A stretch of DNA of 64,000 nt, taken from Oceanobacillus sp. FSL K6-2867. GTDB lineage: Bacteria > Bacillota > Bacilli > Bacillales > Amphibacillaceae. Below, piece by piece: positions 1 through 64,000 of this stretch. The stretch lies in the NCBI RefSeq assembly GCF_037963145.1, contig NZ_CP150144.1:1736001-1800000 (forward strand). Direction: 5' to 3'. The notes beneath the pieces were generated by a model. The model was not told where the DNA came from and made no database searches. It was given only the letters and a program-made list of their open reading frames with translations. The translations under genes were made by a program, and so were the position numbers. Each line of letters begins with the position of its first letter. Position 1 is the stretch's first letter.

Positions 1-1
1 G

Positions 2-1024
2 CTCCTTCAGGTTGACACGAATGAAGTGATTGTGGGTGGCAACTCCAGTCTTAGCTTAATGCATGATACAATTTCCAGAGCATTGCTTAAAGGCGTTGTC
101 GGTAGTGATGCTCCCTGGGTCAAAGCACCTAAGGTTAAGTTTTTATGTCCAAGTCCTGGGTATGATAGACATTTTGCCATCTGTGAAATGTATGACATTG
201 AAATGATAACAATTGATATGCTGAGTGATGGTCCAGATATGGATCAGGTGGAAAAACTTGTTCGTAATGATGATACGATAAAAGGTATTTGGTGTGTACC
301 AAAATACAGTAATCCTGAAGGAACAACATACAGTGATGAGGTTGTCGATCGTCTTGCTAACATGGAAACAAAAGCAAAAGACTTTCGTATTTTCTGGGAT
401 GATGCCTACACCGTCCATCATCTGACAGATAACCCACCGGTCCTAAAAAATATCCTGAAGGCTTGTAAAGACGCCGGAAACCCAAACCGTGTCTTTATCT
501 TTGCTTCAACATCTAAAGTAACTTTCCCTGGGTCAGGTGTTGCTGTAATGGCTGCAAGTGAAGAAAATATCGGCTTTACCAAAAAACTGCTAGGTGTACA
601 GACGATCGGGGCAGATAAAATAAATCAATTACGCCATGTACGTTTCTTAAAAGATGCAGAGAACGTGAAGCTTCATATGAAAAAACATGCTGAAATTATT
701 AAACCTAAATTTGACCTGGTGTTAAATAAACTGGAATCAGAGCTGGGTAAAGAAGGAATTGCTTCATGGAGCAAGCCTGAAGGCGGCTATTTTATTAGCT
801 TAAATACACTTGATGGCTGTGCTGCAGAGGTAGTGAAACTTGCATCCGATGCTGGGGTTACACTAACAGGTGCTGGGGCAACCTATCCATATGGAAAAGA
901 CCCAAGGGATCGAAATATTCGAATCGCACCTACCTTCCCAGGCCTGACAGAACTAGAAGCTGCTATGGACGTATTTTGTCTCTGCGTGAAATTAGCAAGT
1001 ATTAAAAAACGACTAGGACAGTGA
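2..1024 (+). CDS. Aminotransferase, MocR/AspT-like class I fold (5' end outside window)
   Basis: The reading frame is open from the first bases, so the gene starts upstream of the window; the GTG at base 26 is internal. The visible part has the PLP-enzyme layout: VGGNSSLSLMHD early on, SNPEGTTYS (substrate/PLP loop), FWDDAY (Asp that pairs with the pyridine nitrogen) and STSKVTFPGSG near base 515, whose Lys should form the Schiff base. It ends with KPEGGYFISL and RIAPTFP, carrying the substrate carboxylate Arg. This order matches the family containing corynebacterial AspT (putative aspartate or broad-specificity aminotransferases of about 425 residues). Substrate is inferred only. A strong terminator follows directly, so this is the last gene of its unit. 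Confidence 0.9.
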   Translation, partial: LLQVDTNEVIVGGNSSLSLMHDTISRALLKGVVGSDAPWVKAPKVKFLCPSPGYDRHFAICEMYDIEMITIDMLSDGPDMDQVEKLVRNDDTIKGIWCVPKYSNPEGTTYSDEVVDRLANMETKAKDFRIFWDDAYTVHHLTDNPPVLKNILKACKDAGNPNRVFIFASTSKVTFPGSGVAVMAASEENIGFTKKLLGVQTIGADKINQLRHVRFLKDAENVKLHMKKHAEIIKPKFDLVLNKLESELGKEGIASWSKPEGGYFISLNTLDGCAAEVVKLASDAGVTLTGAGATYPYGKDPRDRNIRIAPTFPGLTELEAAMDVFCLCVKLASIKKRLGQ

Positions 1025-1030
1025 AACCAA

Positions 1031-1066
1031 AGAAAGCCATCCTTTTAAAAGGATGGCTTTCTTTTT
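1031..1066 (+). terminator. Rho-independent terminator of the aminotransferase gene
   Basis: A 12-bp perfect stem (AGAAAGCCATCC / GGATGGCTTTCT) with an 8-base loop is followed by a T-rich tract. It starts seven bases after the stop codon. Confidence 0.9.
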
Positions 1067-1076
1067 CTATACCTGA

Positions 1077-1928
1077 TTAAAACAAACCGAGCTGCCTTGG
1101 AGCAAGCCCCTCGTATTCAATACCTAGCATGGCTTGAAACTCTTTTGCATTGCCAGCTGCATCCCCACCCGAATTATTGTTAAATAAAATAATGATATCT
1201 TTTGAACTTTTGGCAAGCTTTCGCACACGTTCTTTCCACTCCAACAACTCGTTCTCGTTGTATTTATATAAATAACGAACATCACGCCAGTTTGTGTCGG
1301 CATTTTTCGGCTTTGTCCATCCATGAATGTTCCTGCCGTGCATTCGAATCAATGTCATATTGGGATCAGTAGCTGCTGGAACGATTGGAATGGAGCCATC
1401 TCCAGCTTGCGGTTCATCAGCAATAGCGTGAATCCAACCGTGATTCTCCATAAATTCAAGTGTACTCGAGCGATACGGTTCACGAAACCAAGACTGATTT
1501 CTAAATTCAAGCGCTATCGGAATATCTCCCATCATTTGCTTACAATATCGTAAGTAGTTCACATTTTCTTTCCTGCAATCAAACCAAGGCGGAAATTGAA
1601 ATAAGACCATTGCTAGCTTATTGGCTTTCCGATAAGGTTTTAATGAATCGATAAACGCTTGAAACATTTCCGCTCTCGTTTCAAACGGAATATCCGTTCT
1701 TTGATGACCTGTCATACCTTGATATGCCTTCACCACAAAGCGAAAGTTTTCCGGTGTTTCACTTACCCATTTGGAAGCATTACTTACAGGCTGCACGGCA
1801 TAAAAGGACGCATCCACTTCAACTGTCAGAAAATGACTACTATATTCAGCTAATTTATCCTTTGACTTCATTTGAGGCGGGTACAGTGCGTGATGATCTC
1901 CCCACCCTGTTAAACCTATGTATATCAT
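1077..1928 (-). CDS. DUF72 domain protein (YunF-like)
   Basis: About 283 residues of the DUF72 family, a TIM-barrel fold of unknown biochemical role. The N-terminus MIYIGLTGWGDH is the family signature, and LAMVLFQFPPWF, ALEFRNQSWF and the late IRMHGRNIHGW match its conserved blocks. The frame stays open to 2027, but I place the start at 1928: the signature Met is there, a TAGGAGGG SD lies upstream, and the longer version adds a non-conserved 33-residue tail that would run into the next gene. It follows the methyltransferase gene on the same strand and may be cotranscribed. No substrate can be assigned. Confidence 0.88.
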   Translation of the reverse strand: MIYIGLTGWGDHHALYPPQMKSKDKLAEYSSHFLTVEVDASFYAVQPVSNASKWVSETPENFRFVVKAYQGMTGHQRTDIPFETRAEMFQAFIDSLKPYRKANKLAMVLFQFPPWFDCRKENVNYLRYCKQMMGDIPIALEFRNQSWFREPYRSSTLEFMENHGWIHAIADEPQAGDGSIPIVPAATDPNMTLIRMHGRNIHGWTKPKNADTNWRDVRYLYKYNENELLEWKERVRKLAKSSKDIIILFNNNSGGDAAGNAKEFQAMLGIEYEGLAPRQLGLF

Positions 1929-2023
1929 TAGGAACAAATCCCTCCTACCAACATGATACCATAACCATAGAATCCAGCTCGATTTTGTAATGCCCAAGTA
2001 ATCCGAAGATACGACTAAAAGCT

Positions 2024-2761
2024 TCACATCATTTTTTCAGCACTAATTAGCAAAAACATTGGCCTGCGATTTTCATCAAACATCGCTGGATTTTTTTGTA
2101 TCATTTCCTCTGTTGCGAAATTCTCTTCCACTGTTTTAATCGTAAACCCCGCATCAACTAGTGTATTTATATAGGTTGCTAGTGTACGATGATACTTTAT
2201 AACATCTTCAGTCAGAAAAGGTGTATGGCGAATTCCCTCGTGTTGATAATGATCAATCGGCCAATGCAGACGATTTCCCTGCTCATCATACCACCAATCT
2301 TGTTCCGCTCTAGCAGTAAAAACAGGATGTTCTACTGAAAAAACAAACTTTCCGCCCGATGTTAAACAATCATGAACCTTTATACAAATTGCTTTAAATG
2401 CTCTCACATAATGAAACGCAAGAGAACTAAACACAACATCAAATGAGTCTGCAGCAAAGTGAATATCTTCCATTGGAATCTGTCGGTAAGCGATATGTGG
2501 GTCATCCGTTAATTCACGAGCTCTTTGTAGCATTTTTTCTGATATATCAATACCAACTGCGGAATGAGCCTGTTCCATTCTTGCATAGCGACAATGCCAG
2601 CCAAAGCCACACCCTAAATCAAGTACACGTTTATTCTTCAATTCTGGGAGCAATTTCTTTAATAATGGCCATTCCCCTGAGCCTTCCAGTCCATTTAGGG
2701 AACGTGGCATCTTTTCATATGCTGCAAAAAAGTGAGCATCATCATATTTATTTTGTTTCAT
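2024..2761 (-). CDS. Class I SAM-dependent methyltransferase
   Basis: A 245-residue cytosolic enzyme. Motif I (RVLDLGCGFGWHCRYA, about residues 45-60) binds SAM, an acidic residue ends strand 2 in AVGIDIS, and DVVFSSLAFHYV follows as the motif IV region. It belongs to the Methyltransf_11/25 group common in Bacillaceae. The substrate is unknown; no fused specificity domain is present. The start has an SD (GGTGGAG) eight bases upstream. It is followed by the SRPBCC gene upstream on the same strand and DUF72 downstream, but nothing ties these functions together. Confidence 0.88.
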   Translation of the reverse strand: MKQNKYDDAHFFAAYEKMPRSLNGLEGSGEWPLLKKLLPELKNKRVLDLGCGFGWHCRYARMEQAHSAVGIDISEKMLQRARELTDDPHIAYRQIPMEDIHFAADSFDVVFSSLAFHYVRAFKAICIKVHDCLTSGGKFVFSVEHPVFTARAEQDWWYDEQGNRLHWPIDHYQHEGIRHTPFLTEDVIKYHRTLATYINTLVDAGFTIKTVEENFATEEMIQKNPAMFDENRRPMFLLISAEKMM

Positions 2762-2789
2762 AACCTATTCTCCACCCGACTTTCGATAC

Positions 2790-3263
2790 TTATAAATCGA
2801 ATGTTTCCATATAATTCTCACGTAACGATGCGGCATTATCCAGCCATTCGACCGGCTTTCCTTCTATAATCATTCCTAAAACATCCAGACAACGATGCCA
2901 TCCAGCAGCAACAGAAGCACTCATAGAAGCATCGTCAAATATGTGTTCAAACAGCAAGCGACAACCATCACCTTCAGTATTCAATTCAATAGAAAGTAAG
3001 TCATCGATCTCACGGAAGGCAAAGAAATGAGGTGGATTATATTTTATTATTATTGCTTCGTAAGTCGTTCCTTCACCATCATTGAAGTAAATCTTCCCAT
3101 CTATTCGCAAGTCCATCTCCCCTGTTGCAAATGGGTACCACTGTGTAAAATATTGGGGCTGCGTTACCATATCCCAAACTTTTTCAACCGAATAAGCATA
3201 ATCATGTTCAAATCTTAATTTATATCGTTCATCTACTTTATGTAGAGTCCCATATGAATGCAT
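2790..3263 (-). CDS. SRPBCC/AHSA1-like ligand-binding protein
   Basis: A 157-residue protein with the START/AHSA1 layout: an N-terminal strand, then YSVEKVWDMVTQPQYFTQWYP (helix 1 and the W/P signature), beta strands with DLRIDGKIYF, and a long C-terminal helix starting near DDASMSASVAAGWHRCLDVL. Such proteins bind small hydrophobic ligands or act as stress-related chaperone-like factors. The ligand is unknown. The SD GAGGAGA precedes the ATG. It is 28 bases from the methyltransferase gene and probably in the same transcript. Confidence 0.82.
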   Translation of the reverse strand: MHSYGTLHKVDERYKLRFEHDYAYSVEKVWDMVTQPQYFTQWYPFATGEMDLRIDGKIYFNDGEGTTYEAIIIKYNPPHFFAFREIDDLLSIELNTEGDGCRLLFEHIFDDASMSASVAAGWHRCLDVLGMIIEGKPVEWLDNAASLRENYMETFDL

Positions 3264-3325
3264 AGCTTTCTCCTCAAATTCAAAATTTATTATAGAGATA
3301 TAATTATAGATCCAATGGATTTATT

Positions 3326-3706
3326 CTAGGTTGTACTAATTTCCCAAACGTGACCGTCGGGATCAGCAAAGTATCCTGAATAACCCCATTCATTTGCTAT
3401 TCCTTGCTTTATAACGTTACCATTAGCTAACGTTGCTCGCCTTAAAATATCGTCTACATCTTGACGACATTCTACAAAAGAACTTAGTATTAACTCATTG
3501 GAACTGGGGTTTAGATTAAGTTGACCAGTTGTAGACGCAACCTCCTCACGTGGATAGAGAACTAGCGAAAAATTTTCATCAAAAAAGAAAGCTATATGGT
3601 CCTCTCCTTTAGATACTTGATCCTCTGGCAACTGAAGGACCCCCCTATAAAAGGCCGCTGTTTTTTCAAGATGATGAACAGCTAAAGTTATAATATTGAT
3701 TTTCAC
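3326..3706 (-). CDS. VOC family (glyoxalase/bleomycin-resistance fold) protein
   Basis: About 127 residues with paired beta-alpha-beta-beta-beta units: KINIITLAVHHLEKTAAFYRGVL opens the first unit and GYFADPDGHVWEIS closes the second. The late Glu of VWEIS fits the metal-ligand position of the fold. The frame is open to 3793, but the upstream 29 residues are basic and unlike the family. A GTG at 3706 with GGGGG upstream is the better start; 3793 (ATG) is the alternative. Enzymatic role is unknown; related single-domain VOC proteins include dioxygenases, lyases and drug-binding proteins. Confidence 0.8.
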   Translation of the reverse strand: MKINIITLAVHHLEKTAAFYRGVLQLPEDQVSKGEDHIAFFFDENFSLVLYPREEVASTTGQLNLNPSSNELILSSFVECRQDVDDILRRATLANGNVIKQGIANEWGYSGYFADPDGHVWEISTT

Positions 3707-3872
3707 TTTTGGCACCCCCGAATCAGACTTATTATCGCTCTTAACAATAAATTTTAACACAAATTTTTCCGACCAACGCACCAAATTATTCAAAGCTAAT
3801 CTATTACAGATATGACAAGATCATATCTAATAATCTAACCAGTGTTTCTTTACAGACTAAAAATTTTCCTTA

Positions 3873-3915
3873 GATAAAAAGGAATTGTGGGCATCAATCA
3901 AAATGCCACAATTCC
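3873..3915 (-). terminator. Terminator of the chemoreceptor gene
   Basis: Inverted repeat GGAATTGTGGgCAT / ATGCCACAATTCC, followed on the minus strand by TTTTTATC. It lies about 65 bases beyond the chemoreceptor stop codon. Confidence 0.8.
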
Positions 3916-3981
3916 TATTATCAAACCTTATAAGTACTTAACTCAATGAAAATTACAATCTTAAGCGTCACAGTTGCTGAC

Positions 3982-5676
3982 TTAAAGCTTAAATCTCCTT
4001 ACTAATCCATTTAACTCTTCAGCAAGCTGCGCTAATTGCTCAGAGCTTCCTGCCACCTCTTCCATAGAGCTGCTGGTTTGTTGTGTTGAAGCAGAAGTTT
4101 GCTCAACACCAGCTGCTGCTTCTTCGGAAATTGAAGCTATTTCTTCAACCGATCCGTTCATCTTCTGGCTATTGACTGCAATATCAGCTAGGTTATCGGA
4201 CACTAAGTTAATACTATCCACCATCTTAGATACGGAATCACTAATCTCATGGAAGGTTTCCCCGGTAATTTTGATTTGACTTGTCCCCTGTTCAACTTCC
4301 GTATATCCATCCTTTAATGATTCTACGACAAGACTTGATTCATTTTGAATGTTGGAAACAATGCCAGTAATATCCGTAACAGAAACAGAAACTTGTTCTG
4401 CAAGCTTCCTTACTTCATCGGCTACAACAGCAAATCCTTTACCATGTTCGCCCGCTCTTGCTGCTTCAATCGCTGCATTTAATGCAAGTAGATTTGTTTG
4501 GTCAGCGATATCTCGGATTACAGAAACAAGCTGTGATATTTCTTGAGATTGTTCATCTAATCCCTCTACCTTCGTAACCGCACCTTGTACAATTTGATCA
4601 ATTTTAGCCATTTGCTCGGTGGAAGAGGTCATTAATTCGCTCCCTTTAGATGTCATTCCAAGCACTTCATTTGAATACCGCTGCACACGTCCACCATTAT
4701 CATGTGCTTCATCTACCTTAACCGCAAATGTACCCATAATCGATGCTAAATCACTAGCGCTGTTTGCCTGTGTCTCTGATCCTGTCGCCAGCTCTTGCAT
4801 CGTAGTAGCTATCTGCTCGGAACCGGATTTTACTTCGTTCGCTGCCTGTGTTAATTCTTCACTTTGACTTGTAACAGTCTCAGACACTACATTTATTTGC
4901 GTGAGTAAATCGCGTGTATTGATAGCCATCTCATTGGTAGCTTTAACTAACTGCCCAACTTCATCTCTAGCATTTGTTCGCAGTACTTCTTGGCTTAAAT
5001 CTCCATTTGCAATAAGCTTCATTCGCTCCATAACTGTTTTGATTGGTTTTGAAATTATACCCGCTGTAACAAATGCCGCTCCAATACTGAGCACAACGAT
5101 TAACACAGAAGTAATAACGACAATTGTTTGTGTTTGTTCGCCATTTAAAATAATTTCCTCGCCAAGCTGGTTAATGTCATCTTCAGAGCTTTGTGCCAGC
5201 TCCTCATATCCAGCCATGATTTCACGTACAACAGGGGTTAATGCATTCAGATTCTCTGTAGCCAGCTCTGCATCCCCGCTGTCATATACATTAAATACAT
5301 CCTCATCAATCGCTGTCCGCCATGCAACAGTTTTATCAATTAAATCATCAAACTCTTCCGTAACCCCAACACTTCTGGCTAGATTCTCAAATTTGATGCC
5401 CTGCTCCGTATATGCAGCAAAGCGATCTTTAAAATCACTTTCTCCGCTCAGTACGAAGCCGCGAGCAGTAGAAATCCGATTAGCCATTGTTGTTTCCATT
5501 CCCATATTTGCAATTAATTTCTGAACCTCATTTTCGATAATATCTGTTGTATTCCTATTTATCTCTTTAACTGCCATGTAATTGTACACACCTAATACAA
5601 TGACTAGTAAAATAACAAACGAAAATGCAAATATGATTTTATGTTTAATACTCTTGAAGTTTAAAATCTCTTTCAT
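3982..5676 (-). CDS. Methyl-accepting chemotaxis protein
   Basis: A membrane chemoreceptor of 564 residues. A transmembrane helix near residues 12-32 is followed by an extracellular four-helix-bundle sensor region (about 33-180), a second membrane helix ([20 protein letters not shown]), a HAMP linker ([20 protein letters not shown]) and a long cytoplasmic coiled coil. The hairpin tip [20 protein letters not shown], which contacts CheA/CheW, is intact. The ATG at 5676 has AAGGAG six bases upstream; an ATG 18 bases earlier includes the SD and is less likely. The gene stands alone with its own terminator. The ligand cannot be read from sequence. No C-terminal CheR-tether pentapeptide is seen. 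Confidence 0.93.
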
Positions 5677-6336
5677 TTTTTTCTCCTTTACCATTTAATA
5701 GATTAATAATATAGCTACTTTCCTCAATCTGTACCACAGCTATTAATACCTATATTGTCTATTCAAAGGGACTTCTAACTGAATTAGATTCAGAAAGTCA
5801 CACAGCCTAAAAGCCCTTCAGACTAAAATTACAACACTTCTCATGCTGAAGATTGAATTTTATTAGAATAGTACCCTCCTTCAAACAATCTTCTTTATGA
5901 CTCTATTCTTCAGCAAGAGCTCACGTTCGTTGATAACACAACAATTAAAAATGGCTATTCACTATACAGGAATACCCATTTTAAAAATCCATTTATATAT
6001 CCAATGCTATTGCTTCATCGTTATACTTCGAACTTATAGATATACATTTACCAAGAGGAATAACAGTGCCTATCTTTTATATCGGTCTATCTATCCATTT
6101 TTTAAAGAAAAGAGATAAAAAACGCCGCTTTAATCCTATACATTTTTAACCATGCCTACTAAAGGCCTCTCGCATTTACCAGCTGAGCTTTTTAAACTTG
6201 CTCTCCATTCGGTTTAAAAACGGATGAGCGTGAGTGAATAATACGTTAGAAAACCAAAATATCAACTAGACGGATACACATTTTCGCTGACCTGCATATA
6301 CTGCTATGGGCTTCGAGAAAAAAGGAGTGTTGAACA
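5677..6336. other. Gene-less interval between chemoreceptor and DUF2642 gene
   Basis: About 660 bases with no convincing gene. The one moderately long plus-strand frame here lacks an SD and reads as random AT-rich sequence. It should hold the chemoreceptor promoter and that of the DUF2642-catalase pair. A CATATACT element at 6295-6302 resembles a sporulation sigma-E type -10, but I could not match a good -35, so it is only a weak hint. Confidence 0.5.
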
Positions 6337-6549
6337 ATGAATGAAAAATGGAATCTTAGTGATCCGTATGTTTATCAAGCTTTAACAGGGTTTCAAAATA
6401 AATCACTTGCCGTTCAAACGACACACGGCTCTGTACGAGGTATATTGAAGAAGGTGATGCCAGATCATATTGTAATCCATATGGGAGGATCACCATTTTA
6501 TGTTCGTACAGCTCAAATAATTTGGTTTCAGCAATTAAAGGGAGAATAA
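6337..6549 (+). CDS. DUF2642 small protein (YuzF-like)
   Basis: A 70-residue protein whose core, FQNKSLAVQTTHGSVRG followed by MPDHIVIHMGGSPFYVRTAQIIWFQ, matches the DUF2642 small beta-barrel family. In Bacillaceae these are often spore-associated proteins of unknown role. An AAAAGGAG SD precedes the ATG. It lies 63 bases upstream of the manganese catalase gene on the same strand. Since a Mn-catalase homologue (CotJC) is a coat protein in Bacillus, a shared spore role for this pair is plausible; that is inference. Confidence 0.8.
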   Translation: MNEKWNLSDPYVYQALTGFQNKSLAVQTTHGSVRGILKKVMPDHIVIHMGGSPFYVRTAQIIWFQQLKGE

Positions 6550-6612
6550 GCCAAGCACCCTCCATCATATGATGACAATGGTTATTATCTATGGATGGAG
6601 GCGCAAAAACTA

Positions 6613-7503
6613 ATGATGAAACGTGTGAATAAAATCGCCATTGAACTACCCATTCCAGAACATGGCGATATGAATGCTGCAGCAGCTGTTCAGGAATTAA
6701 TGGGAGGCAAATTCGGCGAAATGTCCACCTTAAACAATTACATGTTCCAATCCTTTAATTTCCGTGGTAAAAAAAAGCTAAAGCCCTTTTATGATTTAAT
6801 CGCAAGTATTACAGCGGAGGAATTTGGTCATGTTGAACTAGTAGCTAATGCTATTAATCTACTTTCTATTGGCAATACTGTACCTGGCGACCCTGACACC
6901 GCCCCACTGCAAAATGGAAAGGATGCACGTTATTCAACGCATTTTACCACCACAGCTCAAACAGCTTATCCAGGTGATGGGATGGGCAGGCCGTGGAATG
7001 GATCTTATGTAAATAACAGTGGTACTCTCGTTGAAGATCTTCTTGCCAATTATTTATTGGAAATCGGAGCAAGAAATCATAAAATGCGTGTTTACGAAAT
7101 GACAACTCATCCAACCGCCTTAGAAATGATTGGTTACCTACTCGTTCGCGGAGGAACGCACGTCATTGCTTATGCAAAAGCAATCGAAGTAGCTACAGGT
7201 GTAGAAGTAGGTAAGATGCTGCCTGTTCCAAGTTTGGATAATAATCAGTTTGACTACGCAAGGAAGTTCATGGATCGAGGATTGTTTAATGTGTTGTATA
7301 CATGGGGAGAACCAGAATATCGGGACATCAACCAAATATGGAAAGGGGCAAACCCTGAGACTGGTGATCCACTGCACGTAATTGATGGAATGCCTGAGGG
7401 TGCAGCAGTTCCCGATTTACCAGAGCTTCCAGAGCAATTTGCACCAGGGATTGATCGTGATGACTACCACCGTATTTTAAAACGCTTAAAGAGTAATATG
7501 TGA
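6613..7503 (+). CDS. Manganese catalase (YdbD/CotJC family)
   Basis: A 296-residue di-manganese catalase (2 H2O2 to O2 and water). The ferritin-like bundle is clear: IELPIPEHGDMNAAAAVQEL, GKFGEMSTLNNYMFQSFNFRG, then TAEEFGHVELV with the Glu/His Mn ligands and, later, NYLLEIGARNHKMRVYEMT and GGTHVIAYAKA with a further ligand His. The start at 6613 matches family N-termini (M-x-KRV) and has GGAGG 11 bases upstream; the in-frame ATG at 6595 overlaps that SD and is rejected. Length is near other long YdbD-type members. It follows the DUF2642 gene and has its own terminator. It is heme-independent, unlike the two other catalases in this window. Confidence 0.95.
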   Translation: MMKRVNKIAIELPIPEHGDMNAAAAVQELMGGKFGEMSTLNNYMFQSFNFRGKKKLKPFYDLIASITAEEFGHVELVANAINLLSIGNTVPGDPDTAPLQNGKDARYSTHFTTTAQTAYPGDGMGRPWNGSYVNNSGTLVEDLLANYLLEIGARNHKMRVYEMTTHPTALEMIGYLLVRGGTHVIAYAKAIEVATGVEVGKMLPVPSLDNNQFDYARKFMDRGLFNVLYTWGEPEYRDINQIWKGANPETGDPLHVIDGMPEGAAVPDLPELPEQFAPGIDRDDYHRILKRLKSNM

Positions 7504-7608
7504 TCTTTAAAAAACTTGATTTCCGTCAAATCTTTAGATAAATCTCTGGTTGTACTTATACAGATAGAAAATTTTATACTTTCTTCTACCAAAAATAATA
7601 TAAACTAG

Positions 7609-7643
7609 TAGAGTCCTTTTAATCATTAAAAGGAACTCTTTTT
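7609..7643 (+). terminator. Terminator after manganese catalase
   Basis: Stem AGAGTcCCTTTTAAT-type / ATTAAAAGGAACTCT followed by TTTTT, about 110 bases beyond the catalase stop. Confidence 0.8.
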
Positions 7644-7697
7644 AGCGTCATTAGATAAATACACATTGTTAGCTCTAATTATTGTAGACGTTAACAA

Positions 7698-8117
7698 CTA
7701 ACATTGAGGTTGAACGGTTTTTCGATAAACAACACGCACACCCCAAATCCCGCCAAGGAGCATGGTGAGCATGCTAAATAATAGTTTCCATATAGCCATT
7801 TGCAGTAAACCAGTCACGATAAAAGGGATATGTGCTAAAAAGTAGAGAGCGATGAATAGAACGAGAGAAAGAGCAACAACTCTTCGAAGCTTTGGTGCAA
7901 AAAACGCGCTGCAAATAATAGCTAAAGCCGTGCTAATCGTGTTCAAGTAAAGGTTATAAGCAATAAAGATAAACGGATCGTTTTCATCATATAGTCCAAA
8001 TACTGGAGCCAAGCTAAATGAAAGGAATTTATTAAACAACAGGTATGTTACAAAGAAAAGGGGTATAAACAATATCCAGCGAAAGTAATTCGGTAGTTTG
8101 TCAATCAGAGACAACAT
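7698..8117 (-). CDS. Four-helix membrane protein of unknown function
   Basis: A 139-residue hydrophobic protein with about four membrane segments: WILFIPLFFVTYLLF, the IAYNLYLNTISTALAIICSAFF region, VVALSLVLFIALYFLAHIPFIV and LLFSMLTMLLGGIWG. No catalytic or transport motif is visible and I do not recognise the family. The ATG at 8117 has a GAGGTG SD six bases upstream; the ATG at 8138 lacks one. It is a single minus-strand gene between the Mn catalase and the dehydrogenase, with nothing that hints at a role. Confidence 0.65.
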   Translation of the reverse strand: MLSLIDKLPNYFRWILFIPLFFVTYLLFNKFLSFSLAPVFGLYDENDPFIFIAYNLYLNTISTALAIICSAFFAPKLRRVVALSLVLFIALYFLAHIPFIVTGLLQMAIWKLLFSMLTMLLGGIWGVRVVYRKTVQPQC

Positions 8118-8259
8118 AGCATACACCTCATTTTTCATTCTCTACAACTTCACCTTATCAAAAAGTGCAATAATTGTATAGATGGGATGTAAGGCGAAAA
8201 GCAGAAAGCCAGACATTCACGCTTGAGCTAGATGATGCCTTTGTTTTACTTATGCAATA

Positions 8260-8292
8260 GGGAAGCCGACCAATCGAACTGGTCGGCTTGGT
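8260..8292 (-). terminator. Hairpin downstream of the D-2-hydroxyacid dehydrogenase gene
   Basis: Perfect stem AAGCCGACCA / TGGTCGGCTT with a 7-base loop, directly after the dehydrogenase stop. The T-tract on the minus strand is short, so strength is uncertain. Confidence 0.6.
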
Positions 8293-8295
8293 TGT

Positions 8296-9315
8296 TTAGA
8301 CAAGAGCTATTTCAGGTAGGGGGACCTCATTTTCACAGCGGCCATACATTAAATACTCATGAAGATTATCATAAGAGATTTCAACCATATTCGTTAACGC
8401 CTCATCTGTATAAGAACCAATGTGCGGAGTGACGAGTACTCTTGGATACAAACTAATTAATTCCTCAATCACAGGGTCAGCTAGTTTCTCTCCTGTTAAT
8501 TTACGGAAGAAGAAGTCTTTTTCCCCTTCAAATACATCCGTACCATATCCACTAAGCTTATTTTCCTTAAGTGCATGTAAAATCGCTGCATGGTCTTGAA
8601 TTTCTCCTCTAGACGTATTGATTAAAACTGCACCGTCCTTCATTTTATTAATGAAAGCTTCGTTAATAAAGTGATCATTTACACCTTTAAAATGTGGAAC
8701 ATGAGCTGATACCACGTCCGATACTGCTAATACTTCATCCAGCGGAAGATACTCTACAATCCCCCTTGCAGCTTCTGATTCATAGATGTCATAAGCTACA
8801 ATACGGGCTCCTAATCCTTTAAATAGCTTAGCAGTTGTCAAACCGATTTTTCCTGTTCCTAAAATTCCAATCGTTGACTTTCTAATTTCTTTACTAAACA
8901 TCATGGCATCTACCGTAAAATCCTTTTGATTTGTTTTTGCTGTTGTATATGGGATATTACGTAAAAGGTTAATCCCAAGGTTTAATGCAAGCTCTGAAAT
9001 CGCATTTGGTGAATAAGCGGGAACACGAGCTACCTTTAATTCCAATTCAGCCGCTGCTTCAAGGTCAATGTGATTATAGCCAACTGTCCTTGTTAAAATA
9101 TAACGAATACCATACCCCGCTAATTTCGTAAGGTTTGTCCGATCTGCTTTACAGTTACCGCGAATCATTACTGCATCTGCACCTATACATTGCTCCACAT
9201 TCTCATCATTCATCAGTTCTGAAATAAGTGTTAAATCAAAGTTATATTTATTTAAGGAATTGAAAAATTCTACCTCTACGTCCCTTACACCGAAACATAC
9301 TAATTGAATTGTCAT
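8296..9315 (-). CDS. D-isomer-specific 2-hydroxyacid dehydrogenase, D-lactate dehydrogenase type
   Basis: A 339-residue NAD-dependent cytosolic enzyme. The nucleotide-binding loop is GILGTGKIGLTTAKLF; the catalytic Arg is in LINTSRGE, the Glu in the following domain, and the His in VTPHIGSYT. The order and the early VGYNHIDLEAA fit D-lactate dehydrogenase and close relatives rather than phosphoglycerate dehydrogenase (no ACT domain). The ATG at 9315 has AAGGCAGG eight bases upstream; upstream ATG codons at 9321 and 9351 are less well placed. It is 60 bases behind the AEC transporter gene and likely cotranscribed. Rex/Fnr-like sites upstream of that gene suggest expression at high NADH or low oxygen, which fits pyruvate-to-D-lactate fermentation. 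Confidence 0.88.
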   Translation of the reverse strand: MTIQLVCFGVRDVEVEFFNSLNKYNFDLTLISELMNDENVEQCIGADAVMIRGNCKADRTNLTKLAGYGIRYILTRTVGYNHIDLEAAAELELKVARVPAYSPNAISELALNLGINLLRNIPYTTAKTNQKDFTVDAMMFSKEIRKSTIGILGTGKIGLTTAKLFKGLGARIVAYDIYESEAARGIVEYLPLDEVLAVSDVVSAHVPHFKGVNDHFINEAFINKMKDGAVLINTSRGEIQDHAAILHALKENKLSGYGTDVFEGEKDFFFRKLTGEKLADPVIEELISLYPRVLVTPHIGSYTDEALTNMVEISYDNLHEYLMYGRCENEVPLPEIALV

Positions 9316-9375
9316 TTTCATTACCTGCCTTTTGGTTATATTTTTGTTCATCCAATTCTTTTTGAACAGCCTCTA

Positions 9376-10434
9376 TTAAGAAAAGATACTAAATCCCTTC
9401 ATCAATTCAACAACTACTACCCATAGTGGCATTGCTACAACTCCCAAAATTGTTGACAGCAAGGAACAATTTGATGTTAAGAGCGCTTCTTTATCAAAGC
9501 TAATCGCAAATGCTGCAGCAACTGTTGCAGTAGGTGTTGCCATCATAATTACTGCAGTTGCCATCGCAACATGGTTGACTGGGAATATCCCCAACATACT
9601 TCCAGCTGTAATTAACGCTAAGATGAATGCCGGGACTAAGATAACTTTTACAGCACTATACTGCAAAGACGGTTTATCACGGAATGCATCTTTTAATGGA
9701 ATTTCTGCAAGCTGTGCTCCAATCGCAATCCATGCAAGTGGAGAACAAAGCTTAGCAAGATAGTTCAATGTTTCAAACAACCATGGTGCTGTAACATCGA
9801 TACGCAAGAATGCGGCAGAGACAGCTATTCCTTCAGCATTTGTTGCTTGCATCTGTGGAAGATAACCTTGGAACATCCATACAGCAAGACCTAGAAAGGT
9901 TGCAATGATAATTGGATTCATTAACATAGTTTTAATATTATCCTTTGTAAACTTCAGACCAGACATTTTAATATATCCATATGAGTACAAGAACACGCGA
10001 TATGAAATGTTAAAAATAGATGCGTACATAATCCCTTCAGCACCATACATCACACCAACAATCGGAATACCGAAAAACGTTGTAGAACCGAAAATTGTTA
10101 GGACATGCAATACTTTGTTTTTATCTCCTGTAAAATTCATAAAGAAGAATTTACCCATAATAATTAACACAATATAGATGATAAAACCCCAAATTAATAA
10201 GTTAATTCCTTGTGTTAAGCTTTCTGTATCGATATCCTGCATAAAAGCTGTATATGCAAGCGCAGGGATTGATACACTCAATAGAAGCACACTCAGCATC
10301 TTAGATGTTTGTTTACTGATAATATCCTTTTTACGTAAATAGAATCCGAGCAATATAATCAAAACTGCAGAACTTACAGCACTAATTACCTTTGGGTTTG
10401 TAATTGTACTAGCAAAAACCTCTGCAAAATTCAT
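9376..10434 (-). CDS. AEC (auxin efflux carrier) family transporter
   Basis: A 352-residue membrane protein with about ten helices in the AEC arrangement: an N-terminal half ending near residue 150, a loop, and a C-terminal half starting after LETLNYLAKLCSPLAWIAIGAQL. Conserved stretches include the crossover TPTATVAAAFA and FFGIPIVGVMYG. Bacterial members carry malate, lactate or other organic acids. The SD GGGAGG precedes ATG 10434. It heads a two-gene unit with the dehydrogenase, and its promoter region has two palindromes of Rex/Fnr type. Lactate or another fermentation acid is the most likely cargo, by context only. Confidence 0.9.
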   Translation of the reverse strand: MNFAEVFASTITNPKVISAVSSAVLIILLGFYLRKKDIISKQTSKMLSVLLLSVSIPALAYTAFMQDIDTESLTQGINLLIWGFIIYIVLIIMGKFFFMNFTGDKNKVLHVLTIFGSTTFFGIPIVGVMYGAEGIMYASIFNISYRVFLYSYGYIKMSGLKFTKDNIKTMLMNPIIIATFLGLAVWMFQGYLPQMQATNAEGIAVSAAFLRIDVTAPWLFETLNYLAKLCSPLAWIAIGAQLAEIPLKDAFRDKPSLQYSAVKVILVPAFILALITAGSMLGIFPVNHVAMATAVIMMATPTATVAAAFAISFDKEALLTSNCSLLSTILGVVAMPLWVVVVELMKGFSIFS

Positions 10435-10472
10435 AGCCGTTTCCTCCCTAATCTCAATTTAGACATGTTATA

Positions 10473-10490
10473 TTGTGAATAATTTCACAT
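10473..10490. promoter_or_regulatory. Rex/Fnr-like operator, promoter-proximal
   Basis: TTGTGAATAATTTCACAT matches the Gram-positive Rex pattern TTGTGAA-N4-TTCACAA at 17 of 18 possible symmetric positions. It also fits the Bacillus Fnr box TGTGA-N6-TCACA. It lies 39-56 bases before the AEC start codon. Confidence 0.7.
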
Positions 10491-10615
10491 GATATAACAA
10501 AAATAAAATGCTTTTACTTAATCCTTTATTTCAGAAAAACCGATAATAGCTAGGTTATTATCCAATGATCGCTAATTCCTATTATCATACTATACTTCCT
10601 TTGGGCCCGTTTTAT

Positions 10616-10633
10616 TTGTGAATCATTTCACAA
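10616..10633. promoter_or_regulatory. Rex/Fnr-like operator, distal, perfect palindrome arms
   Basis: TTGTGAATCATTTCACAA has perfect 7-base arms around a 4-base centre. A minus-strand TATAGT hexamer at 10589-10594 would put this site about 42 bases upstream of a start point near 10582, the position typical of an activating Fnr dimer. The two sites are 143 bases apart. Confidence 0.7.
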
Positions 10634-10828
10634 TTTAATAATACAATATGCAATATCATTTAACAACCCTCTTTAAGATTTATTTATGTCTATTTTTTGA
10701 CATGCACTAAATCTACTCCATTCACCAACTGAAGCCCCATCATAAAAAACACGCAGGTTTTAATAAATGAATAACGAACTTATTTAGTAGACAAGAAATC
10801 AATAGTAGTTTTTAGGAGGTGGGATAAA

Positions 10829-11368
10829 ATGCTGAATAAAGAAAATACCGTTTTTGTATTAGTAGATGTACAGGGAAAGCTCTCTAACATTGTCTATGAT
10901 AGTAAGAGCTTAATTAACAATTTAAAGATCCTCATACAGGGTCTCAACATACTTCATGTTCCTATCGTATGGCTGGAACAGTATCCTAGGGGGTTAGGAG
11001 AAACAAACGAAGCATTAACAAAACTTTTGCCAGATATTAAACCGATTCATAAAATCACTTTTGACGCATGTAAAAACCAGAGATTTTTGGATGCATTAGC
11101 TGCTGCGAAACGAAAGAAGGTTTTAATAGCTGGCATTGAAACACATATTTGCGTCTATCAGACAGCATTAGGAATACAATCGCTAGGCTATGAGGTGCAG
11201 GTTATAGCAGACGCTGTATCCTCGCGAACAAAGATGAATAAAGAAATTGGTCTTCACAAAATGTTTGCATCAGGAATTCTGCCATCAAGTGTGGAAATGG
11301 CATTATATGAATTAATGGAAACGGCTGGAAGCAGTGAATTTAAACGTATTTTGGAATTGCTTAAATAA
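10829..11368 (+). CDS. Isochorismatase-family cysteine hydrolase
   Basis: A 179-residue cytosolic hydrolase. The catalytic Asp is in FVLVDVQGKL (residue 13), a Lys comes in the KPIHKITFDA region, and the nucleophile Cys is in LIAGIETHICVYQTAL (about residue 112). The cis-peptide GIETH-type motif is typical of the YcaC/nicotinamidase-like branch. Substrate is unknown; the missing long metal-binding insert argues against a classical nicotinamidase. SD TAGGAGGTG precedes the ATG. It is a single gene divergent from the AEC-dehydrogenase unit, though 390 bases separate them, so it need not share their operators. Confidence 0.88.
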   Translation: MLNKENTVFVLVDVQGKLSNIVYDSKSLINNLKILIQGLNILHVPIVWLEQYPRGLGETNEALTKLLPDIKPIHKITFDACKNQRFLDALAAAKRKKVLIAGIETHICVYQTALGIQSLGYEVQVIADAVSSRTKMNKEIGLHKMFASGILPSSVEMALYELMETAGSSEFKRILELLK

Positions 11369-11380
11369 GAAAACCAAGGA

Positions 11381-11415
11381 ATACCAGCTTTCAATAATGA
11401 AAGCTGGTATTTTTA
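11381..11415 (+). terminator. Terminator of the isochorismatase-like gene
   Basis: A 13-bp perfect stem (ATACCAGCTTTCA / TGAAAGCTGGTAT) with a 4-base loop and a TTTTT run, 13 bases after the stop codon. Confidence 0.92.
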
Positions 11416-11611
11416 ACAAGGTAATTTCTATAACAAATAACAAAACAATAACGATGAAAAAAATGCCAAACCCGTAATAGTTAATTTTCTGCCTTATCAT
11501 CGAGGAATAGAATTGCCGCCATAAGGAACCGAATAAATGATTTCGCTATCTGTTTCGGTGTACATTACTCCAATTGATTTAGACTTGCTTTTCCTTCATT
11601 GACAGGAAAGA

Positions 11612-12160
11612 TCACATACTCTCTGCCAATTGCAATGTCGTAATGCATGTATGATCGTTTTCATAGGAAGAAATCTCTGACTTCACTTCTTTTCCATCAT
11701 TAGTAATCGTAATTTGATACGTTTTATCCCGAGGGAGCCACAAATCAATAAAGCCATTTGATTGGGACTTCATGGTTTCATCTACCATCACATTACCTTC
11801 TTGATCTTCAATGTAGACATCAAACGCTTCATGAACCATTTCCCCCTGACATCCTGTCAAACTATGGGTAGCACAAGGATGTGTTTCATTAATATATGGA
11901 GCGATAGAAACAAAGAACTCATCTTTCGGTAAATCATAATTTTGCTGACTTCCATCCTGATCAATCACAATAAGTTCCTTTGATGTAATAGAAGCAGACT
12001 GGTTTTCTATTTTACCGATACTGTAATCATGCACCAATTCTTTAATGTCTGCTGTTTCAGCTTCTTCTTTTTGCTCCACATCACCAACTTTCACAGCGAA
12101 AAAATATCCTGCTGCAAATACCAACCCAATAAATGCGACCACAATGATTTTTATTTTCAT
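11612..12160 (-). CDS. CueP-family metal-binding protein
   Basis: A 182-residue extracytoplasmic protein. An N-terminal membrane anchor or signal (IIVVAFIGLVFAAGYFFAV) is followed by an acidic linker and the CueP core: FVSIAPYINETHPCATHSLT with GCQGEM, and the late CITTLQL. The three Cys (two about eight residues apart, one near the C-terminus) match the copper-binding Cys set of Salmonella CueP. There is no lipobox Cys, so it is probably tethered by the uncleaved helix. Copper delivery or sequestration at the cell surface is the family role; direct evidence here is the motif only. It stands alone, far from the cutC gene. Confidence 0.85.
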   Translation of the reverse strand: MKIKIIVVAFIGLVFAAGYFFAVKVGDVEQKEEAETADIKELVHDYSIGKIENQSASITSKELIVIDQDGSQQNYDLPKDEFFVSIAPYINETHPCATHSLTGCQGEMVHEAFDVYIEDQEGNVMVDETMKSQSNGFIDLWLPRDKTYQITITNDGKEVKSEISSYENDHTCITTLQLAESM

Positions 12161-12320
12161 ACTAAATAAAAACCTACCTCTCGTATGTTTTTGATTCAGC
12201 CCTCTTGCATATTCGCCAATTCAAAACTGAACATTATTCTACCATAAAACCATTACATTTGGACTCCGGTTTCATATGTTCACGATTTGTTCACATGCTT
12301 CCTGGAGACTATCCATATTG

Positions 12321-12980
12321 TCAGCTTTTGTTTAATGATTCGATAATCTCCTGCAAGCTCATATCCGCCATAGAAGTTAACTTTAAATGGTAATTTTCAA
12401 ATGGCAAGGAAGCTGTAACAGGATTCGGAATAACAACCGTGGGAATTTTTGCTTCCAGCGCAGCAATCAACCCATTTAGTGAGTCTTCAAAAACAATTGC
12501 TTCATGAGGCTTCAGTTTTAATATCTCTAATGTTTTCAAAAACAGATCCGGAGCCGGCTTAATATGTTCCACCATATCCTGGGTTATAAAATAGTCAAAA
12601 TAGGAAGCCAAATTTAAGTTATTTAAATGAGCTGTTACCCACTTATTTGTTGAGCTTGTTGCTAAAGCAATTGTCAATCCTTTTTTACGAGCATCCTCAA
12701 GGTACTCTTCTACACCTTCCCTCGCCTTTGCCTCTTTAATTAGCCGTGTATGTAGTTCTCCAGTTTGCTTACGAAGCATATTCACATCTAAATGATTTCC
12801 CAACTTCTTTTCCAGAAACGAATATAGTGCTGTATCACTCGAGCCAACACACTTCACAAATACGTCAAGTGGTAATTCGAATTGGTACTGTTCTTTTAAC
12901 ACTTCCTTATACGCGTTAAACCATGCCGTCTCTGTATCCAAAATCAGCCCATCAAAGTCAAAAATAACTGCTTTAATCAT
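12321..12980 (-). CDS. HAD-superfamily hydrolase, beta-phosphoglucomutase-like
   Basis: A 219-residue HAD subfamily IA protein. Motif I is VIFDFDGLILDTE (residues 5-17; nucleophile and acid/base Asp), motif II is the Thr/Ser of LATSSTNKW, the Lys is in HIKPAPD, and motif III is VFEDSLNGL. A helical cap lies between motifs I and II. It probably dephosphorylates or isomerises a sugar phosphate; it resembles YhcW-type proteins. AGGGGGA eight bases upstream supports the ATG. The GNAT and APH-like genes upstream on the same strand are close enough (27 and 51 bases) to form one transcript. Confidence 0.9.
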   Translation of the reverse strand: MIKAVIFDFDGLILDTETAWFNAYKEVLKEQYQFELPLDVFVKCVGSSDTALYSFLEKKLGNHLDVNMLRKQTGELHTRLIKEAKAREGVEEYLEDARKKGLTIALATSSTNKWVTAHLNNLNLASYFDYFITQDMVEHIKPAPDLFLKTLEILKLKPHEAIVFEDSLNGLIAALEAKIPTVVIPNPVTASLPFENYHLKLTSMADMSLQEIIESLNKS

Positions 12981-13007
12981 TATATTAATCCCCCTGTGTA
13001 ATTCCCC

Positions 13008-13562
13008 TTATTTCGTCGCTATTTCGCGATTCAACCTCCGTTCCATCAAATTCCAAGCCTCGTGACAGCTAGGCTCTGTAATAAAAGGCTCAAATCCAAA
13101 GTTTAAATACATATTTACAGCCTGATAACTCGTTGTTTGCGATGTAAGATAAGCTCTTTCATGATGTCGCGCTAAAACTTTCATAGCCTCACTCAATAAA
13201 GGCTTGGAGAGCTTCTTCCCTTGATATTCGGGAATAACACCGACCCAATGGATTCTGCCTAGTATCTCGCCATCTCCTTTTAAATCTCCATACCATGCGG
13301 TTGTTGTTGCGATTGCCTCTCCATTGCTATTCTCCACAAATAGACAGCGCTCTTCCATTTCATCTATGTGCGGACCAAATTCTTTCGCGAAATGTGCAAG
13401 GGCAGCTTTTTCAGTTTTAAATTCGTCCACACTCGCTTCAATTCTAGCCCAGTTATGTTCATCACCTTTTTTAAACTTTCGAATTTGATACCCATCTGGA
13501 AGCGAAAACTCTGGAATATTCAATAGATCTTTTCTTTTCATCTTCAGCCGAATTCTTTTCAC
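13008..13562 (-). CDS. GNAT family N-acetyltransferase
   Basis: About 184 residues. The acetyl-CoA binding motif lies in IHWVGVIPEYQGKKLSKPLLSEAM (strand 4, the pyrophosphate loop Q/R-x-x-G-K/x, helix 3), followed by AYLTSQTTSYQAVNMYLNFGFEP, the usual Asn/Tyr helix 4 and strand 5. The acceptor is unknown. I prefer GTG 13562 because AAGGGA lies eight bases upstream; ATG 13571 overlaps the SD. It sits between HAD and APH-like genes on the same strand. Confidence 0.85.
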   Translation of the reverse strand: MKRIRLKMKRKDLLNIPEFSLPDGYQIRKFKKGDEHNWARIEASVDEFKTEKAALAHFAKEFGPHIDEMEERCLFVENSNGEAIATTTAWYGDLKGDGEILGRIHWVGVIPEYQGKKLSKPLLSEAMKVLARHHERAYLTSQTTSYQAVNMYLNFGFEPFITEPSCHEAWNLMERRLNREIATK

Positions 13563-13613
13563 TTTTATCATCCCTTGTTTTATTTGTCTCTATATTGACT
13601 TATATTATAATCA

Positions 13614-14549
13614 TTAATCGATACTTTTCAACTCGTCTACTAAACACTTCATTGTATTTACTCGTTCTTGTTCTTCCTGCTCATCATACAATATTTGTTC
13701 GATAAACTCCCAAATATCCTCCAGCTTTCTTTTTTCTTGATAAAATCGTAATGCAGCAGGGTTAATTGAAAAGTTCAGATGCTTTCTTCGATAAATCGCA
13801 AGAAATTCATTGAAATAGGTTTTATTTACAACAAACATCAAATCCGCTTCAACTGGTGCTAATTTCAATCCTTCCCAATCGATTAACATTAAGTAATCAG
13901 ATTGCATCAAATTCCAATAGTGTAAATCGGTATGGCACAGACTCATTTTCAGGTCAGCTTCTTTTAATTGCTTTGCAAGCTGATCGACATGTAAGATCAT
14001 TTCCAATAATGGTTTTACATAGGGCGTAATTAGTTGCCGTACGTCAATCGAGAAACTATTAGCTGCATGCAGCGTATCCTGTAACTTCTCTAAAAACGCT
14101 ACATTAAAATCCTCTTTGATTGCTTCTGTTTTAATAGGGTTATCCTCGCCATATAAATGAAGCTCTGAAATAATTTGTGAAAACTGTTTGATCTGGTTAT
14201 CTGTTAAATCCTGATTACCAATTGTCTTTCCATTAATATAGTCGTAAAGCATGTAAATGTTATTGTCATCTTCACATGTATACTCCTTTTGCCTGGTTAG
14301 AATTGGTACAGTGAGATGGTGCTTTAAATTACTATGCTCCTTTAACCACACCAGTATAGGTGTGTATTGGTCTATAAGTGCTGTTAATTTTGGGGTAGAT
14401 GCTCTTTTCCTTTCGTATATTTTTAAAAAGTAGCTGCTCTTTCCATCATCTATCTTATAGGCAAGCGATGCCCAGCCGCCTTGCTGAATCGATTTATTAG
14501 TGACTTTAATACCATACTGTACACATAATATATGATTAATGTTATCCAT
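13614..14549 (-). CDS. APH/ChoK-like phosphotransferase
   Basis: A 311-residue kinase-fold protein. GGWASLAYKI is the glycine-rich strand region with the ATP Lys in YFLKIYE, YMLYDYINGKTI is the hinge, MSLCHTDLHYWNLM is the catalytic loop (HxDxxxxN) and LMLIDWEGLKLAPVEADL is the metal-binding DxD/E motif. It belongs to the aminoglycoside phosphotransferase/choline kinase group. Substrate is not readable; resistance should not be assumed, as many homologues act on small metabolites. SD AAAGGGCG precedes ATG 14549. Probably first gene of the APH-GNAT-HAD unit. Confidence 0.87.
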   Translation of the reverse strand: MDNINHILCVQYGIKVTNKSIQQGGWASLAYKIDDGKSSYFLKIYERKRASTPKLTALIDQYTPILVWLKEHSNLKHHLTVPILTRQKEYTCEDDNNIYMLYDYINGKTIGNQDLTDNQIKQFSQIISELHLYGEDNPIKTEAIKEDFNVAFLEKLQDTLHAANSFSIDVRQLITPYVKPLLEMILHVDQLAKQLKEADLKMSLCHTDLHYWNLMQSDYLMLIDWEGLKLAPVEADLMFVVNKTYFNEFLAIYRRKHLNFSINPAALRFYQEKRKLEDIWEFIEQILYDEQEEQERVNTMKCLVDELKSID

Positions 14550-14734
14550 ACTGACGCCCTTTCTGTAATGTTTAAATTAACTTCATTACTACAATTATCA
14601 AATAAGGATACTTCACATCACTATCGATAAATGCCCAAGAATCAGAATAGGCATTTGCATACCAATATAGAGGAGTTCAAAGAACAATGTCAAAGACTTA
14701 TGCGAATTAATAAAGAAGAAATGAGGGTTTATGA

Positions 14735-15028
14735 ATGAAGAATCAAATGCAAGAATCCTTTGAAACGCAGGATTCTCTCACAACACAGGAGTATCCTCAC
14801 ATGCAAGCACAATGTCAATATTGGAATGAAGAGCTTTATCGACGGCCATTCCACGGAGGGTTCGGAGGCTTTCACGGTGGTTTTGGCCATCCATTTGTTG
14901 GCGGATTCGGTGTGCCGTTCCTCGGGGGATTGGCTGGGGGATTGTTAGCTAGTACATTTTATAATCCATATGGGTATGGTTTTTATCCACCATATTACCC
15001 GCCATATTATGGGAATTTTTATTATTAA
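14735..15028 (+). CDS. Gly/Phe/Tyr-rich small protein, spore-coat-like
   Basis: A 97-residue low-complexity protein. Residues 1-35 are polar and Gln-rich. The middle has FHGGFGGFHGGFGHPFVGGFG repeats, then a hydrophobic LGGLAGGLLAS, and the tail has repeated PYYPPYYG. Such composition is typical of Bacillaceae coat or surface assembly proteins, but there is no domain to name it. GAGGG lies seven bases upstream. A 12-codon frame at 14700-14738 ends with its TGA overlapping this ATG (ATGA), so translation may be coupled to it. Confidence 0.7.
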   Translation: MKNQMQESFETQDSLTTQEYPHMQAQCQYWNEELYRRPFHGGFGGFHGGFGHPFVGGFGVPFLGGLAGGLLASTFYNPYGYGFYPPYYPPYYGNFYY

Positions 15029-15228
15029 AAATTAAACATAGCATGTTCGTTGCTTCAAAAATCATTTTCATGGTTTAAAGCTGATTAATATCGTAGACCA
15101 TATGTCCTTACTATGATTACTAAGCGTTCTCGTATCGTTATTTTCTATTAAGAAAATGTAAAGTTTGTTAAGGTTTAATAAAACACATTGTACTGGAACT
15201 GGAGCTATGTTACTTTATAGATATCGAA

Positions 15229-15255
15229 ATCCAATATCGAACTTCGATATTGGAT
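15229..15255. promoter_or_regulatory. Palindromic operator of the PadR-chrA unit
   Basis: A perfect inverted repeat, ATCCAATATCGAA and TTCGATATTGGAT, with a single central C (27 bp). An extra half site GATATCGAA lies immediately upstream. It is 28 bases before the padR start codon, so it probably covers the start point. Binding by the PadR protein is inferred. Confidence 0.75.
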
Positions 15256-15282
15256 ATTCTTTTAGGTAGGAGTGAGTAAAAG

Positions 15283-15591
15283 TTGGAAGATAAAATACTG
15301 CGAAAGCTCTTTTTAGGATTTATCCAAATACATATTTTGCATCACGCAAAGGAACATCCAATTTATGGGGCTTGGATGCACGAAGAGCTGCAATCACATG
15401 GCTACGAAATTAGTGCGGGTACCTTATATCCAATTCTTCACAGTATGGAATCAGATGGACTTTTAATGAGAGAAAACCGAAATGTAGAAGGAAAAATAAG
15501 AAAGTATTATACAGCTACTGGCAAGGGGGAAGAAATTCTTGTTCAAGCCCGGGCTAAGGCCTATGAATTATTTAAAGAGATAAAAGATTAG
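15283..15591 (+). CDS. PadR-family transcriptional regulator
   Basis: A 102-residue dimeric winged-helix regulator. FIQIHILHHAKEHPIYGAWMHEEL, then SAGTLYPILHSMESDGLL (recognition helix and wing) and RKYYTATGKGEEIL match the PadR signature, with a short C-terminal dimerisation helix. The start is TTG with GGTAGGAGTG upstream. It lies 15 bases before chrA and behind a perfect palindrome, so autoregulation and control of chrA are likely. The inducer (chromate or another oxyanion) is not established by sequence. Confidence 0.92.
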   Translation: MEDKILRKLFLGFIQIHILHHAKEHPIYGAWMHEELQSHGYEISAGTLYPILHSMESDGLLMRENRNVEGKIRKYYTATGKGEEILVQARAKAYELFKEIKD

Positions 15592-15606
15592 GAGGCTAGT
15601 TCAAAT

Positions 15607-16788
15607 ATGAATCATAAACTTAAAACATGGTTAGAGATTTTAATAGTTTCTACCAGACTTGGATTAACGTCATTTGGTGGACCCATTGCACATTTAGGTT
15701 ACTTTCATGAAGAGTATATTCGAAGGCGGAAATGGATGGATGAAAAAAGCTACGCTGATTTAGTTGCACTCTGCCAGTTTTTGCCTGGTCCTGCCAGCAG
15801 TCAGGTGGGAATAGGAATTGGGGTCATGCGCGGTGGAGTGATTGGCGGAATTATTTCATTCCTTGGTTTCACATTACCATCCGTAATAGCACTTATTATT
15901 TTTGCTTCTCTTCTTCATACGTTTGGAATAGAAGATGCTGGATGGATCAATGGCCTTAAAATTGTTGCTGTTGTCGTTGTTGCCCACGCAGTTCTAGGTA
16001 TGTCCCAAAATTTAACGCCTGATTTAAAAAGAAAAACAATAGCTCTATTTACACTCGTTATTACACTGTTATGGCAGACAGCCTTCACTCAAATTGGTGC
16101 AATTATTCTAGCAGGATTTGTCGGTTTTCTGCTTTTCAGACAGCAAACCAACAAGGAAGAACAAACAATTCGCCATTTCCATATCTCAGCCCGATTCGGA
16201 TATATTTGCTTAACGCTCTTTTTTGGCTTACTCATCCTGCTTCCTATATTACGCAATCTTACATCGATACAATGGATTGCTTTGTTCGATAGTTTTTATC
16301 GCTCTGGCTCTCTCGTTTTTGGCGGGGGACATGTTGTATTACCTTTATTAGAACAAGAATTTGTTCCTACGGGATGGTTAAGTGAACAGGAATTTCTTGC
16401 AGGTTATGGAGCAGCACAGGCAGTTCCTGGACCATTATTTACGTTTGCTGCATATATTGGTGCAGTAATAAATGGCTGGCAAGGCGGTTTGTTTGCTGCA
16501 TTTGCAATCTTTTTACCGGCATTCCTTCTTATACTAGGTACATTGCCTTTTTGGGATGCGCTACGACGCAACCCGAAAATTAAAGCTGCATTAATAGGGA
16601 TAAATGCTTCTGTTGTAGGGATTTTAATCGCTGCACTTTACAACCCGATTTGGACAAGCTCTATCCATGCTCCAGCAGACTTTGCTCTCGCAGCAATATT
16701 ATTCAGTATGCTTGTTTACTGGAGACTTCCACCATGGGTAATTGTACTATCCGGTGCGATAGGCGGATTGTTCATAGCGTATCTTTAA
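15607..16788 (+). CDS. chrA: Chromate transporter ChrA (CHR family, long form)
   Basis: A 393-residue inner-membrane protein with two homologous CHR halves. The first has RLGLTSFGGPIAHLGYFHEEYI and LCQFLPGPASSQVGIGIG; the second has the matching SLVFGGGHVVLPLLEQEFV and GYGAAQAVPGPLFTFAAYIG. The two halves in one chain mark the long-chain type, which exports chromate using the proton gradient. SD AGGAGG precedes the ATG. It is cotranscribed with a PadR regulator rather than with chrB. Confidence 0.93.
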   Translation: MNHKLKTWLEILIVSTRLGLTSFGGPIAHLGYFHEEYIRRRKWMDEKSYADLVALCQFLPGPASSQVGIGIGVMRGGVIGGIISFLGFTLPSVIALIIFASLLHTFGIEDAGWINGLKIVAVVVVAHAVLGMSQNLTPDLKRKTIALFTLVITLLWQTAFTQIGAIILAGFVGFLLFRQQTNKEEQTIRHFHISARFGYICLTLFFGLLILLPILRNLTSIQWIALFDSFYRSGSLVFGGGHVVLPLLEQEFVPTGWLSEQEFLAGYGAAQAVPGPLFTFAAYIGAVINGWQGGLFAAFAIFLPAFLLILGTLPFWDALRRNPKIKAALIGINASVVGILIAALYNPIWTSSIHAPADFALAAILFSMLVYWRLPPWVIVLSGAIGGLFIAYL

Positions 16789-16808
16789 AACTTCTTTAAT
16801 CGATAGTA

Positions 16809-16846
16809 AAGGCTATTCCAAGCGGAGGTTGGAATAGCCCTTTTCT
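16809..16846 (+). terminator. Terminator of the padR-chrA unit
   Basis: Stem AAGGCTATTCCAA / TTGGAATAGCCctt with a GCGGAGG loop and a TTTTCTT tract, about 20 bases after the chrA stop. Confidence 0.92.
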
Positions 16847-16911
16847 TGGTTTCACATAATATTAATAAGATAATGAACAGGGGTATTCAAGACTCATTTA
16901 CATTTCTGCTA

Positions 16912-17814
16912 TTACTTTTTAGCTAACGATAAATAAAGAACTAACATTAAAATCAAACCCATTCCGATAACTTGCCAAAACCCAAATGGAATATTTAGCC
17001 ATATGACGCTGCTGACTACTGCAGTTAACGGCTCGACAGTACCCAGTAATGTTGTCTCTTTTGCTTCCAGATACTCCAAACTCTTAATAAACATCCAAAA
17101 GGCAAGCGTTGTACCAAATATAATCGTAAAGCCTAACACCCCGATAGTTGCAGCCGACCAATCCTGCATTTCAACTTTCCAAATAGGATGAATGACATTC
17201 ATACAGATCCCAGCAATAATCATAGCCCATCCAACAACTGTTACAGATGAGTAAAATCGGAGCAAATTGCGCGCATAAAGTGTATAGAATGCAAGTGAAA
17301 TACCCGAGATAACTCCCCAAATGACAGCAATACTTGAAACTGATAACCCCTTAAACGAACCATTTGTTAACAAAAGCAGTGTCCCAATTATCGTTAACAG
17401 AATTGCAATCACATCTGATGTTTGCATTCTTTGTTGACCTCTAAAAATCACCCAGATAATAATATAAATAGGTGCTAAATACTGTAATAAGGTAGCTACA
17501 GCAGCGTTGCCTTCTGCAATGGAGGCCATATAAGAATACTGAACTAATAACATTCCAAACAAACTAAAGATAATTAGCGATAGACTTTTTTTGGGATCTT
17601 TCCATACCGCAAATACAGTTTCTCTACCTGATAGCAGCAATTGCATTCCCAATAGTAATATCCCGCTAAGTACGAGTCTGGTTGAAACATACCAATTCAC
17701 ATTGATATGAGCTGTTTCAAATAAGTAATGTGCTGCTGTTCCACCAATCCCCCAAAAACTCGCTCCTAATAGAACATAAATAATTCCCACTATACGATTG
17801 TTTGTATTTTTCAT
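16912..17814 (-). CDS. EamA/DMT family transporter
   Basis: A 300-residue protein with ten predicted helices in two EamA repeats; the second opens near ISGISLAFYTLYARNLLRF and contains FTIIFGTTLAFWMFIKSLEYLEAKETTLLGTVEPLTAVV, the typical conserved block. Members export amino acids, amines or drugs or take up metabolites. An AGGTGAT SD precedes ATG 17814. It is divergent from an AraC-type regulator 100 bases away, which probably controls it. Cargo unknown. Confidence 0.9.
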   Translation of the reverse strand: MKNTNNRIVGIIYVLLGASFWGIGGTAAHYLFETAHINVNWYVSTRLVLSGILLLGMQLLLSGRETVFAVWKDPKKSLSLIIFSLFGMLLVQYSYMASIAEGNAAVATLLQYLAPIYIIIWVIFRGQQRMQTSDVIAILLTIIGTLLLLTNGSFKGLSVSSIAVIWGVISGISLAFYTLYARNLLRFYSSVTVVGWAMIIAGICMNVIHPIWKVEMQDWSAATIGVLGFTIIFGTTLAFWMFIKSLEYLEAKETTLLGTVEPLTAVVSSVIWLNIPFGFWQVIGMGLILMLVLYLSLAKK

Positions 17815-17914
17815 AATATCACCTATAATATTAAGATATGATTACTATACCTTAGTAAACCCAATAATTATATACAAATAGAGTCAAAAAATATATAAAT
17901 ATTGAGGTGATACG

Positions 17915-18799
17915 ATGAAAAAAAGAGATATTATCCTAAATTCAATGAATGAAGAAATCATTCCATATACAGAACCAGATTGGTTACATTCCATAGAATG
18001 CACAAACATTTCAAAGACGCTCTTAGGTTATATCCCTTTACATTGGCATGAGGAATTACAATTTGTCGCTGTAATAAAAGGCACAGTAGAACTTCATATT
18101 TTGGGGGAAAAAATAAACCTTAAGGAAGGTTCCGGATTTTTTATCAATTCTGGGGTTATCCATGAAATCCAAGCAAAAACATTAAATGCTACATATATTT
18201 GCTGGAATATCGGGATTACATTATTCGATAAACACATCCAAACTAAATACATCCTTCCTTTAATACAGGAGGGCAACACACCGTATGTCATTTTTAACCC
18301 TTCAAAAGAAAGGCATAGCCGCATTATACAGGCTATCTTAACCAGCTATAAATGTTATATTAACAAAGAAAAATCATTTGAATTGATCATAACCATTCAA
18401 TATCTGATCTGTATAAAAGAATTGCTGCATGAGATTGTACTTGAATCATCCAATCGTTATCCGATTTACGACCAACGGGTAAAAAATATTCTGGAATATA
18501 TTCATACACACTATAGAACACAAATTAAATTAGAAACACTTGCTGAAATAGCCTATTTAAGCAAATCTGAAACAAACAGACTATTTAAGAAACACATTGG
18601 CAGAACCCCTTTTACGTATATACTTGATTATCGATTAGAGCGCAGCATTGACCTTCTAATTGGAACTAGAAGCACAATTACTGAGATTGCAATAGAATGT
18701 GGATTTTCTAGTGTTAGTTACTTTATTGATAAATTCAAAAAATCATTTCACGTCACACCTAAAAAATATAGAGATGAAAAAGGGCTAAGAAACCGTTAG
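17915..18799 (+). CDS. AraC-family transcriptional regulator
   Basis: A 294-residue one-component regulator. The N-terminal half is a cupin-like sensor (PLHWHEELQFVAVIKG near residues 45-60, then GSGFFINSGVIHEIQA). The C-terminal 100 residues form two HTH motifs: LETLAEIAYLSKSETNRLFKKHIGRTPFTYI and STITEIAIECGFSSVSYFIDKFKKSFHVTPKKYR. It faces the EamA gene across a 100-base gap and most likely activates it in response to a small ligand. AGGTGATACG precedes the ATG. Confidence 0.92.
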   Translation: MKKRDIILNSMNEEIIPYTEPDWLHSIECTNISKTLLGYIPLHWHEELQFVAVIKGTVELHILGEKINLKEGSGFFINSGVIHEIQAKTLNATYICWNIGITLFDKHIQTKYILPLIQEGNTPYVIFNPSKERHSRIIQAILTSYKCYINKEKSFELIITIQYLICIKELLHEIVLESSNRYPIYDQRVKNILEYIHTHYRTQIKLETLAEIAYLSKSETNRLFKKHIGRTPFTYILDYRLERSIDLLIGTRSTITEIAIECGFSSVSYFIDKFKKSFHVTPKKYRDEKGLRNR

Positions 18800-18818
18800 A
18801 TTCTTAACCCTTCTTTTA
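18779..18818 (+). terminator. Terminator overlapping the araC-type gene's 3' end
   Basis: Stem AAGGGcTAAGAA / TTCTTAaCCCTT with a T-rich tail (TTCTTTT). The left arm lies inside the last codons. Confidence 0.8.
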
Positions 18819-18963
18819 ATTGGATCGAAGCAGACTCTGCATTACCTTTGATCAAATGTTTGTTTAACTATCTAATTAGATTCCATCTGTAAAGGTAAAC
18901 AATATATTTCTTTCTAACACGGCTGAGATTCCTCATTCGTATCACTGTAAAAATATGGAATAT

Positions 18964-19902
18964 CTATTTATCGAGGTTTCTTACCTCGATCGGTATTAAA
19001 GCTTTATCTAATTGATCACGATACTGCTCGTATTGGGCAGGCAGCTTCAGCTCTGTTCCCATTGTTTCGTAAGACTCATCATGAGCAAAGCCTGGTGGGT
19101 CTGTTGCAATTTCAAACAGAATTTCGCCATGTTCTTTAAAGTAAATGGCATTAAAATAGTTTCTGTCTCTTACTGCTGTAACGCCATAACCATTGTTAGC
19201 TACATGCTGCTGCCAGTCCAAATGATCTTCATCGTCTTTTGCCCGCCATGCTATATGGTGAACTGTTCCAACTCCTATTTGTCCTCTTCCAAGTGGTGTT
19301 TGTTTCACATCAATTATATTGCCGATTTCGCCATAAGATTTGAAACGGATTAAGTCATCTTCCTCACCGATCTTTTCGAATCCCATTACATTTTGCAATG
19401 TTTCTCCAGTCTTTTCTGGATCAGCTGATAACAGTATTGCTCCGCCAAACCCTTTAATAGCTGCTTCTGATGTAACACTACCATGTGTCCAATTGTTAGG
19501 TTCTCCGTTTTCTCTCTCTACAAGTTCCAGCTGCAAACCATGTGGATCGGCAAATTCCAAATATGTTTCTCCGAATCGGTGTGCTACTCGGTGCTCGATA
19601 TTGAATTTCGCTAATCTATTTTCCCAGAAGTTCATGGAACCGATTGGAATAATATACGTGGTTACGCCAACTTGTCCACTGCCAATCTTTCCTTGATAAG
19701 CGTTAGCCCAGGGAAAGAAGGTAATGATCGTACCTGGTTTCCCTCCATCATCACCAAAATAAAGATGATATGTGCCCGGATCATCGAAGTTAATTGTTTT
19801 TTTAACTAGTCTTAATCCTAATACACCTGCATAAAAGTCGGTGTTTTCCTGCGGGTGTCCTACAATCGCTGTAATGTGGTGAATACCTGCTGTCTTCTTC
19901 AT
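18964..19902 (-). CDS. Ring-cleaving dioxygenase, VOC superfamily (MhqO/MhqA-like)
   Basis: A 312-residue two-domain VOC protein. GIHHITAIVGHPQENTDFY opens domain 1 and FADPHGLQLELVE closes it; VGTVHHIAWRAKD opens domain 2, with HGEILFEIATDPPGF at its end. The two His and one Glu of HHIT, HHIA and FEIA are the expected metal ligands. B. subtilis MhqA/E/O homologues are induced by quinones and catechols and are thought to open hydroquinone rings. GGGGAGG precedes the ATG. It is alone, but neighbours to the right (aldehyde dehydrogenase, WrbA-like, luciferase-like) fit the same electrophile theme. Its upstream DNA has unusual TTAATTAA repeats. Confidence 0.92.
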   Translation of the reverse strand: MKKTAGIHHITAIVGHPQENTDFYAGVLGLRLVKKTINFDDPGTYHLYFGDDGGKPGTIITFFPWANAYQGKIGSGQVGVTTYIIPIGSMNFWENRLAKFNIEHRVAHRFGETYLEFADPHGLQLELVERENGEPNNWTHGSVTSEAAIKGFGGAILLSADPEKTGETLQNVMGFEKIGEEDDLIRFKSYGEIGNIIDVKQTPLGRGQIGVGTVHHIAWRAKDDEDHLDWQQHVANNGYGVTAVRDRNYFNAIYFKEHGEILFEIATDPPGFAHDESYETMGTELKLPAQYEQYRDQLDKALIPIEVRNLDK

Positions 19903-19985
19903 TAAATCCTCCCCTTCACATTAATATTTCTTTGGTCTTTAAACTACATATTATTGTTTAAAATTTAAGTTTCATTTTAACTCTA

Positions 19986-20076
19986 TTTTAATTAATTTAA
20001 TTTTAATTAATTTATATTTAATTAAATATATTATCACATGATGATCCCACTATGTCAACGGTTTATTTTTAATTAA
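19986..20076. repeat. TTAATTAA repeat array upstream of the dioxygenase gene
   Basis: Two tandem 15-base units (TTTTAATTAATTTAA then TTTTAATTAATTTAT, 19986-20015) are followed by the palindrome ATTTAATTAAAT (20016-20027) and a fourth TTTTTAATTAAG (20066-20076). They lie 84-174 bases before the dioxygenase start on the minus strand. The repeated core suggests multiple operator sites; plain AT-rich drift is the alternative. Confidence 0.5.
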
Positions 20077-20301
20077 GTATAATAAGTTTTTTTATATTTG
20101 TTTTTCACGAAAATCAAAGTGGTGATAGGAATAGTAAATATAGTGTGGAATTATACAAAAGTGACCACGGTCATCAGCTCTGGTCTAACAGAGTCACTCA
20201 AAATACTAATCAACTCTATTTGAAGAATCGATCGGCAAAATGGATGGTTCTGATTAGTGTTTACTCAATGAATGCTATAAAAGCTACTGCAACATAATTG
20301 C

Positions 20302-20333
20302 GGCTCCCATGTTATATACATAGGAGCCTTTCT
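20302..20333. terminator. Hairpin after the aldehyde dehydrogenase gene
   Basis: Inverted repeat GGCTCCCATGT / ACATAGGAGCC. The T-tract (TTTCTT) is on the plus side while the adjacent gene runs minus, so it is a hairpin at the gene end rather than a textbook terminator. The rest of the 19903-20337 gap holds only the AT-rich repeats and no gene. Confidence 0.55.
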
Positions 20334-20337
20334 TAAA

Positions 20338-21801
20338 TTAAAATGGAAATTTTCGATATTCATTTTGTACAGAAATCCATTTTAGTTTTGTAAATTCATC
20401 AACTACCCACGGATTTCCAAATCTCCCTAAACCACTTTGTTTATTTCCGCCAAATGGAATATTGGATGCATCATTAACAGTTTGGTCATTAACATGTGTC
20501 ATCCCACTGTCAATCTTCAATCCATATGCCTCACCCTTTTTGATATCCGATGTGAATATAGAAGAGGTCAGACCGTAAATCGTATCATTCGCTATATCAA
20601 TCGCATGATTGTCAGTTTTAGCTTTAATGATGGAAACTATTGGTGAGAATAATTCCGTTTGAGCAATTTCATCTGCGTTATCGACATCAACAAACACATA
20701 TGGTGTTAGCACGTTTCCTTCATGTTTACCTTCTAAACCTAGCTTGACACCATCTTTTTTTGCCTTTTCAATCGTTTCAAGCACTTTTTTTATTTGATTT
20801 TCATTAATAAGCGGGCCAATAACCGTGTCTGGATTTGTTTGATCCCCGTACGGTAATTTCGCAGCTTGTTCTATGAATTTATTTGTAAATGCTTCATATA
20901 AATCTTCGTGAACAATAATCCGGTTTATGGACATGCAAATTTGCCCCTGGTGCATAAACTTCCCGAAGATAGCTGCTTCCACTGCCTTATCAACGTCCGC
21001 ATCCTGCAGAACAATAAATGGGTTATTTCCACCCAGCTCTAATGCGACACGCTTGAGATTTTCCCCAGCAACTCTACCTATATGCTTGCCAAATCCAGTC
21101 GAACCAGTAAAAGCTATTAATTGTATAACCGGGTTTTCCAGCATTTCATCGCCGATTTCATCTGGAGTTGTAAGGATTGATTGGAATACTCCATTAGGCA
21201 ATCCTGCATAATCAAATGCTCTTGCAATAATAGAGCCACCTGTCAATCCAACCTGTAAATCCGCTTTATGAACAACTGTATTTCCCAGTGCAATTGCTGG
21301 TGCAATCGATCTCATCGATAAATTCATTGGAAAGTTAAACGGCGAGATAGATGAAATCACACCGAGTGGCTGACGATAAACTTTATTTACTTTCCCCTCA
21401 ATTGTCGAAGGAAGTTCTATTACTTTATCAATGGATTCCATGTAATTAAATGTTTCTTTCAATACCTCAATAGTAAGATTTAACTCTAATTCTGCTTTGA
21501 GCAGTGTACCACCAGTTTCTCTACTAATAATTGTTATAATCTGCTCTGAATTATTCTGCAAAAACTCCGCAGCTTTTCGGAATACTGCCTTTTTATCGCT
21601 CACAGAAGAATGTGCCCATTCATTTTGTTTAGCCTCTGCGACCTCAAATGAATGCTTTAATTGTTCTAACGATGCCAATTTAACAGAGGTTATTACGGAA
21701 TTATCATAAGGATTAACAATATTTTCTTTAGTCCCTGCAGCTCCTTCTACCCACTTTCCATCAATATAATTTCTATTATAATTCTCTATAATGTTTTCCA
21801 C
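20338..21801 (-). CDS. NAD(P)-dependent aldehyde dehydrogenase (YfmT-like)
   Basis: A 487-residue ALDH-superfamily enzyme oxidising an aldehyde to an acid. VISSISPFNFPMNLSMRSIAPAIALGNTVVHK is the cofactor-binding stretch, IAFTGSTGFGKHIG the nucleotide loop, VALELGGNNPFIVL holds the general-base Glu and GQICMSINR the catalytic Cys. It most resembles benzaldehyde/vanillin dehydrogenases such as YfmT, so aromatic aldehydes are plausible. The start codon is GTG with AGAGGTG seven bases upstream. A monocistronic minus-strand gene within the electrophile-related cluster. Confidence 0.92.
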   Translation of the reverse strand: MENIIENYNRNYIDGKWVEGAAGTKENIVNPYDNSVITSVKLASLEQLKHSFEVAEAKQNEWAHSSVSDKKAVFRKAAEFLQNNSEQIITIISRETGGTLLKAELELNLTIEVLKETFNYMESIDKVIELPSTIEGKVNKVYRQPLGVISSISPFNFPMNLSMRSIAPAIALGNTVVHKADLQVGLTGGSIIARAFDYAGLPNGVFQSILTTPDEIGDEMLENPVIQLIAFTGSTGFGKHIGRVAGENLKRVALELGGNNPFIVLQDADVDKAVEAAIFGKFMHQGQICMSINRIIVHEDLYEAFTNKFIEQAAKLPYGDQTNPDTVIGPLINENQIKKVLETIEKAKKDGVKLGLEGKHEGNVLTPYVFVDVDNADEIAQTELFSPIVSIIKAKTDNHAIDIANDTIYGLTSSIFTSDIKKGEAYGLKIDSGMTHVNDQTVNDASNIPFGGNKQSGLGRFGNPWVVDEFTKLKWISVQNEYRKFPF

Positions 21802-21900
21802 TCGTACACACCTCTCTAGAATGACTTCTAATATACTTCTTTCCCCATCTAAGTAAAAATATTCTTAAACACGGGTCTGCTTAAACTTACAATGAAGGGA

Positions 21901-21943
21901 AAATTAAAAGGCACGAGTCGAATGTATATATCGAGCTCATGCC
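21901..21943 (-). terminator. Terminator of the WrbA-like gene
   Basis: An imperfect stem GGCATGAGcTCGA / TCGAcTCGTGCC with a TTTTAATTTT tract on the minus strand, 15 bases past the stop. Confidence 0.75.
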
Positions 21944-21957
21944 TCTATGAAATAGCT

Positions 21958-22569
21958 TTATTGATTTCCCCTTTTAACCCACTCCGCAACTGTCACCGTA
22001 CGTTTTGCCTGATGTTTCACAGCACCCTTCACATCTTCAATCATTTTGCCTTCTTGATCGACTGTTACGCTTGTTCCGTATGGATTTCCACCTGCACCAT
22101 AAATAACAGGATCTGTGTAACCAGGAGTTGCAATAATGGCGCCCCAGTGCATCATAGAAGTATACAATGATAAAATAGTGGCTTCTTGCCCACCATGCGG
22201 ATTTTGCGCGGAAGTCATTGCACTCACTACTTTATTCATCGTTTTTCCATGAGCCCATAAACCACCTTGAATATCCAGGAATTGCTTCATTTGAGATGGC
22301 ATATTCCCAAATCGCGTCGGAACACTGAAGATGATAGCATCTGCCCATTCAATATCCTCGGACGCTGCAACCGGAACGTCTTTTGTTGCTTCTACAGTTG
22401 CTTTCCATCCTTCATTTCCTTCAATTACTGATTCAGGGGCTAATTCTTGTACTTTTAATATCCTTACTTCAGCACCTGCTGCTTGTGCTCCTTCTTCTGC
22501 CCATTTTGCTAATTGATAGTTTGTACCACCCATACTATAAAAAACAACTGCTAATTTAACATTTGACAT
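21958..22569 (-). CDS. NAD(P)H:quinone oxidoreductase, WrbA/flavodoxin-like
   Basis: About 203 residues with a flavodoxin fold. VVFYSMGGTNYQLAKWAEEG is the FMN phosphate loop, IIFSVPTRFGNMPSQMKQFLD the isoalloxazine loop, and the C-terminal half includes NPHGGQEATILSLYTSMMHWGAIIATPGY, the WrbA block. It reduces quinones by two electrons, avoiding semiquinones. The start at 22569 has AAGGAG ten bases upstream and matches family N-termini; an ATG at 22596 lacks an SD. It is divergent from a luciferase-like gene with a palindrome between, so the two are probably co-regulated. Confidence 0.92.
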   Translation of the reverse strand: MSNVKLAVVFYSMGGTNYQLAKWAEEGAQAAGAEVRILKVQELAPESVIEGNEGWKATVEATKDVPVAASEDIEWADAIIFSVPTRFGNMPSQMKQFLDIQGGLWAHGKTMNKVVSAMTSAQNPHGGQEATILSLYTSMMHWGAIIATPGYTDPVIYGAGGNPYGTSVTVDQEGKMIEDVKGAVKHQAKRTVTVAEWVKRGNQ

Positions 22570-22692
22570 ATTTTCTATTCTCCTTTGTTTTTGCAATTAG
22601 CTTGTCTACAAACTCTCATTTTTATTCCTCCTCTCTAATGGCTCTTACCAGACTTTTAAAAAGTATTATTTCTTTCAAAACCGCTGAAAATC

Positions 22693-22726
22693 ATCTAAAG
22701 TTACATTATAAATGATAACTTTAGAT
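22693..22726. promoter_or_regulatory. Palindromic operator between wrbA-like and luciferase-like genes
   Basis: Perfect 11-base arms ATCTAAAGTTA and TAACTTTAGAT separated by 12 bases, centred in the divergent region and 19 bases before the luciferase-like start codon. Inner bases are also partly symmetric. A MarR/DUF24-type regulator site is likely; the regulator is not in this window. Confidence 0.7.
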
Positions 22727-22745
22727 ACTAAACGGAGGTTATAAC

Positions 22746-23801
22746 ATGGAAATTGGTGTGACAACATTTGTTGAAACAACTCCAGATACAAATACAGGTA
22801 ACGTAATTAGCCATGCGGAGCGAATTCGTGAGGTGGTTGAGGAGATTGTTTTAGCGGATCAGGTTGGTTTAGATGTGTTCGGCGTCGGAGAGCATCACCG
22901 TAAAGATTATGCTGGCTCTGCACCAGCAGTAATACTGGCAGCAGCTGCATCTCAGACAAATCGCATTCGACTTACAAGCGCAGTAACTGTTCTTTCATCA
23001 GACGATCCAGTTCGGGTATTTGAGGAATTTTCTACGGTTGATGCTATTTCTAATGGACGTGCAGAAATTATGGCTGGCCGCGGTTCTTTTATTGAGTCTT
23101 TCCCGTTGTTCGGCTATGATTTAAATGATTACAATGAATTATTCGACGAAAAATTAGATTTACTTTTACAAATTCAATCTTCAGAGTTTGTAAATTGGAA
23201 TGGAAAACATCGTCCTTCTATCGAAAATCGTGGTATTTATCCACGCCCAGTTCAGGACCCATTACCAGTTTGGATAGCGAGTGGAGGTACACCAGAATCC
23301 GTCGTACGTGCCGGCTTGCTTGGTCTTCCATTAGTTCTTGCGATTATTGGCGGCAGTCCATTACAGTTCGCACCACTTGTTAAGCTCTATCAAAGAGCTG
23401 CCAAAGAAAGCGGCCATGATCCATCTAAGCTGACGGTCGCTTCTCATTCACATGGGTTTGTTGCTGAAACAACAGATATCGCAGCGGACAAATTCTTCCC
23501 ATCAACTGCTCAATCAATGAATATACTTGGGAAAGAGCGAGGATGGGGACCATACACACGGAATACATTCGATCAAGCCCGAAGCCTAGAAGGAGCTTTA
23601 TATGTAGGCGATGCGAAAACCGTTGCCGAAAAAATTATCTTCCTGCGTAAAAATGTAGGCATTACAAGGTTTATGCTTCATGTTCCAGTTGGCTCCATGC
23701 CACATGCAGACGTCATGAAGGCAATTGAATTATTGGGAACTGAGGTTGCACCTCTTGTACGTGATGAAATATCGAATTGGGAAGCATCCGAACAGGCATA
23801 A
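22746..23801 (+). CDS. Luciferase-like (LLM class) flavin-dependent oxidoreductase
   Basis: A 351-residue TIM-barrel flavoprotein. DVFGVGEHHRKDYAGSAPAVILAAAASQT and RIRLTSAVTVLSSDDPVRVFEEF are the bacterial-luciferase signature blocks, with GRAEIMAGRGSFIESFPLFG following. It would use FMNH2 supplied by a partner; substrate unknown. SD CGGAGG precedes the ATG. The WrbA-like quinone reductase is divergent across a shared palindrome, suggesting a role in electrophile or quinone stress. Confidence 0.9.
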   Translation: MEIGVTTFVETTPDTNTGNVISHAERIREVVEEIVLADQVGLDVFGVGEHHRKDYAGSAPAVILAAAASQTNRIRLTSAVTVLSSDDPVRVFEEFSTVDAISNGRAEIMAGRGSFIESFPLFGYDLNDYNELFDEKLDLLLQIQSSEFVNWNGKHRPSIENRGIYPRPVQDPLPVWIASGGTPESVVRAGLLGLPLVLAIIGGSPLQFAPLVKLYQRAAKESGHDPSKLTVASHSHGFVAETTDIAADKFFPSTAQSMNILGKERGWGPYTRNTFDQARSLEGALYVGDAKTVAEKIIFLRKNVGITRFMLHVPVGSMPHADVMKAIELLGTEVAPLVRDEISNWEASEQA

Positions 23802-23817
23802 TCAATACCTTCTCATA

Positions 23818-23861
23818 AAAAACAGGCATTTCCACATTTGGAAGTACCTGTTTTCCTTTTT
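23818..23861. terminator. Bidirectional terminator between LLM and HD genes
   Basis: Stem AAAACAGGcatTTCC / GGAAgtaCCTGTTTT with T-tracts on both strands. It serves the convergent genes on each side. Confidence 0.85.
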
Positions 23862-23871
23862 ATATCGCAAC

Positions 23872-24513
23872 CTATTCAGACCAAGGCGAATGCAAAATAC
23901 ATTGACAGAAGTTTTTATTTTTATATTCCGGTCTAAAATATTGAACAACATCTTCTTTCATATTACCAAACGTTGTCTCTGGCTTATGCTTAAAGCCTTC
24001 ATAAAACGCTGGGATAATCTCTTGTTTGAAATTATTTCGCGGAAAAGCTTGGATAATTTCCTCTCGCAAATCTTTAGGGAATGTCTCAAAACCATCTCCC
24101 ATTACATCTAAACCAACGCCATGAAAGAGTAATGCAACTTCAGACTCTTTATGTTCTGCAACCCCTGGTGTTGTATGCAACGCAATTGCATCCCATACAA
24201 GTTGGGTCGCCCCATCGGGAATTTGATACTGCTGCAGAAAGCTTCTTGCTGCATTTGCACCATCTACCTCAAATCGCAAATCTGGACTACTATACTGTTT
24301 CGTTAATCCTAAATCATGAAACAATGCACTAACATACAATAGCTCCAAGTCATACTTCTGCTTGGCGTTTACACCATTGACTGCACCAAATAAAAACACA
24401 CGATTGGAATGATTCCACAATAAGTCATTGCCATACTCTCGTAGAATATCTGCTGCATCCTTTGCCAATTTAGAATCTGGAATTTTAATACCTGCTACTT
24501 CCTGTATCATCAT
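23872..24513 (-). CDS. HD-domain protein, cyanamide hydratase-like
   Basis: A 213-residue HD-domain protein. The metal ligands appear as H in LLWNHSNRVF, the HD pair in VSALFHDLGLTKQ, and later D/H in LVWDAIALHTTPG. This spacing and the FEVDGANAARSFL stretch match the HD subgroup containing fungal cyanamide hydratase (metal-dependent). Whether it acts on cyanamide, nucleotides or another substrate is not decidable. AAAGGGGG precedes the tandem ATG. A LysR regulator gene lies upstream on the same strand. Confidence 0.82.
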   Translation of the reverse strand: MMIQEVAGIKIPDSKLAKDAADILREYGNDLLWNHSNRVFLFGAVNGVNAKQKYDLELLYVSALFHDLGLTKQYSSPDLRFEVDGANAARSFLQQYQIPDGATQLVWDAIALHTTPGVAEHKESEVALLFHGVGLDVMGDGFETFPKDLREEIIQAFPRNNFKQEIIPAFYEGFKHKPETTFGNMKEDVVQYFRPEYKNKNFCQCILHSPWSE

Positions 24514-24594
24514 TAAAAACCCCCTTTACAATTTGAAAGCTCACTCCTATATGAACTATCTCTATTGTATGTAAGATTTCTCCACTTTCCTATA

Positions 24595-24618
24595 CTATCA
24601 TTTCTATGATAATGATAG
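24595..24618. promoter_or_regulatory. Inverted repeat between the LysR and HD genes
   Basis: CTATCATT and AATGATAG with an 8-base spacer, 82-105 bases before the HD gene start. There is no T-tract, so it looks more like a regulator site (possibly LysR) than a terminator. Confidence 0.45.
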
Positions 24619-24628
24619 ATGAAATCTA

Positions 24629-25552
24629 TTATAAGGATTTTTGTAAAGAAGCTATAGCAGCCTTTTCTGTATGGAAACGCAGCTTTTCAATTTCCTCAAC
24701 TAATAATTGTATAAATTTACGTGTTGCATAATCAACAAAGCAATTCTTTTTCATCACTAGATATACCGTTCTTTCCAACGTAGGATTTTCAATCGGTTGA
24801 AGATACAAATCCTCGGTATCATAAAATTCATATAATGTACGCGAAACAACACTGTTTCCTACTCCATTTCGGACGAGCTTCAAAATAGATTCAACACTAG
24901 AAGTTTCGACTATAGGTTCTAATTGTCTCCCAAACGACCGACTTGTTTTTTCTAGTATTTTTCTACATTGATGGATTGGCGGAAATAATATAAGTGGTTT
25001 ATCTAAAACATTAGAGAATGGCAGAGCTTCCTCGCCTTCATTCCCTTGATTACTAATCAAGTAAAATTCATCATCGTATAATTTCGTTGCCTGCAGCATA
25101 TTATTGTGCTCTAAAGTAAAACCAATACCAAAATCAGCTTGGTTTTCTAAAACGGCTGTTTCCACTTGATCTGTCGTTTGAACAACGACTTTAATGTTGG
25201 GATACAATTGAGTGAATTTGACACACAATGTTGATACTAAATCCGTAATCTCCCCCGGCAATACAGCAATTTTCAGCTCTCCATATTCCATATTCGCAAA
25301 TGCATTAATTTGAGTTGATATGCTTTGTAAAGAATGTTGTATCGTTAATGCTTCTTGTCGAACAATTTCTCCAACTTTCGTAAGCTCAATCCTTTTACTA
25401 ATACGATTAAAAAGCGCATGTCCAATCTCTTGTTCTAGCATCTTAATCTGGTGACTCAATGTCGCCTGTGAGATACCCAGTTTTTCGGCAGCTCTTGTAA
25501 AATGCATTTCTTTGCTAACCATTAAGAAATATTCTAAATGTCGTAATTCGAT
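24629..25552 (-). CDS. LysR-family transcriptional regulator, apparent ATC start
   Basis: A 307-residue LysR protein. The winged HTH is FTRAAEKLGISQATLSHQIK with the usual EIGHALFNR wing, followed by a two-lobe effector domain starting near GELKIAVLP. Family members begin M-E-L-R-H-L-E-Y-F. Here the frame reads I-E-L-R-H-L-E-Y-F with ATC at 25552, an AAAGGGTG SD seven bases upstream, and an in-frame TGA just before. The first standard start is an ATG at 25522, which lacks an SD and would remove ten residues of the first helix. I therefore take ATC as the likely start. The target may be the HD gene downstream. Confidence 0.82.
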   Translation of the reverse strand: MELRHLEYFLMVSKEMHFTRAAEKLGISQATLSHQIKMLEQEIGHALFNRISKRIELTKVGEIVRQEALTIQHSLQSISTQINAFANMEYGELKIAVLPGEITDLVSTLCVKFTQLYPNIKVVVQTTDQVETAVLENQADFGIGFTLEHNNMLQATKLYDDEFYLISNQGNEGEEALPFSNVLDKPLILFPPIHQCRKILEKTSRSFGRQLEPIVETSSVESILKLVRNGVGNSVVSRTLYEFYDTEDLYLQPIENPTLERTVYLVMKKNCFVDYATRKFIQLLVEEIEKLRFHTEKAAIASLQKSL

Positions 25553-25724
25553 ATGATTTCACCCTTTCTGACCAAAGAATTAAGAAATATTCGATACTTC
25601 ATTTTAACATAGAAAGGTAAATCACAAAGAGTTAGTTATTTTGACACCAAAACCTTTCATGATAGATATAATTTCATGGCTATATAAAGTAATACCGTCA
25701 ACCTTATTATGGACACTTTTTTTC

Positions 25725-25964
25725 TTACTCTTTTTCACCAGAATCATCAATCTCTTTCGCATTCAAGATTGAATCCGCAAATTCAAAAAATGCATCTTGT
25801 TTAACTAATGCAATTCCTTGTTTTTCATCTCCAAGCATTAACAAAGAATCACCCGGTTTAATATCAAATATGTCTCTAGCATCTTTTGGAATAACAATCT
25901 GCCCTTTCGTTCCTACTTTAACAACACCAAATATATGCTTACCTTCTGGATTTGCCATCTTCAT
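25725..25964 (-). CDS. AbrB/MazE/SpoVT-type swapped-hairpin DNA-binding protein
   Basis: A 79-residue protein. GVVKVGTKGQIVIPKDARDIFDIKPGDSLLML is the AbrB swapped-hairpin DNA-binding domain; the acidic tail ends EIDDSGEKE. It could be a small transition-state-type regulator or the antitoxin half of a pair, but no toxin neighbours it. It follows the alpha/beta hydrolase gene by 14 bases and is surely cotranscribed. The ATG at 25964 or 25958 could be the start; AGAGAGG lies upstream of both. Confidence 0.87.
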   Translation of the reverse strand: MKMANPEGKHIFGVVKVGTKGQIVIPKDARDIFDIKPGDSLLMLGDEKQGIALVKQDAFFEFADSILNAKEIDDSGEKE

Positions 25965-25978
25965 TCCTGCCTCTCTCT

Positions 25979-27022
25979 TTAAAGCTCTTCCGCAAAATCA
26001 AGTACAATTTTAATAAACGCTTTAGGTTGATCATAATGCACATCATGACCTGATTTTATATTTATTCGCTTACCTCCATCAATCAGCTCCATAACACGCT
26101 CGGTATCTTCTTCACTAAGCGCCGCAAGCATAACCCCATTTTTATCATACCTTGTCGATGCCTTAATAAAAACGGCTGGGCATTGAATCCCTGAAAGTGT
26201 TTCTGCTTCATCAAAGCCGTCAAACCAAGAATAGGTATAAAATGTTTCACCAAAACGACGGTCGTACGGATAGGTCAATGTCTCCCAAATTCGATTAACC
26301 GCTGGTGGGAGATACCATACTTTTGCCGGTTTATGTGGATGCTTCCTTTTGGATGAAAGTGCGTCCTTCGCAAATCGGTTCCAGAGCTTTTCTCCGAATA
26401 CATTTTTCCAATAACTCCGTTTTAAATAGTATGCGAAATAATCTTTTTCCTCATTTTGCTGTGTGAATTCATGATATCTGTTAAATCCATCGACCCAAAC
26501 ATAAGTCGATTCACGCCTTCCTGGCTTGGTAGAGAAAAAAGGCGCATCCTCAATGACAATGCCTTTAATATGTTCTCGTGCATTTGCTGCTAGCCAGGCT
26601 GTCAGCAAGCCACCAGAAGAGTGACCTGATACGACAACAGGCCCACCTATAACATTTTCAATAAACCACTTAATATCTTCCCCCATCAATTTAGCTTTAT
26701 ATTTTTCTGGGTTCATCGATGATTCCCCATGGCCATGACAATCAACTGCAAACACATGGAAATGCTCAGCAAGATTCGGTAAGACTTTGGCATAATCCTC
26801 CCATGTCACTGCTTGACCGTGAATCAATAAAAGGGCTTGCTTTCCATTATTAGGGCCTTCTCCATAATTTAACACTGTTCCATCAGCCAATGTTACTTGT
26901 TTTTCAATGAAACCAGCTTTGTACAATATCTTAATAAGCTTTGTATCGTACTTTATATTTGTGTAAAAATAACTGCCAAAGAACAGAATCACAAACACAA
27001 CGATTCCAATCGTAAATGCCAT
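25979..27022 (-). CDS. Membrane-anchored alpha/beta hydrolase
   Basis: A 347-residue hydrolase with an N-terminal membrane helix (IGIVVFVILFFGSYFY). The nucleophile Ser is in VVSGHSSGGLLTAW, HG of the oxyanion region in LLIHGQAVTWEDY, and the catalytic His in IKSGHDVHYDQP near the C-terminus; a large cap separates them. It likely cleaves an ester or amide of a lipid-like substrate at the membrane. GAGGTG precedes the ATG. It is paired with an AbrB-like regulator gene directly downstream. Confidence 0.87.
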   Translation of the reverse strand: MAFTIGIVVFVILFFGSYFYTNIKYDTKLIKILYKAGFIEKQVTLADGTVLNYGEGPNNGKQALLLIHGQAVTWEDYAKVLPNLAEHFHVFAVDCHGHGESSMNPEKYKAKLMGEDIKWFIENVIGGPVVVSGHSSGGLLTAWLAANAREHIKGIVIEDAPFFSTKPGRRESTYVWVDGFNRYHEFTQQNEEKDYFAYYLKRSYWKNVFGEKLWNRFAKDALSSKRKHPHKPAKVWYLPPAVNRIWETLTYPYDRRFGETFYTYSWFDGFDEAETLSGIQCPAVFIKASTRYDKNGVMLAALSEEDTERVMELIDGGKRINIKSGHDVHYDQPKAFIKIVLDFAEEL

Positions 27023-27111
27023 TTAGGTAATCACCTCTTCAAGTATTGCTTTTCATACTTTACATACTAATGATACTTTTATTTCTATAAAGGCGCAACT
27101 TGTTTACTTAA

Positions 27112-27149
27112 CTAAAAAATGAGCACCTATATTATCCAGGTACTCATTC
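27112..27149 (-). terminator. Terminator of the CPBP protease gene
   Basis: Stem AATGAGtACCT / AGGTgCTCATT followed on the minus strand by TTTTTTAG, immediately after the stop. Confidence 0.88.
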
Positions 27150-27157
27150 TCTAATGT

Positions 27158-27853
27158 TTAACCGAGCGCTGTAAGAATTATCGCAAGTCCATTAAAAACT
27201 CCGTGTACAATCATCGCCGGCAAAACAGAACCAGACTTTTCATAAGTCCATGCAAATATAATTCCAGAAGCAAAGTTAACAGGTAATGTATTATACGTTG
27301 GTAGGTGAACAATTGTAAAAATAAATGAACTGCATAACATACCCGCTCCAACGCCCCATTTTACCCGAAACCATTTATAAAGAAAGCCACGATAGAATAT
27401 TTCTTCATATATTGGAGAAATGATTGCAGCTGAGATAAAACCAATACTAAATGTAAACCAAGTTATATCTTGTTGCAGTGCTTCTGTCTTACTGTTCTCT
27501 GCGCCGATATGAACCAGTTCCATGAGAATTACTATCAAAATACTTGCTGCGATAAGAACAATAGTAGATACAATAATAAGTTTCCAATATTTGCGTGAAA
27601 ATCTGCGGATTCCAACAGCGTCCCAGCCGATATGATGAGGTTTTAGCGCAACCAAATAAAGCCCCAACATAAATACAATCGCCATTATGAACCCTGTTAA
27701 TGTTCCAGCGTAGAGCTTGTTCTGAAACACGTCATAAAGATAGCCCTGTAATAAATACTCAATTCCTATTGGAACGATAACAAGAATAAGAAATAATAGC
27801 AGAAACAGCTCCTTATATGTCCACTCTGCTGCTCGAAATGTATCTTTTTCCAA
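27158..27853 (-). CDS. CPBP-family intramembrane glutamic protease
   Basis: A 231-residue multi-helix membrane protein of the CAAX/Abi (Rce1-like) family. Motif 1 is EEIFYRGFLYKW (EExxxR), motif 2 FIFTIVHLP (FxxxH) and motif 3 MIVHGVFNG (HxxxN/G). Members process peptides or confer bacteriocin self-immunity. A TTG at 27853 preceded by AGGGGGA is the better start; a TTG at 27874 is also in frame. Its promoter has a 19-bp spacer with a MerR-type palindrome, so the divergent MerR regulator very probably activates it. Confidence 0.9.
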   Translation of the reverse strand: MEKDTFRAAEWTYKELFLLLFLILVIVPIGIEYLLQGYLYDVFQNKLYAGTLTGFIMAIVFMLGLYLVALKPHHIGWDAVGIRRFSRKYWKLIIVSTIVLIAASILIVILMELVHIGAENSKTEALQQDITWFTFSIGFISAAIISPIYEEIFYRGFLYKWFRVKWGVGAGMLCSSFIFTIVHLPTYNTLPVNFASGIIFAWTYEKSGSVLPAMIVHGVFNGLAIILTALG

Positions 27854-27890
27854 CCTATGATTCCCCCTGTACAATTGTTATGGTACATTC

Positions 27891-27921
27891 AATATAAATG
27901 GTGACGTTACGTAACCTGCAA
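27891..27921 (-). promoter_or_regulatory. MerR-type promoter of the CPBP protease gene
   Basis: On the minus strand, TTGCAG (27916-27921) and TATATT (27891-27896) are separated by 19 bases, the overlong spacing of MerR-activated promoters. The near-palindrome GGTTACGTAACGTCACC (27900-27916) lies in the spacer. Confidence 0.75.
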
Positions 27922-27941
27922 GTATTTTAGGAGGGATTATA

Positions 27942-28700
27942 ATGGATTACTTTTCTACGGGGGAAGTCGCGAAAAAACTAAACCTTTCGTTACGAACCTT
28001 GCGTTATTATGATCAAATCGGCCTTGTTGAACCTACGTTAAAAAAAGATAATGGGAGACGCTACTACTCAAATGAAGATATCTTGCTGCTGCAGAAAATT
28101 TTATTGCTGAAAGCAACCTCCATGTCATTAGAGGACATTCAGAAAATAATAAACCACATCACGATCCACAAAACGCTTCTGGTCCACAAAGAGCAACTTG
28201 AGCAGGAAATGAAACAGCTGCAACAATCCATTCATCATACAAATACATTAATCAATACAATTAAATTAGAAGGAGATATTCAATGGAATCAATTATTGCC
28301 GCTCCTGTCTGAGGAAAACCAAATTGCAAAACAACAAAAGAAAATGAAAATCATGGAGACGCTATTCAATGAAGAGGAACAAGCTTTATTAGCCAAAAAG
28401 CTGCCAAAAATGGAACATGTACCTGACCAAATAACAAAGTGGATTAATATCATCAAGCGGATAGAGCTATGTTTAAAAGAGGGAAAGACCCCCCAATCTG
28501 GGGATGGTCAATTAATCGCAGAAGATGCTCTGCTATTGTCAGAGGAAACATTTAAAGGAAATAAAGAACTAGCCGATAAATTTTGGGAAGCGCGTCGTTC
28601 TGAGGAATTGTCCTCGGATTTGAATTTGTATCCAATTGATAAAGAAGTCATCGTTTTTTTGGAAGAGGCTGTTGTTTGTTTAGAAGAACAGAAGGCATAG
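27942..28700 (+). CDS. MerR-family transcriptional regulator
   Basis: A 252-residue regulator. FSTGEVAKKLNLSLRTLRYYDQIGLVEP is the MerR HTH and wing, followed by the dimerisation coiled coil (about residues 75-120) and a helical C-terminal effector region of 130 residues that resembles the TipAS-like antibiotic-binding domain in length. It has no Cys cluster for metal sensing. AGGAGGG precedes the ATG. It is divergent from the CPBP protease gene and overlaps the MerR-type promoter region, pointing to drug- or peptide-responsive activation. Confidence 0.9.
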   Translation: MDYFSTGEVAKKLNLSLRTLRYYDQIGLVEPTLKKDNGRRYYSNEDILLLQKILLLKATSMSLEDIQKIINHITIHKTLLVHKEQLEQEMKQLQQSIHHTNTLINTIKLEGDIQWNQLLPLLSEENQIAKQQKKMKIMETLFNEEEQALLAKKLPKMEHVPDQITKWINIIKRIELCLKEGKTPQSGDGQLIAEDALLLSEETFKGNKELADKFWEARRSEELSSDLNLYPIDKEVIVFLEEAVVCLEEQKA

Positions 28701-28805
28701 GTTCAGGAACAGGGATGATAACATACGGTTGCCCCTAAAGGAATGTTTCATTTTTCGGTGGTGTATCGGCGGTTATTCGTTCTATTGTTTAGAGATGTCC
28801 CTTCC

Positions 28806-28846
28806 TAAAAAGGGATGAGCACCAACAATAGTGGCGCTCATCCCTT
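28806..28846 (-). terminator. Terminator of the UPF0182 gene
   Basis: Stem AAGGGATGAGC / GCTCATCCCTT with a TTTTT tract on the minus strand, ten bases beyond the stop. Confidence 0.9.
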
Positions 28847-28855
28847 ATAAATTCA

Positions 28856-31645
28856 TTATTGATTTGCTTGTTCCAATCGTGCTTCAATCTCTGTCATAAT
28901 TTCTCCTGCTTCTTCCCAATTCCCATTAGAAAGGGCATCTTGATAATTGCTAAACAGCTCGGAGAATTCCTGCAGTAATTGGTCTGAATCAACTGAGGTT
29001 TCGGGAGCAGATGGCTCTTCCGTTTCCGTTTCAGTTGATTGTCCATCGTCCTCTTGGGCATCTTCTGCTGACGGTCCTTCAGGCTGCAAGTCACTTGCGT
29101 CGATATCACCTCTGGCAAGTTCAAGTATACGCTCCAATGCTCCATCAAAGGTTTCTTCCATAACGATATGATCCTGATAAGCAACCACAACCTGTTTTAC
29201 TTCTGGCAATGATGTTTCATTGGAAGATTCAATATAGATTGGCTCCACATAAAGCATCGTATCTCCAAGCGGAATGGACAACAAGTTTCCGCGGATAACT
29301 TGAGAACCACCTTGCGACCATAGGTTTAACTCCTGTGAAATAACGCTGTCCTGATTGATCCGGTTTTCTATTTGCTGCGGACCATAGACATTTTCCTGTT
29401 TTGGAAAACGGTAGACAAATTTTTCTCCATAATGGTCACCGTCGTTGCGCACGCCAATCCACCCAACCATATTTTGCCGGTTCCTCGGTGTATATGGCAT
29501 CATTAAAATGAACTCTTCTTCTTCATATTCTGGAAGCTTCATTGTTACATAATACGGCTCCATTTCAATATCTTCATTAAAGTAATGCTCCGTCGGGAAC
29601 TCCCAGCGGTCTTCTCGGTTATAAAAAATTTCCAGATTAGTCATATGGTACGTACCATATTTGTTTGCTTGTATCGAAAACAATCTTTCTGGATAACGGA
29701 AATGACTGCTGATGTCTTCTGGAATTTCTGCTGTAAACAAATCAGGAAAGATATTTTGATATGTTCGAAGCAATGGATCATCTGGTTCAGTCACAAAGAA
29801 ATGAACCTCTCCGGTATAAGCATCGACCATAACTTTCGCTGCATTTTTAATATAATTTTTGTTGTCTTGGTAATTTTCTGCATATGGATAGCCTTGTTCT
29901 ACAAGATATGCATCAATTATCCATGCAAGCGAACCATCATCACGCACAATGACGTACGGATCTTCATCGTATTCGAAAAATGGTGCAATCCGATTCACTC
30001 GATCCATGATATTCCGTGTATCGAGCAGCTGGCTTTCCTTGGATAACTGATCCGAGACAAGCATACGGAATGATCCTTCATTTAGAGCAAATAACATTCG
30101 ATTCCAGCCGCTTAACTGGATTCCCTTATCTGCTTCATAACGATTGGTCATATTTTCCTCACCTGATGGATAGTCGAATTCATCAACCGCTGAATTAACG
30201 ATAACGTTTGGATAATCCAACTCTCCAAAATAGATTTGCGGTCGTTCAACATTAACTTCCCCTTCAGGAGGGAGATTCCTTACAATATATTGCGGTTGTC
30301 CTTGTGAAGTAATATCATTTACTTGGCTCATTGCAACCCCATATCCATGTGTATAGCGCAATGTCTTATTTACCCAGGTCTGGGCCTGCTCTGGCAGATC
30401 CTCGGTATTCAATTCTCTTGCACCAATAAATACTTGCTGATAATCACCATCGATTTCATAACGGTCAACATCGATATCATTAAATTGATAATACGTCCGG
30501 AATGTCTGCAATTGATTATAAATATCCAGTAATGGACGAGAATCATTAATTCGCACGTTGTTAATGGTCAGCTCATTATTTTCAATCATCTCTTCATCCA
30601 ATGAATCCTGATTACCCGGGTGTTCTGTGATATTAATCTCTTCAAGATCATAAGCCTGCCTTGTATAACTTAGATTATGTTCTAAATAAGGCTGTTCGCG
30701 CTGAAATTCATTTGGCTCTACCATATAGTTTTGAACAATTGCTGAAACTCCTTGTCCAAGAATGATGACTGCAATATACATAACAATTGGAATTAACATT
30801 GAATTGATATTGCCTTTTCGCAGTGTAAGAATAACCCAAATCGCTCCGATAACTGCAACCGCAGCTAGAATATAGGATACAGGAATATTAATGATGCGGT
30901 CGGTATAGCTTAGGCCATGTACCACACTAGTTTGAAATACATTCACTTGATTCGTCAGTAATGTTTTAAAAGGTGACAGTAAGTGTGTGCCCGCTAACAA
31001 TACCCCAATAACAGCAATGGTTAGTCCAAGATGAATTTGCGCAGAACGATTCATGCGATACATATGAAAAACAGAATATGCTGCAATCACAACGACAAGC
31101 ATGAAAAAGCTTAATCCCAGTAAAATATTGATTATAATTTCTAAAAATGGCAGTACAAACATGTAGAAAGAAATATCTCGGTTGAAGATTGGATCAGTTT
31201 CTCCAAAAGTTTCATAGTTTAAGAGTTTTAAAAGCGGCTCCCAGCCCACTCCCTGTACAATAATACTTCCAATAAGTCCTGCGAATACAGCAATTGCGAT
31301 AATTACTCCATTCATGATTACTTTCTTTTGAGAGAAGAATGCGGGAAGCTGATGGTGGTCAAAATGGCTTAAATAGGTTCTGCGTATCCAAAAGACAGTT
31401 AACCAAGTTACAAACCCAAAGATGACAAAACCAGCGGCTGCAAGCGTGAGTTTACTGCCTAGTATTGTCGTGAACACGGTACCAAAATCAATGGAATCCA
31501 TCCAAATATATTCTGTAATCCATTGGAAAGCGACTGTACCAAAAATGAAAAGAAGAAACAGAATTCCAATAATCGCTCCAGTCCAACCACCGAATTTTTG
31601 GATTTTTTTCATTTGTTTACGGTTTATATTAACATTAAAGTCCAT
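28856..31645 (-). CDS. UPF0182 family large membrane protein
   Basis: A 929-residue protein of UPF0182 (COG1615), function unknown. About seven membrane helices occupy residues 20-310, including WTGAIIGILFLLFIFGTVAF and GLTIAVIGVLLAGTHL. A large extracellular region follows with the family motif ERPQIYFGELDYPNVIVNS and a Trp/Tyr-rich core. The C-terminal 60 residues are acidic, Glu/Ser/Thr-rich and end in a helical segment. AAAGGAGG precedes the ATG. It is monocistronic. Confidence 0.93.
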   Translation of the reverse strand: MDFNVNINRKQMKKIQKFGGWTGAIIGILFLLFIFGTVAFQWITEYIWMDSIDFGTVFTTILGSKLTLAAAGFVIFGFVTWLTVFWIRRTYLSHFDHHQLPAFFSQKKVIMNGVIIAIAVFAGLIGSIIVQGVGWEPLLKLLNYETFGETDPIFNRDISFYMFVLPFLEIIINILLGLSFFMLVVVIAAYSVFHMYRMNRSAQIHLGLTIAVIGVLLAGTHLLSPFKTLLTNQVNVFQTSVVHGLSYTDRIINIPVSYILAAVAVIGAIWVILTLRKGNINSMLIPIVMYIAVIILGQGVSAIVQNYMVEPNEFQREQPYLEHNLSYTRQAYDLEEINITEHPGNQDSLDEEMIENNELTINNVRINDSRPLLDIYNQLQTFRTYYQFNDIDVDRYEIDGDYQQVFIGARELNTEDLPEQAQTWVNKTLRYTHGYGVAMSQVNDITSQGQPQYIVRNLPPEGEVNVERPQIYFGELDYPNVIVNSAVDEFDYPSGEENMTNRYEADKGIQLSGWNRMLFALNEGSFRMLVSDQLSKESQLLDTRNIMDRVNRIAPFFEYDEDPYVIVRDDGSLAWIIDAYLVEQGYPYAENYQDNKNYIKNAAKVMVDAYTGEVHFFVTEPDDPLLRTYQNIFPDLFTAEIPEDISSHFRYPERLFSIQANKYGTYHMTNLEIFYNREDRWEFPTEHYFNEDIEMEPYYVTMKLPEYEEEEFILMMPYTPRNRQNMVGWIGVRNDGDHYGEKFVYRFPKQENVYGPQQIENRINQDSVISQELNLWSQGGSQVIRGNLLSIPLGDTMLYVEPIYIESSNETSLPEVKQVVVAYQDHIVMEETFDGALERILELARGDIDASDLQPEGPSAEDAQEDDGQSTETETEEPSAPETSVDSDQLLQEFSELFSNYQDALSNGNWEEAGEIMTEIEARLEQANQ

Positions 31646-31803
31646 ATAGCCTCCTTTATCGGTTGCATCCAGTTCTTATTTTCCCAAGAAAATGTGACCG
31701 ATGCCTATGTATTATTATCTATTCTATTATTTTAGCAATAATGCATGGAGAAGTCATTTTTGGCTGTTCTATTATTAAGGGCAATATGATATACACTTTA
31801 TGC

Positions 31804-31831
31804 TGAATCTTTGATTATTCATTTTCGTGTA
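31804..31831 (+). promoter_or_regulatory. Candidate ECF-type autoregulatory promoter
   Basis: TGAATC, 16 bases, then CGTGTA. ECF promoters of the SigM/SigX/SigW type read TGAAAC-N16-CGTC. It lies 49-76 bases before the sigma factor gene, consistent with autoregulation. Confidence 0.5.
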
Positions 31832-31879
31832 TACATTTAATATTCGTCATTCGTTGTATAAGTATAGGGAGGATAAGAG

Positions 31880-32371
31880 ATGAAAAATGAAAATATGCTA
31901 ACCTCTTATCTTATTCAATTAGGAGAGGAAGTATTTCATCTATTACGTACGAAGGGAGCTATGAAAGAAGATGCGGAAGATATCATCCAAGATACATTTT
32001 ATAAGGTTTATACACTGTTGGACGATATCACAGAGAAAAGTCTTCGTCCCTGGTTTTTTAGAGTGGCACTGAATCAATATATTGATCTGAAACGAAAAAA
32101 GGAGCATCAGAATCTGTACTTAACAGAGAAGATTTATACAAAGCTTGCACACTCAGATCATGAATTCGATGCCATTTTAAATCAGGATGAAATTTTCCAT
32201 TTATTAAAAGACGTCAAAAAAGAATACAAAGAAATTTTCCTTTTGAAATATTATTATCACTTTTCATATGAAGAAATTGCGTCCATATTGAACATCAAAA
32301 CCAACAGCGTTAAACAAAAATTATACCGCGCACGCCAATCGATTCAATTAAGATTAGGAGGAAAACATTAA
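31880..32371 (+). CDS. ECF RNA polymerase sigma factor
   Basis: A 163-residue group IV sigma factor. Region 2 is EDAEDIIQDTFYKVYTLLDD with RPWFFRVALNQYIDLKRKK; region 4 is LLKYYYHFSYEEIASILNIKTNSVKQKLYRARQSI, an HTH that reads the -35. AGGGAGG precedes the ATG. The stop overlaps the start of the anti-sigma gene by one base (TAATG), so the two are translationally coupled. The signal is probably at the cell envelope. The upstream candidate ECF promoter suggests autoregulation. Confidence 0.93.
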   Translation: MKNENMLTSYLIQLGEEVFHLLRTKGAMKEDAEDIIQDTFYKVYTLLDDITEKSLRPWFFRVALNQYIDLKRKKEHQNLYLTEKIYTKLAHSDHEFDAILNQDEIFHLLKDVKKEYKEIFLLKYYYHFSYEEIASILNIKTNSVKQKLYRARQSIQLRLGGKH

Positions 32372-33279
32372 TGAATGATTCCTTAAAAGCAGCTTTAAAA
32401 AAAGCTAAACGAAAGCAAGTATTGAAAATAATCCTCATATCAATTATCGTCTTACTTGTTCTATTACCGATTTTATATAAAACAGGCAATTATTTTGCAG
32501 CCCAAAGTTCGTCCAGACTTCACGAGCAGCTGTTTTTGCATAATGCCATTTCCGAACCGAATATCCAAATCGACTCCCAAGTCACCAGTAATAGTACGAT
32601 GTTTGGTGGTAACATTGTGACCAATCGCTCTAAAAATATTAATGGATATGTTGTCCCATGGAGCACACTCACAAGCTCATATGATTGGATTCGCACAAGC
32701 ATAGATCACAATGAAAGAATTCCTGGATTTTATTGGTCGGATACGGAGTTCTATGAATATGATAAACAAACCAAAAATAAAGTAGCGACATTTTACCACC
32801 CATCTATTAATGAATACTTTTATGTACAAAGTGAACTTGAGGAAGTCTCACAATTAGAAAACCACGTTGCAGAAGTTGCCGTATCTTTTGATGAGCCATT
32901 AACATTAAAAGAAATACAAGAAAAAATTCCAGATAACTTAAACATTGTCTGGTTATATATGACCTCACCAATTGCCGATGAAAGCAGTGGACCTTCTGGT
33001 GTGCCGATTTATGGATTTGACCCTTCTGATTCGCCCCAAGAATCATACGAGTATTTCATGGATGAGCTGGAAAAATATAATTTACGAGTGGATGACAAAA
33101 CCCTTGGGGAGTTTCTTGATAATAATAAACAGAAGCATGTTGATAAAGTGAAAATACTTGGAGTCATGCTGACCGGCCAAACCCAAAACTTTAAAACATT
33201 AGAGGATCAAGATTTTATTCGTGGTTCCTCTATAGGAGCCACTGCAGAGATGGTTCCCTATATAAAACCTGATAAATGA
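32371..33279 (+). CDS. Membrane-anchored anti-sigma factor (Sigma_reg_N/C type)
   Basis: A 302-residue protein: 17 basic cytoplasmic residues (ALKKAKRKQ), one membrane helix (IILISIIVLLVLLPILY) and a long extracellular part containing the C-terminal sensor domain typical of this anti-sigma group (EPLTLKEIQEKIPDNLNIVWLYM and YGFDP). There is no zinc-binding HxxxCxxC motif, so the short N-terminus must bind the sigma by another mode. It is coupled to the ECF gene upstream and would release it on envelope stress. The extracellular cue is unknown. Confidence 0.85.
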   Translation: MNDSLKAALKKAKRKQVLKIILISIIVLLVLLPILYKTGNYFAAQSSSRLHEQLFLHNAISEPNIQIDSQVTSNSTMFGGNIVTNRSKNINGYVVPWSTLTSSYDWIRTSIDHNERIPGFYWSDTEFYEYDKQTKNKVATFYHPSINEYFYVQSELEEVSQLENHVAEVAVSFDEPLTLKEIQEKIPDNLNIVWLYMTSPIADESSGPSGVPIYGFDPSDSPQESYEYFMDELEKYNLRVDDKTLGEFLDNNKQKHVDKVKILGVMLTGQTQNFKTLEDQDFIRGSSIGATAEMVPYIKPDK

Positions 33280-33283
33280 TAGC

Positions 33284-33344
33284 AAAACGAAGAGAGTGAC
33301 TCAGAAAGAATCTTATTGAGCTTTTGGGTAACTCTCTTCGTTTT
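33284..33344. terminator. Bidirectional terminator, sigma unit and MBL gene
   Basis: A 14-bp perfect stem AAAACGAAGAGAGT / ACTCTCTTCGTTTT around a 32-base loop, located between convergent genes. Confidence 0.82.
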
Positions 33345-33357
33345 ATAAAGGTCTGGA

Positions 33358-34227
33358 TCAATGTTTGGGATCTACAAATCGCCCATAATCTGGTATGGCA
33401 ATCCGGTCAAATTCCTTAACCAGCCTTGCTAACCCTTTGGAAAGCTCTTCCCCGGATACTGGTTGTCCATGACCAGTTACCGCAATAGCAGGGTTTAATT
33501 GTTCCAGCTTTTTAACTGATTCCCAAGCAGCAGACCAATCAGTCGTTAAATACCTCGGTGGACCGTTAATTTCCACTTCTTGAGTCATTACCTTGTAAAG
33601 TGATTCTTGTTTCACTGTAACAAAGGCATCACCAGCAATAAGGGCACGGTCTTTCTCCCTGAATAAAGAAATATGACCGGGAGCATGTCCTGGTGTGTGA
33701 ACCCATTTCCAGCCAGACATGTGTGGAACACTTCCATCCGCAGGCAATGCTTCCACATTGCTTCCTAAATCAACCGCTTCATTTGGAAACATTGGTGACA
33801 TTTTTGCCACAAGTCCGCCTTCAACAGATCCATCAGGTTCTGGATAGTCTTGTTTTCCAGTTAAAAAAGGCAATTCTGCTTCATGTACATATACCTTCGT
33901 TCCCCATTTTTCCACTAAATCCACAACTGCTCCCACATGGTCAAAGTGGCCATGTGTTAATATGATTGCTTTAGGTTTACTATCTTCCCCAAAGCGTTCT
34001 TCCACTATTTCCACAATCCGACCTGCTGATTCGGGCATACCTGTGTCAACCAAAACCCACTCTTCCGATTGCTCGGGATTCCCTACACAGCACACGTTTA
34101 CAATTTGGTTCGTATAGCAGTAAAGATCAGGAAGAACCTCTTGGCCAATTCCACTCGTCATCGAATACATTGGCAAAAAATGACCATCCATTGAATCATT
34201 CATGCTATTTTGTATGTCCTTTTCCAC
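33358..34227 (-). CDS. Metallo-beta-lactamase-fold hydrolase
   Basis: A 289-residue MBL protein. The zinc motif is LTHGHFDHVGAV (HxHxDH), followed by WVHTPGHAPGHISLF, the Asp of LIAGDAFV and the late His of VTGHGQPV. It resembles glyoxalase II-like or lactonase-like hydrolases; substrate unknown. The start codon is GTG with AGTGGTG upstream. Just upstream lies a decayed amidase relic rather than an operon partner. Confidence 0.9.
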   Translation of the reverse strand: MEKDIQNSMNDSMDGHFLPMYSMTSGIGQEVLPDLYCYTNQIVNVCCVGNPEQSEEWVLVDTGMPESAGRIVEIVEERFGEDSKPKAIILTHGHFDHVGAVVDLVEKWGTKVYVHEAELPFLTGKQDYPEPDGSVEGGLVAKMSPMFPNEAVDLGSNVEALPADGSVPHMSGWKWVHTPGHAPGHISLFREKDRALIAGDAFVTVKQESLYKVMTQEVEINGPPRYLTTDWSAAWESVKKLEQLNPAIAVTGHGQPVSGEELSKGLARLVKEFDRIAIPDYGRFVDPKH

Positions 34228-34424
34228 GAGATTTCACCACTTTCATTTGTCGTAGTTTTTAGTGCCATTTGGTCTATAAATATCCTATAAAGCACCATTT
34301 TAAACATCTTTATTATTAGGGATAACCATCCAATGTATGTACTTTTGAAAAAACTACTGAAGATCTTGACAACGAATATATAATAAGGCATTTGCACCAC
34401 AAAACGACAGGATCTGAATAAGCA

Positions 34425-34690
34425 TCATACCGTTTTAAAAATTCTTAGTGGGGCTATACCCTCCCATGCTTTCCCGAGCTGCAGCAGCTATTTTTCAGCA
34501 AAATGTCCCCAATGAACTGCATACCAACAGGGAGACCTTTATTATCTAATCTCATCGGCACAGATAAACTTGGAATACCGGTTAAATTCACAGGAACAGA
34601 AATGACAAATAGCGCCTGATTACTTCTAAATTTTGTTCTACCCAATTTTCACTGTACACATGGGTTGTGATAGGTATGGTGAGTTCTAAA
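34425..34690 (-). pseudogene. C-terminal relic of an amidase (GatA/amidase-signature family)
   Basis: Three frames must be joined to read the end of an amidase: ITTHVYSENWVEQNLEVI, then QALFVISVPVNLTG with IPSLSVPMRLDNKGLPVGMQ, then GHFAEK-stop-LLQLGKAWEG. This is the conserved C-terminal block of amidase-signature enzymes (VNLTGxPxLSVP, GLPVGMQ). Disablements are a frameshift near 34620, another in the GGGG run at 34507-34510, and a TAG at 34488-34490. The catalytic Ser-Ser-Lys part is absent. It is clearly non-functional. Confidence 0.75.
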
Positions 34691-34754
34691 TTTCTTTGAG
34701 AAACGTAAGTATATAAATGGTACTTATATCTCAAGGTTTTGAAAGGGTGATTAC

Positions 34755-36815
34755 ATGAAGGATAAGTCATCAGAAAACCACAAACGTATTAATCAAGACA
34801 TCAAGCAAGAGCAACTAGACCAGTCCCGTATAAGCGACTATGGCCAACCAATGACAACACAGGAAGGTAAAAAAAGATCGCAGGATCAGGATCAATTAAA
34901 AGCAGGTATTCGTGGACCATCCTTACGTCAGGATTATGAGTTTTTAGAGAAGATGTCACACTTTGCTCATGAGGAAATTCCGGAAAGAGTTGTTCACGCA
35001 AGAGGGTACAGTGCTTATGGCGAGTTTGAATGTTATCAGTCCATGAGACATGTTACTAAGGCAGACTTCTTACAGGAAGCTGGGAAAAAGACGCCATTAA
35101 CTGTCCGTTTTTCTACTGTACAAGGTGGCAAAGGGTCCTACGATACAGCAAGGGATTTACGCTGTAAAGGCGTTAAACTTTATACAGAAGAAGGAAACGT
35201 CGATCTTACAACGATTGCAATGCCTGTTTTAGTTAATCAGGATGCAATGAAGTTTCCGGATGTAATGCATGCGTACCAATCAAAGCAAGCAGATGATATA
35301 CCGACAGCAAGTGGAGCACATGACCGCTTTTGGGACTATGTGGCCAATAACGTTGAATCTCTTCATATGGTACTGTGGATTATGTCAGATCGGGGTATTT
35401 TAAGAAGCTATCGCATGATGGAATCCTGGTCTATTAATACGTATCTATTCGTTAACGATCAAGATGTAGCAACTTTTGTGAGGTATGTTTGGAAGCCGGT
35501 GCTTGGTGTCCATTCCCTGCTTCAGGATGAAGCGCTGAAAATTGGCGGACTTGATCCAGATTTTCACAGAAGGGATCTCAGGGAAGCCATTGATAATGGT
35601 GCATATCCTGAATATGAGCTTGGCGTTCAATTGATTTCGATGGAAGATGAATTTAACTTCGATTTCGATGTTCTGGATCCTTCAAAATTTTGGCCAGAAG
35701 AGGTCGTTCCTGTACAAATGATTGGTAAGTTGACATTAAATCGAAATATTGATAATTACCATACAGAGTCCGAACAGGTCGCATTTAACCCTGCAAATGT
35801 CGTTCCAGGAATTGATTTTTCCAACGATCCTGTTTTACAAGGTAGACTATTGGCGTACAGAGATACACAACAGCATCGGCTCGGCAGCGCCAATTATGTT
35901 GAATTGCCAATCAATAAGCCGATATGCCCATTTCATAATAATCAGCGGCGAGGTTATATGCGCCAGCGGATCGATGTAGACAAAGTAAACTATCATGAAA
36001 ACTCGCTGGCAGATAACACACCATATACGGTTCCCCCAGAAGAAGGCGGCTACAAAGATTATCCTGGCAAAGTAGACGGCTACAAAATTAGGGCCAGGAG
36101 CGACTCGTTCAAAGATTACTTTTCACAGCCGCGGATATTCTGGAATAGTTTGAGCCCAATTGAAAAGCAGCATACGATCGAGGGACTAAGCTATCAAGTT
36201 GGCAGTGTAAAGAGTGAATCGGTTCGTCAGCAAGTTGTGGATATACTTGTCAAAGTGGATAAGGAAATGGCTAATATCGTAGCTGATAATATTGGAGTGA
36301 ACCGTCCAAGCGGGTCCAATGTTCCTGTTTCTACAAGCTATTCTTCTCTTAGCCAGACCAGTACACCGAAATATGCATATACACAAAAAGTGGGTGTACT
36401 GATTGGCGATGGATTTAATGGTAATGAAGTAGCAAATGTCCTTAACACCTTACAGCAATACGGTATTTTTGTTGTCATCATAAGCGAAAGGCTTGGTACA
36501 GTTACCGGTACGGATGGCACAACACTGAAAGTTGATAAAACATTTATTACTTCAAGTCCTTATCTGGTTGACTCCCTTTACGTTGTTGGTGGAAGTTCGA
36601 GAAATCAGGCAAAATTCAATGCTGATATTACAGAATACGTCCATGTGGCCTATAAACACTATAAGCCAATTGGTGTAGCCTCTACTGGACAGCCATTTAT
36701 CCAGACTTCAGAAAACAATAATTTAGCTGGTGTTGTTTTTGCTGCGAATAATCCAGGATTTGGGGAGGAGTTTGTTTCTGCCATTGCTCAGCAGCGGTTT
36801 TGGGACAGAAGATAG
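34755..36815 (+). CDS. katE: Large-subunit heme catalase (KatE/HPII type)
   Basis: A 686-residue clade 2 catalase, the same length class as B. subtilis KatE. The distal His is in ERVVHARGYSAYGEFE, the substrate-channel Asn region near PVLVNQDAMKFPD, and the proximal heme Tyr in RLLAYRDTQQHRLGSANY. Residues from about 530 to the end form the flavodoxin-like extra domain of large catalases (VGVLIGDGFNGNEVANVL). GAAAGGGTG precedes the ATG. In Bacillus this type is under general-stress sigma B; I found only a weak AGGTAT-like -10 upstream and do not claim it. Confidence 0.95.
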   Translation: MKDKSSENHKRINQDIKQEQLDQSRISDYGQPMTTQEGKKRSQDQDQLKAGIRGPSLRQDYEFLEKMSHFAHEEIPERVVHARGYSAYGEFECYQSMRHVTKADFLQEAGKKTPLTVRFSTVQGGKGSYDTARDLRCKGVKLYTEEGNVDLTTIAMPVLVNQDAMKFPDVMHAYQSKQADDIPTASGAHDRFWDYVANNVESLHMVLWIMSDRGILRSYRMMESWSINTYLFVNDQDVATFVRYVWKPVLGVHSLLQDEALKIGGLDPDFHRRDLREAIDNGAYPEYELGVQLISMEDEFNFDFDVLDPSKFWPEEVVPVQMIGKLTLNRNIDNYHTESEQVAFNPANVVPGIDFSNDPVLQGRLLAYRDTQQHRLGSANYVELPINKPICPFHNNQRRGYMRQRIDVDKVNYHENSLADNTPYTVPPEEGGYKDYPGKVDGYKIRARSDSFKDYFSQPRIFWNSLSPIEKQHTIEGLSYQVGSVKSESVRQQVVDILVKVDKEMANIVADNIGVNRPSGSNVPVSTSYSSLSQTSTPKYAYTQKVGVLIGDGFNGNEVANVLNTLQQYGIFVVIISERLGTVTGTDGTTLKVDKTFITSSPYLVDSLYVVGGSSRNQAKFNADITEYVHVAYKHYKPIGVASTGQPFIQTSENNNLAGVVFAANNPGFGEEFVSAIAQQRFWDRR

Positions 36816-36994
36816 TATTCATGAGAGAGGGGAAGAGCATCAAGACGGTAAAGCTTTTTCCATCTCTTTTTACGTTCAGGAAAACGATACTCCTCTTCCA
36901 GGCAGCAGACAGCTGTTAATCAAACATTTGATCAACTTCTTCTTTCTGATTACTTCAACATTGTGCTGTTCTCTTTCACTGATGAAGCAGATAG

Positions 36995-37315
36995 TTAACA
37001 ATTACAAATCATGACCACATTTCCATCTGGGTCTTTTATATTAAACCAGGCTGTATCTTCTACCCACTCTATTTCCCTAACAATAACAATCTTTTTTGCT
37101 TTTACATATTTGTAAGCATCATCAATATTTGGAGCATAAAAATTGAAAATCGGACTAGGGCTGACATTATGTTTGAAGTGCGGATCAAAAGTGTGATCAT
37201 CTAATGTTAGTGAAGTCGTTCCTGTTAGCGGCACATTAAAAACAGGGGACATAACTTGGTCTAAATCAACATCTACCCCTAATAAGTCACAATAACACTT
37301 GGCAGAAGCCACCAT
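36995..37315 (-). pseudogene. N-terminally truncated VOC-family protein
   Basis: Translation from the ATG at 37315 gives 106 residues beginning directly at MVASAKCYCDLLG, the first helix of a VOC domain. The initial strand (the family's VPV-type opening) is missing, no SD precedes the ATG, and an in-frame TGA lies 51 bases upstream. The rest is intact (FNVPLTGTTSLTLDDHTFDP, then AWFNIKDPDGNVVMIC). Loss of the first strand should break the fold, so I call it a probable relic; a short functional protein cannot be excluded. Confidence 0.5.
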
Positions 37316-37438
37316 TTTATAAAAAGCATAAAATTTAGATTTCTGCCGGCTATATTTCTCGAATCATATATATTCGCTTCCAATGCCGTACCGTCAATTA
37401 AGAAAAATATAACTTGTACAATTATAAAACCGGCAACT

Positions 37439-37493
37439 ATAAACAGGCCATCATATGTGAGCATTACTGAACACTAATGATGGACCTGTTTGA
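37439..37493 (-). terminator. Probable terminator downstream of cutC
   Basis: Stem AAACAGGtCCATCAT / ATGATGGCCTGTTT with TTTATAGTT on the minus strand, about 90 bases beyond the cutC stop. The remainder of 37316-37579 shows no gene. Confidence 0.6.
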
Positions 37494-37579
37494 TTTCTGC
37501 TTCAAATGTAGAGTTATTGCGACTTCTGTCTTATATAACGCTCTGAAGACTTCAATTAATGGTATGTGAGAAAAAAACT

Positions 37580-38281
37580 TCACATCAATTCCTTCTGGAT
37601 TCGTTGAATTGCGGATTGTGAAAGTTCTTTTGCAAATGATCCATCCACCCTTACCGCACTTCCAAAATGATATTGTTCTGCACCTACCGACCGATTAATA
37701 GTCGCAATATTTTCTGGTGATAGTCCTGAACCAGGCATAATACTCGGCCCCTGTTGCTCGTAAGATAGCTTTACCAACTTCGCTAACTGGTCTTTGCCTT
37801 TATCACAATTTGCTTCTCTACCGGATGTCAAAATCCGTTTTACATTCTTTTTGAATTTGAGTAATGTTCGGTAGGCGGTTTCCTGAGATCGCACCTCATC
37901 AAACGCTCGGTGAAAGGTTATATCGATATCCGGGAATTGCCGGATAATCTCCAGAAGCTTTTCTTCATGTACCGTTCCATTTTTATGAAGTGCTCCAAAG
38001 ACAATTCGATTGCCTCCAAGTTTTGTAATCATTTCGATATCCTCACAAATTACCTGAAAATCTCCTTCTGTATAGCAGAAATGATAGCTATGGGGGCGAA
38101 CCATAATCTGCACTGGAATCTCAACACTTTCCAGTACTTGTTTGATCGTTCCATAGCTTGGCGTCAGACCGCCTTCTTTCATTCCTGATACAAGCTCTAC
38201 ACGATGAGCACCCAGCTCCTCTGCCTGAATAGCTTCCTGTTTATTTTGCACAATCAATTCCAAATCCACATTCTTCACCAA
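37580..38281 (-). CDS. cutC: CutC family protein (copper homeostasis)
   Basis: A 233-residue TIM-barrel protein. AEELGAHRVELVSGMKEGGLTPSYG, IPVQIMVRPH, GNRIVFGALHKNGTVHEEKL, DITFHRAFDEV and IMPGSGLSPENI are the CutC landmarks. It was named for copper tolerance in E. coli but its biochemical role is unsettled. The start is ambiguous: TTG 38281 and GTG 38278 overlap or abut the SD AAGAGG, and GTG 38269 is well spaced. It is monocistronic and not linked to the CueP gene. Confidence 0.92.
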   Translation of the reverse strand: MVKNVDLELIVQNKQEAIQAEELGAHRVELVSGMKEGGLTPSYGTIKQVLESVEIPVQIMVRPHSYHFCYTEGDFQVICEDIEMITKLGGNRIVFGALHKNGTVHEEKLLEIIRQFPDIDITFHRAFDEVRSQETAYRTLLKFKKNVKRILTSGREANCDKGKDQLAKLVKLSYEQQGPSIMPGSGLSPENIATINRSVGAEQYHFGSAVRVDGSFAKELSQSAIQRIQKELM

Positions 38282-38460
38282 CCTCTTTGTATGCTAATAA
38301 CTTTCAAGTTGGTTATATTAACAACCAGGTTATATTTTGCTATAAAAAATACACTTTTATTTACAACCCATTTCGTTATTTCCCGTAAAACTCAATAATA
38401 ACAGAATACATTTTTGCGAGATTATCTAGAGTTTCATTCAGATGGTTTATGGATACATGA

Positions 38461-38907
38461 CTACTCCATTTCTTGATTATCCCTTTTCTCCTCCCAAATA
38501 CGTAAACGCTTTTCATGACTCACTACTTTATGTAGTTGATGCAGCATCCATTGGTACCCATAAGGATCGACGAATATAGCATTAGTAACGCCATAATCAG
38601 GTATCTCAGTGACGGCTTGTATCTCTGTGCAGCCTGCATGAATTGCTTTTGAGTATGTTTCTTGGATATTGGGAACAAGAATATTAAACCAAATTGTTTT
38701 TGGATCGTCGAGGCTGGGGGCCTTCAACTCAAACTGTGGATTTTCATCTAACATGTGAAAACGAACACCATACAACGTAAAAATCACTTCATTTTCACCT
38801 TGTTGAAAGTCTGAAACCTCCACACGTTCAATTTCGAATACTTTTTCGTATAATTCCAATGCTTTCAAGCTGTCTGTAACAACCATATCGATTTCTACCC
38901 CAATCAA
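38461..38907 (-). CDS. VOC family protein, PhnB-like
   Basis: A 148-residue VOC protein: VTDSLKALELYEKVFEIERVEV opens the first unit, FTLYGVRFHMLDENP follows (the PhnB pattern), and VTNAIFVDPYGYQWMLHQ closes the second, with a charged helical tail. No catalytic function is assigned to this group. The TTG at 38907 has AAAGGAG nine bases upstream, whereas the GTG at 38916 touches the SD. It lies downstream of the frameshifted SRPBCC gene on the same strand. Confidence 0.82.
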   Translation of the reverse strand: MIGVEIDMVVTDSLKALELYEKVFEIERVEVSDFQQGENEVIFTLYGVRFHMLDENPQFELKAPSLDDPKTIWFNILVPNIQETYSKAIHAGCTEIQAVTEIPDYGVTNAIFVDPYGYQWMLHQLHKVVSHEKRLRIWEEKRDNQEME

Positions 38908-38985
38908 AATGTGCACGCTCCTTTTATATGGAATGCTACTCCATATAAGTATCTCACAATCTATATTTCATAACACTAAAGTTAT

Positions 38986-39446
38986 TCATTCATTGTTCAT
39001 TGTCATTGCTTCTTCTCTTACCCTTTGCATAAATTCCTCTACAACTTTATTGTTGCTTTTCTCACTTCCCAGCTTCAGCATTGCTCTTCCTACAAAATTA
39101 ACTCCTTTATTACTGCCCTCATAAATAAATTTCGTTTGTGTATCACTAATTTTAAGTAATTTAAAAGATAGATTAATCTCAAAAGCTTTTCCTAAAACAA
39201 AACGTATTTGCTTGTACTTTTTATCTTCTAAGTCTTCATAAGCTAATGTTTCTACAATATAAGTTTCTAACCTTTTTCCTTCACGATATGATTGCTCATG
39301 CGTTGCCCCAACTTCTCCTTCCTTTTTTCAATCAACGTATGTCCCTCAACTTTTGGCATAATTTGTTTGATATTTTTATCTAAAAATAGACTCCATACAT
39401 TTTCAATGTTTGTATCAATAACGATTTCTTCCTTCCATTGGATCAT
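38986..39446 (-). pseudogene. Frameshifted SRPBCC-type protein gene
   Basis: From ATG 39446 the frame reads MIQWKEEIVIDTNIENVWSL and PKVEGHTLIEKR, then runs into a stop after 59 codons. The other frame continues the same protein: EGEVGATHEQSYREGKRLET, then VRFVLGKAFE-like strands and a C-terminal helix ending TMNNE at 38986. Adding one A to the six-A run at 39323-39328 restores a 153-residue SRPBCC protein. The ATG overlaps the MerR stop (ATGA) with AAGGAGC upstream, so it was built for coupled translation. Mutation, phase variation and base-call error are all possible. Confidence 0.75.
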
Positions 39447-39787
39447 GCTTTGTGCTCCTTCCCAGATTCAAGAAAAGCATCAATCCCTTCCATTCGTAGT
39501 AGAAGATCCTCTATTTCCATCTGTATTTTATTTCTTTTTTGTATTAACAATCCTTCTAAATCTGCAAAAGACTCATCCTCCATGACAGTGTTCATTTCCT
39601 GTATGGTAAAGCCAAGTCTCCGCAACTTAACAAGGAGGATTGCCAGGAAATAACTTCCATCATCGTAATAACGATAGTTGTTATTTGGATCAATATAAGC
39701 TGGTTCAAGCAGTCTGATTTCTGCATAGTAGCGTAATGTTTCTTTACTTAATACGGTCATCTCCGAAAAATCACTAATCTTATACAT
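39443..39787 (-). CDS. MerR-family transcriptional regulator (small)
   Basis: A 114-residue MerR protein: ISDFSEMTVLSKETLRYYAEIRLLEP is the HTH, NNNYRYYDDGSYFLAILLVKLRRLGFTIQEM the wing and second HTH, and the rest a dimerisation coiled coil. It lacks a metal- or drug-binding extension. Its own promoter has a 20-base spacer with MerR-like symmetry, implying autoregulation. The SRPBCC gene overlaps its stop codon. Confidence 0.9.
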   Translation of the reverse strand: MYKISDFSEMTVLSKETLRYYAEIRLLEPAYIDPNNNYRYYDDGSYFLAILLVKLRRLGFTIQEMNTVMEDESFADLEGLLIQKRNKIQMEIEDLLLRMEGIDAFLESGKEHKA

Positions 39788-39810
39788 CCTGCCCCACCCG
39801 CTCTCCTTAA

Positions 39811-39842
39811 ATTATAAACCTTAGGGTGCACCACAGAGTCAA
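39811..39842 (-). promoter_or_regulatory. MerR-type promoter of the small merR gene
   Basis: On the minus strand TTGACT (39837-39842) and a consensus TATAAT (39811-39816) are 20 bases apart, with GGTGCACC symmetry in the spacer. Overlong spacing is the mark of MerR-activated promoters. Confidence 0.65.
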
Positions 39843-39957
39843 TATGAATTACCGAAATTCTATCAACAGATTTAAATTATAAATTTGTACCATCTAAACT
39901 AAGTGTTTCTTCATTCGTTAATAAAAACGATACCACACAAAATTCCCTAAATTCATT

Positions 39958-39986
39958 AAATTTTATAATTATCAATTATAAAATTT
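39958..39986. promoter_or_regulatory. 29-bp palindrome upstream of katA
   Basis: AAATTTTATAATT and AATTATAAAATTT flank ATC, a perfect 13-base inverted repeat. TTATAAT and ATTATAA are PerR half sites, though the 5-base gap differs from the usual 1-base gap. Confidence 0.55.
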
Positions 39987-40025
39987 AATTGATAATATAA
40001 TGTTTTAAAATAAGATCATTCGTTC

Positions 40026-40054
40026 TTGACTTATTAAAATTATTTATATAAAAT
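40026..40054 (+). promoter_or_regulatory. Sigma-A promoter of katA
   Basis: TTGACT, 17 bases, TAAAAT. The start point would be near 40061, 60 bases before the TTG start codon. Confidence 0.7.
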
Positions 40055-40072
40055 AGCATCTATAGAAGCAAT

Positions 40073-40087
40073 TTATAATTAATACAA
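40073..40087. promoter_or_regulatory. Candidate PerR box of katA
   Basis: TTATAATTAATACAA matches TTATAATNATTATAA at 12 of 14 defined bases and lies just after the predicted start point, a position suited to repression. Confidence 0.55.
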
Positions 40088-40120
40088 ACTAAAAACTATT
40101 ACATTTTGGAGGTTGCTATA

Positions 40121-41608
40121 TTGGAGAATATAAATGAGAACAAGAAAAGAATGACAACTGCATTTGGTAATCCCGTGCCAAATGATTCAGATTCTAAAAC
40201 AGCTGGCCCACGTGGTCCATTATTAATGGAAGATTACTGGTTCCTGGAGAAACTAGCTCACTTTGACCGTGAAGTTATCCCAGAGCGCCGTATGCATGCG
40301 AAAGGTTCTGGTGCTTACGGTAAATTTACCGTTACAAATGATATTACAAAATATACGAAAGCAAACATTTTCTCAGAGGTTGGTAAAAAGACCGATATGT
40401 TCGTCCGCTTCTCAACCGTCGCTGGTGAACGCGGAGCTGCTGATGCAGAACGTGATATTCGGGGAACATCTATGAAGTTCTATACAGAGGAAGGTAACTG
40501 GGATCTTGTTGGAAACAACACTCCAGTGTTCTTTATGAGAGACCCGAAACGATTCCCAGATTTAAACCATGTCGTAAAACGTGATCCAAAAACAAATATG
40601 CATAACCCACAAGCCAATTGGGACTTTTGGACAAGCTTACCAGAAGCACTGCATCAAGTAACAATTACAATGAGTGATCGTGGTATTCCAGCAAGCTACC
40701 GTAATATGCATATGTTTGGAAGTCATACGTATAGCTTTTTCAATGCCGAGAATGAACGATTCTGGGTGAAATTCCACTTTAAAACACAACAAGGAATTAA
40801 AAACCTGACAGATCAAGAATCTGAAGCATTAGTTGGCCGTGACCGCGAAAGCCATCAACGAGATTTATATGAAGCTATTGAACGTGGCGATCATCCAAAA
40901 TGGACTTTATATATCCAAGTTATGACAGAAGAATATGCAAGAAATATGAAGGATAATCCATTTGATATAACTAAAGTTTGGTATAAAGAGGACTTCCCAC
41001 TAATTGAAGTTGGAGAGGTTGAATTAAATCGTAACCCGGAGAATTATTTTGAAGAAGTTGAGCAGGCTGCATTCGCTCCAACTAATATTGTTCCTGGTAT
41101 TGGTTTCTCTCCAGATAGAATGTTACAAGGCCGCTTATTCTCATATGGAGATGCACAACGCTATCGATTAGGTGTAAACCACTGGCAGATTCCAGTTAAC
41201 TATCCGAAAAACGCGAAGAATTTCAACCCATATCACCGTGATGGGGCTATGAGAGTCATCCCTCACGGAAATCCAGTCACATATAGTCCGAACAGCTATG
41301 GCGAATGGGAAGATAGCAAAGAACACCAAGAACCAGCATTAGATATATTCGGTAACACTGATTATCATAACTTCCGCGAAGATGATGATAATTACTACGA
41401 ACAACCTGGTAACCTATTCCGATTAATGACGAAAGACGAGCAACAAAGACTATTTGAAAATACAGCAAGAGCTATGCAAGGAACAACCAAGGAAATTCAA
41501 TTAAAACATATCCATAATTGCTATCAAGCAGACCCAGCATATGGGGAAGGAGTAGCCACAGCACTTGGTATCTCCGTGGATGAAATAACTGTTCCTGCTA
41601 CGGTATAA
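40121..41608 (+). CDS. katA: Vegetative heme catalase KatA
   Basis: A 495-residue small-subunit (clade 3 type) catalase. The distal His is in [15 protein letters not shown], the Asn in [19 protein letters not shown], and the proximal Tyr in [23 protein letters not shown]. The start is TTG 40121 with GGAGG eight bases upstream; a TTG at 40106 includes the SD and is rejected. The promoter shows sigma-A hexamers and PerR-like sites, matching peroxide induction of katA in B. subtilis. Own terminator follows. Confidence 0.95.
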
Positions 41609-41616
41609 TTGAAAAC

Positions 41617-41656
41617 CAGACTGCCCTTATAAACGAGGGCAGTCTTGCTTTTTTAT
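41617..41656 (+). terminator. Terminator of katA
   Basis: Stem AGACTGCCCT / AGGGCAGTCT with a TATAAACG loop and a TTGCTTTTTT tail. Confidence 0.93.
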
Positions 41657-41683
41657 TGGCTAGTAGATTTGTAAAAAGGTTGC

Positions 41684-41905
41684 TTAATGAAGGCTATCCT
41701 CATCTGCTCGATACTCTAATATATCCCCTGGCTGACATTCTAATGCCTTACAAATGGCATCTAATGTTGAAATCCGAATTGCTTTTGCCTTTTCATTCTT
41801 CAATATAGAAAGATTTGCCATTGTAATGCCAACTCGTTTTGATAACTCTGTAACACTCATTTTTCGCTTTGCTAACATCACATCAATATTAATTATAATC
41901 GCCAT
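41684..41905 (-). CDS. Small Cro/C1-type HTH regulator (YozG-like)
   Basis: A 73-residue DNA-binding protein: INIDVMLAKRKMSVTELSKRVGITMANLSILKNEKAKAIRISTLDAICKALECQPGDIL covers a full HTH of the HTH_26 type. It follows the DUF2975 membrane gene by nine bases. The same pair exists in B. subtilis (YoaS/YozG), where a role is not established. GAGGTG precedes the ATG. Confidence 0.9.
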   Translation of the reverse strand: MAIIINIDVMLAKRKMSVTELSKRVGITMANLSILKNEKAKAIRISTLDAICKALECQPGDILEYRADEDSLH

Positions 41906-41914
41906 ATTATCACC

Positions 41915-42391
41915 TCAGACTGTTAAATCATTTTCTGATTTTATATGAATTGCTTCTTCTAAAAGTCTTTGGAGAACTGCAGCAAAGACTGCGATCACCA
42001 TGGATGCAAAAATAGGGACCATTCCGATAATAATAAGACCCGGTGCGTCATCTAATTCTGCTACGTTATAAACAAATGGGATAATGATCACATACAAACC
42101 AGTAATTGTAACCGCACACCATTTGATTTTTTTTAAAGCCATAACAGACAATTCAGAGAAGGCTTGGTTCTTGTCGATATAGCTTAAAAGTTTAAAAGCC
42201 TGAAATAACGCTACGAAAAACGGGATTACTGATACGTACATACCGATTATAATGGGATACAGTATATGGTCATATTCTGGATTTGCTGGATTGTTAACTA
42301 ACCAATACACTCCGAATATAGATAAGGCCAGTACCGGGGTTCCAATAAGAAATACCGCTGCCTTTAAAAAGAGTGTTGAACCATGTTTCAT
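41915..42391 (-). CDS. DUF2975 membrane protein (YoaS-like)
   Basis: A 158-residue protein with four helices: LFLKAAVFLIGTPVLALSIFGVYW, LYPIIIGMYVSVIPFFVALFQAF, CAVTITGLYVIIIPFVYNVA and PGLIIIGMVPIFASMVIAVFAAVL. The order and the LxYIDKNQAFSEL loop match DUF2975. It probably works with the small HTH gene that follows. ATG 42391 has GAGG eight bases upstream; a GTG at 42400 overlaps the SD. Confidence 0.88.
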   Translation of the reverse strand: MKHGSTLFLKAAVFLIGTPVLALSIFGVYWLVNNPANPEYDHILYPIIIGMYVSVIPFFVALFQAFKLLSYIDKNQAFSELSVMALKKIKWCAVTITGLYVIIIPFVYNVAELDDAPGLIIIGMVPIFASMVIAVFAAVLQRLLEEAIHIKSENDLTV

Positions 42392-42854
42392 AAAATACAC
42401 CTCACTTTATTTTTCTATTTGATTTTAGCATTTTATTTATCGTTTTACAATAAATAAATTATGATTATCGATGTTTTTTGTTGTTACCATTTACTAAAAA
42501 TATGATAACTGCCGATTTATTTACTTTGAATGATGGTATAACTTAAAAACACGTGAGCTTCTGTCAGGCGTTTCAGCTAAATTATTTACTTTTATTCACC
42601 GGAGGCAATTTTCAATACAGCCAAATTAATTAAACTTCCTTTTTAAATTATCCTCTTACTAATTTGATTAAATTTTATTGGATACATATTCAACAAATAA
42701 AATCAGATGAAAATGGACTCAAATTGCAGACACTTTTTTATTAAATGCAGGGGGTTTCACACAAATCAAATGACCAAAAAATAAGGATTGCATGTAAGGT
42801 GGAAAAAGAGTAGAATTCTAATATTACTTAGGAAAAGAATGTAGGAGACATAAA
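42392..42854. other. Gene-less interval upstream of the MFS gene
   Basis: About 460 AT-rich bases with no convincing reading frame. It should contain the DUF2975 promoter and the MFS promoter; I see no strong palindrome or hairpin. Confidence 0.5.
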
Positions 42855-44030
42855 ATGAAGAAAAGAAAAGAAATGACATTAGCTATACTACTTATGAACA
42901 TATTTTTTGTATTCTTAGGAATCAGTTTAGTTATACCTGTACTGCCAACAATCATGAATGAACTAAATATTAGTGGTACAGTTGTTGGCTATTTAACAGC
43001 AGCATTTGCCTTTACACAATTAATTTTTTCCCCATTCGCCGGAAAGGCCGCTGATAAATTCGGCCGGAAAATTATGATTGTGATTGGTTTATTTATTTTT
43101 AGCTTTTCCGAATTGTTATTCGGGCTGGGAAAAACGATAGAAGTTTTGTTTATATCACGTATTTTAGGCGGGGTCAGTGGTGCTTTTATTATGCCTGCTG
43201 TAACGGCATTTATAGCAGACGTTACCACAATAGAAAAGCGTCCAAAAGCGCTTGGATATATGTCTGCTGCGATTAATACCGGGTTTATTATCGGACCTGG
43301 CATCGGCGGTTTTTTAGCAGAAATTGGTACACGGATTCCATTTTTTTCAGCTGCTGCATTTGCTTTTGTGGTCGCGATTTTATCGATCTTCACATTGCAT
43401 GAACCGAGTTCTAAAACAGAAGACACGCTGGATGAATCACCAGCAGCGGGGAAAAACAGCTTGAAGAAGATGCTGAAACCAATGTTCTTTATTGCCTTTA
43501 TCGTCATTTTCATAGCATCCTTTGGTTTGGCTGCATTTGATTCTTTATTCAGCTTATATGTCGATCATAAATTTGCATTCAGCCCGTCAGATATTGCAAT
43601 TGCCATTACAGGTGGAGCGATTATCGGTGCAATCTTCCAGGTTCTATTATTTGATCCATTAACAAGATTTATGGGAGAAATTAATATTGTTCGCTGGTCT
43701 TTACTGTTTTCAACGATTATTGTATTTGCAATGACACTCGTAAACACCTATTGGGCAATCATGGCAGTGACATTTACGGTATTCATCGGATTTGATCTCA
43801 TTCGTCCGGCTGTAACGACGTACCTCTCACGGATTGCTGGTAATGATCAAGGGTTTGTTGGCGGAATGAACTCCTTCTTCACTTCGCTGGCCAATGTATT
43901 TGGACCGGTACTAGGCGGGATGATGTTTGATATCGATATAAATTATCCATTTTACTTTAGTGCAGTTGTAATTATACTTGGCCTTTTGATGACAATGTTT
44001 TGGAGAGATCCACATTTAAAAGCGAATTGA
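42855..44030 (+). CDS. MFS multidrug-type efflux transporter
   Basis: A 391-residue 12-helix major facilitator. Motif A is GKAADKFGRKIM between helices 2 and 3, and motif C, the antiporter motif, is GFIIGPGIGGFLAE in helix 5, so export by proton antiport is expected (NorA/Bmr-like group). TAGGAGACAT precedes the ATG. A 36-codon membrane peptide gene follows 27 bases later and is probably in the same transcript. Confidence 0.92.
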   Translation: MKKRKEMTLAILLMNIFFVFLGISLVIPVLPTIMNELNISGTVVGYLTAAFAFTQLIFSPFAGKAADKFGRKIMIVIGLFIFSFSELLFGLGKTIEVLFISRILGGVSGAFIMPAVTAFIADVTTIEKRPKALGYMSAAINTGFIIGPGIGGFLAEIGTRIPFFSAAAFAFVVAILSIFTLHEPSSKTEDTLDESPAAGKNSLKKMLKPMFFIAFIVIFIASFGLAAFDSLFSLYVDHKFAFSPSDIAIAITGGAIIGAIFQVLLFDPLTRFMGEINIVRWSLLFSTIIVFAMTLVNTYWAIMAVTFTVFIGFDLIRPAVTTYLSRIAGNDQGFVGGMNSFFTSLANVFGPVLGGMMFDIDINYPFYFSAVVIILGLLMTMFWRDPHLKAN

Positions 44031-44057
44031 TTAATACTATCAAAGGAGATGCCATAA

Positions 44058-44168
44058 ATGAACAAAAGCAAACGTGATATACTTATCGCCTTAATGATAA
44101 GCATCATTATTCTAACTGCTGGCGGTGTCATGATGAATCAGGTTAAGAGGAATCACGAAAACAAATAA
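44058..44168 (+). CDS. 36-residue single-helix membrane peptide
   Basis: ATG 44058 with AAAGGAG seven bases upstream opens a 36-residue peptide: a basic start (MNKSKRD), one membrane helix (ILIALMISIIILTAGGVMM) and a basic tail (KRNHENK). It follows the MFS efflux gene by 27 bases on the same strand. Small helices of this type can modulate a transporter, but this is only context. No homologue known to me. Confidence 0.6.
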   Translation: MNKSKRDILIALMISIIILTAGGVMMNQVKRNHENK

Positions 44169-44301
44169 ACTTATTATAGAGAAATGCTTTAACAACTTTG
44201 ATAATGAAGGCACAGTAACGATAGAAAAAAGGAGTTTTTGGTCTCCAGTTACTTGTGAAAAATAACATTATGTGTTTCTTTTTCTAATTTCTTAGTACAT
44301 C

Positions 44302-44310
44302 TGGTATAAT
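44302..44310 (+). promoter_or_regulatory. Extended -10 upstream of the 58-residue membrane peptide
   Basis: TGGTATAAT is a perfect extended -10 (TGnTATAAT). No good -35 is needed. The start point near 44317 gives an 80-base leader. Confidence 0.55.
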
Positions 44311-44398
44311 TTGACTCAAAACCAGCTGTTCAACAATCCCTAGAAAAAAACAATGCCTCTTAATGAGTGAGAAAATGGAGAAAAAGGGAGTGATCTCA

Positions 44399-44575
44399 AT
44401 GTTTAAATCTGAAAAATACAATTTAATAACTAATATTATTATTTGGATTGCAGCTCTTATAATTATTTACAATGTTATATTATTTGAGCCGCCTCTATGG
44501 TTTAACATTCTTTTTCCCTTAATAATGGCTATACCAATAATTAGAAGCATTTATAAAATGGTCAGAAATAATTAA
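44399..44575 (+). CDS. 58-residue two-helix membrane protein
   Basis: ATG 44399 is preceded by AAAGGGAGTG; upstream in-frame ATGs lack an SD. The peptide has two membrane segments, LITNIIIWIAALIIIYNVILF and WFNILFPLIMAIPIIRSIY, with a basic end (KMVRNN). No domain is recognised. It converges with a secreted Ala-rich protein gene and shares its terminator; a two-helix immunity-like role is conceivable but unproven. Confidence 0.65.
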   Translation: MFKSEKYNLITNIIIWIAALIIIYNVILFEPPLWFNILFPLIMAIPIIRSIYKMVRNN

Positions 44576-44582
44576 GAGTTTT

Positions 44583-44620
44583 AAAAGCTCCCTAACTATC
44601 ATAGATTAGGGAGCTTTTTA
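44583..44620. terminator. Bidirectional terminator
   Basis: A 13-bp perfect stem AAAAGCTCCCTAA / TTAGGGAGCTTTT with a 9-base loop and T-runs on both strands, shared by the flanking convergent genes. Confidence 0.92.
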
Positions 44621-44622
44621 AG

Positions 44623-45072
44623 TTATTTTACAAGTTCATATTTTGTTTTAGTTGAATACGAAGTATGATAATTTTTATTATCTGTCATAGTTACTTTAAC
44701 TTTATGACCGTTCTCACCAGCATATATAACTGTGCTATCTGCCACAGCGATTCCTGACAAAGATGCTGCTAATGCTGCAACTGTACCGTAAGGACCAAAA
44801 CTATAGCCATACTTTTTTAATATTGTCTCAGCTGCATATGATGCAGCAGCATTTGTTATTGTCGCACTAGCTCCGGATAATGCTTTCATATTATTTGCAA
44901 GTTCTCTTGTTTGTTTCTCCGTCAAAGTGTACGAACCGAGTACAACTCTTTCTTGTTCATGATCCTTGTCATCTCCACAATCAATATAAGAAGAACATGC
45001 AAACACAGAATTTGAAGGTATTGCCATTAGTAGCATTAGACTGGATATAAAAATACTAAAGATCTTTTTCAT
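44623..45072 (-). CDS. Secreted Ala-rich protein of unknown function
   Basis: About 149 residues. A Sec signal peptide (MKKIFSIFISSLMLLMAIPSNS, then VFA) ends just before CSSYIDCGDD, which gives the mature protein two Cys near its N-terminus. The middle alternates Ala/Ser/Gly (SGASATITNAAASYAAETIL, then GTVAALAASLSGIAVADS), forming an amphipathic or membrane-active segment. The tail is polar and basic. ATG 45072 has GGAGGAGG ten bases upstream. I do not recognise the family. A bacteriocin-like or cell-surface role is possible. Confidence 0.65.
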   Translation of the reverse strand: MKKIFSIFISSLMLLMAIPSNSVFACSSYIDCGDDKDHEQERVVLGSYTLTEKQTRELANNMKALSGASATITNAAASYAAETILKKYGYSFGPYGTVAALAASLSGIAVADSTVIYAGENGHKVKVTMTDNKNYHTSYSTKTKYELVK

Positions 45073-45186
45073 ATCATCTCTTCCTCCTCCCATTTTCTAC
45101 ATTTACTGGCCCCAGTATATATTAAACTAATATTTGGAGGAATAGGAGAAATCTATCATTTATTAAAACAGCTAACAAAAAACCTT

Positions 45187-46167
45187 TTAGTAACTCCGAG
45201 TTCGCTCCCCAATCATATTACCAATACGACTCAATTTATTTTCCGCTGTTAAAACCATCTCATCAAACAGCTCCTGTACTGTCGGCACATTGTTGATAAG
45301 ACCAACTACCTGTCCAGCCCAGCCGAATCCTTCTTTTTCGTACCCTTCATAAATGTATCTGCAATTTGTTTTACCGCTAATCATGTCCTTTAAGTCCTCG
45401 TACGCTGCTCCTTGATGTTCGTGCTCGATAATTTCTAAAGCAAAATCTGATCGAAGAACTCGTCCCGGGGCACCTAGCGATTTTTTAATAATGATCGTAT
45501 CAGATTCCTGCGCTTGCACAAGCGCATTTTTATATTCGTTATGTGCGTGTACGCATTCTTTGGTAGCAATAAAACGAGTTCCCATTACAATACCTTCTGC
45601 ACCTAGAGTAAAGGCTGCTAATAAACCTCTGCCATCACCTATCCCCCCTGCTGCTAAGACAGGAATGGACACATGATCTACAATACGAGGAATCAGCACC
45701 ATTGTACCAATATCATCACGTCCTACATGACCTCCACCTTCCTGACCAACTGCGATAAGGGCATCTGCTCCAAGCTGTTCTGCTTTTCGCGCATGTCTAA
45801 CTCCCGAAACAAGAACGAGTGTTTTAATACCTTCACCTTTGAGCCGTTCTAACACGGGTTTTGGATTACCACCAGTTATGGAGATCACCGGTACCTTTTC
45901 CTCTATTGCCACTTCTAATAATTCCTCGTATTCTCCGTTGTACTTTGCAATAGCAAAGTTTACACCAAAAGGCTTGTTCGTAAGCTTGCGTATTTTATGA
46001 ATTTCATTTCGAAGATTTCCAGGTGTACGTAAAGTTGCTGCAGTAATTTGCCCTAGTCCTCCGGCATTTGAAACAGCAGCAGCTAGTTCCGCATAACCTA
46101 AATAAGCCAGTCCACCTTGAATAATTGGGTATTGAATTCCGAATAGATCTGTTACTTGAGTTTTCAC
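45187..46167 (-). CDS. Nitronate monooxygenase / FabK-like flavoprotein
   Basis: A 326-residue FMN TIM-barrel enzyme. QYPIIQGGLAYLGYAELAAAVSNAGGLGQI opens the barrel; GQEGGGHVGRDD carries the conserved His; IPVLAAGGIGDGRGLLAAFTLGAEGIVMGTRF binds the FMN phosphate. It oxidises nitronates or propionate-3-nitronate, or acts as an enoyl-ACP reductase of FabK type; the sequence does not separate these. GTG 46167 has AAGGAGG seven bases upstream. Monocistronic. Confidence 0.9.
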   Translation of the reverse strand: MKTQVTDLFGIQYPIIQGGLAYLGYAELAAAVSNAGGLGQITAATLRTPGNLRNEIHKIRKLTNKPFGVNFAIAKYNGEYEELLEVAIEEKVPVISITGGNPKPVLERLKGEGIKTLVLVSGVRHARKAEQLGADALIAVGQEGGGHVGRDDIGTMVLIPRIVDHVSIPVLAAGGIGDGRGLLAAFTLGAEGIVMGTRFIATKECVHAHNEYKNALVQAQESDTIIIKKSLGAPGRVLRSDFALEIIEHEHQGAAYEDLKDMISGKTNCRYIYEGYEKEGFGWAGQVVGLINNVPTVQELFDEMVLTAENKLSRIGNMIGERTRSY

Positions 46168-46283
46168 GGCTTACCCTCCTTGTAATAGTGCCCACCAATA
46201 TATTAACACTTGTTCCTATTACTTAGTACTAATTCATTATTAAAAAATCCTCTATACTGTGGTAAAGTAAAGTAAATTAATAA

Positions 46284-46312
46284 GGGCACAATTCCTTGTA
46301 AATGGAATTGCA
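46284..46312 (-). terminator. Hairpin downstream of the maltose acetyltransferase gene
   Basis: GCAATTCC / GGAATTGtGC pair with a T-rich minus-strand tail (TTATTAATTT), about 45 bases past the stop. Confidence 0.6.
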
Positions 46313-46354
46313 CCGATCGTTTAAAAGGTCATGATTAGTTAAGCAAAAGAGACC

Positions 46355-46915
46355 TTATACTTCGATTTGTTTAATGATTCTAGCAGGATTTCCACCAACT
46401 ACTACATTAGCAGGTATGTCTTTCGTCACCACTGCACCTGAAGCAATCACCACATTATCTCCTACCGTTACGCCTGGATTTACGATTGCACTTCCTCCAA
46501 TCCATACATTATTGCCAATCGTAATCGGCTTTCCGCTTTCTATTCCAGAGTTTCGTGCCGTTGGGTGAAGCGGATGTGTCGCTGTATAGATCTGTACTCT
46601 AGGTCCGAGCAAGCAATTATCACCAAAGCGCACTTCACAGATATCTAAAAACGTACAGTCAAAGTTTGCGTAAAAATTGTTACCTACGTGTGTATTATAA
46701 CCATAGTCAAATCGAATATTTGGCTCCATATATATTTTTTCTCCAGTGGAACCGAGTAATTCCTTTAATATGTTTGTCCGTTTTTCTTCTTCGGTTTCTA
46801 ACGTTTGATTATACATTCTAACTTTACGTCTTGCTTCCATGCGATCCTGTACTAATTCTGAATCAGCAGGATTATACATTTCTGCAGCTATCATCTTTTC
46901 CTTTTCCGTTGTCAT
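46355..46915 (-). CDS. maa: Sugar O-acetyltransferase (maltose acetyltransferase, Maa-like)
   Basis: A 186-residue left-handed beta-helix acetyltransferase. The N-terminal Mac domain is [22 protein letters not shown]; hexapeptide turns follow, with the catalytic His in [14 protein letters not shown] and [29 protein letters not shown]. It acetylates free sugars such as maltose or glucose with acetyl-CoA, perhaps for detoxification. Monocistronic. Confidence 0.93.
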
Positions 46916-47091
46916 TTAAAATAACCTACTTTCATCTATAATAAATCAAGGGCCTGTTTCTTACTTTTACAGGGAAAGCGGGCTCTGCGTTATATCATCG
47001 CCTTGCGCTCATATTACTTTTTAGTATCGTTAAAATCCAAGCCCTGTATTCCCCTTACCATTAACAGCTAAATTTAACATATTTAATGAAC

Positions 47092-47124
47092 AAAAAGAAC
47101 CCATAACAAAAATGGATTCTTTCA
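47092..47124 (-). terminator. Terminator of the YiaA-like gene
   Basis: AAGAATCCAT / ATGGGTTCTT (one G-U) with TTTTTG on the minus strand, about 85 bases past the stop. The rest of 46916-47208 shows no gene. Confidence 0.7.
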
Positions 47125-47208
47125 AAGCGACGTTAAATTTTAGTTAAGTTTCTAACCAGGATATTCCGTATCTGGCATCTTCATAGCATATTGCAAAAAT
47201 AAGAAAAC

Positions 47209-47679
47209 TTATTCTCTTTCCCTAGCTCTCTGTGTATCTCGAATATTTTTTTGAACGGTTACTGCAGCAAATATACTAAGCACAAACGCCATGCCATAAA
47301 ATCCTTTTTCGCTTAAAACAATACTTCCTGCATTGTATAAACCAACACCAATTAATAAAATCGATATAATAAGTGCAACCCAACTAATACCAAAATAAAT
47401 AGGTGTAACTGGTATTCCTTCTTCTTTATCACGTACCGCCTTTTGTAAAGACACGGCAGAATAAAGCCCGAATATTAATACTGCAAAATAATAGCCTTTT
47501 TCATTCAATTCCATCGCTGCGTTAAACAAGCCAATCAGATATGCTGCAACGCCAATCATTAAAGCTGCCCAGGAAGCTCCTTTAAAGGCTCCGGTCGGTT
47601 CCCCTTCTTTTCTTTCAAACTTTACCTTTGTATCTTCTTCTCTTTCCTCATCCAATAAACTCCTCTGCTCACTAGACAT
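47209..47679 (-). CDS. YiaAB-type membrane protein
   Basis: About 156 residues: an acidic 35-residue cytoplasmic start, then two repeats of the YiaA/B motif, each with two helices and a conserved [25 protein letters not shown] or [25 protein letters not shown] ending. The family has no assigned function. ATG 47679 has GGGGGAAAG upstream; the ATG at 47694 does not. Confidence 0.88.
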
Positions 47680-47851
47680 TAGACTTTCCCCCATTCTTAT
47701 CGCTAATTAAAAGCATCCGATTCAGTTCAGTCAGCTTTTCTACATACATTATACTTAATATTCCCGCAAATAGAAGCAAAATTTATAAAAGAATTCTTGT
47801 ATAATAATCAGCCCATGTTAACAATGTAGTGAAACAGCTAAAAAATGATTG

Positions 47852-47890
47852 ATAAAAAAACAAAAACCCTGCACAAACAGGATTTTTGTT
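47852..47890 (-). terminator. Terminator of the FAD-binding reductase gene
   Basis: AACAAAAAtCCTG / CAGGgTTTTTGTT with a TTTTTTT run on the minus strand. Confidence 0.82.
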
Positions 47891-47952
47891 AAACCTTTTC
47901 TGATTCGATTTTTGCATGGATGCTATTAAGTACATGCTCGTACTCTTTGTAA

Positions 47953-48660
47953 CTAATACCCAAAAAACGCATCCTTTTTAATATTGCTTTTGGGAACATC
48001 CTTATTTCTTAAATGACTTGAAATATACTCCACCATGGATTTTGGACCCGCAATATAGTATTTTCCATCATTTTTATATTGCTGAGCAAACATATCTATC
48101 CCCTGATATAAGTCATTCTTTGAATCTAGGTAAGTTATCTGTATGGAATAATGGTCAGCAATTTTATCAAGTTCATTTTTAAAAATGTATGCTTTATCGC
48201 TATCTAAATAAAGCAGTTGTACTGGGTTATCACTTGCATTTCCGTTCGCTTCAATTTGTTTCAGGATCGATCGAAACGGGGTAATGCCGATACCGCCTGC
48301 AATAAAGAGTGAAGGGCTGTTATCATTCAAATTAAATGGCCCTACAGGTCCACTCATGCTAATTTTCATTCCTTGTTTAAGTTCTAACATCGCCTGCTTG
48401 AAATCACTCGGATTATCATTAATTTTCATTGTTAGTCGAATAACATTTTCTGCGGGTGCAGACGCCACACTGAATGGCCTTGTAGCATTTTTTATTTTTT
48501 TATGCGTGATGGTAAACAGACCATGCTGCCCTGCTTCCCAGATTAAATCACCTGGCTTCTCAAATAGGAAGGTATACACACCTTCCATTTCTTTATAGCT
48601 CTCTAAAAGTAATATTTCTCTTTTCTTAAACACCGCTAGCATATCTTTGAAAAAACTCAT
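47953..48660 (-). CDS. FAD/NAD(P)H-binding oxidoreductase (ferredoxin reductase-like)
   Basis: A 235-residue flavoprotein reductase without a ferredoxin domain. TRPFSVASAP binds FAD (RPxS), SLFIAGGIGITPFRSIL binds the nicotinamide (GGIGxTP), and the C-terminus has YIAGPKSMVEYI. It transfers electrons from NAD(P)H to an unknown partner. TAGGGAGATAAG precedes the ATG. The ArsR-SRPBCC gene upstream may be in the same direction but is 127 bases away. Confidence 0.9.
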   Translation of the reverse strand: MSFFKDMLAVFKKREILLLESYKEMEGVYTFLFEKPGDLIWEAGQHGLFTITHKKIKNATRPFSVASAPAENVIRLTMKINDNPSDFKQAMLELKQGMKISMSGPVGPFNLNDNSPSLFIAGGIGITPFRSILKQIEANGNASDNPVQLLYLDSDKAYIFKNELDKIADHYSIQITYLDSKNDLYQGIDMFAQQYKNDGKYYIAGPKSMVEYISSHLRNKDVPKSNIKKDAFFGY

Positions 48661-48787
48661 TTTCTTATCTCCCTATTTAGAATAGCTATCCAATACAGCT
48701 AAAACGAATTAGCAGTTGTACAATTAATAATCATTAATGGTCTGGAGCTATTGTGCCTATTAATTACGGGAGGAAAGGCAATATCGC

Positions 48788-49525
48788 TTATTGTTCCAGC
48801 ACATTACCAAGCTGCTCACCCATTTTCGTCCAGCTGTATATTGCCCCCTCGATAGCTCCTTTGGTAGCTTTTGTTTCTTCACTGAATCCAACTTGCTCGA
48901 AATGCAAGTTTGTGGTCCCATCTGAACCTTCTTTCAATGTCCATGTAACAGTAGTATTCTCGCCTTGGCTTGCCCACGTATAAGATAATTTATGGGGCTC
49001 TTTCACTTCAAGCACTTCACAATCTACAATTCCGTTCCACCATTTATTTGGCTCTGCCCGAAATTGAAACTTATGGCCAACTATTGGCTTAAAGTCATTT
49101 TCCCATATCCATTTAGCAAGCATTTCCGAATCCGTTAATGCCTTCCACACTTCTTCAATTGAACTTGTATATTGAAAATCTAATGATACATCTGCTTTCA
49201 TTTTTTGTTCCTCCAATAAAAGATTTAATTTGAACATTCTTTCTTTCCAGAAATCTTCATAGAAAGATACCCAGTCGTGAATTTCCTTCAGAGGAGCTGC
49301 ATTCAGCCGATACCTCGTTTCTCTGCCAACTTTTCTGCTGGTCACAAGTCCAGCCTCTTTTAGAATTGCCAAATGCTTTGAAATTGCTGTGCGACCCATT
49401 TCGAAATGGAAAGTTAACTCATAAAGCGGTAATTCTGCCGCATTCGCTAATAAACGAAGAAGCTTCCTTCGGGTTTGGTCGGAAATAGCACCATAAACAT
49501 CTCTTTCCGTTCCCTTTTCGCTCAA
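48788..49525 (-). CDS. ArsR-type regulator fused to SRPBCC/AHSA1 domain
   Basis: About 245 residues in two modules. Residues 1-95 form an ArsR-like winged HTH (YGAISDQTRRKLLRLL and MGRTAISKHLAILKEAGLVTSRKVGRETRYRLN). Residues 110-245 form an AHSA1 SRPBCC domain (SIEEVWKALTDSEMLAKWIWENDF, SYTWASQGENTTVTWTL). Such fusions sense a hydrophobic ligand through the SRPBCC cavity and derepress themselves and neighbours. TTG 49525 is well spaced from AGGGG; ATG 49534 touches it. A double inverted repeat just upstream is the likely operator. Confidence 0.88.
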   Translation of the reverse strand: MSEKGTERDVYGAISDQTRRKLLRLLANAAELPLYELTFHFEMGRTAISKHLAILKEAGLVTSRKVGRETRYRLNAAPLKEIHDWVSFYEDFWKERMFKLNLLLEEQKMKADVSLDFQYTSSIEEVWKALTDSEMLAKWIWENDFKPIVGHKFQFRAEPNKWWNGIVDCEVLEVKEPHKLSYTWASQGENTTVTWTLKEGSDGTTNLHFEQVGFSEETKATKGAIEGAIYSWTKMGEQLGNVLEQ

Positions 49526-49557
49526 TATCACCATCCCCTGATCTTACACCTTATTAT

Positions 49558-49605
49558 GACACTAAAGGGTGTCCTATTTACTTTTATAATACGACACCTT
49601 TTAGT
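49558..49605. promoter_or_regulatory. Inverted repeats upstream of the ArsR-SRPBCC gene
   Basis: GACAC-TAAAGG-GTGTC (49558-49573) and, 19 bases on, GACACCTTTTAGT (49593-49605), which is the reverse complement of ACTAAAGGGTGTC apart from one base. They start 33 bases before the start codon. Confidence 0.65.
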
Positions 49606-49707
49606 TTCATGTCAAGTTCACCTTTAAAAAAGAGTTTAGCCAAGATTACTTTGAATCAACCATAAACTTCCTTTTAACATGCTGATTCCGGCTTAAGTTA
49701 ACTAAAT

Positions 49708-49740
49708 AGAAAAAGACTGAATCACTTCTGGATCCAGTCA
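49708..49740 (-). terminator. Terminator after the small minus-strand frame at 49738
   Basis: ACTGgATC / GATtCAGT stem with a TTTTTCTATTT tail on the minus strand. Its arm overlaps the TGA at 49738-49740. Confidence 0.65.
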
Positions 49741-49881
49741 GATGTTATATTTTTTATTTAGTATAACGGATTGAATAGCAGTCAAAAATCGTTCGAGTTG
49801 GATAATATTATCCAAGTCCATCCAATGATATTCGGTATTCGAATATCCATTCATACTGAATATCAGATAAATTCTCTTCAT
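49738..49881 (-). CDS. Possible 47-residue protein or gene remnant
   Basis: ATG 49881 with AGAGG eight bases upstream gives MKRIYLIFSMNGYSNTEYHW and WMDLDNIIQLERFLTAIQSVIL; the stop sits in a terminator hairpin. The frame also stays open upstream of the ATG for about 22 codons (FFDYIIVYSRT), so this may be the C-terminal remnant of a larger protein. I do not recognise it. Two perfect palindromes (49798-49815 and 49827-49847) lie inside it. Confidence 0.35.
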   Translation of the reverse strand: MKRIYLIFSMNGYSNTEYHWMDLDNIIQLERFLTAIQSVILNKKYNI

Positions 49882-49995
49882 TTTCATGTCCTCTACCGAT
49901 TTTGTTCTGGAATATACGATTATGTAATCGAAAAATGCAAAAAACTTATATTACTCAACAGCTACAAAAGATACTATCTTACCTAGCATACCAAA

Positions 49996-51003
49996 CTAAT
50001 TAAACGCTCCTGCCAATAGCTCAATTGCCTTTTTACGTACTTCCAACCCTGGCATAAGTGGCACTAACAGGACTTCATCAGCCTTAAATTGACTAATCAA
50101 CGCATTTAATTGATCTGTCACACTTCCAATATCTCCTACTACCATCCGGATTCGATTCGCTTGAATGATTTTCTTTTCATCTTCCGTGTATGCATATTTA
50201 TGAGCTGTTTCAACCGATGGAAATTCTGACAAATGGGCAAAATTATCTGTGCCGAGCAACCACAAATCTAGGGCTTTTGCGTATTCTTCCGCTTGCTCAT
50301 TCGTTTCAGCAACGACTATAAACGGGGCGATCGACACTCTAGGCTCTCGCATGATAGATGAAGGCTTAAATTCATTACGATACAACTCCGCTGCCTGGAT
50401 ACCAATAGCTAATTTATCAATGCCTGCAAGCGGAAATAATCCAAACGTATAACCAATCCCTAATTTAGCGGCCATTTTAGCATTTCTGATACTAGTTGAC
50501 AGCACCCACATCTCGGGAACGGTTGAAATAACAGGGTTAGCAATTATACCAGAGAAACGATGGTTTTCATCCACTTGATCGCTCAAATACTTGGTTAAAT
50601 CAACAATACTCTGCTCGTAATTGATTTTACTCTTTTTATTCTCGTTTAACGTCCGGTTCACAATGGGCGTTCCTATCGTATTGCCTATTCCCAAATCAAT
50701 TCGACCAGGATGAAACGCTTCGAGAACTCGAAAATTTTCAGCTACTTTATAAGGACTATAATGTGGTATCATCACACCGCCCGAACCGATACGAATCCGT
50801 TCAGTCGCATCTGCTAAACGCATCATGATTAGTTCTGGTGAGCTACTAGCAAAAGCAGGAACGTTGTGATGTTCTGCCATCCAAAACCGTTCATAGCCTA
50901 ATAATTCTGCTAATTGAGCTAGCTCAATTGTATTCTGCAAAGCTTTTTGGGCATTGCTTCCTTCATCAATTTGAGCGTAATCTAAAATCCCTAATTTAAT
51001 CAA
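49996..51003 (-). CDS. Luciferase-like (LLM class) flavin oxidoreductase of the SirTM island
   Basis: A 335-residue LLM enzyme. YERFWMAEHHNVPAFASSSPELIMMRLA and RIRIGSGGVMIPHYSPYKVAENFRVLEAFHPGRIDLGIG are the luciferase-family FMN blocks, and TFGLFP, SIAPFIVVAE follow. TTG 51003 has AAGGG upstream. It lies 30 bases behind lplA2 and closes the SirTM operon; the same gene class accompanies sirTM in staphylococci and streptococci. A redox partner of the lipoyl group or oxidant defence is proposed for it, without direct proof. Confidence 0.92.
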   Translation of the reverse strand: MIKLGILDYAQIDEGSNAQKALQNTIELAQLAELLGYERFWMAEHHNVPAFASSSPELIMMRLADATERIRIGSGGVMIPHYSPYKVAENFRVLEAFHPGRIDLGIGNTIGTPIVNRTLNENKKSKINYEQSIVDLTKYLSDQVDENHRFSGIIANPVISTVPEMWVLSTSIRNAKMAAKLGIGYTFGLFPLAGIDKLAIGIQAAELYRNEFKPSSIMREPRVSIAPFIVVAETNEQAEEYAKALDLWLLGTDNFAHLSEFPSVETAHKYAYTEDEKKIIQANRIRMVVGDIGSVTDQLNALISQFKADEVLLVPLMPGLEVRKKAIELLAGAFN

Positions 51004-51033
51004 TCTTACCCTTCTTTCTATGTCTCAAGGTAC

Positions 51034-52065
51034 TTATGCTTTTTCACTTAAGATAAAGCTAACAAGTTCTTCTTTCGTCAGATTCCCAAAATAATTAGCC
51101 AATTCGACCGATTTTAACGCGTTTAATAAGTCCTCTTTCCTTAACCGTACCCCTACTAATACTTCTTCCACATCTTTTATATTTTTTGTTCCAAAAAAGT
51201 CACCCGAAATCTGAATGGCAGTAATTTTAGCATGCTCAATCGTTAAGCCAACACTAATCGTTCCAATTGGAAAACGTTCTGTTAAACGATATTCGAACTG
51301 CTGGAAGCGACCATAGTTCCAGTCCCAATTATTGTATTTCTCAGCGGCAATTTTATCGACACCTGCCCAATCTTCACGTGTTAATTCATAGCGCTTCGCT
51401 TCACTAACATCATTAATTTCAAGTAATTGGCAAATCATATAATCGGTAAACTCCCAGACCGTCATTTCTTGGTATTCTGGTGCTAGATGAGGACGGATTG
51501 ACCCTACTCGACTGCGGACGGACTGAATCCCATGTGATTTAATTTTCTTCTGGTTTGGATTCAATACGGACACCATTGCTTCATAATTGGGATCTAATAG
51601 CAACGAATACCCAGCGTATATCCGACCATTCTGTAAGGTCATCGCCGCACCAGAGACTTTCTTGCCATCTAAAACCAAATCATTACGACCTTTTTGTTCT
51701 AACTGATCAACGCCTAATTTCTCAAGTGCTTTGATGACCGGTTCATACAGACGTGCATAGTTTCCATGAATGTCCGTACTGCCATCAAATAAGAAGCAAA
51801 AACTCATATTTCGATCATCGAGGTAAATCGCACCGCCACCAGTTTCCCGGCGAACAATTTTAATATCATGCTCATCCATATAAGGCTGATTGACTTCCTC
51901 GTATGCATTCTGGAATTTTCCAATCTGAACAGCCGGCTGCATCATGTATGGAAACAATACATCATCATCTAAGAAAATATGGTCTTTCACATATTCTTGT
52001 AAAGCCATTGCCATTCCTGGATCATATATCCATTCTCCATGGCGCTTCGATTCAATTAAATACAT
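51034..52065 (-). CDS. lplA2: Lipoate-protein ligase A (LplA2 type)
   Basis: A 343-residue ligase that activates lipoate with ATP and transfers it to a Lys of a carrier. VQIGKFQNAYEEVN, RRETGGGAIYLDDRNMSFC (residues 72-90; lipoyl-AMP loop) and the catalytic Lys in DLVLDGKKVSGAA are present, and the C-terminal accessory domain follows. ATG 52065 has AAAGGAGG seven bases upstream; an upstream TTG-type extension at 52086 is not needed. It lies 17 bases behind sirTM, identifying it as the dedicated ligase for GcvH-L. Confidence 0.95.
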   Translation of the reverse strand: MYLIESKRHGEWIYDPGMAMALQEYVKDHIFLDDDVLFPYMMQPAVQIGKFQNAYEEVNQPYMDEHDIKIVRRETGGGAIYLDDRNMSFCFLFDGSTDIHGNYARLYEPVIKALEKLGVDQLEQKGRNDLVLDGKKVSGAAMTLQNGRIYAGYSLLLDPNYEAMVSVLNPNQKKIKSHGIQSVRSRVGSIRPHLAPEYQEMTVWEFTDYMICQLLEINDVSEAKRYELTREDWAGVDKIAAEKYNNWDWNYGRFQQFEYRLTERFPIGTISVGLTIEHAKITAIQISGDFFGTKNIKDVEEVLVGVRLRKEDLLNALKSVELANYFGNLTKEELVSFILSEKA

Positions 52066-52082
52066 TTGCTCGCCTCCTTTGT

Positions 52083-52961
52083 TCACTTGCTAATTGTATG
52101 TAATACTTCAGCAATATCCTCATCAATTCGTACTGTTTGTGGACGAATTGCATGTGGTATGAAATAATCTTTTTGATTCATCGTCACAAACAACGCCTTC
52201 TCATTCCCTTCCGTCATTTGTTGGAAAGGATGTTTAATAAATTGTGGGGTTGTATGTCCCACACCAATTTCCAAAAATAAAATTTTCTTATCTTGATTTT
52301 CTTTCAGAAATTGTTCATAACGTTCTTTCTGTTCATGAAAATGACCATCTTCAACCATTCCCTTTTCTTCATTACGTTTATTAACCTCCAAACCGGCTCC
52401 ACATTTCGGACAAAGCGGAACTAAATTTGCAGGTATCTTCATATCCGATTGTTCCCGGACCATTTTGCGAATTAGCGCTTCATCATGATACGTCTGTTGA
52501 TGACAGTGCTCCGAACATTGCCACAATCCGTATTCCCCTTGAATGCGAAACACTTTATCCATATCGAACTCAGCCGCATAAAACGCATTATCGGCATTCG
52601 TCGTAATAACATGATAATTTTTCCCTGCCATTTTAAGTCGCAAGTCGACATATGCTTGTCCTACTGGTTGATCAAAGAAATTCAACAAGCTGAAACGGCT
52701 TTGAAAAGCCCAGTATTCTTGTTCATCTTCGAAATCAAATAAACTTGCTTGTAACATGTCCAAAAAACGATACTTCGCAATAAAATCGGGAAAAGCGTCC
52801 GTAAACCGTTTACCTACATATGTAAAGCCAGCCGCTGCAGACATTCCTGCACCAATTCCAATGACAATTGCCTCAGCCTCATCTATTAGTTGGTTTAATA
52901 AATCAGCTTGTGACAATGATGCCCCCTCTGTTAATGTTTGCCAATATGAAAGTTGTTGCAT
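52083..52961 (-). CDS. sirTM: SirTM, sirtuin-like protein ADP-ribosyltransferase
   Basis: About 292 residues (numbering from 52967). The Rossmann NAD loop is [13 protein letters not shown] (36-48). TTNAD (122-126) replaces the TQNID of deacetylases, and RIQGEYG (141-147) has Gln143 where sirtuins have the catalytic His. Four Cys (151, 155, 186, 189) form the zinc ribbon. These changes define class M sirtuins, which ADP-ribosylate rather than deacylate. Its known target is lipoylated GcvH-L, encoded two genes upstream. ATG 52961 has AGGGG six bases upstream. Nine bases separate it from the macrodomain gene. Confidence 0.95.
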
Positions 52962-52970
52962 AGCCATCCC

Positions 52971-53765
52971 CTATTCTTTCCTCACTAATAATGACTGATA
53001 GATTTGTAAGTCCTCATCTTTAAATACATTAAAGATGATATGAAGCTTTGATCCGGTATTTCTTATATATTCTTTCACTGTTTGAATCGCAATTTCAGCT
53101 GCATGTTGATTAGGAAAATTAAATTCACCTGTAGAGATACAGCAGAAAGCAAGGCTGTCTAATTGATGCTCATCCGCTAATGCTAAACAAGAATTATAAG
53201 ACATGGCCAGTAATTGCTCTCTTAACGGCGAGACTCCACGCTGGTCGATAAATGGTCCAACAGTATGAATAATATAATCTGATGGTAAATTGTAAGCCTT
53301 CGTAATTTTCGCCTTCCCGATTGGCTCTTTGCGACCTTGTGCTTTTATGAGTTCATCACAATCCAAGCGCAATTGCACCCCTGCACGGGTATGAATAATA
53401 TTGTCAATACAACCATGGTTTGCTTGCATGCAGCCCAAAAACTCACTATTAGCCGCATTAACGATTGCGTCAACTTTTAGACTCGCAATATCACCTTGCC
53501 ATAAATAAAGCTGCTGCTGAACAGCATCTAAATCGTGCAATGAGGTTATGTGTCGTTCGTTATTCCATTGTGTTAAGAAAGCATCTTGAACTTTAACGAA
53601 TTGTTCCGAGATTGGTTCAGGCTGTCGAATATTACAGAGCCCTCGAAACAACGCTATTTTTTCTTCTACAGTATCCCTTTTATATTGCACCATTTGTTCA
53701 TTAGCTTGCGGGTTCTCACTCCATAAATAATCAATTAAATAATCCAATCTAGCTTCTTGATCCAT
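52971..53765 (-). CDS. Zinc-containing macrodomain ADP-ribose hydrolase
   Basis: A 264-residue protein with a 90-residue helical N-terminal extension and a macrodomain: LWQGDIASLKVDAIVNAANS (GDI at 91-93, NAAN at 103-106), then GCMQANHGCID with Cys112, His117 and Cys119 as the zinc set, and a late CCISTGEFNFP that binds the distal ribose. This zinc-macrodomain type removes ADP-ribose from GcvH-L, the reverse of SirTM. AAGGAG precedes the ATG. It is the second gene of the island. Confidence 0.95.
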   Translation of the reverse strand: MDQEARLDYLIDYLWSENPQANEQMVQYKRDTVEEKIALFRGLCNIRQPEPISEQFVKVQDAFLTQWNNERHITSLHDLDAVQQQLYLWQGDIASLKVDAIVNAANSEFLGCMQANHGCIDNIIHTRAGVQLRLDCDELIKAQGRKEPIGKAKITKAYNLPSDYIIHTVGPFIDQRGVSPLREQLLAMSYNSCLALADEHQLDSLAFCCISTGEFNFPNQHAAEIAIQTVKEYIRNTGSKLHIIFNVFKDEDLQIYQSLLVRKE

Positions 53766-53850
53766 AACCTACTCCTTGCGAAATATACTTACAACTAATA
53801 GACCTATTATTCTGAACAAAATATATGAATAACTCCCAAACTATTATTCA

Positions 53851-54183
53851 TTAAGCTTCTTCTAGTTGGTTAAATGCTTCTTCATCCACATCTGTTAATT
53901 TTACTACCCAATTTTCTTCCGTTTTGGCTGAGTTCAGAAGGGTTGGTTCACTTATTGCAGCTTCATTGCGCACGACGATTTTGCCTGCTAATGGAGAAGC
54001 CACATCAATAACAGTTTTTGAAGCTTCTATGTTTAAAATGGTATCATCCACATTAAGTGTATCTCCATTCATATATTCTACAAATCCAACTGTACCAATA
54101 TCATCTTGCAATTCTGGTGTCATACTTAACGTGTACACGTCATCATTTCTTTCTATAAATAAAAAATTCCCTCGTTTTTTCAT
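53851..54183 (-). CDS. gcvH-L: GcvH-L, lipoyl carrier protein of the SirTM system
   Basis: A 110-residue GcvH-like carrier. [20 protein letters not shown] places the lipoyl Lys at position 56. Asp27 (ELQDDIG) corresponds to the residue reported as ADP-ribosylated in the staphylococcal protein (from memory). It is shorter than true glycine-cleavage GcvH and sits without gcvP/T. AAGGAATACG precedes the ATG. It is first in the operon; a perfect palindrome lies 36-51 bases upstream. Confidence 0.94.
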
Positions 54184-54218
54184 TCGTATTCCTTCTTTCT
54201 TATATATTTTTTTTCATA

Positions 54219-54234
54219 ATATACTTAAGTATAT
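54219..54234. promoter_or_regulatory. 16-bp palindromic operator upstream of gcvH-L
   Basis: ATATACTTAAGTATAT is a perfect palindrome in the divergent gcvH-L/OYE region, close to where the gcvH-L start point should be. The regulator is unknown and not encoded in the island. A plus-strand TTGACA-N17-TAGCTT at 54346-54374 could serve the OYE gene. Confidence 0.6.
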
Positions 54235-54422
54235 CATGTATTAACGAGACCTCAAACAGAGTGGCTTTATGCTGTAAAAAATGAGTGGACGGCAAATTAT
54301 TTTATGAACAAAACTATTGATACAGATAGAAAAACTGTATTAATTTGACACTACCTGGCGTTGGTGATAGCTTTAAATTATTAGCAAACATAGCCAAATG
54401 AAGGGAATTGGATAGTATACAA

Positions 54423-55607
54423 ATGAAGACAACAAAACAATACAGTCCTTTATTTAAGACAATCATTCTACCAAATGGTATGGAATTAGATAATCGCTTT
54501 GTCCTATCCCCGATGATCACGAATTCTTCAACTATTGAGGGTTATGTTACCAAGGAAGATTTGGCATATGCAGAACGACGTGCTTGTTCCGCCCCCCTAC
54601 AAATTACAGGTGCTGCTTATATTGAAGAATATGGACAATTGTTTGAATATGGCTTCAGTATCGATGATGATCGTAGCATCGAAGGACTCAAACAACTTGC
54701 TCAAACGATGAAAAAGGACGGCTCTAAAGCAATTATTCAATTAACGCATGCCGGTCGTTTTTCCAAAATATCACTTAAAGATTTCGGTGTTGTTTATGGT
54801 CCAAGTAAAATGAAGTTGAAGAGTCCCGTTGAACATACCGTCTTACCAATGTCCAAACGCAAAATCGAGCATGTTATTACCCAATATGCTGATGCAACAC
54901 GTCGTGCGATTAAAGCCGGTTTTGATGGAGTTGAAATTTCAAGTGCTCAGCGTTTACTAATTCAAACGTTCTTTTCCACTTATTCTAACCAGCGTGATGA
55001 TGAATACGGTGTCCAAAACATTGAAAATCGTTCACGTTTTGGTATCGAAGTGATGAAGGCTGTTCAGAAAGTGATTGCTGAAGAAGCACCAGCTGACTTT
55101 ATTCTCGGGTTTAGGGGCACACCAGAAGAAACGCGCGGTAATGAAATTGGCTACAGTGTAGAAGACTTTCTTTATTTCATGGATCGAATCATGGAAGTAG
55201 CAAACATCCAATATTTAGCTACTGCAAGCTGGGGCAGGAACATTTATAAACAAACGATTCGCCAAGGTAAATTTAAAGATGAATTTATGAATCAAGTTGT
55301 GTACGAACATATCAATGGTCGTGTTCCAGTTATGGCCACTGGTGGCATCAACTCACCAGAAAAGGCACTAGAAGCCTTCCAATTTTCTGATATGGTTGGT
55401 ATGTCTACACCTTTTGTTACCGAACCTGATTTTGTTATGAAGTTAAAAGATGGCCGGGAGGATGAGATTAACTTAGGTTTTTCTAAAGAAGAGCTGGCCG
55501 ATTTAGCGATTCCCGAAAGAGCCTTTAAAGACATTGTTGAATTAATGGATATCGGCGGATCCCTTTCGGAAGAAGCCCGTCATGAACTACGTAAATTATA
55601 CAAATAG
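54423..55607 (+). CDS. Old Yellow Enzyme-type NADH:flavin oxidoreductase of the SirTM island
   Basis: A 394-residue FMN barrel. FKTIILPNGMELDNRFVLSPM, ITGAAYIEEYG, IIQLTHAGRFS and VMATGGINSPEKALE are OYE-family landmarks. The usual substrate pair His-x-x-Asn/His after GFDGVEI is here SSAQ, so the anion-binding His and Asn are lost. ATG 54423 fits family N-termini but has a poor SD; a TTG at 54408 with AAGGGA very close is the alternative. It is divergent from gcvH-L. OYE genes also accompany sirTM in other Firmicutes. Confidence 0.9.
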   Translation: MKTTKQYSPLFKTIILPNGMELDNRFVLSPMITNSSTIEGYVTKEDLAYAERRACSAPLQITGAAYIEEYGQLFEYGFSIDDDRSIEGLKQLAQTMKKDGSKAIIQLTHAGRFSKISLKDFGVVYGPSKMKLKSPVEHTVLPMSKRKIEHVITQYADATRRAIKAGFDGVEISSAQRLLIQTFFSTYSNQRDDEYGVQNIENRSRFGIEVMKAVQKVIAEEAPADFILGFRGTPEETRGNEIGYSVEDFLYFMDRIMEVANIQYLATASWGRNIYKQTIRQGKFKDEFMNQVVYEHINGRVPVMATGGINSPEKALEAFQFSDMVGMSTPFVTEPDFVMKLKDGREDEINLGFSKEELADLAIPERAFKDIVELMDIGGSLSEEARHELRKLYK

Positions 55608-55618
55608 TGCTAGATGTT

Positions 55619-55674
55619 TATACGTGCAGCTAAGGTTTACCAAGCCTTTTGGTGACAACCTTAGTTGCACGTAT
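55619..55674. terminator. Long hairpin between OYE and aminotransferase genes
   Basis: TATACGTGCAgCTAAGGTT pairs with AACCTTAGtTGCACGTATA (19 bases, one G-U) around an 18-base loop that itself has ACCAA/TTGGT. It lies between convergent genes and should terminate both, though T-tracts are weak. Confidence 0.65.
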
Positions 55675-55679
55675 ATAAA

Positions 55680-56882
55680 TTATAAAAGAGCTGTTTCTTT
55701 TTCTAACTCACGGTATAACACTTCACCAATACGCTTCATACCTTCCATAATCTTCTCTATCGACATATTGGAGAAATTCAAACGAAATGTATTTGTTTGT
55801 GTACCATTCGGGAAAAATGGCGTTCCAGGAACACAGGCAACATTGTTTTTCAAGCACTCTGCAAATATATGCGTAGAATCAACGCCCTCTGGAAGTTCAA
55901 CCCAAATGAATAATCCACCTTCTGGCTTACTGTAAGACAAATTCTTCGGAAAAAATTCCTCAATGCAAGCTAACATTGCTGCGCATCTTTCTTTATAAAC
56001 AGCTTTAATTCTATTAATGTGCTCTTCCATATCATAAAGTTCCATATATTTGGCTGTAATTCTTTGTGCAAAGCTGTCCGTATGTAAGTCAGCTGTTTGC
56101 TTAAAAGCAACATACTTCTCAATAAAAGCTTGGTCAGCACAAATCCATCCAAGTCGAAGGCCGGGAGTAAAAATTTTGGAGAAAGTACTCAAATAAATTA
56201 CTCTGCCCTCCGTATCAAAATGTTTCACTGGGGGAAGTTCCTCTCCAGCAAATCTTATAGCTCCATAAGGATTATCTTCTACAATCAGTACATCATATTG
56301 ATTAGCAAGCTCAATCATTTTTTTTCGTCTTTCGAGTGTTAATGTGCGCCCTGTAGGGTTTTGAAAGTCTGGAATTGTATAGATGAATTTTGTGTCAGGA
56401 TGCTCTTGCAGCTGCTTCTCTAGCTCTTCCATAATCATTCCATTCTCATCCATCGCTACTTCAACAAAGCTGGCATTGTATGACTTAAATGTATTAATTG
56501 CCGCAAGATAGGTTGGACTTTCACAAATAATCGTGTCTCCCTCATCGATAAATAGCCTTCCAGTAAGGTCGATTGCTTGCTGGGATCCCGAGGTGATAAG
56601 GATATTGTCAACAGGAGCGTTAATTCCAACAGCTTTCATTCTTCGATTAATAGCTTCTCTTAATGGAACATACCCCTCCGTCGTACTATATTGAAGTGAA
56701 GCCGCTCCTTCTTCGTTCAAAACAGCATTACACGCATCCTTTAGAGCATCTAATGGAAACAATTCTGGGGCCGGAAGCCCTCCAGCAAAGGAGATTACTT
56801 CCGGTCTTTCTGTTATTTTCAAAATTTCCCGTGTCTCCGAAGATTTAACAAAATGAGCTCTCTTAGCAAATTTATTTCCCAT
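55680..56882 (-). CDS. PLP-dependent aminotransferase, 2-aminoadipate transaminase-like
   Basis: A 400-residue class I/II aminotransferase. ISFAGGLPAPELFP opens the enzyme; ILITSGSQQAIDLTGRLF, YTIPDFQNPTGRTL, LIVEDNPYGAIRF and the Schiff-base Lys of YLSTFSKIFTPGLRLGW follow, and TFRLNFSN carries the substrate Arg. It resembles LysN/Aro8-like aminotransferases that act on 2-aminoadipate, aromatic or branched substrates. Monocistronic. It is not part of the SirTM island. Confidence 0.9.
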   Translation of the reverse strand: MGNKFAKRAHFVKSSETREILKITERPEVISFAGGLPAPELFPLDALKDACNAVLNEEGAASLQYSTTEGYVPLREAINRRMKAVGINAPVDNILITSGSQQAIDLTGRLFIDEGDTIICESPTYLAAINTFKSYNASFVEVAMDENGMIMEELEKQLQEHPDTKFIYTIPDFQNPTGRTLTLERRKKMIELANQYDVLIVEDNPYGAIRFAGEELPPVKHFDTEGRVIYLSTFSKIFTPGLRLGWICADQAFIEKYVAFKQTADLHTDSFAQRITAKYMELYDMEEHINRIKAVYKERCAAMLACIEEFFPKNLSYSKPEGGLFIWVELPEGVDSTHIFAECLKNNVACVPGTPFFPNGTQTNTFRLNFSNMSIEKIMEGMKRIGEVLYRELEKETALL

Positions 56883-57306
56883 TTATAAACAGTCCTTCTT
56901 TTATTTTCGCTATCTCTTATATTCAAACAATTATCTTAATAGTTTAATAGCTATCTTTATTTTAACAGAAAATCGAACCTTCTGTCATATCAGATAATAT
57001 TTAGCGTTCTTCAGTTTGTTTACAGGCTTTTTACATTATTATCTATTACCTGGAACAATACTTATGATTATTTGTTAATAAAGAAACGTCGGGGAAATTC
57101 AGGAGAATTCCTCGGTTTAGGAATACTTAGTAGACTTAATGGCAAGCTCTCTATGCACTATTGAATTTAAATATTTTAGAGAAATCTTCCACATGCATTT
57201 TCCAGTTTACGAAATAAAGGTTTATAATTGTAAGGATTTTACGTTTAGGGCAAAGCGTTCTAAAATAAAAAGATAAGTAAACATTTATTACGAGAGGAAG
57301 AACAAC
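56883..57306. other. Gene-less interval before the GNAT gene
   Basis: About 420 bases with no gene. It holds the promoters of the two divergent genes. TTTCCA-N18-TATAAT near 57200-57230 could be the GNAT promoter, but the -35 is weak. Confidence 0.45.
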
Positions 57307-57819
57307 ATGATTAGGGAAGCAACTGAAAAAGATTTAATGGACATTTTACATATCTATAATGATGCCATTCTTCATTCTACTGCTGTATATGCCTATAAAC
57401 CCCAAACGCTTGAAAGCAGAAAACAATGGTACGAACAAAAGATGGAGGATGGTTACCCAATCTTAGTGTGCGAACAAGATAATAAAGTCGCTGGTTTTGC
57501 AACATTTGGTCCTTTTAGAGCATGGGCGGCTTATAAATATACAATTGAACATTCCGTTTATGTAAATAGGGAATACCGAAAAAAAGGGATTGGGACTTCC
57601 TTGATGATAGAGTTAATTGCTATTGCTAAAGAAAGAGAATATATGACATTGGTTGCTGGTATTGATGCAGCAAATGAAAAAAGCATTGCTATGCACAAAA
57701 ATTTTGGCTTTGTTTATTCAGGTACAATTGAAAAAGCAGGTTTTAAATTCAATAAATGGATTGACTTGGCCTTTTATCAATTAGAGCTGAATGGACCTGA
57801 AAATCCTATAGAGGAATAA
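57307..57819 (+). CDS. GNAT acetyltransferase, phosphinothricin/methionine-sulfone type (YwnH-like)
   Basis: A 170-residue acetyltransferase. MIREATEKDLMDILHIYNDAI, FATFGPFRAWAAYKYTIEHSVYVN and EYRKKGIGTSLM (the acetyl-CoA loop) with AANEKSIAMHKNFGF match the PAT/YwnH group, which acetylates the amino group of phosphinothricin or methionine sulfone/sulfoximine. GAGAGGAAGAAC precedes the ATG. Monocistronic. Confidence 0.92.
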   Translation: MIREATEKDLMDILHIYNDAILHSTAVYAYKPQTLESRKQWYEQKMEDGYPILVCEQDNKVAGFATFGPFRAWAAYKYTIEHSVYVNREYRKKGIGTSLMIELIAIAKEREYMTLVAGIDAANEKSIAMHKNFGFVYSGTIEKAGFKFNKWIDLAFYQLELNGPENPIEE

Positions 57820-57903
57820 AGCATTCATTATATAATGGCTAACAATTATTTCGTAATGTTTGATCAAAGCATCTCCCCCCTTTTCCTTACAATGTTTAAA
57901 TGA

Positions 57904-57945
57904 AAAGACTCCGTTTTGAAAAAGACTAATCAAAACGGAGTCTTT
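57904..57945. terminator. Bidirectional terminator
   Basis: A 15-base perfect stem AAAGACTCCGTTTTG / CAAAACGGAGTCTTT around a 12-base loop. Confidence 0.9.
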
Positions 57946-57993
57946 CTATACAGAACTGTATTTCACAAGCATTATGACTTTTATTTATGTCCC

Positions 57994-58202
57994 TTAGATT
58001 CTGCAGAACCGCATTTCACTAACAAAGGTGGAACCTAATAAAAGTACTCCATCTATAATTTGTAACAGTGTAAATTGCTCGTGTAAGATGATTCCGGAGA
58101 TTAAAATAGCTACAAAAGGATCAACATAACTTAACAACGCTATACTTTGCCCTTTTAAATTTGCCATACCAAAGAAGAACAAACAAAATCCTGTTTTCCT
58201 GA
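57994..58202 (-). pseudogene. C-terminal relic of an EamA transporter
   Basis: The frame reads TGFCLFFFGMANLKGQS, then IALLSYVDPFVAILISGIIL and LLQIIDGVLLLGSTFVSE, the last two helices of an EamA protein of about 300 residues. Everything upstream is missing; the frame runs into the pps terminator. No SD or proper start exists. It is non-functional. Confidence 0.7.
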
Positions 58203-58221
58203 TATCAGTGCTAGGGTTGAT

Positions 58222-58252
58222 AAAAAAGACTGAACCCGCTAAAGGATCCAGC
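58222..58252 (-). terminator. Terminator downstream of the pps gene
   Basis: CTGGATCC / GGGTTCAG (with G-U pairs) and a TTTTTT run on the minus strand. It matches the elements at 61198 and, more loosely, 49708 and 62404. Confidence 0.75.
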
Positions 58253-58361
58253 CTGAATTTGTATTGATTTAGGATAAATCACATGAAATACCCTTTGCAC
58301 ATCTGCTCTGCTAACAAGTCATAGGTACCCACTTTGTGGATAATTAAGGCACATACAGAAA

Positions 58362-60965
<2,604 letters not shown>

Positions 60966-61197
60966 TCCACATCACTCCTAACCAGTATTGTTCTATTGAT
61001 TTTAGCAGTAGTATATAAGAAGAAACAGTCTATAATTACCTTTTTTTATATGCTATAATTTAATTGGGAAGAGTTAGGCTTTCCTGTAAAGTTAGCTATT
61101 GCCCCGATGTACCATCTCAAAAGTCAGATCATACACCTTTGATTCCACAATAAATAGCAACCTTTTCAATCAAGAGATGAACGCTTATTGAATACAT

Positions 61198-61232
61198 AAA
61201 AAAACTGAATCCAGTAAAGGATCCAGCCTGTA
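61198..61232 (-). terminator. Terminator of the yitT-type gene
   Basis: CTGGATCC / GGATTCAG with a TTTTTT run on the minus strand, about 30 bases past the stop; nearly identical to the copy at 58222. Confidence 0.8.
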
Positions 61233-61263
61233 TTTGTATTGTTTTTGAAAACAAAAACCTTTA

Positions 61264-62145
61264 TTAATGAATGTCTTTTTTCTTGAAACTGCCGCCTTTA
61301 ACTTCTGCTACATCATACACAGCTATAAAAGCATGTTTGTCGATCTCGTTAATAATCTCTTTCATTTTACTATCCTCTAAACGGTTAATAATACACGTAA
61401 TTTCTTTAAATTTTTCATTTGTATAACCGCCTTCAACCAGATTATAGGTTGCACTGCGACCTAAACGGTCACGTATGGTTTCCACCATTAAATCCGGCTG
61501 ACTAGTGATAATTTTATAGGTTTTAGAACCACTTAAACCTTCCTCAACTATATGAATCACTTTAGAAGCAATAAAATAAGCTATTCCTGACAAGAAAGCC
61601 CCTTGTAACCCAAAAACAGTTGATACCACTATAAAAACAAACATATTTAAAAATAGAATAAGGTCACTTGTTCCAAATGGCAATTTTCGGGATAGCAATA
61701 CCGCTAACATATCAATACCATCTAATGCGCCGCCATTTCGTAATGCTAATCCCATACCAAAGCCAATGATAATACCACCGACAACGGTCACTAACAATGT
61801 ATCTCCTTGAACTATAATTGGTATATGGTGCATAATGCTTGTCCCAAATGCAAGTGTAGCAATACCAATAACAGAGTAAATTGCAAAGCTTTTACCGATT
61901 TGCTTATAGCCCAAAAATACGAACGGGATATTCAATATCGCAATTAGAACTCCAAGGGGTAATCCGAATAATTGTGAACCAACTATACTCAAACCCGTCA
62001 CACCACCATCTGAAACGTTGTTTGGGATCAGAACCGATTCTAGACCATATGCTGTTATAAAAGCTCCTATAGCAACTGCTAATGCACGTAATACCTTTTT
62101 AAATATTATGGTTCTTTTCTGCTTTGTGTTTGTATTTGTATTCAT
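61264..62145 (-). CDS. YitT-family membrane protein (DUF161-DUF2179)
   Basis: A 293-residue protein. Five to six helices fill residues 15-200 (LIPNNVSDGGVTGLSIVGSQLFG is the DUF161 signature, with ALRNGGALDGIDMLAVLLSR). The last 80 residues form the cytoplasmic DUF2179 domain (SKTYKIITSQPDLMVETI, EITCIINRLEDSKMKEII). Transport function is suspected but not shown. AAAGAGGAAAG precedes the ATG. Monocistronic. Confidence 0.92.
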   Translation of the reverse strand: MNTNTNTKQKRTIIFKKVLRALAVAIGAFITAYGLESVLIPNNVSDGGVTGLSIVGSQLFGLPLGVLIAILNIPFVFLGYKQIGKSFAIYSVIGIATLAFGTSIMHHIPIIVQGDTLLVTVVGGIIIGFGMGLALRNGGALDGIDMLAVLLSRKLPFGTSDLILFLNMFVFIVVSTVFGLQGAFLSGIAYFIASKVIHIVEEGLSGSKTYKIITSQPDLMVETIRDRLGRSATYNLVEGGYTNEKFKEITCIINRLEDSKMKEIINEIDKHAFIAVYDVAEVKGGSFKKKDIH

Positions 62146-62280
62146 TTACTTTCCTCTTTCCAAACAATTTTTCTATTTCCTTATTTAATCACACTTTAGA
62201 TTGTTATGGTATTATTTAATCGCCCGATTGCATTATTATTTAACTGTCATTATTGTGAAAGACCTTAATATGTATGTCTG

Positions 62281-62308
62281 ATAGATAATAGAGGAAACCA
62301 TTATCTAT
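62281..62308. promoter_or_regulatory. Inverted repeat upstream of the yitT-type gene
   Basis: ATAGATAAT and ATTATCTAT, perfect 9-base arms with a 10-base spacer, about 135-165 bases before the start codon. No T-tract. Confidence 0.35.
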
Positions 62309-62403
62309 AATTTACTTCGAAACCTATTTCGTATTCTGCAGTTAAAATATTGCTGGTGTATTAAAAAATGGTTTGGTGAAAGGATGATGGAAGGGATATT
62401 TAA

Positions 62404-62438
62404 TAAAAGAGAGCTAGACCCTGATAATGGATCTAGCC
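62404..62438 (-). terminator. Probable terminator of patB
   Basis: GGCTAGATCC / GGGTCTAGC-type stem followed by TCTCTTTTATT on the minus strand. Confidence 0.6.
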
Positions 62439-62614
62439 GGCATTAGATCGAATTGGATTATATAAGCTGTGTATTGCTTGAATTGGCAGTTGTTTTACAA
62501 TGGTGCTCTTTTGCGGAAGATAATTTTACGGTTTACTTTGTTTATTTAAAGCACTGCTCAATACTACTGTTCCTGCCACAGCCCTTAAAATAAGATGCCT
62601 ACATCACAATTTAC

Positions 62615-63796
62615 TTATGATAGTGCCGTGATAAAACGCCGGACTCCATCTTTCAAGCGTGAAGGCGCACATGCTATATTCATGCGAAGAAATCCATTAC
62701 CAGCCTCACCATATTTGGTGCCCGGTTCCAACGCAAGTTTTCCTTTACCCAATAATTTACTCATTATTTCCTCTTCAGAAAGTCCAGTATTTCGATAGTC
62801 AATCCAAAGCAAATAAGTGGCTTGCGGTTTGTTTATTTTTATTCCGGGGACTTTTTCTGTTAACTCTTCGATAACATAATCCATATTCGAGGTTATGATT
62901 CCAAGCAGTTCTTGAAGCCAAGGTCCTCCCTCTTCGTATGCAGCTTTTAACGCTGAAGCAGCAAATGGGCTAAGTCGGTTAACCCCCATCTGTCCATGCG
63001 CCAATAAATTTTGTTCGAGTTTTTCCCTAACTTTTGCATCAGGGGAAATGATGATAGCCACTTGGAGGCCCGCAAGATTGAATGTTTTTGTCGGGGCAAT
63101 ACAGGTAATGATACGCTTCGCTTCTTCCTCCGCGATTGTGGCGAGCGCAATATGTTTATTTCCAGGAAAGACAAGGTCTGCATGGATTTCATCTGATAAG
63201 ATAAGAACGTCATATTTTGTACAAAGTTCAATTATTTTTTTTAATTCTTTTTCTGTCCAAACAATTCCTCCTGGATTATGTGGGTTACATAAAACAAACA
63301 ATTTCACATTTTGTTGCAAAGCTTTCTCAAATTCTACAAAATCGATTGAATAATTACCATCTTTTTCTTTCATGACGCATTCAACTAGTGTTCGTTGCAT
63401 TCTAATAGGAACTTGGGAAAAAGGCGGATAGACGGGTGCTGTGACTAGAATGCCATCTCCTTTTGCTGTAAACGCTTCAATTACTGAAGCAATCGCTGGA
63501 ACAACCCCATGGTGAACTAACATCCAATCGTTTTGCGTTTGCCATGCATGACGATTTTCAAGCCAGAGACGGATAGCATCTTTACAAGTTTCGTTAAAAT
63601 AAGAGTATCCGAAAACTCCGTGATTGAGACATTTTTGCATGGCATCAATAACGACTTTTGGAGCAGCAAAATCCATATCAGCAATCCACATCGGCAAAAT
63701 ATCAGATGCGTCATCAACTCCAAAAATGGACTCCATCGTGTCCCACTTAACGGAACGCGTATTTCTTCTATCAATTACATTTTCAAATACGTTCAT
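62615..63796 (-). CDS. patB: MalY/PatB-family cystathionine beta-lyase
   Basis: A 393-residue PLP enzyme. RRNTRSVKWDTM and LPMWIADMDFAAP are the MalY/PatB N-terminal signature; LFVLCNPHNPGGIVW, LILSDEIHADLVFPG and the Schiff-base Lys in APTKTFNLAGLQ follow, with LRMNIACA holding the carboxylate Arg. It cleaves cystathionine to homocysteine, pyruvate and ammonia and can also act as an aminotransferase. ATG 63796 has AGGGG nine bases upstream; the ATG at 63802 abuts it. Confidence 0.93.
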   Translation of the reverse strand: MNVFENVIDRRNTRSVKWDTMESIFGVDDASDILPMWIADMDFAAPKVVIDAMQKCLNHGVFGYSYFNETCKDAIRLWLENRHAWQTQNDWMLVHHGVVPAIASVIEAFTAKGDGILVTAPVYPPFSQVPIRMQRTLVECVMKEKDGNYSIDFVEFEKALQQNVKLFVLCNPHNPGGIVWTEKELKKIIELCTKYDVLILSDEIHADLVFPGNKHIALATIAEEEAKRIITCIAPTKTFNLAGLQVAIIISPDAKVREKLEQNLLAHGQMGVNRLSPFAASALKAAYEEGGPWLQELLGIITSNMDYVIEELTEKVPGIKINKPQATYLLWIDYRNTGLSEEEIMSKLLGKGKLALEPGTKYGEAGNGFLRMNIACAPSRLKDGVRRFITALS

Positions 63797-63945
63797 TACC
63801 ATCTACCCCTCTTTCTTTTTTCTAGCGTTATCATAACCTACAGGAATTGCATATGGTTTCATCAATTCAGTCGCAGAGCTTTAATAAGAGTTTCAACCTG
63901 TTATTTTTTATCATCAATTATCAATGTCAACATAAACAACAATTA

Positions 63946-63978
63946 GAGTCCCATAGAAGTGCTTAACGAATGGGACCC
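63946..63978 (-). terminator. Hairpin near the right window edge
   Basis: GTCCCAT / ATGGGAC with a 15-base loop. It is probably the terminator of a minus-strand gene that ends beyond the window; its T-tract is weak. Confidence 0.5.
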
Positions 63979-64000
63979 ATTAATCTCATTCCATGATCAA

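Follow-up and report, generated by a model that had tools for sequence, protein, structure and literature searches.

In the window, by which we mean the whole 64,000-nucleotide stretch of contig NZ_CP150144.1 that was analysed, the genes for a lipoyl carrier (gcvH-L), a zinc macrodomain protein, a class M sirtuin (sirTM), a lipoate-protein ligase (lplA2) and an LLM class flavin oxidoreductase (LLM) follow each other in a single minus-strand run (49996-54183), and a gene for a flavoenzyme of the Old Yellow Enzyme (OYE) family lies opposite this run (Table 1). The six genes are at the positions and of the families named in the preliminary description, as judged by profile and structure-chain matches, and its single minus-strand unit stands; the gaps of 9-85 bases that it gave do not, as the likeliest starts leave 85 bases between gcvH-L and the macrodomain gene, 3 between the latter and sirTM, 17 between sirTM and lplA2, and 30 between lplA2 and the LLM gene. 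The LLM gene starts with TTG at 51003, and the OYE gene with ATG at 54423 or TTG at 54408.

Table 1. Features of the locus, with positions counted from the first letter of the window
Feature	Position	Strand	Basis
LLM class flavin oxidoreductase, MsnO8 family	49996..51003	-	TIGR03558, PF00296; TTG start
lplA2, lipoate-protein ligase	51034..52065	-	TIGR00545; nearest solved chain 6jom
sirTM, class M sirtuin, protein ADP-ribosyltransferase by homology	52083..52967	-	5a3a SpySirTM
Zinc-dependent macrodomain, protein-ADP-ribose hydrolase by homology	52971..53765	-	NF003163, 5kiv
gcvH-L, lipoyl carrier (Lys56), ADP-ribose acceptor (Asp27) by homology	53851..54183	-	5a35
OYE-fold flavoenzyme, operon type	54423..55607	+	3l5a; Ser/Gln/Leu site
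Possible sigma-A promoter of gcvH-L operon	54228..54255	-	consensus scan
Possible sigma-A promoter of OYE gene	54345..54373	+	TTGACA in aligned divergent regions
Terminator-like hairpin after LLM	49715..49739	-	hairpin scan, little above chance

Signature residues and family matches bear out the complete lipoate-dependent SirTM set with two flavoenzymes that had been proposed. GcvH-L (5a35, E 7.3e-43) carries the lipoyl lysine in an ExxK motif (E53, K56) together with the acceptor D27, and Asp27, Glu53 and Lys56 are present in 38 of 38 scored loci, nine of which are repeats of the same genomes. GcvH-L scores above the Pfam PF01597 threshold and below the NCBIfam GcvH cut-offs (48.2 versus 115.85 bits for TIGR00527 and 56.3 versus 117 bits), and a better GcvH match is found elsewhere in the genome (C1:579217-579576, E 2.7e-48). 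GcvH-L shares with the glycine cleavage H protein the small size and the lysine for lipoylation and differs from it in its sub-cut-off scores and in the Asp that accepts ADP-ribose; the lipoate-binding carrier proteins of sulfur oxidation are also small carriers with a lipoylated lysine. LplA2 (TIGR00545, 371.3 bits, cut-off 280) has Lys136, as in 39 of 39 scored loci (again including nine repeats of the same genomes). The macrodomain protein (NF003163, 375.1 bits, cut-off 272; 5kiv, E 4.1e-90) contains the Cx4HxC zinc loop as CMQANHGC and has an N-terminal extension, the Macro domain beginning at residue 102 of 264; it is the sole PF01661 match genome-wide at E 0.01. SirTM (5a3a SpySirTM, E 5.7e-126) has the catalytic Asn (Asn124), Gln143 in a QG that replaces HG in the alignment to 5a3a, four cysteines and the sequence GVGHTTP, which is given as the SirTM motif in the relevant passage of PMC4518038. 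With the proteins of S. aureus and S. pyogenes, lipoylation, lipoyl-dependent ADP-ribosylation and its reversal by the macrodomain have been demonstrated biochemically.

Three SirTM relatives without a macrodomain are encoded elsewhere in the host genome, beyond the window, within an NAD-salvage cassette also present on plasmids of Paenibacillus and Mesobacillus. A role as a defence system was considered and set aside: PADLOC returned no match for seven of eight proteins (SirTM, the macrodomain protein, OYE, three further sirtuins and an HD protein), and the LLM gave a single weak oxidoreductase match.

Candidate promoters were found for both transcription units, with TTGAGG-16-TATACT upstream of gcvH-L and TTGACA-17-TAGCTT upstream of the OYE gene, each with a TG before the second hexamer. 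The consensus scan returned 26 sites versus 23.6 expected and is therefore not above chance; the gcvH-L promoter stretch is alignable across 20 divergent regions, and the TTGACA of the OYE promoter is present in 15 of these 20. Besides the minus-strand hairpin downstream of the LLM gene, terminator-like hairpins were absent between the operon genes, with two overlapping matches lying within the macrodomain gene; with seven hairpins observed against a shuffle mean of 4.8 (sd 2.1), the scan is little above chance. A perfect 16-base palindrome (54219-54234) was weighed as a shared operator and rejected, being confined to the window among 36 divergent regions (some of which are one genome repeated) and overlapping the possible -10 element of the gcvH-L promoter. 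Gapped TACT/AGTA half-sites were scattered and had no common spacing.

The extended set occurs in 18 of 159 genomes drawn from the family of the window, its own genome included, and seven Oceanobacillus, two Lentibacillus and one Salinicoccus are among the named hosts in which SirTM loci occur, in agreement with the earlier proposal that the set reaches beyond pathogens. The sirTM neighbourhood search across the family that had been suggested for LLM and OYE genes found OYE in all 17 further extended loci, with gene order and strands as in the window and with four loci lacking an LLM beside the operon. This common order and strand use show that the gene arrangement is beyond chance. Overall, each of the 30 extended loci examined (30 of 30) has OYE in the same locus as GcvH-L and LplA2. 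These loci are related to one another, five of the eight genomes from the class falling under one genus code, so that the counts are not independent; for the total of 30, L003-L011 were counted once as they are genomes within L060-L076, and L012 was left out as it begins inside the macrodomain gene. Between lineages, the order of OYE, LLM and gcvH-L varies. The Mesomycoplasma record (M. hyorhinis) keeps GcvH-L, LplA, SirTM, LLM and OYE, and its 843,827 bases hold no PF01661 match. SirTM relatives were found neither in 39 genomes of the G022 family nor in the scanned viral contigs. A GcvH-L homologue of 40% identity in genome G244 was discarded as an extended locus for want of matches to the island LLM, OYE, ligase and SirTM; its neighbours, named by eye, are ArsC-like and metN-like genes.

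The core set had been described as known from staphylococci and streptococci. The locus is a complete extended SirTM operon of a kind already published, LLM and OYE included, as set out in the pertinent part of PMC4518038. With the extended operon of S. aureus (sav0322-0327) and S. pyogenes described there (Rack et al. 2015), it shares the same six protein families and the GcvH-L residue numbers K56 and D27; the host of the window differs in being Oceanobacillus-like. According to the Fig. 1 legend of PMC11490716, some species have the OYE gene on the opposite strand, the arrangement seen in the window. The minimal operons of macrodomain and SirTM have a related writer and eraser (37-52% identity for the macrodomain and 39-44% for SirTM to those of the window in five loci) and differ in that the stretches fetched lack matches to gcvH-L, lplA2, OYE and LLM in eight of eight loci; accordingly, OYE is present in 0 of 8 of these loci.

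The LLM (TIGR03558, 354.6 bits, cut-off 166.95; PF00296 match) belongs to a family with matches at E 1e-25 in 224 of 299 class genomes. Its gene follows lplA2 in the family of the window, where present, and precedes gcvH-L in the seven other class loci. This difference in position might suggest that LLMs were recruited independently; in an unrooted tree with several long branches, a 100/99 branch instead separates the operon LLMs from 22 of the 25 standalone LLMs sampled. The other three come from genomes of genus code g26 without a SirTM match and are nested among the operon LLMs. The finer branching is unsure because of the long branches. The tree fits co-inheritance of the LLM with the operon, even though its position varies by lineage. 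In three operon-bearing genomes (G343, G346 and G349) all LLM matches are at most 43% identical, and therefore the LLM is not essential.

The OYE has a stricter association. In classical OYEs a His/(His or Asn) pair binds the carbonyl group and a Tyr donates a proton. The window OYE is a member of the family (PF00724, 189 bits, cut-off 27; 3l5a, E 2.1e-156) and has Ser, Gln and Leu at these positions in the alignment to 3hf3 and paralogues, as do all 126 distinct operon-type OYEs in the comparison. These 126, among them a fragment (P0052) nearly identical to the window OYE, were obtained from 148 rows by merging repeats of one protein with differing ends; the proteins listed in this analysis are the best 120 of 580, and eight comparison sequences remain after removal of L168, which represents the wrong reading frame (the OYE of that locus is interrupted by a stop). 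The operon type thus shares with Old Yellow Enzymes of the YqjM, OYE1 and OfrA types the family and the Gln, His and Arg at query positions 105, 108 and 230, which have a flavin role, and differs from them in the replaced His/(His or Asn)/Tyr. The first His is also absent from two long OYE-like paralogues of the host genome, so that loss of this His alone is not unique to the operon OYE. Operon-type OYEs (at least 58% identity) occur in 8 of 299 drawn class genomes, exactly the eight with the extended operon, and all other OYE matches at E 1e-60 in these genomes have 35-39% identity. On our reading, the operon OYE would not be a generic ene-reductase. Neither is it likely to act as a classical lipoamide (disulfide) reductase that uses redox cysteines, as no column of the operon-type alignment is mostly Cys (at best 27 of 148 rows); such a reaction would be conceivable only as direct flavin chemistry.

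Combining these data, we suggest that the locus is a complete extended operon in which a dedicated lipoyl carrier serves OYE and, usually, LLM as clients under the control of an NAD+-gated switch, and we put the probability of this model as a whole at roughly 0.7. The conserved residues suggest that (i) LplA2 would attach lipoate to Lys56 of GcvH-L, (ii) SirTM would use NAD+ to place ADP-ribose at Asp27 of lipoylated GcvH-L, and (iii) the zinc macrodomain would remove this tag. GcvH-L would then function as a dedicated swinging-arm carrier, OYE (always, in the loci seen) and LLM (usually) may act on the lipoyl arm or its cargo and, more speculatively, SirTM and the macrodomain might gate the access of the flavoenzymes according to NAD+ supply. 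We read OYE, and usually the LLM too, as probable clients of the carrier; an interaction between OYE and lipoylated GcvH-L is reported in Rack 2015. More tentatively, and at somewhat less than even odds, the operon OYE may form an enzyme class of its own with the OYE fold, one that binds FMN, has an invariant Ser-x-x-Gln-Arg-Leu pocket and acts only on the GcvH-L lipoyl arm or its cargo, with GcvH-L, LplA2, OYE and in some cases LLM forming a lipoyl-carrier pathway that is turned on or off through NAD+-dependent ADP-ribosylation, whether the host is an environmental bacterium, a pathogen or a mycoplasma.

In the model put forward in sections of PMC4518038 and PMC11490716, where stress induction and OYE binding are cited, the lipoyl arm of GcvH-L scavenges ROS, OYE and LLM recycle the arm or detoxify ROS, and ADP-ribosylation is the off switch. 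We regard this model as a serious but doubtful alternative: the operon OYE lacks a conserved cysteine, and section 12 of PMC11490716 builds on OfrA, which it treats as closely homologous to the operon OYE, whereas three second-tier OYEs from g26 genomes (35% identical to the window OYE), presumed to be staphylococcal OfrA, keep the His/Asn/Tyr that operon OYEs have lost, so that the OfrA phenotype may not transfer. Alternatively, GcvH-L could be a lipoate store or donor for E2 subunits that is locked by SirTM, with the flavoenzymes as incidental neighbours, in line with statements in PMC7873978 that LplA2 of S. aureus lipoylates both GcvH-L and E2 subunits and that the GcvH of B. subtilis works as a relay; we consider this improbable, as it leaves unexplained why OYE accompanies the carrier in every extended locus and why OYE and LLM are kept in the small mycoplasma record. 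That the flavoenzymes are hitchhikers without a functional tie to GcvH-L would agree with the absence of an operon-type LLM from three extended-operon genomes and with the abundance of the LLM family, but is very improbable, since an OYE that is divergently transcribed in the family of the window and still present in all 30 loci, and a lineage-dependent order of OYE, LLM and gcvH-L, are poorly explained by single-transcript inertia.

The SirTM system was first presented as mainly a feature of microbial pathogens, with a link to host-derived ROS. Because it occurs outside pathogens, host-derived ROS are unlikely to be the only reason for its existence, but this distribution by itself does not bear out the general redox-stress role proposed in the preliminary description. 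The complete set in Oceanobacillus and Lentibacillus genomes provides harmless hosts in which to study the system. The altered OYE active site is a useful clue to the job of the carrier, and together with the bond between OYE and carrier it makes the role of the flavoenzyme directly testable.

All six genes lie where the preliminary description placed them. A Pfam search at E 0.001 returned nothing for the window sirtuin, whose full length nevertheless matches 5a3a (E 5.7e-126), a structure listed as a SIR2 family protein and which we take to be SirTM of S. pyogenes. The macrodomain matches the structures 5kiv and 8rsl, the match of GcvH-L to 5a35 covers all 110 residues, the ligase lies above the TIGR00545 cut-off with 6jom as its best structure match, the LLM protein lies above the TIGR03558 cut-off, and the OYE matches 3l5a (E 2.1e-156), presumably OfrB, the OYE of the S. 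aureus operon. Signature residues are kept in GcvH-L (Asp27 and Lys56), SirTM (Asn/QG and four cysteines) and the macrodomain (Cx4HxC), the acceptor, lipoyl and zinc residues being those set out in the accessible text of PMC4518038 and PMC11490716.

According to the accessible parts of the respective papers, the extended operon, in which SirTM and macrodomain are joined by GcvH-L and LplA2, was defined in Lactobacillales and Staphylococcaceae, accompanied by LLM and OYE or, less often, by just one of them (Rack et al. 2015, PMC4518038); some species have the OYE on the opposing strand, and for LLM and OYE the relevance was called elusive (PMC11490716, 2024); and S. aureus has the same gene set as the window island (PMC5049849). 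Because the extended operon including LLM and OYE is already published, the island is a further member of a described kind.

SirTM-type matches (E 1e-20) occur in 20 of 159 genomes drawn from the window's family; in 18 the operon is of the extended type (the window and L060-L076), and two have macrodomain and SirTM only (L077-L079, one genome having two such loci). In the class draw, 10 of 299 genomes match at E 1e-30, eight with extended operons (the window and L080-L086) and two with macrodomain and SirTM only (L087, L088). The 13 named SirTM loci belong to Oceanobacillus (seven), Lentibacillus (two), a Sporosarcina MAG, Salinicoccus, a MAG named for chicken gut and Atopobacter phocae; among the protein matches listed, Virgibacillus, Jeotgalibaca and Allobacillus appear as further sources of close OYEs. 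Most such hosts are harmless and live in soil, the sea or salted food. The host range is wider than that given in the accessible text of PMC4518038. The record OR849908.1 (hit H26), 5,525 bases long and labelled as a Staphylococcus phage, also carries a SirTM homologue; it is perhaps host DNA.

A family-wide neighbourhood search for sirTM with LLM and OYE genes was proposed in the preliminary description; in the loci compared here, the flavoenzymes accompany the carrier. Across 30 extended loci (the window, L060-L076, L080-L086, L013, L014, L015, L091 and L093), the OYE lies within the locus in 30 and the LLM in 26, whereas GcvH-L, LplA2, OYE and LLM are all absent from the fetched stretch in 8/8 loci with macrodomain and SirTM only (L077, L078, L079, L087, L088, L094, L181, L182). 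For the OYE, Fisher's test gives 2e-8, a figure that is overstated given the kinship of the loci and the one genome common to two of the eight. Operon-type OYEs are found in 8/299 class genomes, exactly the eight with the extended operon, and the remaining class matches at E 1e-60 are all at 35-39% identity. In the class loci the LLM is placed between OYE and gcvH-L; in the Aerococcus operon a mechanosensitive channel gene stands between LLM and gcvH-L. Four extended loci lack the LLM. Of their genomes, G411 carries pieces of operon-type LLM at other places (70% and 81%), and the other three have no LLM match above 43%. In L183 (G411:C37) the operon-type LLM (70%) lies away from its operon. 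In an unrooted LLM tree of 52 rows, which carries a long-branch warning, a branch with support 100/99 separates all operon LLMs from 22 of 25 standalone LLMs. The LLMs of L096, L098 and L099, from three genomes without SirTM match whose genus code is g26 (presumably Staphylococcus), nest among the operon LLMs and are likely remnants.

The operon OYE has an unusual active site. In alignment, Ser, Gln and Leu of the window protein stand at the places of His, His and Tyr in 3hf3, positions at which OYE active-site residues have known roles. We compiled 148 rows: the loci and the window supplied 28, and the other 120 were listed proteins (the best 120 of 580). Merging left 126 distinct proteins, all at 58% identity or above. 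In this set Ser, Gln, Arg and Leu occupy query positions 172, 175, 176 and 177 (173, 176, 177 and 178 when numbered from the ATG at 54423) in 126/126, and Gln105, His108 and Arg230 are retained in all. The mycoplasma and Aerococcus OYEs, outside the 148 rows, have Ser/Gln/Leu too. Of eight valid comparison OYEs, six from the window's genome and two from another genus, six have His and Tyr, with Asn or His between in five of these. The two long ones (660-677 residues) have Thr at the first-His place, so other members of the superfamily can lack the first His as well. Three second-tier g26 OYEs, presumably OfrA, carry His/Asn/Tyr. OfrB is named an orthologue of B. subtilis YqjM in PMC9152700, the accessible text of which does not contain "active site", "catalytic" or "histidine". 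A plain YqjM function does not fit the residues of operon-type OYEs. The Ser/Gln/Leu substitution is not described in the accessible text of PMC9152700, PMC4518038, PMC11490716 or PMC5049849, nor in a literature search with most subscription journals outside its scope.

In Mesomycoplasma hyorhinis, an 843,827-base record that is filed as a plasmid and taken here as the chromosome carries a row of LLM, GcvH-L, SirTM, LplA and OYE without macrodomain. Searched in full with PF01661, the record gave no match at E 0.01; the same search was positive in the window's genome and in 8/14 control genomes. On this one record from one mycoplasma, the eraser (the macrodomain) is not universal in extended operons. 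The word Mycoplasma does not occur in the accessible text of PMC4518038, and coverage of the print literature was partial.

Three more SirTM relatives of the window's genome, at 32-39% identity, belong to an NAD-salvage cassette (table); two have a QG motif and one EG. Plasmids of Paenibacillus and Mesobacillus, one each, again combine a QG-type and an EG-type sirtuin with HD, PncB and PncA. Close relatives occur in four of 75 genomes in the genus of G076, one being, by match position, the Paenibacillus plasmid's own strain. Of the other three, L164 has the full set; L163 has no close PncA in place, and L166, on another contig of the L163 genome, carries PncA together with a QG-type sirtuin; L165 shows nothing beyond partial PncB and HD matches. 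EG is present in 6/6 EG-type and QG in 8/8 QG-type cassette sirtuins, which fall into two groups apart from the macrodomain-linked SirTMs in an unrooted tree with some long branches. No macrodomain match was found in the cassette loci, and no PF01661 match on either plasmid. Through the salvage pathway, the cassette enzymes would return nicotinamide freed by the sirtuins to NAD+. Our literature search, partial in coverage, found no earlier description. A Lactiplantibacillus plasmid has a diverged QG/EG pair, the EG-type sirtuin lying inside a protein annotated cupin-domain.

Features in the window, its genome and fetched loci
Feature	Position	Strand	Content
NAD-salvage cassette	L029:5464-12043 = own genome C1:1162463-1169042		PncA-like, PncB, HD, sirtuin, sirtuin, NadD, sirtuin
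Three SirTM relatives	own genome C1:1165366-1168952
Lactiplantibacillus sirtuin pair	L092:4902-7074
Aerococcus channel gene region	L093:2243-3520
Inverted repeat	window 55614-55680		24-base arms, 88% complementary
PEP-synthase/rifampicin-phosphotransferase-like gene	window 58362-60965	minus
Reductase/regulator pair	window 47953-49534	minus	stand-alone ferredoxin-reductase-like protein, ArsR-AHSA1 fusion regulator
GcvH homologue	L145:6873-7230		40% identical to GcvH-L

Around the island, the reductase/regulator pair lies just past the operon and, among L060-L076, is near it solely in the closest relative, L060. The PEP-synthase-like gene, recognized by eye, is apparently split into two open frames. 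In L145, the GcvH homologue has QDDIG around the acceptor Asp and ArsC-like and metN-like neighbours; it is a possible link between GcvH and GcvH-L. The inverted repeat lies where the OYE and aminotransferase genes converge and is perhaps a two-way terminator. Across the family the divergent regions are alignable; 15/20 have TTGACA upstream of the OYE, and no shared operator stood out in them.

Elsewhere it was shown that LplA2 lipoylates, that ADP-ribosylation is lipoylation-dependent and that the macrodomain reverses it; interaction of the OYE with lipoylated GcvH-L is reported in the accessible text of PMC4518038. The conserved residues suggest that the same steps of lipoylation, ADP-ribosylation and reversal would take place in the window organism. 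The OYE has no conserved cysteine, which speaks against a dihydrolipoamide-dehydrogenase-like route. More tentatively, we suggest that OYE and LLM may be clients of the lipoyl arm and that ADP-ribosylation might gate both flavoenzymes.
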